Origin: Bacteroidota bacterium
GTDB taxonomy: Bacteria; Bacteroidota; Bacteroidia; CAILMK01; JAAYUY01
Length of the DNA stretch: 35,840 nt
Direction: 5' to 3'
Assembly: GCA_018698135.1 (NCBI GenBank)
Contig: JABINZ010000103.1
Span: forward strand, 1 to 35,840
A program made the position numbers and the translations under genes. Under the pieces are notes generated by a model. That model ran no database searches and was not told where the DNA came from. It worked only from the letters and a program-made list of their open reading frames with translations. Every line of letters starts with the position of its first letter. Within the stretch, counting starts at the first letter, position 1. Shown here piece after piece: positions 1 through 35,840 of this stretch.

Positions 1-1
1 C

Positions 2-271
2 TATTTTAATGACAACAAATGGTATGATGTAACCTTTGGTAGTAATGGTAAATGGATAGAAACTGCTATTGTTATTGATTATGAAAAATTACCTGAATCT
101 ATTATAAATCATTTTGAAAGCTCGAAGTATAATGAATTTGAGGTAGTGAAAATTACAGTATCGGAAAAACCCAAAACGGAAAATATATATCGCATTTATG
201 TTGAGAGTTTAGACATGAAAGAAACGATATTACAATATAACGAGTCCGGGAAATTATTGTCTTTTCAATAA
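2..271 (+). CDS. PepSY-like domain protein, 3' end only
   Basis: Only the last 89 codons are in the window; the open frame enters from the left edge. The peptide starts YFNDNKWYDVTFGSNGKWIE, then has an acidic DYEKLPESI segment and ends with YNESGKLLSFQ. This alternation (W-x-V-x-F-x-x-x-G-K-W followed by LP-x-x-I) is typical of Bacteroidota periplasmic PepSY-like/BLIP-like domains, which usually carry a signal peptide and one or two such repeats. The function is unknown; members are thought to bind or inhibit other proteins. The stop is one base from the stop of the convergent DUF4342 gene. Family assignment is by pattern only, and the N-terminus cannot be seen. Confidence 0.6.
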   Translation, partial: YFNDNKWYDVTFGSNGKWIETAIVIDYEKLPESIINHFESSKYNEFEVVKITVSEKPKTENIYRIYVESLDMKETILQYNESGKLLSFQ

Positions 272-272
272 T

Positions 273-506
273 CTATTCTGATTTTATTACTTCTATTGTA
301 AACTTGGCAGCCATAGCGGCAATTGCACCAACACCTGCCAAAATAGGAAGGAACATAGCCCCAATAATACCAAGAGTTACAGGGATTTCGAGTAATGTTT
401 TTCCTTGTTCATTTTTTATGATGTTCCCTTCTTTGATTAATTTTTTGATTGTTTTTAAGAGATCTTCACTTTCAACTTTGAATTCAGTTTTTTCCTGCTT
501 GGTCAT
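273..506 (-). CDS. DUF4342 small membrane-associated protein
   Basis: This 77-residue protein has a charged helical N-terminus (about residues 1-30, containing LLKTIKKLIKEGNI), then KNEQGKTLLEIPVTLGIIGA, then a hydrophobic Gly/Ala-rich stretch (about 45-70). The order 'K-x-I-K-E-G-N, I-K-N-E-x-G-K-T-L-L-E-I-P, hydrophobic helix' matches DUF4342, a short family of unknown function often found beside envelope or stress genes. It probably lies at the membrane through the C-terminal hydrophobic segment. The gene is monocistronic and converges with the PepSY-like gene. The overlapping plus-strand frame is its shadow. The family call is fairly firm; there is no functional evidence. Confidence 0.72.
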   Translation of the reverse strand: MTKQEKTEFKVESEDLLKTIKKLIKEGNIIKNEQGKTLLEIPVTLGIIGAMFLPILAGVGAIAAMAAKFTIEVIKSE

Positions 507-656
507 GCTTACATATTAATTGCTGTATTCAAATTTATGTATTTTGAATTAGATTGCTGTTTGATAAAGGAGAATCGAAATTAAAAGGGAATCTCAATTG
601 CAATTTGTATTTTTGAACTATCTTGTTCAGGTATGATACTTGAATAATAAAACTTC

Positions 657-1130
657 ATGAAAATGTATAAAAGAATCTTCTACTTAGTTTTACTCCTTAT
701 CATTGGCTTACAATCATTACATGCACAAAATCCAGAAAAGGAACTCTATCTGGAAACAATGGGTAAACTATCCTCGCAAAACATTTACATGAGTTATGTC
801 TATCTTGGTAATATTGCAGATTCCTATATTCATGAGGCAATTACACAGGAATTTTGTACGAATTTGCTCACTGAATATCTTGTATTCATGAAAGAAACAA
901 AAGATCAGACAAGTAAGTTATATGAATCGGGATTTCTTGATCAGGAAGGTAATCAGGTGGTGTTAGCACAAATTGACATTTACCAATTATTAATTGAAGA
1001 AGCGAATGCCTATCTGAAGTATGTGGAAACTAAAGATGAAATACACATCGAATCTTTTGAGCAAAATAGGATTTGGGCTTGGGCAAAAATTGAAAAACTA
1101 TTTGAATTTAAAGGAGCAGTCGGAGAATAA
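657..1130 (+). CDS. Hypothetical secreted helical protein
   Basis: This 157-residue protein is not recognised. Residues 1-23 form a clear Sec signal peptide (KRIFYLVLLLIIGLQSLHA, cleavage likely before Gln24). The rest is predicted helical with no Cys pairs and no enzyme motif, and ends EKLFEFKGAVGE. A second Met at codon 3 is an alternative start. It is first in a run of four same-strand genes (657-2943) that all code for membrane, secreted or lipoprotein products, so an envelope role is likely. Intergenic gaps are 39 bp, -14 bp and 30 bp, compatible with one transcript. It is real by signal peptide and coding character; function is unknown. Confidence 0.6.
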   Translation: MKMYKRIFYLVLLLIIGLQSLHAQNPEKELYLETMGKLSSQNIYMSYVYLGNIADSYIHEAITQEFCTNLLTEYLVFMKETKDQTSKLYESGFLDQEGNQVVLAQIDIYQLLIEEANAYLKYVETKDEIHIESFEQNRIWAWAKIEKLFEFKGAVGE

Positions 1131-1169
1131 AATTTATTAAGTTTGTTTTGAGCGCTTTTTTATAATAAC

Positions 1170-1571
1170 ATGCATAAGCACCTATTATACAATAAACATA
1201 TCTATTTACTACTCTTAATCTGGTCATTTTTTTCTTTTGCTCTAGTTAAATTAGCCATGGTGTATTTCTATCAATCCTTCTATTATGGCATTTTAGTGGT
1301 GGGAATTGTATTTTTATTTTTCTATCTAAATATAAAATTCACTCTTAATAAAACGATAAGTATCAGGTTGTTAGTAACTTACCTCTTTGTGTTTTTGATT
1401 ATCAATTTTGTTCTATTCTATCTCTATAATTCTTTTGTTCTGATTCAAGCGCAGCAAATTGGTGTCAGAATCTATATTAGAATGCTTATGTTTTCTTTCC
1501 TTCCAGGTTTTTTATTATCGCTAATAGCTCACTTCTTAATCAAGAAATTTTGGTTTCATGAAAGTGTTTAA
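1170..1571 (+). CDS. Hypothetical four-helix inner-membrane protein
   Basis: This 133-residue protein is almost wholly hydrophobic. Four transmembrane segments are visible at about residues 10-30, 38-56, 65-88 and 100-124, with short polar joins (NIKFTLNKTIS; QAQQIGVRIYIR). No catalytic or binding motif is seen. Its 3' end overlaps the next gene by 14 bp: the ATG at 1558 lies inside the final codons. This points to translational coupling, so the product may work with the HELYH-motif protein downstream. Not assigned to any known family. Confidence 0.6.
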   Translation: MHKHLLYNKHIYLLLLIWSFFSFALVKLAMVYFYQSFYYGILVVGIVFLFFYLNIKFTLNKTISIRLLVTYLFVFLIINFVLFYLYNSFVLIQAQQIGVRIYIRMLMFSFLPGFLLSLIAHFLIKKFWFHESV

Positions 1572-2133
1572 TATCATATTGATAATAACAACACTTGCGG
1601 TTTTGTTTATAGCAACTCTATGGGATATTAATCTGTTGAATTATAGTCAACCAATAGCTCATACTAATTTCAATGAAATAGAATTAAGTGACTTTAGAGG
1701 TTTAAATAGGCCCTACCATAGTTTGCATGGTAGTTCAAGATTTGCTTTTATTTCAACTGATATTCAGATAAAATATGAAGATGACCAAATTTGTATTCTT
1801 TCAAGGTTTCATCCTTCCAGATCCTATGTGTATAATAAAAATATGATAAGCAGGCCTTTACTAACTCATGAATTGTATCATTTTCATATCACAGAATATA
1901 TTACACGGCTATTTAGAAAGGAATTGACATCAATAAATTACAAGCCATCAAAAAAAGAAGTTAAGAACATATTGCATGTATATTTAGATCAAGAAAATCA
2001 ATTGCAAACCCAATATGATGATGAAACTTATCATAGCTATGTTTTAGGAAAACAACAAGAATGGCAATTGAAGATTGATAGTTTATTACTAATAACTAAA
2101 CAATATGAAAATGAAGTTGTTTATTTTAAATAA
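1558..2133 (+). CDS. Membrane-anchored DUF922-like putative metalloprotease
   Basis: This is a 191-residue protein with an N-terminal transmembrane anchor (about 4-24) and the rest probably periplasmic. Residues 101-121 read LLTHELYHFHITEYITRLFR; the HExxH-type sequence HELYH (104-108) followed by a helix resembles the 'HEqgHFdI-ELyaRKLRkel' signature of DUF922 proteins, predicted zinc proteases. A later segment, YHSYVLGKQQEWQLKID (about 159-175), also fits that family, which has a conserved His/Glu-rich C-terminal helix. Zinc binding and protease activity are inferred from the motif alone. It overlaps the four-helix membrane protein gene by 14 bp. Confidence 0.5.
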   Translation: MKVFNIILIITTLAVLFIATLWDINLLNYSQPIAHTNFNEIELSDFRGLNRPYHSLHGSSRFAFISTDIQIKYEDDQICILSRFHPSRSYVYNKNMISRPLLTHELYHFHITEYITRLFRKELTSINYKPSKKEVKNILHVYLDQENQLQTQYDDETYHSYVLGKQQEWQLKIDSLLLITKQYENEVVYFK

Positions 2134-2163
2134 ACTTACAATTTTTGTAAAAAAGAAGCTACC

Positions 2164-2943
2164 ATGAAAAAATCAAGCAAAGCACATTTAATTATTATTC
2201 TCGGACTTTTTGTTTTATTTGTTGGATGTAATAATTCGAATAAGTCGGCATTATCTCCAAACTTTCATATGCAAGAAAAATTTTGGGATGCAGATGATTA
2301 TAATGATGCAATAACCCAAATTAAGTACAAAACCAAAGAAGGTGAATTATATCCCTGTTATATGTCTATTGATAAAAGAGAGGTGTATTTGAAATTGGTT
2401 GATATAAACAATATAACTGTTGTAGCTGAGGATGATGCATTAGGGCTAAATCATCGGAATGAGTATTTAACCTCAATGTTTAGTAGTTATCAAAACTTAT
2501 ATGAATTATATAGTATTCTGGATAGAGAGGATAAATATGTTTATCCTAAAGAATTAGTTGAAATCAACCAGTTTGGTTTGATTCTGCAGCGATTTTATTT
2601 CAAACTTGGAAATGATCAAATTATTAAGAATGCTGATAGTCCTGATGATCCGAGTGTATTAAGAGTAACCAGAGGCAATGCAAATACTATTGTTGGAAAT
2701 TATCTGTTATACTTGGATTTTATTAATCATGAAGATGCTTTAACTCCAGAGGCATTGAAGCTTTATGCTGAAGGCATTGAAATCTATTTCCCGATTTTGA
2801 TCAAGGTTTTTCCTGAGGCCAATTTCCATGAGATGATCTCTAAAATAGAAGTCTTAAAGGAAAAGACAAAAAACATGGACGTTCAATCTGCTCTGGATTT
2901 GGTATTGGAAATACTCAATGGCGAAGAAGCTATAGCTGAGTAG
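2164..2943 (+). CDS. Hypothetical lipoprotein
   Basis: This 259-residue protein has a lipoprotein-type signal (KKSSKAHLIIILGLFVLFVG before Cys22), so it is probably lipidated in the envelope. The mature part is acidic, with a short beta-rich start (ITQIKYKTKEGELYPCYMS) and a long helical region from about residue 95 to the end. No known domain is recognised. It ends the four-gene run that starts at 657. The hairpin downstream has its T-run on the other side and so serves the opposing carboxylase gene rather than this one. Confidence 0.6.
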   Translation: MKKSSKAHLIIILGLFVLFVGCNNSNKSALSPNFHMQEKFWDADDYNDAITQIKYKTKEGELYPCYMSIDKREVYLKLVDINNITVVAEDDALGLNHRNEYLTSMFSSYQNLYELYSILDREDKYVYPKELVEINQFGLILQRFYFKLGNDQIIKNADSPDDPSVLRVTRGNANTIVGNYLLYLDFINHEDALTPEALKLYAEGIEIYFPILIKVFPEANFHEMISKIEVLKEKTKNMDVQSALDLVLEILNGEEAIAE

Positions 2944-2956
2944 ATTTTTTTTTGGC

Positions 2957-2985
2957 AAAAAAAAAGCCGACTTTTAAGTCGGCTT
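2957..2985 (-). terminator. Intrinsic terminator of the carboxyltransferase gene
   Basis: A 10-bp perfect stem (AAGCCGACTT / AAGTCGGCTT, 2964-2973 and 2976-2985) with a 2-nt loop is followed, in minus-strand reading, by a run of nine T. It begins a few bases after the stop codon of the 2990-4531 gene. On the plus strand no T-run follows the stem. Confidence 0.85.
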
Positions 2986-2989
2986 CATA

Positions 2990-4531
2990 TTACAATGGAA
3001 TATTTCCGTGTTTTTTACGAGGCAAAGTGTCTACTTTATTCTCAAGCATTTTGAATGCCCGAATTAAGCGATCTCTAGTTTCGTGTGGTTTAATCACTTC
3101 ATCAATATAACCATGAGCAGCACCACGATAAGGATGTAAAAATTCTGTTGTATACTCAGCTTCTTTTTCTAAAAGTTTTTCCTCCGGTTTTTCAGCATCA
3201 GCTATTTCCTTTCTGAAAATAATTTCAGCTGCTCCTTTTGGTCCCATAACAGCTATCGATGCATTTGGCCAGGCAAAATTCATATCTGCTCCAATATGTT
3301 TGGAATTCATCACATCATATGCACCACCAAAAGCTTTACGGGTGATTACAGAAACGCGGGCAACCGTTGCTTCAGAAAAAGCATACAGCAATTTTGCTCC
3401 ATTGGTAATAATGCCATTCCATTCCTGATCGGTTCCAGGTAAAAAGCCCGGAACATCAACTAAAACTAAAAGTGGGATGTTAAATGAATCGCAAAAACGA
3501 ACAAAACGAGCTCCTTTTTTGGAAGCATCAATGTCCAATACACCTGCTAAACTTGCTGGCTGATTGGCAACAATACCAATGCTTTTTCCTGCAAGTCGTC
3601 CAAAGCCAACGACAATATTCTCAGCATAATCTTTATGAATTTCGAAAAAACTGTCATCATCAATTGCCTTCTCAATCACTTCTTTTATATCGTAAGGCTG
3701 ATTATCATTGTCAGGAAGAATGGAGTCTAAATCCATTACAAACTCCGAATCATCAGATTTGTATTCTAGTGAGGGTGGGTTTTCTTCACAATTTTGAGGA
3801 ATATAACTCAGTAGCTTCTTGATATTTTCAATAGCTTCCATTTCATTAGCTGAAGTGTAGTGGCAAACTCCAGATTTGGATGCATGTGTAAATGCTCCAC
3901 CTAATTCTTCAAAAGTGACTTCCTCATGTGTAACTGTTTTAACCACATTAGGGCCAGTAACAAACATATGAGATGAACTATCAACCATCATAATAAAATC
4001 GGTTATTGCTGGAGAATAAACGGCTCCTCCGGCACAAGGACCCATAATGGATGATATCTGAGGAATTACACCAGAAGCACGAGTGTTTCTATAAAATATA
4101 TCGGCATAACCTCCTAATGAAACTATTCCTTCTTGAATTCGGGCGCCACCTGAATCATTTAAACCAATAACTGGAGCCCCATTTTTCATGGCAAGATCCA
4201 TGATTTTGACAATTTTCTCTGCATGTTTTTCGGCCAACGATCCCCCGAACACGGTGAAGTCCTGAGAAAAAATATAAACCAATCGTCCATTGATATTTCC
4301 ATAACCAGTAATTACCCCATCACCAAGGAATTTTTGCTTTTCCAAGCCATACTGATTTGATCGGTGCTGAACCAACATACCTGTTTCTTGAAATGAACCT
4401 TCATCCAATAAGAAATGAATTCTTTCTCGTGCAGTTAGTTTTCCTTTTTTGTGTTGAGATTCTATTCTTTTCTCTCCACCACCTTTTAGGGCTTCATTTC
4501 TTTTTTCGTCTAGTTGTTGATATTTGCTCAT
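2990..4531 (-). CDS. pccB: Acyl-CoA carboxylase (propionyl-CoA type) carboxyltransferase subunit
   Basis: This 513-residue protein is the usual length for the PccB/MmdA family. It carries out the second half-reaction, moving CO2 from carboxybiotin to an acyl-CoA, probably propionyl-CoA to methylmalonyl-CoA. Visible hallmarks: KKGKLTARERIHFLLDEGSF (29-47), SGGARIQEG (127-135), GPCAGGAVYSP (164-174, N-lobe oxyanion hole), DVPGFLPG (359-366) and RKAFGGAYDVM (398-408, C-lobe). The other two activities are encoded just upstream, on different strands. The same fold occurs in sodium-pumping decarboxylases (MmdA), but the free-standing biotin carboxylase beside it favours a carboxylase. The substrate is inferred, not shown. 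It ends at a strong terminator. Confidence 0.92.
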   Translation of the reverse strand: MSKYQQLDEKRNEALKGGGEKRIESQHKKGKLTARERIHFLLDEGSFQETGMLVQHRSNQYGLEKQKFLGDGVITGYGNINGRLVYIFSQDFTVFGGSLAEKHAEKIVKIMDLAMKNGAPVIGLNDSGGARIQEGIVSLGGYADIFYRNTRASGVIPQISSIMGPCAGGAVYSPAITDFIMMVDSSSHMFVTGPNVVKTVTHEEVTFEELGGAFTHASKSGVCHYTSANEMEAIENIKKLLSYIPQNCEENPPSLEYKSDDSEFVMDLDSILPDNDNQPYDIKEVIEKAIDDDSFFEIHKDYAENIVVGFGRLAGKSIGIVANQPASLAGVLDIDASKKGARFVRFCDSFNIPLLVLVDVPGFLPGTDQEWNGIITNGAKLLYAFSEATVARVSVITRKAFGGAYDVMNSKHIGADMNFAWPNASIAVMGPKGAAEIIFRKEIADAEKPEEKLLEKEAEYTTEFLHPYRGAAHGYIDEVIKPHETRDRLIRAFKMLENKVDTLPRKKHGNIPL

Positions 4532-4607
4532 AAATGAATGTTTATCTTGTCATATTTTAATATCAATATATATGCCTGCAAAAGTAAAGAATTCGACCGA
4601 CATACAG

Positions 4608-4615
4608 TATATTTG
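4608..4615 (+). promoter_or_regulatory. Candidate -7 box for the biotin carboxylase gene
   Basis: TATATTTG fits the Bacteroidota -7 consensus TAnnTTTG and lies 54 bp before the ATG at 4670. No good TTTG -33 element is found 19-21 bp upstream. In the same 138-bp divergent gap, a minus-strand TACTTTTG (4586-4579) could serve the carboxyltransferase gene. Both are pattern matches only. Confidence 0.3.
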
Positions 4616-4669
4616 AATCGATTACTATTTAGCTTATTCTGATAATTAAATAATATAATACACTGAATA

Positions 4670-6151
4670 ATGGAAAAGATTCTTGTTGCCAATAGAGGAG
4701 AAATTGCACTCAGAGTTATGCGTTCAGCAAAGGAAATGGGTATTAAAACAGTAGCAATTTATTCTGAAGTTGACCGATTGGCACCCCATGTACGGTATGC
4801 AAACGAAGCTGTTTGTATTGGGCCAGCTCCATCCAAGGACTCTTATCTAAGAATTGATAAAATTTTAAAGATTTGTAAAGATTTAAAGGTAGATGGGATT
4901 CACCCGGGTTATGGTTTCTTATCTGAAAATGCTGAATTTGCTAAATTGGTAGAAGCTGAAGGAATAAAATTTATTGGACCAAATCCAAAAGCCATCGAAA
5001 TGATGGGAAATAAATTAGCAGCTAAAGATGCAGTTAAAGATTACAATATCCCTATGGTTCCGGGAACTGACTATGCGATTGGTGATATAGATGAAGCAAA
5101 AAAAATAGCAGCTAAAATTGGATTTCCGATTTTAATTAAAGCTGCAGCAGGTGGCGGTGGCAAAGGTATGCGCATAGTTGAAGATGTGGAATCCTTTGAA
5201 GAACAAATGAAACTAGCTGTAAGTGAGGCTACCAATGCATTTGGTGATGGTTCTGTTTTTATTGAAAAATACATTGCGTCTCCTCGTCATATTGAAATTC
5301 AAATTTTAGCAGATAATTATGGTAACATTATTCATTTAAACGAAAGAGAATGTTCCATTCAACGAAGGCATCAAAAAGTAATTGAAGAAGCCCCTTCGGC
5401 AATTCTTACACCAGAAGTAAGAAGAAAAATGGGTAAAGCTGCAATTGCTGTTGCCAGAGCATGCGATTATGTTGGAGCAGGCACAGTTGAGTTTTTAGTT
5501 GATGATAAACTCAATTTTTATTTCCTTGAAATGAATACTCGTTTACAGGTTGAGCATCCGGTTACTGAATACATTTGTCACATTGATTTAGTAAAAGAGC
5601 AAATTCGGATTGCCCGTGGTGAAGAATTAGGTTATAGCCAAGGTGATATTACCATTAAAGGGCATGCAATTGAAGCTCGAATTTATGCAGAAGATCCCCG
5701 TAATAATTTTCTTCCGGCTGTAGGAACACTCAATACATATATTCCACCACAAGGTAAAGGTATACGTGTTGATGATGGGTATGAAGAAGGCATGGAAGTT
5801 TCCATTTATTATGATCCTTTAATTGCAAAATTGATTTCTTTCGGTAAAACGAGAGATAAAGCTATTTTTCGTATGCAAAGAGCCATTGAGGAATATCGGA
5901 TTTCAGGTGTAAAAACCACGCTTCCATTTTGTCGATTTGTTATGGAACATGAGGCATTTCAATCAGGCAATTTTGATACGCATTTTGTGGCTAATTATTT
6001 TAATCCGGATAAAATGGATAAAAACATTGTTGAGGAGCAAGAAATTGCAGCTTTGTTAGCGGCTAAAATAATTGCTGATACCAAAAATGCTAAGGTAGTT
6101 GAAAGCATTAGTAGTGACAAGCAAACAAGTTGGAAGAGAAATAGAAGTTAG
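4670..6151 (+). CDS. accC: Biotin carboxylase subunit of acyl-CoA carboxylase
   Basis: A 493-residue ATP-grasp enzyme that carboxylates biotin on the carrier protein using ATP and bicarbonate. It opens with the family-typical MEKILVANRGEIALRVMRSA, then HPGYGFLSENAEFA (78-91), the glycine-rich ATP loop KAAAGGGGKGMRI (157-169), IEKYI-x-x-PRHIEIQ, NERECSIQRRHQKVIEEAPS, and FLEMNTRLQVEHPVTE with the catalytic Glu/Asn/Arg set. E. coli AccC has about 450 residues; the extra 45 or so at the C-terminus (IVEEQEIAALLAAKIIADTK...) are common in PccA-like free-standing subunits and may contact the carrier or transferase. It is divergent from the transferase gene (138 bp) and convergent with the carrier gene (17 bp). 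Confidence 0.94.
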   Translation: MEKILVANRGEIALRVMRSAKEMGIKTVAIYSEVDRLAPHVRYANEAVCIGPAPSKDSYLRIDKILKICKDLKVDGIHPGYGFLSENAEFAKLVEAEGIKFIGPNPKAIEMMGNKLAAKDAVKDYNIPMVPGTDYAIGDIDEAKKIAAKIGFPILIKAAAGGGGKGMRIVEDVESFEEQMKLAVSEATNAFGDGSVFIEKYIASPRHIEIQILADNYGNIIHLNERECSIQRRHQKVIEEAPSAILTPEVRRKMGKAAIAVARACDYVGAGTVEFLVDDKLNFYFLEMNTRLQVEHPVTEYICHIDLVKEQIRIARGEELGYSQGDITIKGHAIEARIYAEDPRNNFLPAVGTLNTYIPPQGKGIRVDDGYEEGMEVSIYYDPLIAKLISFGKTRDKAIFRMQRAIEEYRISGVKTTLPFCRFVMEHEAFQSGNFDTHFVANYFNPDKMDKNIVEEQEIAALLAAKIIADTKNAKVVESISSDKQTSWKRNRS

Positions 6152-6168
6152 TGCAAGAAAGTCAATAA

Positions 6169-6684
6169 CTATTTGAATTTCAGCAATACCTGGTTTTTTT
6201 CAACAGCTGTTTCCTGCTTTACCTCGATACTTTTAATAACACCATCCACTGGAGATTTGATAATATTCTCCATTTTCATTGCTTCAAGCACAAAAAGAGA
6301 TTGTCCAATAACAACTTCATCGTTTGCATTAACCTGAATTTCTTTAACCAAACCAGGCATAGGTGCTTTTACATCGCTTGCTTTTTTTGTAGCAGCTACA
6401 TCGATACCCAAATTTGTCAGTAGTTCATCGTACTCATCTTTAACGCTAACTTTATAAACATTGCCACGAACGCTAATGACAAATGATTTTGTTTCAGGGT
6501 CAAAATCCAGCACAGAGGTGTTATACGATAAATTATCCTTGATAATATGATAGTAACTACATTCTTTGTCAATAAGTTTGAGATCCCAATTGAATTTCTT
6601 ATTTCCAATTTTCCCGGATTTCAGTGAATCATCATCAAAATTGATGATTGTTTCTTTTTCTCCATTCACTTTGACTTTCAACAT
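6169..6684 (-). CDS. Biotin carboxyl carrier protein of acyl-CoA carboxylase
   Basis: This 171-residue protein carries the biotin that shuttles CO2 between the carboxylase and transferase subunits. The C-terminal biotinyl domain (about 103-171) starts after KAPMPGLVKEI and has the EAMKMEN biotinylation motif with Lys137 as acceptor. The N-terminal part (1-95) is a beta-rich domain, as in Bacteroidota carriers paired with PccB-type transferases, replacing the Pro/Ala-rich linker of E. coli AccB. The gene is on the minus strand, tail to tail with accC. This is odd because the three subunit genes are usually co-directional, so stoichiometry must be set by separate promoters. Confidence 0.9.
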   Translation of the reverse strand: MLKVKVNGEKETIINFDDDSLKSGKIGNKKFNWDLKLIDKECSYYHIIKDNLSYNTSVLDFDPETKSFVISVRGNVYKVSVKDEYDELLTNLGIDVAATKKASDVKAPMPGLVKEIQVNANDEVVIGQSLFVLEAMKMENIIKSPVDGVIKSIEVKQETAVEKNQVLLKFK

Positions 6685-6925
6685 AATAAAATATTTTAAT
6701 ATCTGCTTATATGGATTTGATTTATCCCTTATTCATATACTCAAAGATAAATGAATTATTCTTAAAGTTTTTGATACACTCACAATCAAATTACCATCCT
6801 GTTTTGAACTAATTATTTAGTAAATCTCTCTCTTAGAAATTATTGAATTGTCGTTTTAAAAGGAATCCTGAATAATGGCAGTGATTGTGATTATTAAAAT
6901 TTACCAGATAAATATATAGCATGTT

Positions 6926-6956
6926 TTTGAGAATAGTTTGTTAAAGTGTAATTTTG
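6926..6956 (+). promoter_or_regulatory. Bacteroidota-type promoter for the TerB-like gene
   Basis: TTTG (6926-6929) lies 19 bp before TAATTTTG (6949-6956), matching the -33 TTTG / -7 TAnnTTTG pattern of the Bacteroidota primary sigma factor. The -7 box ends 31 bp before the ATG at 6988. The rest of the 303-bp gene-free stretch (6685-6987) shows nothing else of note. Confidence 0.6.
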
Positions 6957-6987
6957 TTTACTAACAAATCCCAAATATAAGTAACCT

Positions 6988-7419
6988 ATGAACTTCTTAC
7001 GATCATACGAAAACGGATCACATAAACATGTTAAAAGTTATTTTGAAAACCTGATTTCTATAGCCATGGCTGATGGAAAAATGGACGATAGTGAATATGC
7101 GTTTTTATTACGTGTTGGCGAAAAGCTGTTTACAACAGAAGATGAAATAAAAAACATCCTGGATCATCCAAAACATTATGTATTTCATGCTCCTGCCAGC
7201 AAAGATGCACGTCTGGAACTCTTAAAGGATTTGGTTGCCATGTTGTTGGTAGACGGAAAAATTCTTGAGGAAGAAATAAAAATGTGCAGAAAATTTGCCA
7301 TTGTGCTTCATTATAAACCAGAAATAGTTGTTCAAATAGTAAACTGTCTGGTAAAATATGCTTCAACAGAATTTGATAAATATGATGTGCTTGCAGAAAT
7401 CGAAGAGATTGCTGAATGA
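6988..7419 (+). CDS. TerB-like helical protein
   Basis: This 143-residue all-helical protein has two acidic 'AMADGKMDDSE' / 'LLVDGKILEEE' repeats (about 27-37 and 88-98), the EF-hand-like DGxxxxxE turns of the TerB/DjlA N-terminal family. TerB folds bind metal and act in envelope or stress signalling; tellurite resistance is only the historic name. It is cytoplasmic, with no signal peptide. It has its own promoter (6926-6956). The last two codons and stop lie inside the first copy of a duplicated leader sequence that belongs to the next gene. Family call is good; role unknown. Confidence 0.72.
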   Translation: MNFLRSYENGSHKHVKSYFENLISIAMADGKMDDSEYAFLLRVGEKLFTTEDEIKNILDHPKHYVFHAPASKDARLELLKDLVAMLLVDGKILEEEIKMCRKFAIVLHYKPEIVVQIVNCLVKYASTEFDKYDVLAEIEEIAE

Positions 7420-7565
7420 TTATAATGCGAGTTCCATGTGACCTTTTAAATTTAAATATAGACATATGAAACAAGCATGAGTAAAAAATTTCTCACACAT
7501 AGGAATGATTATAATGCGAGTTCCATCTGACAACTAAAAAACAATTATAAACAGATGAAAAAGTT
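7414..7565 (+). repeat. Tandem duplication (89-bp offset) of the leader and start codon of the 7555 gene
   Basis: A perfect 24-bp repeat (beginning GAATGATTATAATGCGAG) occurs at 7414-7437 and 7503-7526. The flanks also match in register: TGAC follows one base later, and an ATGAAA lies at 7466 and again at 7555, exactly 89 bp apart. The second ATG starts the outer-membrane protein; the first gives only Met-Lys-Gln-Ala-stop. The first copy overlaps the stop codon of the TerB-like gene. Middles of the copies have diverged. It may be an old duplication of a 5' leader or a paired regulatory element. Confidence 0.75.
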
Positions 7566-8055
7566 AATTCTTCTAACAGCTCTTGTATGTATAATGTCAA
7601 GTGTTCGGGCACAAGATGCCAATATGATGAAGTATGGCTTGAATGGTGGCCTTGGCTATGCTTTTGGAGCTAATCAAGGGATCGGAATAGGTGTTGGTGT
7701 TGAATTGGACTATAACTTAACCAAAACGGTTCCCTTCGGTATTTTTGCTCGTCTCGATCTCTATCATGGTCAATTGGTGGGTACCGGAGGCTTTTCATTT
7801 TCGTATGTACATGAATTGGCAGCCGACCGCTATCTTGAATTCAGAGGTCGTTTGGGAGGTTCTATTTTACCCGATAAAACCAATCCCATGCTGGGGATGA
7901 ATATTGGGCTTGGCATTTATTACCAAAAGCTGTTAACGAAAAATACTTATTTTTATATTGGTCCAGCTTTTAATGGGATTTTTAATGGAAGCACTGTGCA
8001 GGATAACATGCAAATTATTGTGCTTGATGGTGGTATTGGCTTTTACTTACGCTAA
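7555..8055 (+). CDS. Outer-membrane beta-barrel-type protein
   Basis: This 166-residue protein has a Sec signal peptide (KKLILLTALVCIMSSVRA, mature from about Gln20). The mature part alternates Gly-rich and aromatic strands (YGLNGGLGYAFGANQGIGIGVGVELDYNL ... YLEFRGRLGGS ... TYFYIGPAFNGIF) and ends in GGIGFYLR, as in small outer-membrane barrels of Bacteroidota. It could be a porin-like or structural protein; no specific family is recognised. Its 3' end overlaps the convergent hydrolase gene by 4 bp. A duplicated leader lies upstream. Confidence 0.62.
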   Translation: MKKLILLTALVCIMSSVRAQDANMMKYGLNGGLGYAFGANQGIGIGVGVELDYNLTKTVPFGIFARLDLYHGQLVGTGGFSFSYVHELAADRYLEFRGRLGGSILPDKTNPMLGMNIGLGIYYQKLLTKNTYFYIGPAFNGIFNGSTVQDNMQIIVLDGGIGFYLR

Positions 8056-8990
8056 TTATTTTTCAACTCTCTATTAAGAAACTGGCTTAAAGCGTGATTA
8101 AATTTTCTTGCTTTATCAACACTCACAATGTGGCCGCTACGATTAAATGCAATAATATCGCAATTCAGGAATTTAGCTAAATCCAATCCTGATTGATAAG
8201 GAAAAACTTCATCATTTTTACCCCAAATTACTAAAAAATCATCTTGATCGTAATCGGTAAACTCATTGAATGTTACTTTGTTTTCAGGTAATTCTTCTAA
8301 TAGGATGGTTTGTTCTTTCTGAAAACGTGACCAATATTTATCAAAGAGGTTTTGCAAAATAGAAGCAGGTAGTTTGATATCACGATACATGACTATGTCC
8401 ATTAAACGCTGAAGTTCTTCTGCATTTTTTGGTACAAATAAATCAGATGCAGCTTTTACACCATTTTTATCTAGAAATTCATCTAAATAGTTGAGGTTAA
8501 AACTGGGTCCAGGACTATCAACAATCACAACTGATTGGATTCTTTCCTTATGGGTTCTATACAATTCAAAGCAAACAAAACCACCATAAGATAAGCCTAC
8601 AATATGCATTTTGTCAATATTCAAGCTATCGAGCAATTGTATGATTGCTTCAGCTTGTGCATTTAGCGAGGGCGTTTTGCTTGAATTACTTTCTCCAAAC
8701 CACAGAAGGTCAGGCACAATTACCTGATACGATTTAGCAAAATAAGGTAGTTGCCTGATAAAGGTTACATCTCCTTCTCCACCAAAACCATGAATTAATA
8801 ACAAAGTTTCACCTTCTCCACCTATACTGTATGAAAGCGTCAAATCTTCCTGTTCGAATATATGTTTTTGGAAACCCATTTTTTGCAGGCTTTTTTCCTG
8901 GATTCGAAAATAGCTATCAGTTAAATTGCAGGAAGTGCAACAAAAAAGAGCAAACAATGAGCATATGATAATGGTTATAATAGCTTTCAT
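8052..8990 (-). CDS. Alpha/beta hydrolase lipoprotein
   Basis: A serine hydrolase of the alpha/beta fold. Counting from a longer possible start at 9008, the motifs are LLLIHGFGG (oxyanion region, about 70-77), GLSYGG with nucleophile Ser140, Asp266 in WGKNDEVFP and His293 in RSGH, so the triad is intact. The start at 8990 is preferred because it begins a normal lipoprotein signal (MKAIITIIICSLFALFCCTS before Cys); the longer form adds MCYQFY. It is therefore probably lipid-anchored in the envelope. The substrate is unknown; sequence style is closest to broad esterase/haloperoxidase-like hydrolases. Convergent with the barrel gene, 4-bp overlap. Confidence 0.82.
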   Translation of the reverse strand: MKAIITIIICSLFALFCCTSCNLTDSYFRIQEKSLQKMGFQKHIFEQEDLTLSYSIGGEGETLLLIHGFGGEGDVTFIRQLPYFAKSYQVIVPDLLWFGESNSSKTPSLNAQAEAIIQLLDSLNIDKMHIVGLSYGGFVCFELYRTHKERIQSVVIVDSPGPSFNLNYLDEFLDKNGVKAASDLFVPKNAEELQRLMDIVMYRDIKLPASILQNLFDKYWSRFQKEQTILLEELPENKVTFNEFTDYDQDDFLVIWGKNDEVFPYQSGLDLAKFLNCDIIAFNRSGHIVSVDKARKFNHALSQFLNRELKNN

Positions 8991-9109
8991 ATAGAACTGA
9001 TAACACATCCTAATTTACAACATGTTTTGAGAAAAAATCAAAATAATATCGTCCACTTTAAACTGAATTTATATAATTTAGGTTTACAAAATTTGATTAG
9101 AATCTCATC

Positions 9110-9427
9110 ATGAATAAACAGGAAGCCGATACAATTATTAAAGCATGTAATAAACATAAAATCAATGCCTATATACGAAAGGAAGGCGATCTTTATTTAG
9201 TTAATTTTATGGAAAGATTTGAATATCGGGTATTTAAAGCTGCGCAATATATGTGCAATTCTTTGGTATTGGAATATAAAATCCGAAAAGCCATGGTGGA
9301 AGAAAATCGTGAAACATATTTGAAAGGATTAAATTTTAGCAACAAACCCTCACAACGAAAACAAAGTTTTAAGCCGGGTAATTGGGCCGATAGGCACATG
9401 AATAAAAATGGCTCTTCTGTGGATTAA
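9110..9427 (+). CDS. Hypothetical small basic protein
   Basis: This 105-residue protein is not recognised. It has no signal peptide. The first 65 residues look like a mixed alpha/beta fold (EADTIIKACNKHKINAYIRKEGDLYLVNF); the tail (about 75-105) is basic and disordered (NKPSQRKQSFKPGNWADRHMNKN). The stop codon lies inside a hairpin repeat (9421-9443) that may act as terminator. The minus-strand frame over the same region is a shadow. Confidence 0.5.
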   Translation: MNKQEADTIIKACNKHKINAYIRKEGDLYLVNFMERFEYRVFKAAQYMCNSLVLEYKIRKAMVEENRETYLKGLNFSNKPSQRKQSFKPGNWADRHMNKNGSSVD

Positions 9428-9443
9428 GTCTGTGACTTGATCC
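9421..9443. repeat. Dispersed 23-bp hairpin repeat, copy 1
   Basis: GGATTAAGTC, a 3-nt loop, then GACTTGATCC form a 10-bp stem with one G-T pair. Near-identical copies occur at 10913-10935 and 16614-16636, and a related hairpin at 23881-23903. This copy overlaps the stop codon of the 9110 gene. It could weakly end transcription, but no T-run follows. Confidence 0.7.
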
Positions 9444-9487
9444 AGTTATCCAATTATTAAATTAGAAACTTTCATGAAATCAAAAGA

Positions 9488-9635
9488 GGCTGTCTCAAAA
9501 GTCATAAATTTTATCCTGTGGCGTCATTCCCATGAAAATGGGAATCTCATAATCAACAACTTAGGGATTGCCGCTTTCCTGCCTGCCGTCAGGCATGGCG
9601 CGAGAATGACGGTCTGAAGGACTTTTGATAAAGCC
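9488..9635. mobile_element. MITE-like element with imperfect terminal inverted repeats
   Basis: The ends are GGCTGTCTCAAAAGTC (9488-9503) and GACTTTTGATAAAGCC (9620-9635), inverted repeats matching at 13 of 16 positions. Inside are a GTCATTC/GAATGAC pair, an ATTCCCAT-GAAA-ATGGGAAT hairpin and a GCCTG-CCGT-CAGGC hairpin. There is no ORF. Size (about 150 bp) and nested palindromes fit a small non-autonomous transposable element; no target duplication was confirmed. Confidence 0.55.
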
Positions 9636-9659
9636 GCCAGATTATTTAAAGTTTGCAAC

Positions 9660-10814
9660 TTACTCTTTTTGCTCTATCTTCCCATCCGCATGTTTCGCAA
9701 AGCGTTTTTTCTCTTTTCCATGCACGGGATCTTTACTATCCCAAGGCCAACCGCCAAATTGTGTGCTTTGATAATCTGTATAAGCTTGTTGAATTTCGGC
9801 CTTGGTATTCATCACAAAGGGGCCGTATTGCACCACTGGTTCATCAATGGGTTTTCCTTGAAGGAATAATAGCTGACAATCTTCAGCTCCCGTTTCAAGT
9901 TCAACTACTTTGTTTGAATAGAGCTCAATGGCATGATAATCTGAAATGCTTTCACCGGCTACTTTTAATTTTGATCCTTGGAAAAAGAATAGAGTTCGAT
10001 TCAATCCAGCTTCATCAGCTGGAATCGTCCAGACGGAATTGGCTTTCATTTTTATCGTATAAATCTCCACATGATTGTCAGGATTGGCAGCCCAAGAATT
10101 GGGAGGAGAAGCTGGTGCTTTTATTCCATACAAACTCCCTGCAATTACCAACGCTTCAACTGCTTTATCTTCTGAACTATATATTGGAATATCGTCAGCC
10201 CATAGCATTTTAAAATGAGCATCCACAAATTTGTCTTTTTTTGGTAGGTTTAGCCAAATCTGAAAAAGTTCTAACTTATTATCTTTATCCATGTTTAACA
10301 AAGGAAACATTTCAGCATGTTGTATGCCTTTGCCTGCAGTCATCCATTGAACATCGCCTGCTGAATAGCGACCGGCAGCACCCATTGAATCCGCATGATC
10401 AACAAATCCCTCCCTAACAACAGTTATCGTTTCAAAACCTCGATGGGGGTGAACAGGAAAACCAGGAACTGTATCTCCATGATACATGCGCCAACCATCT
10501 TTGACTTCAAAATCATTTCCAATATTTCGACCAGCCAATGAAGCATCAGGGCCGAAATCTTTATTCCCTTTCGGATAGAAGTCTTCGTGATGCACACAAA
10601 ACAAAAATGGATTCGCAGTTTCCCATTGAAATCCCAATGGACGGGTTTTGATAATTATGTCATTGCTCATAAACGCTTTATTTGAAAGTCTAGATAAATG
10701 TAAAAAAGGTTTACGGATGGCTTTTCCATAGCTGCTTATTCCTAACAAAAACAATGGAATAGCTCCAAATATTGATTTTATAATGAATTTTCTTCTGGAT
10801 TGCACCTTTTTCAT
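9660..10814 (-). CDS. Tat-exported pirin family protein
   Basis: This 384-residue protein is a bicupin pirin with an added N-terminal signal. VQSRRKFIIKSIFGAIPLFLLG (4-25) has a twin-arginine motif (SRRKF) and a hydrophobic core, so export of a folded, metal-loaded protein is likely. The N-terminal cupin has HPHRGFET and later GIQHAEMFP, supplying the His/Glu metal ligands; LFQIWLNLPKK and YGPFVMNT are also family-typical. Bacterial pirins are often iron enzymes with quercetinase-like activity, but the substrate here is unknown. Plain cytoplasmic pirins are about 290 residues, so the leader is the unusual part. The 3' end lies 24 bp from the MITE-like element. Confidence 0.88.
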   Translation of the reverse strand: MKKVQSRRKFIIKSIFGAIPLFLLGISSYGKAIRKPFLHLSRLSNKAFMSNDIIIKTRPLGFQWETANPFLFCVHHEDFYPKGNKDFGPDASLAGRNIGNDFEVKDGWRMYHGDTVPGFPVHPHRGFETITVVREGFVDHADSMGAAGRYSAGDVQWMTAGKGIQHAEMFPLLNMDKDNKLELFQIWLNLPKKDKFVDAHFKMLWADDIPIYSSEDKAVEALVIAGSLYGIKAPASPPNSWAANPDNHVEIYTIKMKANSVWTIPADEAGLNRTLFFFQGSKLKVAGESISDYHAIELYSNKVVELETGAEDCQLLFLQGKPIDEPVVQYGPFVMNTKAEIQQAYTDYQSTQFGGWPWDSKDPVHGKEKKRFAKHADGKIEQKE

Positions 10815-10912
10815 AGCTTAAGAAGATAAGCAAAATGATAGGACATTCTATCATAGTATATTGCTAATGCATTTAGTATACTGCACTATTAAGCATATTA
10901 TTTCCTCTCTCT

Positions 10913-10935
10913 GGATTAAGTCTGTGACTTAATCC
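10913..10935. repeat. Dispersed 23-bp hairpin repeat, copy 2
   Basis: GGATTAAGTC, TGT, GACTTAATCC: a perfect 10-bp stem with a 3-nt loop. It lies between the 3' end of the 10961 ATPase gene and the 5' end of the pirin gene, so it may end ATPase transcription. Confidence 0.7.
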
Positions 10936-10960
10936 CATTATGTTTAGTTTCTAAAGCCTT

Positions 10961-12382
10961 TCACATCGACTCAAACAAGCATTTCATCGTTAAGTTGTTT
11001 GTAACTATTGCCAGGCTATACTGATTTGATTTTACCCCCCAAGTTGTAATCATTACTGTATTAATCCCTTTCTTCGTTTTTGTAGATGCTCTAAATTGAT
11101 TTTCCCTATTTCTAAGTCCTTGTAAGTAGTTGGAATCAAGTGAAAATTCATTATTATAAAACTTAATTTCGCACAAATTCACAACATCATCATTTCGATC
11201 AATAACCAAATCTACTTGTGCTTTAGGGTTATGCCAACTATAGTTTTTGGATTCAATTTGGTTGCATTTCAATGCTTTTTTTACTTCTTTGTAATGTTTT
11301 AAACAAATTGTTTCAAAGGCATAACCACACCATGATTTGTACTCTTGCTTTTGAAAAATTTGTATCCATTTTGACCCTTTATATGGTCTCATAAACTGAA
11401 GGTAGAACAAACAGAATTCATCGTAGATTCGATATAGTGTCGTTTTTATGTCGTTTTTATACCCATCGTATTTTAATACGAAACCTGAAAGTATCAATTC
11501 ATCGAGAGAATCGGAAAACCTTCCGCCTGATGAAATCTTTAATTCTTTCAAGATTTCGTCTCTACTAATCCCTTCTTTCTTATTTTTTGCCAGGGTATTC
11601 ACTATTTTTTGGTGAAATGAATTTTCATTGAATAAAGATTTAAATACTTCATCGTATTCATCTTCCAGGTATGCACCATGTTGAAAGCATAAGCGATCTA
11701 TTGTTATTACAGCTGACTCTCCAGCTTTTACGTGCTCCAGATATTCAGCAACACCCCCTAATACCATATAAATCTTCAATATTTCATACTCTTCCATCGG
11801 GATTCTCTTATACTTGAAGAAGGCTTGAGTTTCTTGCAGATTGAATGGCTTAAGCTTAATTGTTTGTGTTATTCTTTTACTGAGTCCTTTTGAATTATTA
11901 ATAATTTTTTTGACCATATATGAAGCTGCTGATCCACATACAACTACTAGCAAGTCGTTTCTTGTGGTACAGTAGTCATTCCAGAAGTTTTCAAATGCAG
12001 ATAAGAAGCCAGATTTGTGTGAATCCACCCAAGGAAATTCATCGATAAATATTACCTTTTTCTTCTTTGATTCTTTAATCCTTTTAAGGAATGTTTTGAG
12101 ATAACTAAATGCTTCCAGCCAATCAGTTGGTTGATTCTGATCTTTAAAATCATTCGTTACTTCATTTAGTTTAAGTATGAAGTTTTTTATTTGATCTGCT
12201 CTTTTTCCAGTGCTTAATCCAGTAAAACTAAACATAATTTTATTGTCAAAAAATTCTCTAATTAAGTAGGTTTTTCCAATTCTTCTCCTTCCATAAATAG
12301 CGAGCAGTTCTGATCTTTGGCTTGCTAGTGAGTCGGTTAAAACTTGCTGCTCATATGCTCTTCCTACTATTGTTCTCGACAT
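10961..12382 (-). CDS. AAA ATPase of the archaeal-ATPase/DUF234 type with nuclease-like C-terminus
   Basis: This 473-residue protein has an N-terminal P-loop ATPase (Walker A GRRRIGKT 31-38; Walker B-like KKVIFIDEFPW about 108-118; sensor-like VVVCGSAASYM), a winged-helix-like middle (GISRDEILKELKISSGGRFSDSLDELILSGFV) and a C-terminal domain with QVDLVIDRNDDVVNLCEIKFY. The D-x(n)-ExK pattern matches a PD-(D/E)XK nuclease-like domain, as in DUF234. Such genes are numerous in Bacteroidota, Thermotogota and archaea, often as solitary mobile-looking genes of unknown function; DNA binding or cleavage is inferred. Its promoter region has a 64-bp tandem repeat of a GTGCCA palindrome. Confidence 0.8.
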   Translation of the reverse strand: MSRTIVGRAYEQQVLTDSLASQRSELLAIYGRRRIGKTYLIREFFDNKIMFSFTGLSTGKRADQIKNFILKLNEVTNDFKDQNQPTDWLEAFSYLKTFLKRIKESKKKKVIFIDEFPWVDSHKSGFLSAFENFWNDYCTTRNDLLVVVCGSAASYMVKKIINNSKGLSKRITQTIKLKPFNLQETQAFFKYKRIPMEEYEILKIYMVLGGVAEYLEHVKAGESAVITIDRLCFQHGAYLEDEYDEVFKSLFNENSFHQKIVNTLAKNKKEGISRDEILKELKISSGGRFSDSLDELILSGFVLKYDGYKNDIKTTLYRIYDEFCLFYLQFMRPYKGSKWIQIFQKQEYKSWCGYAFETICLKHYKEVKKALKCNQIESKNYSWHNPKAQVDLVIDRNDDVVNLCEIKFYNNEFSLDSNYLQGLRNRENQFRASTKTKKGINTVMITTWGVKSNQYSLAIVTNNLTMKCLFESM

Positions 12383-12404
12383 GATTTTGCTTTTCTTGAA
12401 TATT

Positions 12405-12517
12405 TATTGATGTGCCAAAAATACAAATAAATTGCTAATATGGCACGATAATAAATTACTGAAATGGTTATTGATGTGCCAATTTGATAAATATGGTAGC
12501 CGTATGGCACACTAATA
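12405..12517 (-). promoter_or_regulatory. Tandem palindromic operator-like repeats before the ATPase gene
   Basis: Four 13-bp half-sites: TATTGATGTGCCA at 12405-12417 and 12469-12481, and inverse TGGCACGATAATA at 12441-12453 and TGGCACACTAATA at 12505-12517. Both pairs repeat at exactly 64 bp. A minus-strand -7-like box TATTTTTG (12423-12416) lies inside the first palindrome. The array begins 22 bp before the start codon at 12382, as expected for an autoregulatory operator. Confidence 0.6.
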
Positions 12518-12712
12518 AATAGGTAAAATTGATTGTGTATAGAACGCAGTTTAATTAAATTACACATTAGGAAATTCTAAGAATGATTCAGGCACATGTG
12601 GACGCTTGCAACAGTGAAGGGGAGGATACTTTTTGTGGTTATTTCCATTGTAGAACAAAGCATTTATGGATAATTAAAATTGTTAAAAGAGAAAATTGAA
12701 CTTATAAATCTC

Positions 12713-12720
12713 TAATTTTG
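12713..12720 (+). promoter_or_regulatory. Candidate -7 box for the YitT gene
   Basis: TAATTTTG fits TAnnTTTG, 65 bp before the ATG at 12786; a -33 element at the right spacing is not clear. In the gene-free stretch 12383-12785, the only other visible structure is the ATPase operator array. Confidence 0.3.
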
Positions 12721-12785
12721 GAAAATAAAGGCTAAAATGAATTATAATGAGCATACGTTTTTGTTCAACTAATATCACTTGAATA

Positions 12786-13754
12786 ATGAATCCAGTATAT
12801 CAATACATCGTTACAGAAACGATTAAAAGAAAAATTAAGCAGAAGAACCAAAAACTTCCTGTTAAGCAATATGAAAAAGAAGTCACAAAAGTAAAAGTGG
12901 AGCTCAAACATTTAGTTCGCGATAGTTTTTTTATAGCTTTAGGAATTCTATCAGCTTGTGTTGGGTTAAATGGATTTTTACTTCCCAATATGTTTATTGA
13001 TGGTGGTGTTACAGGTATTTCGCTTATTCTTACTGAGTTAACCGGAGTTCCTTTGTCCGTTTTATTAGTCTTGGTAAATATTCCTTTTATCATCATGGCA
13101 TTTTCTACCATCAGTAGAAAATTTGCTTTAAGAAGCATGCTGGCCATTATTCTTTTGGCTATTTCTGTTCATTTTATTCACATGCCAATAATAACTGCTG
13201 ATAAACTTTTAATTGCTGTGTTTGGTGGTTTCTTTCTTGGATTGGGAATTGGATTATCCATTCGAGGAGGTTCTGTAATTGATGGAACGGAAGTTTTAGC
13301 AGTTTTTATTAGCAAAAAAACTTCAATGACCATTGGTGATGTAATCCTTGTTTTTAATGTGCTTATTTTTATGGCTGCAGCTTATGTGTTCTCAATTGAG
13401 ATTTCCCTATATGCCATGCTGACCTATTTGTCTGCATCAAAAACTGTTGATTTTGTTGTGTCTGGAATAGAAGAATATTTAGGAATAACAATAATATCTG
13501 AAAAAAATGAAGAAATCAGGTTGGCTATTACCGAAAAACTAGGTCGTGGCTGTACAATTTACTTTGGCAAAAAAGGATTTGCCAAAGAAGGTAAAGACTT
13601 GCAACCAATTGACATTGTTTATACCTTAATAACCCGCTTGGAGTTAGCAAAACTCCACACAGAAATCGACAAAATTGATGAAGATGCATTTATTGTGATG
13701 CATAGCATAAAAGATGCAAAAGGAGGGATGATAAAAAAGCGGCCACTGAAATAA
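12786..13754 (+). CDS. YitT family membrane protein (DUF161 + DUF2179)
   Basis: This 322-residue protein has a charged cytoplasmic N-terminus (about 1-42), then five or six transmembrane helices (about 48-215) with GLNGFLLPNMFIDGGVTGISLIL and GLGIGLSIRGGSVIDGTEVLA, typical of the YitT DUF161 region. The C-terminal soluble domain (about 228-310; ISEKNEEIRLAITEKLGRGCTIYFGKKGF ... DEDAFIVMHSIKDAKGG) is DUF2179, a ligand-binding-like domain. The family is widespread; transport has been suggested but the substrate is not known. The N-terminal 40-residue basic extension is longer than in many homologues. Monocistronic. Confidence 0.88.
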   Translation: MNPVYQYIVTETIKRKIKQKNQKLPVKQYEKEVTKVKVELKHLVRDSFFIALGILSACVGLNGFLLPNMFIDGGVTGISLILTELTGVPLSVLLVLVNIPFIIMAFSTISRKFALRSMLAIILLAISVHFIHMPIITADKLLIAVFGGFFLGLGIGLSIRGGSVIDGTEVLAVFISKKTSMTIGDVILVFNVLIFMAAAYVFSIEISLYAMLTYLSASKTVDFVVSGIEEYLGITIISEKNEEIRLAITEKLGRGCTIYFGKKGFAKEGKDLQPIDIVYTLITRLELAKLHTEIDKIDEDAFIVMHSIKDAKGGMIKKRPLK

Positions 13755-13838
13755 TGAGTTTAATTCAGCTGAATCATATTTCATTTTGCATCTAATTGTA
13801 TTTACAAACAATCATTTAGAACATATTTTTTTGAATTC

Positions 13839-15356
13839 TTAGCCATAAAACAGTCCTGCCCCAGGACCCAATGGCAATTTGAGTAATATCCATCCAATAA
13901 GTAATAGAGACCATAAAACAAAAAATGCTAAAGAATAAGGAAGCATGGTTGATATTAAAGTTCCAATTCCTGCTTTTTTATCATATTTTTCAAAATACAC
14001 TATTATCAGAGCAAAGAAACTCATCATTGGAGATATGATATTTGTAACGCTATCACCAATTCTGAAAACAACTTGAGATAATTCAGGTGAGTAACCAAGG
14101 AGCATAAACATAGGAATAAATACGGGACCCAAAATAGCCCATTTTGCGGAAGCACTGCCCATAAACATATTGATAATTCCAGAAAGAATTATGAATGAAA
14201 TTGCAAGCGGAATTAGGCCAATATCCAGGCTTTGAATGAATTCTGCACCGCTAACAGCAAGAATTAGCCCCAGATTACTCCATTTGAAATAAGCAACAAA
14301 TTGTGCTGCAAAGAATACGAGTACCAAAAATGCTGCTAAAGTTTTGAAGTTGTCGACCATCCCTTTAACAACATCAGAATCAGATTTAAAATTCCCAGTT
14401 ATAAAACCATAAACTATCCCCAAAATAGAAGCAATAATAAATAAAATTGCAATGAAGCCTTTTAAAACAGGAGATTTGAATATAGAATTATCAGGTCCTC
14501 TAAGCAAACCATTTTCAGGATAAAGACCTGCAGCAATTAAAAGGATAAAGAATATTGTTACAATACCCACTATCTTCAGACCTTTCTTTTCCTTGGCTGA
14601 AAGCTTTTCAAGTTTATCGGCCTTCACCTCTCCAGAATATTTGCCTAGTCGAGGTTCAACAAATTTGTTTGTTACCCATGTGCCAGCAAATGCAAGAATG
14701 AATGTGGATGCAACCATGAAATAGTAATTGGCTGTTGGTAAAACATAGTAATCCTTGTCTATAATATTTGCAGCTTCTGTTGATATACCAGCAAGCAATG
14801 GGTCAATTGTTCCAATGAATAAATTAGCACTAAAGCCACCTGAAACGCCTGCAAATGCAGCTGCCATTCCAGCAATGGGATGTCGGCCAACAGATTGAAA
14901 GATGATTGCTCCCAATGGGATAATAAGTACATAGCCAAGATCTGAGGCAATATTTGAGAGTATACCTGCTAAAACAACTACAAAAGTTATAATTTTAGTT
15001 GGTGATTTTATGATCATCAACCTGATAGCTGCACTAATTAATCCACTGCTTTCAGCTATTCCAATTCCCAATAAGGCAACCATAACAATTCCTAATGGAG
15101 CAAATCCAGTATAGTTTTCAACCATTTCCAAAAGAATTTTATGAAATCCTTCTTTTGAAAGCAGATTGATTGTATTTATAGTTTCTCCAGTTGCCGGATG
15201 TAAAGCATTCCAGCCTAAGTAATATCCAATTACTGATAATAGCAAAACAATTAATGCAAGTATTCCAAATAAACTTGCCGGATGAGGAAGTGCATTCCCT
15301 CTCTTTTCAACAAAGGATAGTATTCTGGATTTTTTCGTGCTTTTGGATATTTCCAT
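13839..15356 (-). CDS. AbgT family transporter
   Basis: This 505-residue inner-membrane protein has about 12 transmembrane helices. Its start (FVEKRGNALPHPASLFGILALIVLLLS) and NIASDLGYVLIIPLGAIIFQSVGRHPIAGMAAAFAGVSGGFSANLF region are characteristic of AbgT (p-aminobenzoyl-glutamate transporter) proteins, as are the C-terminal GSASAKWAILGPVFIPMFMLLGYSPE and IGDSVTNIISPMM motifs. Studied members import p-aminobenzoyl-glutamate or export antimetabolites such as sulfonamides, driven by proton or sodium gradients; the substrate here is not known. It lies 50 bp downstream of the DedA-like gene on the same strand and may share its transcript. Confidence 0.92.
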   Translation of the reverse strand: MEISKSTKKSRILSFVEKRGNALPHPASLFGILALIVLLLSVIGYYLGWNALHPATGETINTINLLSKEGFHKILLEMVENYTGFAPLGIVMVALLGIGIAESSGLISAAIRLMIIKSPTKIITFVVVLAGILSNIASDLGYVLIIPLGAIIFQSVGRHPIAGMAAAFAGVSGGFSANLFIGTIDPLLAGISTEAANIIDKDYYVLPTANYYFMVASTFILAFAGTWVTNKFVEPRLGKYSGEVKADKLEKLSAKEKKGLKIVGIVTIFFILLIAAGLYPENGLLRGPDNSIFKSPVLKGFIAILFIIASILGIVYGFITGNFKSDSDVVKGMVDNFKTLAAFLVLVFFAAQFVAYFKWSNLGLILAVSGAEFIQSLDIGLIPLAISFIILSGIINMFMGSASAKWAILGPVFIPMFMLLGYSPELSQVVFRIGDSVTNIISPMMSFFALIIVYFEKYDKKAGIGTLISTMLPYSLAFFVLWSLLLIGWILLKLPLGPGAGLFYG

Positions 15357-15406
15357 GTTTTCAGTTTACTTTAATAGAAATTCAATGAAAAAATGATATC
15401 ATTGTT

Positions 15407-16006
15407 TTACAACAGTTTGAAAATTATAAGAGCATAAATTATAAAGCGAATATACCTGAACAAGGCCCAAAGTAGATATTTTTTAAAATCAAACTTTATT
15501 AATCCTGAAGCTAAACTTACAATTGAATGAGGAATGGGAGATATTGCACCAATAACAACTAATAGACCACCCCATTTTCGTAGATTTATCATATGCTTTG
15601 CAATCTTGATTTCAATATGATTTTGGATAGCAGGAATAAGAAATATATATCGACCAAGGAAGTAGGAAAAAATACCTGCAATATATGATAATGTTGCTAA
15701 AATGATTAGAAAGAACCAGGGATTAGCCGATTTAGAACTCCATGCAATAAATACCTCAGGAGGTAATAAGCCTAGAATACTTTCTGAAACTAAAAAAACT
15801 AAAAACACTATTGCTGGTTTAAAGCTGGTAACTAAAGTATTGAGAATCGCATGGATATCGATAAAAAAATACTCCAGTACTAATAATACTCCTGTAAAAA
15901 CAAGAATAATTAAGCCCGCTTTAAATGCTGTGTTCTTTAAAAATTTGTAAAACATCGCTTTTCGATAATATCGATGTAATACATTCATTTTCTGGTATGT
16001 TGTCAT
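15407..16006 (-). CDS. DedA/VTT-domain membrane protein
   Basis: This 199-residue protein has about five hydrophobic segments. The central SESILGLLPPEVFIAWSSKS and the later GGLLVVIGAISPIPHSIVSLASGLIKFDF match the VTT/SNARE-associated (DedA) family, including the re-entrant loop Pro residues and the G-A-(x)-P-I-P-x-S-x-x-S-x-x-x-G segment. DedA-type proteins act as lipid scramblases or flippases, for example of undecaprenyl phosphate. It precedes the AbgT gene by 50 bp. Which lipid is moved cannot be said from sequence. Confidence 0.8.
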   Translation of the reverse strand: MTTYQKMNVLHRYYRKAMFYKFLKNTAFKAGLIILVFTGVLLVLEYFFIDIHAILNTLVTSFKPAIVFLVFLVSESILGLLPPEVFIAWSSKSANPWFFLIILATLSYIAGIFSYFLGRYIFLIPAIQNHIEIKIAKHMINLRKWGGLLVVIGAISPIPHSIVSLASGLIKFDFKKYLLWALFRYIRFIIYALIIFKLL

Positions 16007-16142
16007 ATACTGATTAATCGGTGTTGTATTCCTGTATTATTATTGTAAACAACTATTAACATCCATTTGCATCGAAATGGATACTCATTTCAAATTTAGT
16101 AGAATGAGTTTCTGCTCATACAAATCTGAAATATTCGTAGTT

Positions 16143-16436
16143 TTAGTTGGAAATCTTAGGAGGTTGCCAAATAGAGATGCTTGTTTGTGGAATTAAGAAG
16201 TAGTTCTGTAAGATTGAAATTTCGCTATTAAGTTTTGCCAGTGAACAAAAATCATCCGTTTGACTTATTTGATCATCATCAATAGTATCATTGTCTATTG
16301 TCATATTATTTTCTTGATTATTTGTAGGTATCGATGGTTCTTCAATAACAGTAATGGTATTTGCTTGTACGCCATAACCAAAAAGGATAATCATAAGAAA
16401 TATGAGTCTGAATATTTTAATTCTATGAAATAACAT
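16143..16436 (-). CDS. Hypothetical small secreted protein
   Basis: This 97-residue protein has a Sec signal (KIFRLIFLMIILFGYGVQA, cleavage near residue 25) and a short acidic Asn/Asp-rich mature part (NNMTIDNDTIDDDQISQTDDFCS) ending IWQPPKISN. It is low in complexity and has no known family. It may be a degraded or fast-evolving secreted protein. Coding status rests on the signal peptide only. Confidence 0.4.
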   Translation of the reverse strand: MLFHRIKIFRLIFLMIILFGYGVQANTITVIEEPSIPTNNQENNMTIDNDTIDDDQISQTDDFCSLAKLNSEISILQNYFLIPQTSISIWQPPKISN

Positions 16437-16613
16437 TGGGTTGTAAAGCTAATAGCTCAGTAAAATTATTGCGATTGAAAATATACATATAATCAAATTA
16501 CTTGATACGATTGATTGTCAAACCATATTGCCAAAATCTTGCCAGTAATAAGCAAATAATTGAGGTAAATATTTACTTATTATTGAGAAAATATGTATCC
16601 TATTTGGTTCTAT

Positions 16614-16636
16614 GAATTAAGTCTGTAACTTGATCC
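16614..16636. repeat. Dispersed 23-bp hairpin repeat, copy 3
   Basis: GAATTAAGTC, TGT, AACTTGATCC: the same repeat as at 9421 and 10913, with two changes that weaken the stem. It is not next to a gene end. Confidence 0.55.
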
Positions 16637-16667
16637 ATGTGTAAATAAATAAGTTGCGGTTTCTGTA

Positions 16668-16735
16668 GAAAGAACGGGACAAATATCTAACTATATCATT
16701 CTAGATACGGGATTAATTATTGATCACGCAAAGTT
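16668..16735 (-). repeat. Island repeat, partial copy G
   Basis: AACGGGACAAATATCTAAC and the following GGATTAATTATTGATCACG match repeats D (28220-28280) and F (31165-31230), but the terminator hairpin is missing. It is a degenerate or truncated member upstream of the DUF1538 operon. Confidence 0.55.
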
Positions 16736-16973
16736 TGTTGGGGTAGATATTTGGGATATTTGACTTCATATGAAATGTACAAAGAGCTTCCACAATTAGA
16801 CCTAATTTACAGAATAAAGCACGCTCGAGCAAAAAAGATATACTAAAAGCAAATAACCTTACTGACTATATTTTGTCAATTATCTCTTCGCGTATAAATA
16901 GAATAAGTAATGATTTATTCATTCATTTTGAAGGTTCATGTAACTTCGCTACACATTAAGCAGAAAAAAAATA

Positions 16974-17717
16974 GTGAGATATAAACAATTCATCCTTGCT
17001 GTACTACAGAAATTAAAACTTGCACTTATGGATATGATTCCGATAATAGTGGTAGTTGTTTTTTTTCAGCTTGTTGTTATTCAAAAGCCATTTCCTCAAA
17101 TTGGAGAAGTAATATTCGGTTTCCTGTTTGTAATAGTGGGGTTGATGCTATTCGTAGAAGGCTTGAAGATTGGTTTATTTCCAATTGGTGAGTCGATGGC
17201 TTTCGCACTTGCAAAAAAAGGAAGCCTTATGTGGCTAATGATTTTTTCCTTTGTTCTTGGTTTCTCTACAACGATTGCAGAACCTGCCTTAATTGCAGTG
17301 GCAAAGGAGGCTTCAATAATAACTTCTGGTGCTGGCTTAATTGAAAGCAGTCAAAAAACTATGGATTTTTATGCTTTAGGATTGCGATTGACTGTGGCTT
17401 TTTCAGTTGGCTTAGCTATCGTTATTGGAGTATTAAGGATTCTTAAGGGCTGGCCTTTATACTATTTAATCATCGGTGGATATATTTTGGTTATGTTGAT
17501 GACCATAATAGCCCCAAAAGAGATTATTGGTCTGGCATACGATGCAGGAGGAGTTACTACCTCTACGATTACTGTTCCATTAGTAACGGCTTTAGGGGTT
17601 GGGCTTGCTACTGTGATCAAAGGAAGAAGCCCGTTAACAGATGGTTTTGGCCTGATTGCATTTGCTTCGCTTCTACCAATGATTTTTGTGATGGCATATG
17701 GCTTATTTTGGTTTTAA
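16974..17717 (+). CDS. DUF1538 membrane protein (first of a pair)
   Basis: This 247-residue protein has about seven transmembrane helices. PIIVVVVFFQLVVIQKPFP, GLKIGLFPIGESMA, GFSTTIAEPALIAVAKEA and AYDAGGVTTSTITVPLVTALG are DUF1538 signatures. It starts with GTG at 16974; the ATG at 17028 would give a shorter form but cuts into the first polar segment. It is followed after 15 bp by a second DUF1538 gene, so the two probably form a heteromeric transporter-like unit. The strongly conserved 'TTIAEP' and 'DAGGVTTSTxTVP' parts suggest an ion or small-solute path. Its function is not established. Confidence 0.85.
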   Translation: MRYKQFILAVLQKLKLALMDMIPIIVVVVFFQLVVIQKPFPQIGEVIFGFLFVIVGLMLFVEGLKIGLFPIGESMAFALAKKGSLMWLMIFSFVLGFSTTIAEPALIAVAKEASIITSGAGLIESSQKTMDFYALGLRLTVAFSVGLAIVIGVLRILKGWPLYYLIIGGYILVMLMTIIAPKEIIGLAYDAGGVTTSTITVPLVTALGVGLATVIKGRSPLTDGFGLIAFASLLPMIFVMAYGLFWF

Positions 17718-17732
17718 GAAATATATAGACTA

Positions 17733-18521
17733 ATGTTGGATTTTTTGATGGATTTTGTTTTGGTATTGCTTTCAACACTGCGAGATGTATTGCCTATTTT
17801 AATAGTGATCATTTTTTTTCAAATTGTAGTACTAAAACAATCCATACCCCATCTTAAAAAAGTGATTTTTGGAGGGGTTTTAGTCGTTTTTGGACTTGCA
17901 TTTTTTTTGGTGGGACTAGAAAAAGCACTTTTCCCTGTTGGAAAGATCATGGCAACTCAATTATCTGATCCAGCCTTTATCGGAATCTCATCAGGTGAAC
18001 CATCAAAATGGTGGTCATATTACTGGATTTACATTTTTGCAGCATTAATAGGTTTTTCTACTACTATTGCTGAACCCTCACTTATTGCTGTTGCAATAAA
18101 AGCCGATGAGGTTTCTGCTGGAACAATAAGTCAAAAGGGACTTCGTGTTACAGTAGCGCTTGGAGTAGCTTTTGCATTGGCGCTAGGAACATTCAGAATT
18201 GTTACAGGAACATCCTTATTTATCTACATCATGGTAGGATATCTTATTGTAATCGTTCAGACTTTTTTTACGCCTAAAAGACTAATTGCCTTAGCCTATG
18301 ATTCAGGAGGAGTTACTACTTCAACTGTGACTGTTCCGCTGGTAGCTGCACTCGGATTAGGACTATCAAGCACAGTACCAGGCAGAAACCCTGCGATTGA
18401 TGGATTTGGGCTCATCGCATTTGCCAGCTTATTCCCAATTATTACAGTTTTGGGATATGCACAATTCATGGAATTGAAATCACGATTGTTAAATATAAAA
18501 ATTAATAAAGATGCAGTTTAA
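17733..18521 (+). CDS. DUF1538 membrane protein (second of a pair)
   Basis: This 262-residue paralogue of the 16974 gene product repeats the same landmarks: PILIVIIFFQIVVLKQSIP, GLEKALFPVGKIMA, GFSTTIAEPSLIAVAIKA and AYDSGGVTTSTVTVPLVAALG. The pair suggests that the ancestral single unit was duplicated to make the two halves of one membrane complex. Its 3' end overlaps the P-II-like gene by 11 bp, so the regulator is translationally coupled to this subunit. Substrate unknown. Confidence 0.85.
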   Translation: MLDFLMDFVLVLLSTLRDVLPILIVIIFFQIVVLKQSIPHLKKVIFGGVLVVFGLAFFLVGLEKALFPVGKIMATQLSDPAFIGISSGEPSKWWSYYWIYIFAALIGFSTTIAEPSLIAVAIKADEVSAGTISQKGLRVTVALGVAFALALGTFRIVTGTSLFIYIMVGYLIVIVQTFFTPKRLIALAYDSGGVTTSTVTVPLVAALGLGLSSTVPGRNPAIDGFGLIAFASLFPIITVLGYAQFMELKSRLLNIKINKDAV

Positions 18522-18858
18522 ATTAATAATGGCCTTTGTCAAACCCAACATTACAGATGCTGTGGTTGACGCTGTGAAGGAAGCGGGAGCTACCGGAGCT
18601 ACAATTATACCTGCCAGAGGCACAGGAATGCATGAAGCAAAGTCCTTTTTTGGACTAAGTATTGAGGCTCAAACAGATATTATTGTGTTTCTTGTGGAAG
18701 AACACGTTGTAGAAAACCTTATGAAAGTCATACAGTTGGCGGGCAAATTTGATAAGCCAGGTACAGGCATTGCATTTGTTTTACCAGTAGAACATATAGC
18801 GGGCTTAGATACTCAAATGAAGAAATTCAAGGATCAGGCTCGTGACAAGTATTTTTAG
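18511..18858 (+). CDS. P-II-like signalling protein
   Basis: This 115-residue protein starts with the P-II-type strand FKLIMAFVKPNITDAVVDAVKEAGATGATII and has a T-loop-sized stretch (PARGTGMHEAKSFFGL) and the later TDIIVFLVEEHVVENLMKVIQLAGKFDKPGTGIAFVLPVEHIAGL. The TGIAFVLPV part resembles the P-II C-terminal strand that contacts nucleotide. The usual uridylylated Tyr of GlnB is not seen in the loop, so this is a PII-like rather than classical nitrogen protein. By context, it likely senses nucleotides and controls the DUF1538 membrane pair. 11-bp overlap with the gene before. Confidence 0.85.
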   Translation: MQFKLIMAFVKPNITDAVVDAVKEAGATGATIIPARGTGMHEAKSFFGLSIEAQTDIIVFLVEEHVVENLMKVIQLAGKFDKPGTGIAFVLPVEHIAGLDTQMKKFKDQARDKYF

Positions 18859-18968
18859 AGCAAATCGATAAAGGATTTCTCATATTTACATTACAAGGAA
18901 AGCATAAGCCATTGCATGGCTTTATAATAAAATTCATTAGTGGATATAACATAAATAACAGAGTATAC

Positions 18969-19370
18969 ATGGATGCAAAAAGAAGTTTTCAGAGTGCTAA
19001 GGATGTCATGACGAAAAAGATAGTTTTCGTAGATGGTATGGCTACTGCCAAGGAGGCGGTTGAAATAATGCGTAAAGAAAAGGTTGAAGCTTTAATCGTT
19101 AAAAAACGGCACGAGCAAGATGCCTATGCAATTGTGAACGTTCATGATTGTATTAAAGGTGTAATTATTCCTGACAAAACATCAGAGGAGGTTAATGTTT
19201 TTGAGATAATGACCAAGCCTGCTATATGCGTACAAGCTAATATGGACGTGCGCTACGTTGCAAGTTTGCTGATGAAGGTTGGTTTCAGGATGGCTCCAGT
19301 TGAAGAAAATGGGGAATACATAGGAATGGTTTCATTGTCCGATTTGATTTTAGACAACTTACTATTCTAA
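18969..19370 (+). CDS. CBS-domain regulatory protein
   Basis: This 133-residue protein has two CBS motifs: SAKDVMTKKIVFVDGMATAKEAVEIMRKEKVEALIVKKR and EIMTKPAICVQANMDVRYVASLLMKVGFRMAPVEENGEYIGMVSLSDLI. Together they form one Bateman module for adenine nucleotides or S-adenosylmethionine. The ATG at 18969 is chosen; a longer frame from TTG at 18912 would add hydrophobic codons within a hairpin (AAGCCAT/ATGGCTT, 18906-18922). It closes the DUF1538/DUF1538/P-II operon and gives a second nucleotide-sensing part, probably gating the same membrane complex. Confidence 0.85.
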   Translation: MDAKRSFQSAKDVMTKKIVFVDGMATAKEAVEIMRKEKVEALIVKKRHEQDAYAIVNVHDCIKGVIIPDKTSEEVNVFEIMTKPAICVQANMDVRYVASLLMKVGFRMAPVEENGEYIGMVSLSDLILDNLLF

Positions 19371-20253
19371 TCTTTGAAACTAGCAGAAACTAAATTTTAG
19401 TATGGATTGTATTTGAAAGGGAAGTGAAATATAGAAAATCGATACAAAAACATATATTGGGAATTTGGCAGATAGTACAAATAATGAAAGACTTAACCTC
19501 TCGTATGAGTTTAAAACTCCAAATAGAGCGTGTGTAATAATATGGCTTAATTTACTTTTAAGCAATTACCAGCCGGGTTAAATGTATAAGGGTACAAGAG
19601 AGCATTAGTGAATTTTCTGACAGATGTATTATTGATTGAAATTAGTGTTGTTTGCTCTTATATGAACACATTAATGACCCCTCAGGCGGCTCCTAAAAAC
19701 AAAAAACGCCCTTAGTTTGCACGAAAGGCGTTAATTTGTAGCAGGGACGGGACAAATATCGAACTTTTCAAGCAATCCTCATAGTAATATCATAAAGGAT
19801 ATTGGCATAATATTGAACCAACCACAGATATTTAATTGTTGTTTTGGAATTGCATCTCCACCTCAATGAATATATTAGTTTTGCTCGTACAATTGTCTAT
19901 AAATTCAGACCTTGCCTTCAAAATAGCCTGCCCGACTATGTCATTCAGGCGGGCATAATTTTCTTAATGTTGTGTCACAATAGTTTGAGTTAATTCGAAA
20001 TTGGATTGCATTTCAAAACATTCCATTCGCTCCCTGATTATTTCAATGGAGAATTGAACGCCAGAACCCTTACATGGCATTCTATACGATAGTAGTGTTC
20101 ACTGTTTTAAATAATACTAAAGCAAGAGCAAAAAATTTAACTCAAAACCTGAACAAATAAAAGCAATAATCATAAACAAATCAAGTATTAAACAAAGATA
20201 TTTTCGTCAATTAAATGAAGGATATGAAAAACCCATAACTTTACATTTATATT
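19371..20253. other. Gene-free stretch at the left edge of the accessory island
   Basis: About 880 bp without a credible gene. It holds repeat A (19695-20035). Just before the RHS start at 20254 lies CCATAACTTTACA, shared with the stretch before the RHS fragment at 23941. A short minus-strand frame (19380-19565) has no supporting features. Confidence 0.55.
19695..20035 (-). repeat. Island repeat, copy A (tRNA-3'-like segment plus terminator)
   Basis: The conserved core GTAGCAGGGACGGGACAAAT (from 19738) continues into ATCGAACTTTTC. On its left is a terminator in minus-strand sense: AACGCC...AAGGCGTT with a T-rich tail, a different stem sequence from the other copies but the same place and polarity. 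To the right, GCCTGCCCGACTATG...CAGGCGGGC (about 19925-19954) matches copies B and E, and homology to E continues to about 20035. Confidence 0.65.
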
Positions 20254-21231
20254 ATGGGCTGCTTAAAACTTGAGATAATAGAAAAACATTTATTGCATCA
20301 TCAATCTACAGAAGCGCAGTATTGTTGTTTAAATGATTGGATATCATCTGCCTTAAGGTGTTCAGGGACTTATAGGTTCGGGTTCCAAGGGCAGGAAAAA
20401 GACAACGAAATCAAAGGAGAAGGAAACTCAGTCAATTATAAGTACAGAATGCATGATCCTAGGTTGGGTAGATTCTTTGCAGTGGATCCTTTAGCTGCAA
20501 AATATGCGTATAATTCACCTTATGCATTTAGTGAGAATAGACTACTTGATGGAGTTGAACTAGAGGGGTTAGAATTTGCTCAACTTAATGGAGAAAAAGT
20601 TCAAGGAGATCAGTTTAGCACATCAGTTGATCAGTATGGCGTTAATGCAATAAAATTCTTGAAACCATATTTGCAAAATTTTACTGAGGAACAGGCTAAG
20701 ATTATTGTCAATAATATTCAAACTTTTTCAGTTAATATTTTGATTAATGCCAATCAAGAAATTAGAGTGCAAGTAGATCCAGGTTTTGAAGCTATAGAGA
20801 GGGGTGGCACATTTGTCGAAAGAAGTAATATTGATTGTCATAAACCGCCTTTTTTTGTCAAAGCGATCCGTGATGCAAATCCAATTTTTAGTGTTGCTGA
20901 CATGATAAAGGGGTATGTAACAGGTACAAATATGGAGGATGAAGAATATACAGGCAAAACTGCTGTTATGGGAACAATGAATGCAGCATTGGTTGTAACT
21001 GGTGGAGTGACAAGTTTAGTGAAGAATAAAGCCGTACAGCAATTACTTTTTCCTGCAATTTCAAAACAAACGAGTGATTTGATTGATATAGGTGTTAATG
21101 TCGGTTTACCACAGTTAGAGAATGTTATGCCAGAATATTCATCTGAAGAAGCTATTGTTTCATATAGAAAATTATTAAATTTAATAGTTGATCAAGTAAC
21201 AAGTGTACAATATGATAGAACTCAAGAATAA
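20254..21231 (+). CDS. RHS tip protein with unassigned C-terminal (toxin-like) region
   Basis: This 325-residue protein begins MGCLKLEI and has the RHS-associated core: YRFGFQGQEKDNEIKGEGN...YKYRMHDPRLGRFFAVDPLA...YNSPYAFSENRLLDGVELEG (about 44-109). The large YD-repeat shell and signal sequence of full RHS proteins are absent, so it is an orphan tip. The C-terminal 215 residues contain a pre-toxin-like helical stretch (VADMIKGYVTGTNMEDEEYTGKTAVMGTMNAALVVTGG) and an unassigned end. The next ATG follows the stop directly and encodes a membrane protein that is a candidate immunity partner. A toxic function is inferred from architecture. Confidence 0.72.
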   Translation: MGCLKLEIIEKHLLHHQSTEAQYCCLNDWISSALRCSGTYRFGFQGQEKDNEIKGEGNSVNYKYRMHDPRLGRFFAVDPLAAKYAYNSPYAFSENRLLDGVELEGLEFAQLNGEKVQGDQFSTSVDQYGVNAIKFLKPYLQNFTEEQAKIIVNNIQTFSVNILINANQEIRVQVDPGFEAIERGGTFVERSNIDCHKPPFFVKAIRDANPIFSVADMIKGYVTGTNMEDEEYTGKTAVMGTMNAALVVTGGVTSLVKNKAVQQLLFPAISKQTSDLIDIGVNVGLPQLENVMPEYSSEEAIVSYRKLLNLIVDQVTSVQYDRTQE

Positions 21232-21792
21232 ATGATTAGTATGAAATTTACTATTGCTGAAAGGAAGAAATTTATCTTTTACTCAACAAAGATTTTACGA
21301 AAGCTATCTTTAATATTTATTGTTGCATTATTAATTGAACTTGTACTAGGTTATATTAATTCAAGTTGGATTACAATGAACTTACTAACTAATCAATTTT
21401 ATGTAGGATTTTCAGCTATTTTTTTATGGGTATTTTTTAATATGTTAACATCCTATCATGAAGTTGGGGAATTTGTTTTGAATAGTGAAGATATTGTAAT
21501 ATCTAATGAGGTTGAAACAATTTATAAATTAGAAGAACTTAAGAATATTTATTTTGAGATTAACGAATATGAAGGACAGGCCTATGGGCCATTAAGTTCA
21601 AGTACTTATCAAGGAATCAATAATTATTTTAAATTTACTGATTCAAATAAACAGTATGAGTATAAATTCCTTATAAAAAATAAAAAAAGTTTAAATTCTT
21701 TAGCAAATGAAGTCTGCAAATGGAGACATGAAAATATTGATGTAAAAATGTACTACAATGGTGTAGAAAGGTATGATTTTGAATCTGTATAG
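21232..21792 (+). CDS. Membrane protein, candidate immunity partner
   Basis: This 186-residue protein has two hydrophobic helices (about 25-44 and 58-76), then a soluble beta-rich part (EDIVISNEVETIYKLEELKNIYFEINEYEG ... YFKFTDSNKQYEYKFLIKNKKSL) resembling PH-like domains of small bacterial membrane proteins. A start at 21241 is equally possible. It follows the RHS tip gene with no gap, the usual place for an immunity gene. A membrane location would fit a toxin acting at or across the inner membrane. No named immunity family is recognised. Confidence 0.55.
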   Translation: MISMKFTIAERKKFIFYSTKILRKLSLIFIVALLIELVLGYINSSWITMNLLTNQFYVGFSAIFLWVFFNMLTSYHEVGEFVLNSEDIVISNEVETIYKLEELKNIYFEINEYEGQAYGPLSSSTYQGINNYFKFTDSNKQYEYKFLIKNKKSLNSLANEVCKWRHENIDVKMYYNGVERYDFESV

Positions 21793-21889
21793 CTTTTCTG
21801 CAAGGCAACCTACTGAGATCAAATTTGAATTACCGCATTAATAATAATAGTATATAAAGAGCAAGAGTCTCTTATACACAATGCATTCA

Positions 21890-21954
21890 GAAAAGTTTGT
21901 TTTTCCGAGAGCATGGTACAAATAAAGGAACCTTTTAGTTCGGTTATTTATGTT
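21890..21954. repeat. RHS-cassette flanking repeat, copy 1
   Basis: A 65-bp stretch containing TTTTTCCGAGAGCATGGTAC is matched at 24338-24402 (TCTTTTCCGATAGAATGGTA) with aligned flanks. Both lie just after RHS modules (21792 and 24249), so they may be homology arms or leftovers of recombination between RHS tips. Confidence 0.55.
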
Positions 21955-21996
21955 AGAAATTACAGTAAATAGCTATCTTTAAAGCACAAAGCACAG

Positions 21997-23169
21997 ATGA
22001 ATTACGCTTACTCACATATTTCCCCAACTTTTCCGTACGTATACGCCCCGCAAGGAAATTTGGGCTCCCTATGTAATTGGGAACCAATTACTAAAAAGGG
22101 TGTTAGTACCTATAGGTTCGGTTTTAACGGTATGGAAAAAGATGATGAGATTAGAGGTGCTGGATTATCTTATAACTTTGGAGCCAGGAGCATTTATGAT
22201 GGAAGACTAGCAAGGTTTATTTCTGTTGATCCTGATTTCAGTAAATATCCTTATGCAAGCCCATATGCATATGCCCTGAATTGCCCAATCTCTTTTATTG
22301 ATTATGATGGTAGGGGAATTATTCCAGGTCTAAAGGAGTGGGGTTTTAGAAATGGGTATTCAGCAGGTTTGTTTGCAGGTATAATGGATTCTTATGCTGA
22401 AGGGACGAAATTTGCATTAGAACTATATAAGTATATTCCTGCAGCACAGATAGCTGGTCCATATGGATTCATTGGCATGGCTGTTCTCGATTATCGAAGA
22501 ACAAAAGAGCTAAGGAAAAACATCGTTGCTATAGCTACTGATTCTGAACTTAGAGGTAATGCTGTAGATATGATAGAAGGAGCATTAGGAAATTATATAA
22601 AAGAATTCACTGGGTTAGAAGGGTCTGGAGCTCAGGGATATGCTCATGGTACATTGATTTGGACTGCAGCGGAATCAGCTCTCGGTGGAGGAGCATTTTT
22701 GAAGGCAATTAAAGCAGGAAAATTTTCATTGAATCAGGTAAAGCAGATTAAACTGGCAGCTTTAAGCAGTATTGTCGGAGTATCAGAAGGAACTACTGCA
22801 TTAAACAGGATTGCAAGAAGGACTGCTGGTTTTATAAATAAAATTGAATGGCATCATGTTATTCCGAAAAACCTTAAAAGTAACCTAGTAGTTAAAGCGG
22901 CAATTAGGAAAGGGTTTGACTTTGAGGGAAAACTCGCAAATAAAATACCATTAGAGAAATATCTTTATAAGAACGGTTCAGGGACACATGGTCATTCACC
23001 TAAATATGATGCACAGGTTCTTGATGAAATTGAAAATTTTTCTAAATTGAATCCAAATTTTACAGATAAAGATGCTTATGATTTTTTGAATAGTACGTAT
23101 AATGATATTATTAAGGTAATCGATGAGAATCCAAAAGTGAAACTTAATGATTTGAATTTGAATTTATAG
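21997..23169 (+). CDS. RHS tip protein with AHH/ENDO VII-type nuclease toxin domain
   Basis: This 390-residue protein has an RHS core (STYRFGFNGMEKDDEIRGAG...IYDGRLARFISVDPDF...YASPYAYALNCPISFIDYDGRG, about 38-107), a helical linker region, and a C-terminal nuclease-like domain. The latter has WHHVIPK (285-291), GFDFEGKLANKIPL and GTHGHSPKYDAQV (H331, H333), the His-His-x-x-P plus H-x-H/Y spacing of AHH or related HNH/ENDO VII toxins. DNA or RNA cleavage is predicted from motif only. No signal peptide or YD-repeat shell is present. It is followed after 11 bp by an Imm11-like gene. Confidence 0.78.
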   Translation: MNYAYSHISPTFPYVYAPQGNLGSLCNWEPITKKGVSTYRFGFNGMEKDDEIRGAGLSYNFGARSIYDGRLARFISVDPDFSKYPYASPYAYALNCPISFIDYDGRGIIPGLKEWGFRNGYSAGLFAGIMDSYAEGTKFALELYKYIPAAQIAGPYGFIGMAVLDYRRTKELRKNIVAIATDSELRGNAVDMIEGALGNYIKEFTGLEGSGAQGYAHGTLIWTAAESALGGGAFLKAIKAGKFSLNQVKQIKLAALSSIVGVSEGTTALNRIARRTAGFINKIEWHHVIPKNLKSNLVVKAAIRKGFDFEGKLANKIPLEKYLYKNGSGTHGHSPKYDAQVLDEIENFSKLNPNFTDKDAYDFLNSTYNDIIKVIDENPKVKLNDLNLNL

Positions 23170-23180
23170 AATAATTAAAA

Positions 23181-23849
23181 ATGAAATATTATAGATTAAT
23201 TGAAAGTACAAATCTCAAGGAAATTGGAATTTATCCACAAGTTATTGATCATAAAAAAGATTATGATGAAGATAAGCTTGATTCATATATGTTAACTAAT
23301 AAGTTCCCTTCAGAGTTACCGTGTATTAATTTTGATTTTGATGGATTGCTTTTAAACAATCGTTCGAAATATACGGATTTAGTTAGTTCATCGTTTTTGA
23401 ACTCATTAATAGGTTTGATTATTAGTTCTCAATTCCTCAAGATTGTTGAAAACTTTAAGACTGTGGATTATAAGCTTTTTAATGCTTGTTTGTATTTTAA
23501 AAAAATGAGGGTTCAATATTACTGGATGCACTATACCTCTGAATTAACTGAATACATTGATTTTGAAAATTCAGTTTTCAGGTTAAAAACATCTGAAGGT
23601 CGTAAGGAAGTATTGCTTAAATCAATAGATGATTATTTTGAACTAAGAAATTCTATTAAATCATGGAGTATTGTTAAACCAACAAAACTGAGTTTGTTTA
23701 AACAGATGGATTATTCTTATGATTTATTTAGAATAGGCTTAATTGATAGTAATACTTATGTGTCAGAACGATTAAAGGATGAATTTGCAAAAAACAACAT
23801 AACAGGTGTTGAATTTGAGGATACAGATGGCTATATGTTTTTTACTTAA
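23181..23849 (+). CDS. Imm11/DUF1629-like immunity protein
   Basis: This 222-residue soluble protein probably protects against the nuclease tip encoded 11 bp upstream. Its C-terminal half, FDLFR-like YDLFRIGLIDSNTYVSERLKDEFAKNNITGVEFEDTD, closely fits the end of DUF1629/Imm11 proteins (…SERLK…ITGxxFEE). The earlier YYWMHY and YIDFENSVFRLK parts also fit that family. Position directly after a toxin domain supports the assignment; specificity for this toxin is inferred. Confidence 0.68.
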   Translation: MKYYRLIESTNLKEIGIYPQVIDHKKDYDEDKLDSYMLTNKFPSELPCINFDFDGLLLNNRSKYTDLVSSSFLNSLIGLIISSQFLKIVENFKTVDYKLFNACLYFKKMRVQYYWMHYTSELTEYIDFENSVFRLKTSEGRKEVLLKSIDDYFELRNSIKSWSIVKPTKLSLFKQMDYSYDLFRIGLIDSNTYVSERLKDEFAKNNITGVEFEDTDGYMFFT

Positions 23850-23880
23850 ACAGTTCCCAGCTCTTCCAAGTATGTTTGCA

Positions 23881-23903
23881 GGTTCGAGTTTTCAACTCGG
23901 ACC
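23881..23903 (+). repeat. Hairpin repeat after the immunity gene
   Basis: GGTTCGAGTT, TTC, AACTCGGACC: a 10-bp stem with one G-U pair and a 3-nt loop, 32 bp after the immunity gene stop. Same architecture as the 23-bp hairpins at 9421, 10913 and 16614, with a different sequence. Confidence 0.5.
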
Positions 23904-23940
23904 CTTACCTTGCCAAAATCCATAACTTTACACTCACATT

Positions 23941-24249
23941 ATGGGCTGCCTAAAAATTGACATATCATTCCTTTCGGCAAACAGTTTAGAAAAATCGTTT
24001 CAACAAAATCAAACCACAGAAGTGCAGCATTGTAGTGTAAACAACTGGTTATCATGTATCTTAAGGTGTTCAAATGCTTATAGGTTCGGTTTTAACGGTA
24101 AAGAAAATGACCCAGCCATAAAAGGCACTGGAAACTCATTGGATTTGGGGGCGAGGATTTATGATCCGAGATTGGGGAGGTTTTTTAGTGTAGATCCGAA
24201 ATACAAAGAGTTTTCTTTTATGTCTCCATATTGTATTGCTGCCAGGTAA
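23941..24249 (+). pseudogene. Truncated RHS tip fragment
   Basis: 102 codons: MGCLKIDI..., then YRFGFNGKENDPAIKGTGN...IYDPRLGRFFSVDPKY...FMSPYCIAAR-stop. The RHS core breaks off where other tips continue with a 'NP-I/D' segment and a toxin domain; the normal AANNP is replaced by AAR and a stop. No toxin or immunity gene follows. Upstream and N-terminal sequence match the intact tip at 20254 (ATGGGCTGC preceded by CCATAACTTTACA). It could be a silent donor for recombination or simply a remnant. Confidence 0.7.
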
Positions 24250-24337
24250 CAAACAACAAGCAAAAATGATTTTTGGATTGGTCATAAATGAAATATGAAA
24301 TTAAGACTTATTAGAAGTTACTGGTAATAAGGCCTTA

Positions 24338-24427
24338 AGAAAAATAGTCTTTTCCGATAGAATGGTACAAATTACCGGACCATTTTTACTATTTTTATAG
24401 TTGAATGATATGGGTTGCCTACAATAA
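24338..24427 (+). repeat. RHS flanking repeat, copy 2, with MGCL start remnant
   Basis: The 65-bp flanking repeat (24338-24402) matches 21890-21954. Just after it, ATGGGTTGCCTACAATAA (24410-24427) reads Met-Gly-Cys-Leu-Gln-stop, the start of another RHS tip cut off after five codons. Next is AACGGGAATCGAACC (24433-24447), a T-arm-like sequence found before repeats C, D and F too. Confidence 0.5.
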
Positions 24428-24496
24428 AATAGAACGGGAATCGAACCAATCAAATCATACAATATCAGGAAGTTAAAGGTTTTTTAAAATTTAGGC

Positions 24497-24822
24497 AAAA
24501 ACAAAAGCCCCTGAAAATCAGAGGCTTTTGCCTTTGTAGCAGGGACGGAACAAATATCGAACTTTTCTAATAATCCGAACTATCGAGTTGATAATGATAT
24601 TAGCCTGATTCTGAATCATTCAGATAACTTTGATAATATAATACTTCAAAAAATAAGTTAATGAATGGTCTGTAACTTCGGACTAGGCCTTCGGAAAAGC
24701 CTGCCCGACTATGACATTCAGGCGGGCACATTTTTCTTAATGCAGTGGTTTAATAGTTTTCGTAAAAATGAAGTTATACTACACAGCACATAAAACAAGA
24801 TTTGCTTCTTATTTGTTATCAT
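24497..24822 (-). repeat. Island repeat, copy B (tRNA-3'-like segment plus terminator)
   Basis: Read on the minus strand: a GCCTG-rich hairpin, then AAAAGTTCGATATTTGTTCC and GTCCCTGCTAC (like a tRNA T-loop and acceptor end), then the terminator AAAAGCCTCTG-ATTTT-CAGGGGCTTTT followed by TGTTTTT. The U-G pair in the stem is a pair only in minus-strand RNA (C-A on the other strand). It lies directly 3' of the minus-strand ATPase gene at 24845 and would end its transcript. Confidence 0.8.
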
Positions 24823-24844
24823 GGCACATTAAGTCCATAGTGGT

Positions 24845-26275
24845 TTATTTATTTATTTTCATGTCAAGCGTATTTTTCCCGACTGTGTATGCATAAGCTG
24901 ATGAAGGTAAAAATTGGAAATGAATGTCTGCAAATTCAACTTCCCCTTCTTTACTTATTGACGTAACAATTGGTGTTTTAATACTATTTTCTTGACAAAA
25001 TTTGATTAAACTTTTTAATTCTTTTGGTTTTTCAAAATATCGATCAGACCATTTGATCTCCAGAGCCCAAATAGGCTTCAACGTATTATCGCTTCGTCCA
25101 ACCATATCCACTTCGCCATTGCTCCATCTGGCGTAATAGGGTGTAAACCAATCCCTATGCATCCATTGAGCAAATATTGCTGTTTCAACCATATTTCCTA
25201 TCATTTCATCCGTAGCAGTTATAGGTGTAAATAATGCGCTTCTTAATGAAGGATTCGTTAAGTAAATTTTGAAAAAATTATCTCGTTTGAATCTTTTCCC
25301 ACTTTGATCAATTCGTTTTACTTGCTTTATTAGGAATGCTGCTTCTAAATATTCGATATACTTTTTTAAAGTGTTTTTAGGTACTTGTGATTGTTTACTC
25401 AAGGTCTCAAGCGAAAATTCACTTCCACTATTGTATGCAATTGTTGTGAACAAAGAATATAACTCTCTTGTGTCGCTTATACCATAGAGACTAGGTAAAT
25501 CTCTAAGTATAACTTTGTCTACAATATCTTGCCTAATATATCGCCCTGGGTTCGCTTGAATTCTCTCAGAAAGTATAACTTCAGGGTAGCCTCCAAAGTT
25601 GATGTAATCCAAAAAATGCCTGTTAAGCTCATCTAAATGACTTGTCGAATAAAATTCTGTCTGTTTATCAGTCCAATTTAGCTGTATAGGCTTAATGAGT
25701 CTGTCCAAACCTTTTAAAGATATGTATTCATTAAAGGTAAGGGGAGGAAGTAAGAAATCTGTAAATCGACCTGCCCCACTTTCATTACTTGCAAACTTTA
25801 AGGCAGCTGCTGCGGAACCAGATACGATAAACTTATCTTTTCTATAGCTATCTACCAGTGATTTTAAATGTACCTCCCAATCTCTGCAGTATTGTATTTC
25901 ATCAAATATTATGTGCCAATCAGATTTATCAGTCAGACCAGTAGCTTCTTTTGAATAAATAAAAAGTTGTTCAAGAGATATATTGTTATAAATGGGATTT
26001 TCTATGGTTATAAATATTATTTTTTTTGGATTTGCTCCATTTTCGATCAATTCCTGAACCATATGATAGAGCATAACTGTCTTTCCAACTCTTCTTGGCC
26101 CCATCAATACCACTGCTCTTCTAATTTCTCTTTCTTTGACCAATGGCTTAAATAGTTCAAAGTATAATCTTCGTGGCATCTCATTGTAATCAGCTTCAAT
26201 TACGCCTTCTATCCACCATGGATTCTCATAGCGAATTCGGTCTAATACCTGATCTTTGGAAATTTCTCGTATCAT
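24845..26275 (-). CDS. AAA_14/DUF4143 ATPase with nuclease-like C-terminus
   Basis: This 476-residue protein has an N-terminal extension, Walker A GPRRVGKT (59-66), a Walker B-like WHIIFDEIQY, sensor-like FIVSGSAAAALKFASNESGAGRFTDFLLPPLTFNEYI, a winged-helix region (LSKQSQVPKNTLKKYIEYLEAAFLI) and a C-terminal GEVDMVGRSDNTLKPIWALEIKW with a D...ExK set as in PD-(D/E)XK folds. Families AAA_14 and DUF4143 fit. The function of these abundant genes is unknown; a mobile or conflict role is suspected. A palindrome is present in the promoter region and repeat B follows the stop. Confidence 0.85.
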   Translation of the reverse strand: MIREISKDQVLDRIRYENPWWIEGVIEADYNEMPRRLYFELFKPLVKEREIRRAVVLMGPRRVGKTVMLYHMVQELIENGANPKKIIFITIENPIYNNISLEQLFIYSKEATGLTDKSDWHIIFDEIQYCRDWEVHLKSLVDSYRKDKFIVSGSAAAALKFASNESGAGRFTDFLLPPLTFNEYISLKGLDRLIKPIQLNWTDKQTEFYSTSHLDELNRHFLDYINFGGYPEVILSERIQANPGRYIRQDIVDKVILRDLPSLYGISDTRELYSLFTTIAYNSGSEFSLETLSKQSQVPKNTLKKYIEYLEAAFLIKQVKRIDQSGKRFKRDNFFKIYLTNPSLRSALFTPITATDEMIGNMVETAIFAQWMHRDWFTPYYARWSNGEVDMVGRSDNTLKPIWALEIKWSDRYFEKPKELKSLIKFCQENSIKTPIVTSISKEGEVEFADIHFQFLPSSAYAYTVGKNTLDMKINK

Positions 26276-26293
26276 CTAATGTTTATTTGGCAT

Positions 26294-26329
26294 CAAAGAT
26301 ACTAAATAAGATTATATAAATGATCTTAT
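26294..26329 (-). promoter_or_regulatory. Promoter with embedded palindrome for the 24845 ATPase gene
   Basis: Minus-strand TATCTTTG (26301-26294) fits the -7 consensus, 18 bp before the start codon. Immediately upstream is an inverted repeat ATAAGAT/ATCTTAT (26306-26312 and 26323-26329), where an autorepressor could cover the promoter. No clear TTTG -33 box is seen. Confidence 0.5.
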
Positions 26330-26504
26330 AGTTGCAATATGTTCTTTTTAAAGAAAAATGAGGTGTGTGGGGTTCTTATTTTCCGATACTTTACAAGGCT
26401 AACAAAACTCTTATATGGTATGTTTAATAAAATACAGTTGAACGGGAATCGAATCAGTCAAACAATACTAATTCAGGGAGTTAAGTGGCTGCATGTAAAA
26501 TCAT

Positions 26505-26760
26505 CAAAAAAAAAAGCCCCTGAAAATCAGAGGCTTTTGCCATTGTAGCGGGGACGGGACAAATATCGAACTTTTCTAATAATCCAAACTATCGAATTGA
26601 TAATGATATCAGCCTGATACTGAGTCATTCAGATAACCTTGATAATATAATACTTCAAAAAACAAGTTAATGAATGGTCTGTAACTTCAGACTTTGCCTT
26701 CAGAAAAGCGCATTTTTCTTAATGCAGTGGTTATAATAGTTTTCGTAAAATGAAGTTTTA
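26505..26760 (-). repeat. Island repeat, copy C
   Basis: Has the core GTAGCGGGGACGGGACAAAT and the same terminator as copy B in minus-strand sense, plus about 200 bp matching B and E. The internal CTGCCCG...CAGGCGGG hairpin is cleanly missing (AAAAGCGCATTTTT at about 26704-26717 replaces it). AACGGGAATCGAATC (26441-26455) lies before it. It sits between two divergent ATPase genes. A frame at 26339-26548 runs through it and is not a gene. Confidence 0.75.
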
Positions 26761-26830
26761 CCTTTTTTTCTAACAGGAGGTGCTATTCATTAAAATTTCT
26801 CAGTTTATAACTCCCCACCATACTCACTGT

Positions 26831-26881
26831 TTTCATTATAATGAAATTATACTGTATATTTGAAAAAACATTTCATTATGA
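26831..26881 (+). promoter_or_regulatory. Promoter with embedded palindrome for the 26878 ATPase gene
   Basis: A perfect 16-bp palindrome TTTCATTATAATGAAA (26831-26846) lies just before a -7 box TATATTTG (26855-26862). A second, near-palindromic TTTCATTATGAA (26870-26881) overlaps the start codon. Binding at both sites would block transcription and translation start, which suggests autoregulation. Confidence 0.6.
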
Positions 26882-28083
26882 AGACTGCGTATATTAGGGG
26901 AAAGTACTTGGATAAGGTGAAGCCATTTATCGGCAAAAGCATAATTAAAGTCCTGACAGGACAAAGACGTGTTGGGAAAACAACTATTCTCATTCAAATT
27001 ATTGACTTTATTAAACAAGAAGATAAAAATGCCCATGTTATTTATATCAACAAGGAGCATAATGATTTTAAGTTCATAAAAGAAGCAGAAGATTTATTTC
27101 AGTATGTAAAATCTAAATTATCCAAAAACAAAACAAACTATGTATTTATTGATGAAATACAGGAAATAAATGAATTTGAAATTGCATTAAGGCAAATGCT
27201 TGTAGAAGGGATTGATTTATATTGTACCGGAAGCAATGCTAAAATGTTATCCGGGGATTTGGCCACACATCTTTCAGGACGCTTTATAGAGTTTCATATC
27301 AGCAGCCTTTCCTTCAATGAATTTTTGCAGATTCATAAATTGGAAAATAACAATGATGCCTTAAATAAATATATTCGGTATGGAGGAATGCCTTATTTAA
27401 TTCATCTGCCTTTTGATGATGAAATCGTATATGGTTATCTGAAAAGCATATACAATACAATTATTTTAAAAGATATTGTAGCAAGATACAGTATCAGGGA
27501 TATTGACTTTTTGGAGCGGTTGGTTGAATATTTATCTGATAACCTCGGGAGTTATGTGTCATCAAAAAGAATCAGCGATTTTTTAAAAGCACAAAGAGTT
27601 AGTTTATCAGTTAATACTGTTATGAATTACCTTAAATTTCTTGCCAACTCATTTTTTATTAATAAAGTGCAACGCCTCGATATCATTGGTAAAAAAAGAT
27701 TTGAGATAAATGACAAATACTTTTTCTCCGATTTAGGATTGAAACATGCCATTATTCCATATACTGGCAATCAAATAGGAAATATTTTCGAGAATTTGGT
27801 GTATAATCAGTTAATCTATGAGGACTATAAAGTTTATATAGGAAAACACCAGGAAAGAGAAATTGATTTTGTTGCTCAAAAAGGAAATGAAACCAAATAT
27901 ATACAGGTTGCCTATCTGCTGCCTGACGAAAAAGTTAGAGAAAGAGAATTTGGGAATCTTCTAAGAATAGAAGATAATTATGAGAAGATTGTTGTATCAG
28001 CTGATGAGTTTGCAGAGGATTATAAAGGAATAAAGCATATGCACATCAGTAAGTTTCTAACATCCTCCCATAAAAGAATTTAG
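26878..28083 (+). CDS. AAA_14/DUF4143 ATPase (second of three)
   Basis: About 401 residues from the ATG at 26878; a TTG at 26860 would add MKKHFI but lies in the -7 box, so it is rejected. Walker A GQRRVGKT (28-35), Walker B-like YVFIDEIQEI, sensor GSNAKMLSGDLATHLSGRF, a winged-helix region (SSKRISDFLKAQRVSLSVNTVMNYLKFL) and C-terminal REIDFVAQKGNETKYIQVAY. In the last motif the ExK of nuclease-like domains is replaced by Q-V-A, so this copy may have lost any cleavage site. It differs strongly in sequence from its two neighbours, so the cluster did not arise by recent duplication. Confidence 0.85.
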   Translation: MKTAYIRGKYLDKVKPFIGKSIIKVLTGQRRVGKTTILIQIIDFIKQEDKNAHVIYINKEHNDFKFIKEAEDLFQYVKSKLSKNKTNYVFIDEIQEINEFEIALRQMLVEGIDLYCTGSNAKMLSGDLATHLSGRFIEFHISSLSFNEFLQIHKLENNNDALNKYIRYGGMPYLIHLPFDDEIVYGYLKSIYNTIILKDIVARYSIRDIDFLERLVEYLSDNLGSYVSSKRISDFLKAQRVSLSVNTVMNYLKFLANSFFINKVQRLDIIGKKRFEINDKYFFSDLGLKHAIIPYTGNQIGNIFENLVYNQLIYEDYKVYIGKHQEREIDFVAQKGNETKYIQVAYLLPDEKVREREFGNLLRIEDNYEKIVVSADEFAEDYKGIKHMHISKFLTSSHKRI

Positions 28084-28184
28084 AAATAATCTTCTGGTGA
28101 AGATAGTAATAAACCAAAAGACATTGAACAGGAATCGAACCACCAATATTTACATTGTCAGCTCATTAGAGAAATCTATTAAAC

Positions 28185-28290
28185 AACAGAAGCCTCTGAA
28201 AATCAGAGGCTTCTGTCCTAGTAGCAGGGACGGGACAAATATCGAACTATATCATGATAGATGTCGGATTAATTATTGATCATGTAAACT
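28185..28290 (-). repeat. Island repeat, copy D (short form)
   Basis: Has the core GTAGCAGGGACGGGACAAAT (28220-28239). The terminator stem is AGAAGCCTCTG/CAGAGGCTTCT, changed on both strands relative to the AAAAGCC/GGCTTTT stem of other copies, a compensating change. Right of the core it follows the short-form sequence shared with F and G (GGATTAATTATTGATCATG). GAACAGGAATCGAACC (28127-28142) lies before it. A frame at 28097-28279 is made of this repeat and is not a gene. Confidence 0.75.
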
Positions 28291-28303
28291 TGCAGTCCAA
28301 TAT

Positions 28304-28398
28304 GTACAAATTCAAAATATAAACTGTGTAATATAAAAATGAATAATGTGTATATTCAAAATTAGAAGCGTGTAAATTCAAGATATAACGTATGTTTG
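28304..28398 (+). promoter_or_regulatory. Four 22-bp iterons plus -7 box before the third ATPase gene
   Basis: Four direct repeats start at 28304, 28326, 28348 and 28370, each exactly 22 bp. Units 1, 3 and 4 share GTnnAnATTCAAnAT; unit 2 starts GTGTAATATAAA and is more diverged. A 22-bp step is about two helix turns, so bound proteins would lie on one face. TATGTTTG (28391-28398), a -7-like box, ends 4 bp before the ATG, so a leaderless transcript is possible. Confidence 0.65.
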
Positions 28399-28402
28399 TA
28401 CT

Positions 28403-29560
28403 ATGAAAATTGAACGGAACATTGCCCACTCTTTATTAGCAATGATAACAAAATACCAGGTAATTGCATTAACCGGCCCCAGACAATCGGGAAAAACAAC
28501 ATTATTAAAAGATCTCTTTAGTGAATATGATTATGTAAGTCTTGAAAATCCGGACAACAGGGCATTTGCTGACAGTGATCCCAACGGATTTTTATTAAGG
28601 TATGCTTCAAAAGTTATTATCGATGAAGCTCAAAGGGTACCCCATATATTTTCATATATTCAAACAAAGGTGGATGAGTCAAATGAAATGGGACAGTATA
28701 TTCTATCAGGTTCGCAGAATTTCCATTTAATGCAGGAGATTACCCAGAGTCTTGCAGGAAGAGTAGCAATATTCAAATTATTTCCTTTTGACCTATTGGA
28801 AATGAAGGATGGGGGAATATTAAACAAAGATTATTTAGCGAACCTAATTACCGGATTTTATCCAGCAATATTTGACAGAAAGATAAAACCTCGAACATAT
28901 TATTCAAATTATATTCAGACTTATATTCAAAGAGATGTAAGTCAAATAATTGGTATAAGAGATCAGAATTCTTTTAAAAAATTCCTTGGAATCGTAGCAA
29001 TTCGTGCTGGACAGCTATTGAATTTAAATGATATTGCAAGGGAGATTGGAATTACTCAACCAACAGCAAAATCTTGGTTATCAGCACTTGAAAGTAGTTA
29101 TATTGTTTTTAGTCTTCAACCCTATCATGAAAACTTCAGTAAAAGAGTTGTAAAAACTCCCAAACTATATTTTTATGATACAGGTTTGCTATGTTTCCTT
29201 TTAAAGATCAAACAGACTGAAGATCTTTATACACATCCCATTAAAGGAAATCTGTTTGAGAATTTAATTATTGCTGAATATTTTAAAAGGATGTATCATC
29301 TTGATGAAATAAACGATTTATGGTTTTGGAGAGACTCACATGGCAACGAAGTTGATCTTCTGTATTTCAAAGAAAACGATCTTTACATTACTGAAATAAA
29401 AGCCAATCAGACAATTATGCCACGGCATTTTAAAGGACTTTCCTATTTTGAGAAACACGCAAAAAGCTACAAATTAATTAAGCAACTGGTTTATGCTGGC
29501 AATGATAATCATGAAAGGAATTTGGGTAAAGTTGTCTCATGGAAAGACTTAATCTATTAA
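28403..29560 (+). CDS. AAA_14/DUF4143 ATPase (third of three)
   Basis: A 385-residue protein of standard AAA_14 + DUF4143 layout: Walker A GPRQSGKTT (25-33), YVSLENPDNRAFADSDP, Walker B-like VIIDEAQRVP, SGSQNFHLMQEITQSLAGRVAIFKLFPF, winged helix (NDIAREIGITQPTAKSWLSALESSYIVF) and C-terminal NEVDLLYFKENDLYITEIKA with an intact D...ExK set. The start is placed at the ATG just after the 22-bp iterons, in line with the family N-terminus (MKIERNIAHSLLAMITKYQVIALTGPRQ). Repeat E begins 2 bp after the stop. Biochemical role unknown. Confidence 0.9.
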   Translation: MKIERNIAHSLLAMITKYQVIALTGPRQSGKTTLLKDLFSEYDYVSLENPDNRAFADSDPNGFLLRYASKVIIDEAQRVPHIFSYIQTKVDESNEMGQYILSGSQNFHLMQEITQSLAGRVAIFKLFPFDLLEMKDGGILNKDYLANLITGFYPAIFDRKIKPRTYYSNYIQTYIQRDVSQIIGIRDQNSFKKFLGIVAIRAGQLLNLNDIAREIGITQPTAKSWLSALESSYIVFSLQPYHENFSKRVVKTPKLYFYDTGLLCFLLKIKQTEDLYTHPIKGNLFENLIIAEYFKRMYHLDEINDLWFWRDSHGNEVDLLYFKENDLYITEIKANQTIMPRHFKGLSYFEKHAKSYKLIKQLVYAGNDNHERNLGKVVSWKDLIY

Positions 29561-29561
29561 A

Positions 29562-29884
29562 AAACAAAAGCCCCTGAAAATCAGAGGCTTTTGCCATTGT
29601 AGCAGGGACGGGACAAATATCGAACTTTTCTAATAATCCTAACTATCGATTTGATAATGATATTAGCCTGATAATGAGTCATTCAGATAACTTTGATAAT
29701 ATAATACTTTAAAAAATAAATTAATGAATGGTCTGTAACTTCGGACTAGGTCTTCGGAAAAGCCTGCCCGACTATGACATTCAGGCGGGCACATTTTTCT
29801 TAATGTAATGACCACAATGGTTTTCGTTAATTCTAAAAATTGGGCTCATTTCATATCACTCAATTTGCTTCTTGTTTGTTACCA
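29562..29884 (-). repeat. Island repeat, copy E (full length)
   Basis: A full-length copy like B: minus-strand order is an internal GCCTGCCCG...CAGGCGGGC hairpin, the GTTCGATATTTGTCCC and GTCCCTGCTAC segment, then AAAAGCCTCTG-ATTTT-CAGGGGCTTTT and a T-run. It starts two bases after the ATPase stop (29560) and its far end overlaps the last codons of the Fic gene (stop at 29879), so it is the shared 3' region of two convergent genes. Confidence 0.8.
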
Positions 29885-30892
29885 TTCAGGAAATTTATTG
29901 ATCATATTAATAATCAGTTTTATCATTGTCTCTTTATGGTCAGGGTGGCTATAAGCAATTAATAATGCCAGAGCCGTTAAACCATTTTCATCAATTTTAA
30001 GTTTTCCTTTTTCTGTAAAACGGTGTTTGTTTTTTTCAAGAAACCAAATAAACAAAAATGCACCGATTCTCTTGTTACCATCTACAAAGGGGTGATTTTT
30101 TATTATAAAATAGAGTAAATGTGCAGCTTGTTCTTCGATACTTGAATATAGATAAACACCATCAAATGTTTGAATGATATTTTCCAGACACCCTTTTAAT
30201 GAACTACCAAGTTGTTTCCCAAATACATCAGATGCTTCTTTTTTTTCTATTAAGCTCTTTTTGAGCTTATCAATAGCTGTTAAAGCTTCTTTATATTCAA
30301 TTATATAGGTTAACTCATGTGTAGTATTTTCAATTAAGAGTGTGCCTGAATCATGTTTGTTGATCAGTACAAAAGTCCTTGTATAATTATTAATAATATT
30401 TAACAAGCCTTTAGCTTCATCAATATTCAATACAGAGTTTTCAGAAGTCTTGTGAATTTGCTTGATAATATTTTCAAGGTCATTCAGATTTTCTGAAAGT
30501 TGGAGCAATCTCTTCTCATTTATAGTATAGCCTTGAACCAGATGTTCTTTTAGCCTGTTGGTAGCCCATATTCGAAATTGTGTACCCCTTTTTGAATTAA
30601 CTCTGTATCCAACAGAAATGATAGCATCAAGATTATAAAACTTGATATTTCTTCGTACATTTCGTTTCCCTTCCTTTTGAACTACCGAGAAAAACTCGGT
30701 AGTTGCTCTTTCTTCCAATTCCTCTTCAGAATAAATATTTTTCAAATGCAATCCAATAGTATCGGAGTCCTTATCAAATAGTTCGGCCATTAATTTCTGG
30801 GTCAACCAAACTGTTTCTTCCTCAAACCTAACGTCAACAATGGCTTCATGTTCCGCTGTCTGATAAATAATAATATCGCCCTTGCTTTTCAT
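29879..30892 (-). CDS. RhuM-Fic protein
   Basis: About 337 residues from the ATG at 30892; a start at 30913 adds MRIIYSI. The N-terminal part (to about residue 130) is RhuM-like: VWLTQKLMAELFDKDSDTIGLHLKNIYSEEEL, then KFYNLDAIISVGYRVNSKRGTQFRIWAT. The C-terminal part is a Fic/DOC domain with HPFVDGNKRIG (274-284 in the longer form), the intact motif for AMP transfer to a target protein. RhuM-Fic fusions occur in phage, island and toxin-like loci. No antitoxin gene is adjacent, so self-inhibition or a cis target is possible. It terminates in repeat E. Confidence 0.88.
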   Translation of the reverse strand: MKSKGDIIIYQTAEHEAIVDVRFEEETVWLTQKLMAELFDKDSDTIGLHLKNIYSEEELEERATTEFFSVVQKEGKRNVRRNIKFYNLDAIISVGYRVNSKRGTQFRIWATNRLKEHLVQGYTINEKRLLQLSENLNDLENIIKQIHKTSENSVLNIDEAKGLLNIINNYTRTFVLINKHDSGTLLIENTTHELTYIIEYKEALTAIDKLKKSLIEKKEASDVFGKQLGSSLKGCLENIIQTFDGVYLYSSIEEQAAHLLYFIIKNHPFVDGNKRIGAFLFIWFLEKNKHRFTEKGKLKIDENGLTALALLIAYSHPDHKETMIKLIINMINKFPEW

Positions 30893-31060
30893 AATTGAAT
30901 ATATAATTCTCAAATTTATGAAAGATTTGACTTTATATACGATTTTCTTCTCTTAGAGCAATGTTTGATTATTGGTTCAAGAACTTGGTGTAAAACAATC
31001 AAAGACAAACATGAAGTGGTAATATTGTGACTGGAAATAATAAAAATTGCAATTTACTTT

Positions 31061-31245
31061 AACAGGAATCGAACCTGTCAAGTTTTACAATATCAGGTGG
31101 TTAAAGTGTTTTTGGTATTACTGTAAAAAACAAAAGCCTCTGAAAATCAGAGGCTTTTGCCATTGTAGCAGGGACGGGACAAATATCGAACTTTTTCACT
31201 CAGGATATGGGATTGATTATTGAGCATGCAAAGCTTGTGGGAGTG
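31061..31245 (-). repeat. Island repeat, copy F, with T-arm-like module
   Basis: Minus strand: GTTCGATATTTGTCCC and GTCCCTGCTAC, then terminator AAAAGCCTCTG-ATTTT-CAGAGGCTTTT (fully paired) with a T-run. Further downstream, ACAGG-TTCGATT-CCTGT (31061-31079 region) is a perfect tRNA-like T-arm, flanked by ACTTTA and TAAAGT, which can pair as a six-base outer stem with only about 23 nt in place of the D and anticodon arms. It lies 3' of the HNH gene. Confidence 0.7.
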
Positions 31246-31292
31246 GCTTTCTGAGTACAATTAGATTAAGTTAGCTGTATGGAAGTATCTTA

Positions 31293-32096
31293 TTATCTAA
31301 TTCTTTTATATATATTTCTAAGTAATTCCTTTTCCGATTCGTTTTCAGTTATCAATCCTTTTAGAACAATATAACCAAGCTCCTTTACCTGGTCAAGATT
31401 CTTGTTCTTAGCTGGAATGAAATCATGATAGTCGAACCATTTTTCACCTTTTTGTTTCAGTGCAATTTGAAATGAATAATAATTCTCTTTTCCATAAATT
31501 CGGATCTGATGATGAGAATGAGTATTGAAGATATATTCATTTCTATTCTTTGTAAGTCCACTTTGCCAATTTGAAGTATTTACAAAGTCACTAGTTTTCT
31601 TAAATATTTTTAAGACTTCATGACTTATGAATTGATCTTCTCTGGTTAAATGTTCAATACAAGTGCTGCCAACAGTTTTGTAACCCCATTGAGGATGGTA
31701 TGTTACGTGCTCATACCTAATTTCTTTTCCACAGCCTTTTCTTTCGCAAATACCAGACAAATCTTCCAAATCATATATTGAGATTAGAGTCCAGCCATAA
31801 TCAGGTTCTATCAAACCATGATTCTTGGCATGACATCCCTTACATAAAGTTATACAATCACTATGAGGGTATTCCCAAAGCTCTATATCAGGCTTATATG
31901 TCGTATGATGAGTCTGAAGTACAACATTTGGTTCTTTTCGCCCGCATTTAAGACAACTATACCCATCTCTACGTTTTACAACATTGGAAAAGTTGTACCA
32001 TTTAGTATTGTAATATGACCTTCTTTTCATTTTCATCCAAAGATCAATTAGTGGTTTACATCTATCCTTGCTAAAAGTTATGTAATGAAAGTGCAA
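31293..32096 (-). CDS. HNH endonuclease
   Basis: This 267-residue protein has an HNH fold with two zinc-binding Cys pairs: C48 and C51 in SCLKCGRKEP, catalytic HH (63-64) in LQTHHTTYKP, and C85, C88, H89 and H93 in ITLCKGCHAKNHG. The motifs are those of an active His-metal nuclease cleaving DNA. The C-terminal half has a second Cys pair (GICERKGCGKEI) and YHPQWGYKTVGSTCIEHL, not assigned. A shorter start at Met21 (32036) is possible. It is the last gene of the repeat-punctuated island; whether it mobilises DNA, defends the cell or degrades foreign DNA cannot be told. Confidence 0.82.
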   Translation of the reverse strand: MHFHYITFSKDRCKPLIDLWMKMKRRSYYNTKWYNFSNVVKRRDGYSCLKCGRKEPNVVLQTHHTTYKPDIELWEYPHSDCITLCKGCHAKNHGLIEPDYGWTLISIYDLEDLSGICERKGCGKEIRYEHVTYHPQWGYKTVGSTCIEHLTREDQFISHEVLKIFKKTSDFVNTSNWQSGLTKNRNEYIFNTHSHHQIRIYGKENYYSFQIALKQKGEKWFDYHDFIPAKNKNLDQVKELGYIVLKGLITENESEKELLRNIYKRIR

Positions 32097-32147
32097 TTGT
32101 AGTATATTAATTTAAACTGTTAAAATAATCTTCCAAAAAGCCTAGCT

Positions 32148-32170
32148 AGAACGCATATGTTATGCGTTCT
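32148..32170. repeat. Perfect 10-bp-stem hairpin between the island and the ABC-3C system
   Basis: AGAACGCATA, TGT, TATGCGTTCT form a perfect stem with a 3-nt loop at 32148-32170. About 60 bp on, AGACGTA (32230-32236) and TACGTCT (32269-32275) make a second inverted pair enclosing 32 nt, followed by seven G (32276-32282). Both lie at the boundary of two accessory modules and could mark an insertion junction. Confidence 0.55.
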
Positions 32171-32302
32171 CTAACTCAATTCTATCAGAATCCTAAAATA
32201 TTAATTAGTTTTGAATAAAATCTATTAGTAGACGTATAGTTACGTTATAGCCAATGAGGGAAAAGTGCTACGTCTGGGGGGGTGAGTTGAAATCAAATTA
32301 AG

Positions 32303-32310
32303 TATATTTG
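32303..32310 (+). promoter_or_regulatory. Candidate -7 box for the ABC-3C operon
   Basis: TATATTTG fits TAnnTTTG and ends 20 bp before the ATG at 32331. A -33 TTTG is not seen at the expected spacing. Confidence 0.4.
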
Positions 32311-32330
32311 CATCAAATGATTTAAATAAA

Positions 32331-33299
32331 ATGAATAGGAATCCTTACTTTAATTACATAGAAGAGAAACTTCATATTCTAGCAAGGAGAATTGAAACAA
32401 GGGGAAAGTTGAACCTTCTTGATATTCATTTACATTCAGAGAACTTCTATCTACATTTTTTTAATCTATTATACGGATATAAACTTGAGAACCAAAACTC
32501 AAAACTTCAAAATGTTGAAGCAATTGACCTAATTGACCATACGAATAGAATAATAATTCAAGTATCAGCAACTTGTACAAAACAAAAAATAGAATCTGCT
32601 TTAAATAAAAAGATATTGGATAGTTATAATAATTATTCATTCAAGTTTATATCAATCTCAAAAGATGCATCAGAGTTGCGGAAGAAGTTGTTTACTAATT
32701 CTTACTCTCTATCTTTTTCTCCAACATCAGACATTTTCGATATTACATCTATTTTAAATGATATTTTAAATAAACAAGCACCTGAACTTAAGGAAATTTA
32801 TAAATTCATAAAAAATGAATTGGGTAATGAAATTGATATTGTGAAACTTGATTCAAATCTTGCTTCTGTAATAAATATCTTATCTAAAGAAACTTGGGAC
32901 GAAACAAATAAGAGTGATTCGGTAAACAGCTTTGAAATTGAAAGAAAAATATCATTTAATGACCTGAAACATTCAAAAGACATAATTGATGAGTATTGTG
33001 TCTATTACAAAAAAGTTGATGAAAAGTATTCTGAATTTGATACATTAGGTGCAAATAAAAGCAATTCGGTTTTAGCAACTATTAAAAGAGAATACCTTAA
33101 ACTGAAAAATATTGGAAATTCTGATTCTGTTTTTTCTGCAGTTTTGGAGAAAGTTAAGAATAAGGTATTAGAAAGTTCAAATTTTGTTGAAATCCCCATT
33201 GATGAATTAGAATTATGTATTGACATATTAGTTGTAGATGCTTTTATTCGTTGCAAAATTTTTGATAATCCTCAAAACTACAACTATGCTACTACCTGA
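32331..33299 (+). CDS. ABC-3C system SMEK-domain protein
   Basis: This 322-residue protein is the effector-side component of an ABC three-component system. Its start (NRNPYFNYIEEKLHILARRIETRGKLNLLDIHLHSENFYLHFFNLLYGYKL) and EAIDLIDHTNRIIIQVSATCTKQKIESAL fit the SMEK domain; D50-like and IIIQVSA positions resemble a restriction-fold core. The rest is helical, about 170-322. It overlaps the middle component gene by 14 bp. In the described classification of ABC-3C systems, such proteins accompany a DUF2326-type ATPase and act in predicted biological conflict. Function in this organism is inferred. Confidence 0.78.
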   Translation: MNRNPYFNYIEEKLHILARRIETRGKLNLLDIHLHSENFYLHFFNLLYGYKLENQNSKLQNVEAIDLIDHTNRIIIQVSATCTKQKIESALNKKILDSYNNYSFKFISISKDASELRKKLFTNSYSLSFSPTSDIFDITSILNDILNKQAPELKEIYKFIKNELGNEIDIVKLDSNLASVINILSKETWDETNKSDSVNSFEIERKISFNDLKHSKDIIDEYCVYYKKVDEKYSEFDTLGANKSNSVLATIKREYLKLKNIGNSDSVFSAVLEKVKNKVLESSNFVEIPIDELELCIDILVVDAFIRCKIFDNPQNYNYATT

Positions 33300-33510
33300 T
33301 AATATTCATCCTGACAACAGTATCTATTATAATGGAGCAATAGTTTTACGGGTACTTCAAAAGAAAAGTGAAATTGATTTAATTAATCTTTTTCAAGAAG
33401 TAAAACAAATTAAAGAAATAGCCTTTCCTGTTTTTATTTTATGTCTAGACTGGTTGTATATTGCAAATATTGCAGAAGTTAAAGAAGGGAGAGTCGCATT
33501 ATGTTCTTAA
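33286..33510 (+). CDS. ABC-3C system middle component
   Basis: A 74-residue protein starting MLLPDNIHPDNSIYYNGAIVLRVLQ and continuing LFQEVKQIKEIAFPVFILCLDWLYIANIAEVKEGRVALCS. The 'MLLP-x-x-x-H', helix and 'F-x-L-x-L-x-WLY' layout fits small ABC-3C middle components (winged-helix-like adaptors). The ATG at 33286 is chosen over 33238 because the longer form only reuses the C-terminal SMEK codons. It overlaps the SMEK gene by 14 bp and the ATPase gene by 10 bp, so the three proteins are translated as a coupled set. Confidence 0.75.
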   Translation: MLLPDNIHPDNSIYYNGAIVLRVLQKKSEIDLINLFQEVKQIKEIAFPVFILCLDWLYIANIAEVKEGRVALCS

Positions 33511-35213
33511 AATCACTTACAATTTCAAAAGGAGCCTCTGTAATTCGCGATATCGTATTTAGAAAAGGAATAAATCTTATCGTTGACAATAGTGAGGGTC
33601 AAATAACAGGGAATAGCGTTGGAAAAACTACAGTTTTAAAGCTTATTGATTTTTGCTTTGGTGCAGACAAGAAGAACATTTGGGAAGATCCTGAAAACAA
33701 AAAAGAGGTTTACGCTCTTGTAAAGGATTACTTAATTGACAAGGAAATTCTAATTACTCTATGTTTGACAGAAAATATTGATGACCCAAATGCGCAAGAA
33801 TTAGTTATTGAAAGGAATTTTTTAAGTTCTAAAAGTAAGGTGATTAGAAAAGTAAATGAAACAAGTCTTACTGAAGATGAATTTGAATCAAAGCTTACGG
33901 AAATACTATTTCCAGAACATTTAGCAGATAAACCAACTCTTAGACAAATAATATCTCATAATATACGATACAAAGATTTAAGCATAAACAATACTCTTAA
34001 AACACTTGACCGATATACTTCAGACGCTGAGTATGAAACATTGCATTTGTATTTATTGGGGTGTGAGTTTACAAAAGGGAATAACAAACAGGAACTATTA
34101 AGCAAAATAAAGCAAGAAGATACTTTTAGAAAAAGGTTAGAGAAAGTGCAAACTAAATCAGCTTTTGAAGCCACGTTATCATTAATTGAAAGCGAAATAG
34201 AAGACCTCAATTTTAAAAAATCGAAGTTGAATTTGAATGAAAACTTTGAAGCCGACCTTGATGCCCTTAATCAGTTAAAATATCTCATTAATAAACAAAG
34301 TTCTGAAATCAGCAAGTTAAATATCAGACGAGATTTAATACATGAAACATTATCAGAATTAGAAGCTTCCAATTCTAGTATCGACATTGACCAACTAAGA
34401 CAGATATATCAACAAGCAACAAAAGTTCTTGGGGAACTTCAAAAGTCTTTTGAAAACATGGTTGAATACCATGACAATATGATTTCTGAAAAGAAGAAAT
34501 TTATTTCAAATGAATTGCCTGCTTTAGACTCAAAAATAGAGCAACACAATAAAAATTTGAAAGTCCTTTTAAAGAAAGAATCTGATTTGTCCCAAATAAT
34601 CTCAAAGAGTGATTCATTTGAAGAACTTGAAATCTTGATTGGGCAATTAAATGAAAAATATAGATTAAAAGGAGAATACGAAAATACTGTTCAACAATTA
34701 AATGAAGTTGAAAGTAATCTTGAAGGCTATAATAATTCTCTGAGGACTATCGATGAAGAGCTTTTTTCAGATGATTTTGAAGCAACTGTAAAACTTCAGC
34801 TAAATAAATTTAATAAACACTTTGCATCTGTTTCTGAACTTCTATATGATGAAAGATATGCTTTAAAGTATGATAAAGTAAAAAACAAGAAAGGACAACG
34901 CCTTTATAAGTTTAGTGCCTTTAATACCAATTTTAGTTCTGGAAAAAAGCAAGGTGAAATATCTTGTTTTGACATTGCTTATACCTTTTTTGCAGATGAA
35001 GAAAATATTCCTTGTATGCATTTTATCCTTAACGACAAGAAAGAATTAATGCATGACAATCAACTTGTTAAAATAGCAGACTTAGTGAATACGAATGATA
35101 TTCAATTTGTAGCTTCAATTTTAAGGGATAAGCTTCCTGATGAATTAAATAAGGAAGAATATTTTATTATAGAATTGTCAGAAGATAATAAGTTGTTTCA
35201 GATAGAGAATTAG
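33501..35213 (+). CDS. ABC-3C system ATPase (DUF2326-type, SMC/Rad50-like)
   Basis: This 570-residue protein has Walker A GNSVGKTT (37-44) after ISKGASVIRDIVFRKGINLIVDNSEGQ, a long coiled-coil centre (about 200-430, rich in Glu, Lys, Leu), and a C-terminal part (about 490-550) with the signature region FSSGKKQGEISCFDIAYTFF followed by the Walker B/D-loop area IPCMHFILNDKKELMHDNQL. The layout is that of DUF2326 ABC ATPases, RecN/SMC-like proteins that probably sense DNA. It completes the SMEK-middle-ATPase operon. Confidence 0.86.
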   Translation: MFLKSLTISKGASVIRDIVFRKGINLIVDNSEGQITGNSVGKTTVLKLIDFCFGADKKNIWEDPENKKEVYALVKDYLIDKEILITLCLTENIDDPNAQELVIERNFLSSKSKVIRKVNETSLTEDEFESKLTEILFPEHLADKPTLRQIISHNIRYKDLSINNTLKTLDRYTSDAEYETLHLYLLGCEFTKGNNKQELLSKIKQEDTFRKRLEKVQTKSAFEATLSLIESEIEDLNFKKSKLNLNENFEADLDALNQLKYLINKQSSEISKLNIRRDLIHETLSELEASNSSIDIDQLRQIYQQATKVLGELQKSFENMVEYHDNMISEKKKFISNELPALDSKIEQHNKNLKVLLKKESDLSQIISKSDSFEELEILIGQLNEKYRLKGEYENTVQQLNEVESNLEGYNNSLRTIDEELFSDDFEATVKLQLNKFNKHFASVSELLYDERYALKYDKVKNKKGQRLYKFSAFNTNFSSGKKQGEISCFDIAYTFFADEENIPCMHFILNDKKELMHDNQLVKIADLVNTNDIQFVASILRDKLPDELNKEEYFIIELSEDNKLFQIEN

Positions 35214-35280
35214 CCCCTCTGTGGAAAAACCGAAGATATTTACCAGATATAGCCGAAATTATTTGACCAAGCTAGGATGT

Positions 35281-35730
35281 TCATAATGAGTAATTTAAAC
35301 TGGTCAATTTAAAACGGTCAAGGGTGGTCACTTTCACCGTTTTTTCCACAGTTTCAAAACTACCAGTAGGATTATATGCTAATATTGGTTCATATTTAAA
35401 GTCAGCACTTACAATTACCCAACCTAAATCATCATCGAAGTTAATTATATAAAATGCAGTGATGCCTACAGAATCAATAACTGAATCAGTCTCTGATATC
35501 TCAATTGTATTCTCTTCTTCCAACTCTTCATCTATTAATTCCCTATATAAAATGGCAAATTCTTCCGCAAATTCAACTGACACAATAGAGTCTAGTAACC
35601 ACATACATGGTTTCACGTTAATAGAAGGGTTTTCAATATTTTGCTTTTCAGTACATGAAATTACAATAATTAGTAATACAGAAAGTATTATTAATGAAGA
35701 TGGGTATTTCGGAGTAACCGTGCCACTCAT
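35281..35730 (-). pseudogene. Spi-domain lipoprotein fragment cut by insertion sequences
   Basis: The 149-codon frame encodes a hydrophobic lipoprotein-like segment (LIILSVLLIIVISC) and a Spi domain: AFYIINFDDDLGWVIVSADFKYEPILAYNPTGSFE, as found in the pro-region of C10 (streptopain-type) proteases. Full C10 proenzymes are several hundred residues longer and have the catalytic domain after Spi; here it is missing. The first codons (MSGTVTPK) lie inside IS21-type terminal repeats, and the last (VKVTTLDRFKLTSLNYSL) read through an array of GGTCA repeats at 35292-35339. So the frame is a remnant between two mobile-element ends. Confidence 0.7.
35292..35339. repeat. GGTCA repeat array, possible second IS end
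   Basis: ATTTAAACTGGTCA (35293-35306) and ATTTAAAACGGTCA (35307-35320) repeat at 14 bp, and a third GGTCA (35326-35330) follows before CTTTCACCG. Multiple short direct repeats like this occur at the ends of some insertion sequences, including IS21-type elements. No transposase gene is attached in the window, so this may be a remnant. Confidence 0.4.
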
Positions 35731-35751
35731 TTCGGTCTAATGGTGCCACTC
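35706..35751 (-). mobile_element. IS21-family terminal repeats (istB-side end)
   Basis: Two adjacent 23-bp direct repeats, ATTTCGGAGTAACCGTGCCA-CTC (35706-35728) and ATTTCGGTCTAATGGTGCCA-CTC (35729-35751), differ at few positions. IS21 elements carry several such repeats at each end. The 3' end of istB lies just beyond (35779-35838). The element extends past the right edge of the window. Confidence 0.7.
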
Positions 35752-35778
35752 TATAAGAACATACAATGTTAAAAAAAA

Positions 35779-35838
35779 TCATTCAAAATTCTTCAAAATA
35801 TCTTTTCGTAAAGACTCTCCTTTCAGGTCAATCCTATG
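35779..35838 (-). CDS. istB: IstB-like transposition helper ATPase, 3' end only
   Basis: The last 19 codons enter from the right edge: HRIDLKGESLRKDILKNFE-stop. The 'HRIDLKGESLRK' tail is typical of IS21 IstB, the AAA+ protein that assists the IstA transposase. The rest of istB and istA should lie to the right. The terminal repeats at 35706-35751 are at the expected place 28-73 bp after the stop. Confidence 0.75.
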   Translation of the reverse strand, partial: HRIDLKGESLRKDILKNFE

Positions 35839-35840
35839 AG

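Follow-up and report, generated by a model that had tools for sequence, protein, structure and literature searches.

A 22-bp repeat array as the putative private operator of a PDC-S01-type ATPase-nuclease gene in Bacteroidota

Restriction-modification C proteins, antitoxins, and BrxR-type repressors are element-encoded, bind repeats that overlap promoters, and limit a toxic effector. Several ATPases of the STAND and Orc1/Cdc6 types also bind repeated DNA sites, and MalT is an activator that binds repeated sites. R6K and pPS10 carry 22-bp iterons (PMC4980987), and RepE of F binds iterons directly and, as a dimer, binds an inverted-repeat operator through which its gene is autoregulated (PMC4980987, PMC13028717). 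PDC-S01 is a PADLOC phage defence candidate (PDC) made up of a single gene encoding an ATPase fused to a PD-(D/E)XK domain; it is reported as the fourth most common defence system, with candidate status, across prokaryotes, and the antiviral activity of most PDCs is described as unvalidated (PMC12988326). No prior description of an operator of a PDC-S01 gene, or of how PDC-S01 works, was found in the literature searched.

The locus presented here lies within a window of 35,840 nucleotides (the whole stretch of DNA that was analyzed; contig JABINZ010000103.1 of Bacteroidota bacterium assembly GCA_018698135.1), in which a 22-bp repeat array directly precedes gene P0001. As in PDC-S01, the predicted product combines an ATPase with a PD-(D/E)XK domain, and the model match covered nearly its whole length; P0001 was thus predicted to be a candidate antiviral defence gene. 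The published passages on PDC-S01 that were consulted describe neither an operator nor regulation, whereas P0001 has a promoter array. With the iteron initiators (R6K pi, pPS10 RepA, and F RepE), P0001 shares a winged helix in its modeled structure, and with R6K and pPS10 it shares 22-bp direct repeats, while F RepE is a parallel for one protein using both direct repeats and an inverted-repeat operator (PMC13028717). Unlike in those systems, the direct repeats at P0001 themselves lie on the promoter, nothing points to an origin, and the product combines an AAA+ ATPase with a nuclease domain. Promoter-overlapping repeats are common to P0001 and the C protein, antitoxin, and BrxR-type cases, but here a single gene makes up the unit, and effector and proposed repressor would be one and the same protein. 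STAND and Orc1/Cdc6-type ATPases (MalT, Apaf-1, PABY2304, and Cdc6/Orc1) resemble P0001 in having an AAA+ core followed by a winged helix, but TM-scores were low (0.23 to 0.48), and P0001 has a C-terminal nuclease domain rather than their sensor/repeat domains.

Array, promoter, and gene product

The features of the array, the promoter, and the gene were as follows.

28304 to 28325, forward strand: iteron unit 1 (GTACAAATTCAAAATATAAACT), 2 mismatches to the clade core consensus TGTAAWTTSAAAATA
28326 to 28347, forward strand: iteron unit 2, degenerate, with TATAAA replacing ATTCAA, 3 mismatches to the same consensus
28348 to 28369, forward strand: iteron unit 3 (GTGTATATTCAAAATTAGAAGC), 2 mismatches
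28370 to 28391, forward strand: iteron unit 4 (GTGTAAATTCAAGATATAACGT), 1 mismatch
28391 to 28398, forward strand: Bacteroidota-type -7 promoter box TATGTTTG (consensus TAnnTTTG; PMC7366714)
28403 to 29560, forward strand: gene P0001 (385 amino acids; AAA_14 and DUF4143; PADLOC PDC-S01 match), the proposed binder of the array
28955 to 29182, forward strand: winged-helix region of P0001, residues ~185 to 260 (AlphaFold2)
29243 to 29437, forward strand: PD-(D/E)XK-type nuclease core of P0001, residues ~281 to 345 (conserved residues and AlphaFold2)

The original prediction, made from the letters of the DNA, described four exact 22-bp iterons with a shared ATTCAA core. The four start positions and the spacing held, with all three unit-to-unit gaps exactly 22 bp, but the units were not exact copies (TRF: period 22, 3.5 copies, 68% matches), and ATTCAA was found in units 1, 3, and 4 only; unit 2 was likewise degenerate in a homologue 95% identical to P0001. 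Period 22 matched at 30 of 44 positions, a level reached by none of 500 dinucleotide shuffles at any period from 8 to 40, and the 22-bp periodicity in the window is beyond chance. A repeat finder run at default settings did not list a direct repeat at the array. The predicted -7-like box and start codon were recovered, the box matching the TAnnTTTG consensus of Bacteroides and Flavobacterium (PMC7366714) and ending 4 nt upstream of the ATG at 28403, so the P0001 mRNA is probably leaderless. The core of unit 4 stops 5 bp short of the box, which places this unit over the expected -33 region. No second array was found at 3 mismatches in the window's own genome or in 394 other sampled Bacteroidota genomes, and therefore no regulon was found. 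Single units occurred in the genome at near-background frequency (27, versus 15 for the reversed pattern). Comparisons of the array with phage and viral contigs (exact matches) and with Rfam returned no match.

P0001 was assigned to the AAA_14/DUF4143 family (PF13173 and PF13635), with both domains in order and above curated cut-offs (AAA_14, 100.1 bits against a cut-off of 27; DUF4143, 162.1 bits against 28.1), and it matched PADLOC model PDLC04790 (PDC-S01) over residues 3 to 368 of 385 (6.7e-98). In an alignment of 58 sequences, the Walker A and B motifs were intact (G25, G30, K31, D74, and E75 invariant), and PD-(D/E)XK-type residues E286, E316, E331, and K333 were also invariant, with D318 conserved at ≥90%. 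The AlphaFold2 model (mean pLDDT, 91.9) comprised a P-loop ATPase core, a winged helix (helices 188 to 200, 208 to 215, and 219 to 231; strands 235 to 238 and 254 to 257), and, at the C terminus, a mixed sheet compatible with a nuclease fold. Fold matches in the PDB for the AAA+ part were PABY2304, MalT, Cdc6/Orc1, Apaf-1, and RuvB, all with low overall TM-scores (0.2 to 0.5). VC1899 and Can2 were also among the fold matches, again with low overall TM-scores, and were taken to reflect the predicted nuclease domain. A sequence search of the PDB with P0001 returned nothing useful.

Repeats upstream of homologues and across the family

All 15 of the nearest homologues (55 to 95% protein identity) carried 3 to 6 of the same units upstream, and the best upstream period was exactly 22 in each, so that none of these close homologues lacked the periodic repeat. 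A scan with the core TGTAAWTTSAAAATA, in which gaps of 21 to 23 bp were permitted, recovered 67 units over 16 genes (the window's and the 15 homologues'; 3 to 6 each), and all 51 gaps were 22 bp. The exact spacing was thus kept down to ~55% protein identity, over several genera of Bacteroidota, and the claim that this is an ordered array rather than chance AT-rich sequence was borne out. The distance from the last unit to a TAnnTTTG-like box was 5 bp in 9 of the 16 genes and 3 to 7 bp in 13; the last unit ends just before the box and the array therefore covers the -33 region. Homologues were situated on contigs of 2 to 4.8 Mb.

Repeats were then scored across the family in bacterial genes, with the best inverted and best direct repeat between -100 and +3 of each gene compared to 100 dinucleotide shuffles. 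Start codons in the family set were picked by rule, and several loci were contigs of metagenome-assembled genomes (MAGs), whose taxonomic assignment may be incorrect. A significant inverted or direct repeat (P ≤ 0.01) was found for 69% of 143 family genes, mainly from Bacteroidota, and for 10% of 144 control genes of the same loci (Mann-Whitney test, P = 4e-18 for inverted and P = 1e-9 for direct repeats); about 30% of the family genes had no significant repeat by these criteria. At least one of the controls that scored positive (at locus L151) has a family operator on its opposite strand, and the difference is therefore more likely understated than overstated. The significant share was still 69% when one gene was kept per 45% identity cluster. 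Outside Bacteroidota, 53% of 70 genes were significant, including members from Chlamydiae, Proteobacteria, and Spirochaetota; a significant 22-bp direct repeat was found in Rhizobium, and 22-bp-spaced repeats below significance were found in Agrobacterium and Sphingomonas.

The periods of the 53 significant direct repeats were concentrated at 22 (17 genes), 23 (2 genes), 32 (21 genes), and 33 bp (7 genes), that is, at about two and three helical turns. No period peak was found among the controls, and 12 of 15 protein clusters had a dominant period of 22/23 or 32/33 bp. Such quantized spacing predicts how protomers would be arranged on the DNA. A second architecture, with repeats spaced 32/33 bp (three turns), was observed in a subfamily represented by L080, L092, and L093, and short palindromes such as GGATTACAATCC were present around the promoters of L080 and L093.

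Operator specificity, transfer, and change of form

Similarity between putative operators depended on the relatedness of the proteins: it was near background below 45% protein identity, and pairs exceeding the similarity threshold made up 45% of those at 55 to 70% identity and 80% of those above 70%. Operators of the paralogues in the window's own genome were mutually dissimilar. Both the array and the operator of a further paralogue, C108, occurred once in that genome, and two neighboring paralogues within the window had candidate operators of their own.

26831 to 26846, forward strand: perfect palindrome TTTCATTATAATGAAA, preceding a -7 box at 26855 to 26862 and a paralogue with its ATG at 26878
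26306 to 26329, reverse strand: inverted repeat ATAAGAT-N10-ATCTTAT, preceding a -7 box at 26294 to 26301 and a paralogue at 24845 to 26275 on the minus strand

Two MAG contigs with different taxonomic labels (L008 and L017) matched each other (97% identity) over no more than the stretch that begins where the array starts and ends 3 bp beyond the stop codon, and the 95% match between the window and its nearest relative (L005) was confined to 28220 to 29571. From these alignments, the unit of transfer is the putative operator plus the gene, which makes the gene's own product the natural candidate for the binder. Judged from the sequences compared, family operators diverge with the protein, vary between the paralogues of a single genome, and can be transferred together with just the gene. 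A Chlamydiae MAG of ~2.2 Mb (the genome of L031) contained 36 DUF4143 matches, many with different promoter palindromes, and this set is natural test material for private operator specificity. Since most family members carry putative private promoter operators, the genome sequence gives the likely DNA site of each product, so that binding, nucleotide dependence, and induction are testable at once.

The next relatives of the array homologues lacked the array, and most had, in the corresponding position, an inverted repeat of 33 to 41 bp, whose half-site was in several of them that of the array. These included Halochromatium (TTACAATTTGAAG-N7-CTTCAATTTGTAA), and the C108 paralogue of the window's genome likewise shared its half-site with the array (TTGCAAATTGAAA-N7-TTTCAATTTGCAA). 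The palindromes were considered as terminators and rejected on the basis of their positions at or before the -7 box and their lack of T-runs. In a tree of 59 proteins, the members with the 22-bp array formed one clade (SH-aLRT, 94) nested among inverted-repeat members, with an inverted operator in its sister (Emticicia), and only two direct/inverted changes were needed among the rows that the threshold classified. Owing to this nesting and to the inverted sister, the window's array looks like a palindromic operator that turned tandem. Such a switch within one clade is a natural experiment in operator evolution. Tandem PDC-S01-type paralogues were observed at 1501 to 2655 and 2955 to 4118 of homologue locus L006: a 22-bp iteron array belongs to the first, and the second, whose identity to P0001 is 43%, has an inverted repeat of 37 bp.

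Autoregulation, alternatives, and surroundings

The repeats lie at the promoter and are conserved with the gene, as is characteristic of an operator, and we consider it likely that the array is the private autoregulatory operator of P0001, bound by the gene's own product and probably repressive. Autoregulation by the ATPase had been proposed as the simplest model, and nearly every computational test run here favored it. P0001 would bind the array cooperatively, most likely through its winged-helix domain, each 22-bp unit taking a single protomer and all protomers lying on the same face of the DNA. Occupancy of the -33 region would shut out RNA polymerase, a step proposed because the last unit lies over that region, 5 bp from the -7 box, and the steady-state level of the ATPase-nuclease would be held low. 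Release could come from nucleotide state, from an invader, or from titration of P0001. The binder, the releasing signal, and repression as the effect are what we infer here, the repressive sign from the position of the array; activation would leave much the same anatomy.

The suggestion that the winged-helix part could bind the array fared well structurally, with a canonical winged helix in the predicted structure, and less decisively as the array contact. In a regression that used all pairs, the winged-helix domain (wHTH) did not stand out from the AAA domain as a correlate of operator similarity. Among pairs with AAA identities of 0.45 to 0.60, identity of the recognition helix was 0.61 in pairs with similar operators and 0.48 in the others (+0.12), compared to 0.45 and 0.39 for the nuclease (+0.066) and 0.53 and 0.50 for the AAA domain (+0.03). 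These identity-matched pairs favor the recognition helix, a result that is suggestive only, because the pairs are non-independent.

More speculatively, PDC-S01 proteins may be self-repressing effectors for which the private promoter operator forms part of the alarm, loss of the protein from the array inducing its own synthesis; we put this forward tentatively, as doubtful but possible. An ATPase-winged-helix-nuclease that cuts invader DNA would also occupy an operator array with a spacing of two or three turns of the helix. Titration by invader DNA, or a change driven by nucleotide, would free the array and switch on synthesis. The change from palindrome to tandem array in the window's clade would permit a head-to-tail oligomer on the DNA.

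P0001 might instead bind the array mainly as an activator of its own promoter, or as a sensor that responds to an invader through titration, with repression secondary. MalT is among the fold matches, and in Thermus thermophilus HB27 the expression of TT_P0211, for which AAA_14 and DUF4143 motifs are listed, rose 6.6-fold when Argonaute-positive cells carried a plasmid (PMC4406477, Table 1); induction thus occurs in at least one member of the family. This explanation is unlikely given that the last unit covers the -33 region, and that palindromes of many relatives overlap or abut -7 or -35 elements, both as repressor sites do.

An alternative in which the array serves as operator for another regulator, such as a host transcription factor controlling P0001, appears improbable. 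The binder cannot be named from sequence alone, and the regression did not single out the P0001 wHTH. However, the paralogues of one genome have operators unrelated to one another, so a single host factor would need a different specificity for every gene; in addition, the array is absent elsewhere in the genome, the unit and the gene move together with no other gene in common, and the same unit recurs over several Bacteroidota genera.

We regard as very improbable a site of action of the protein, either replication-origin-like iterons, the recognition site for an initiator that had been offered as the second possibility, or a nicking or recombination site that makes the gene mobile. The 22-bp iterons of R6K and pPS10 are paired with winged-helix initiators (PMC4980987), the nuclease motif of P0001 is intact, and gene and array were transferred as a unit. 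Against this, the array is locked to the -7 box, the same arrangement occurs on chromosome-sized contigs, relatives carry palindromes where arrays would be, and the segment shared by L008 and L017 ends too soon downstream to accommodate a matching array there. DnaA-box-like sites in the window were at chance (8, versus 7.2 expected), the nearest being at 29227, within the P0001 open reading frame (ORF). Chance periodicity or an inherited low-complexity tract, for which an AT-rich window and divergent units could be cited, has next to no probability and was refuted by the shuffles, by the exact spacing in the homologue scan, and by the controls from the same loci, which had no such excess.

Around the putative autoregulatory operator and its gene, the segment from 24845 to 35213 looks, by its gene content, like a defence-type island. 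It holds three PDC-S01 genes (P0001 and two other AAA_14 genes that match the same PADLOC PDC-S01 models), a RhuM/Fic gene matching PDC-S23, an SMEK-CTD10 gene of the ABC-three-component type, and a DUF2326 gene with weak similarity to LmuB. Gene modules are separated by an intergenic repeat of 100 to 260 bp, composed of a terminator-like hairpin followed by TTGTAGCAGGGACGGGACAAATATCGAAC, which resembles a disrupted tRNA 3' end. Seven copies were found in the window (at 16624, 19736, 24488, 26497, 28180, 29551, and 31124), and the genome gave 11 matches; the homology between the ATPase unit and L005 terminates inside this repeat. The arrangement is cassette-like, with possible tRNA-derived attachment sites. 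An ORF with an AHH-type nuclease domain is directly followed by an Imm11 immunity-family ORF (21997 to 23849), and the two may constitute a polymorphic toxin-immunity pair. Two 58-bp direct repeats, 89 bp apart and 81% identical, were observed at 7414 to 7560, upstream of an ORF at 7555.
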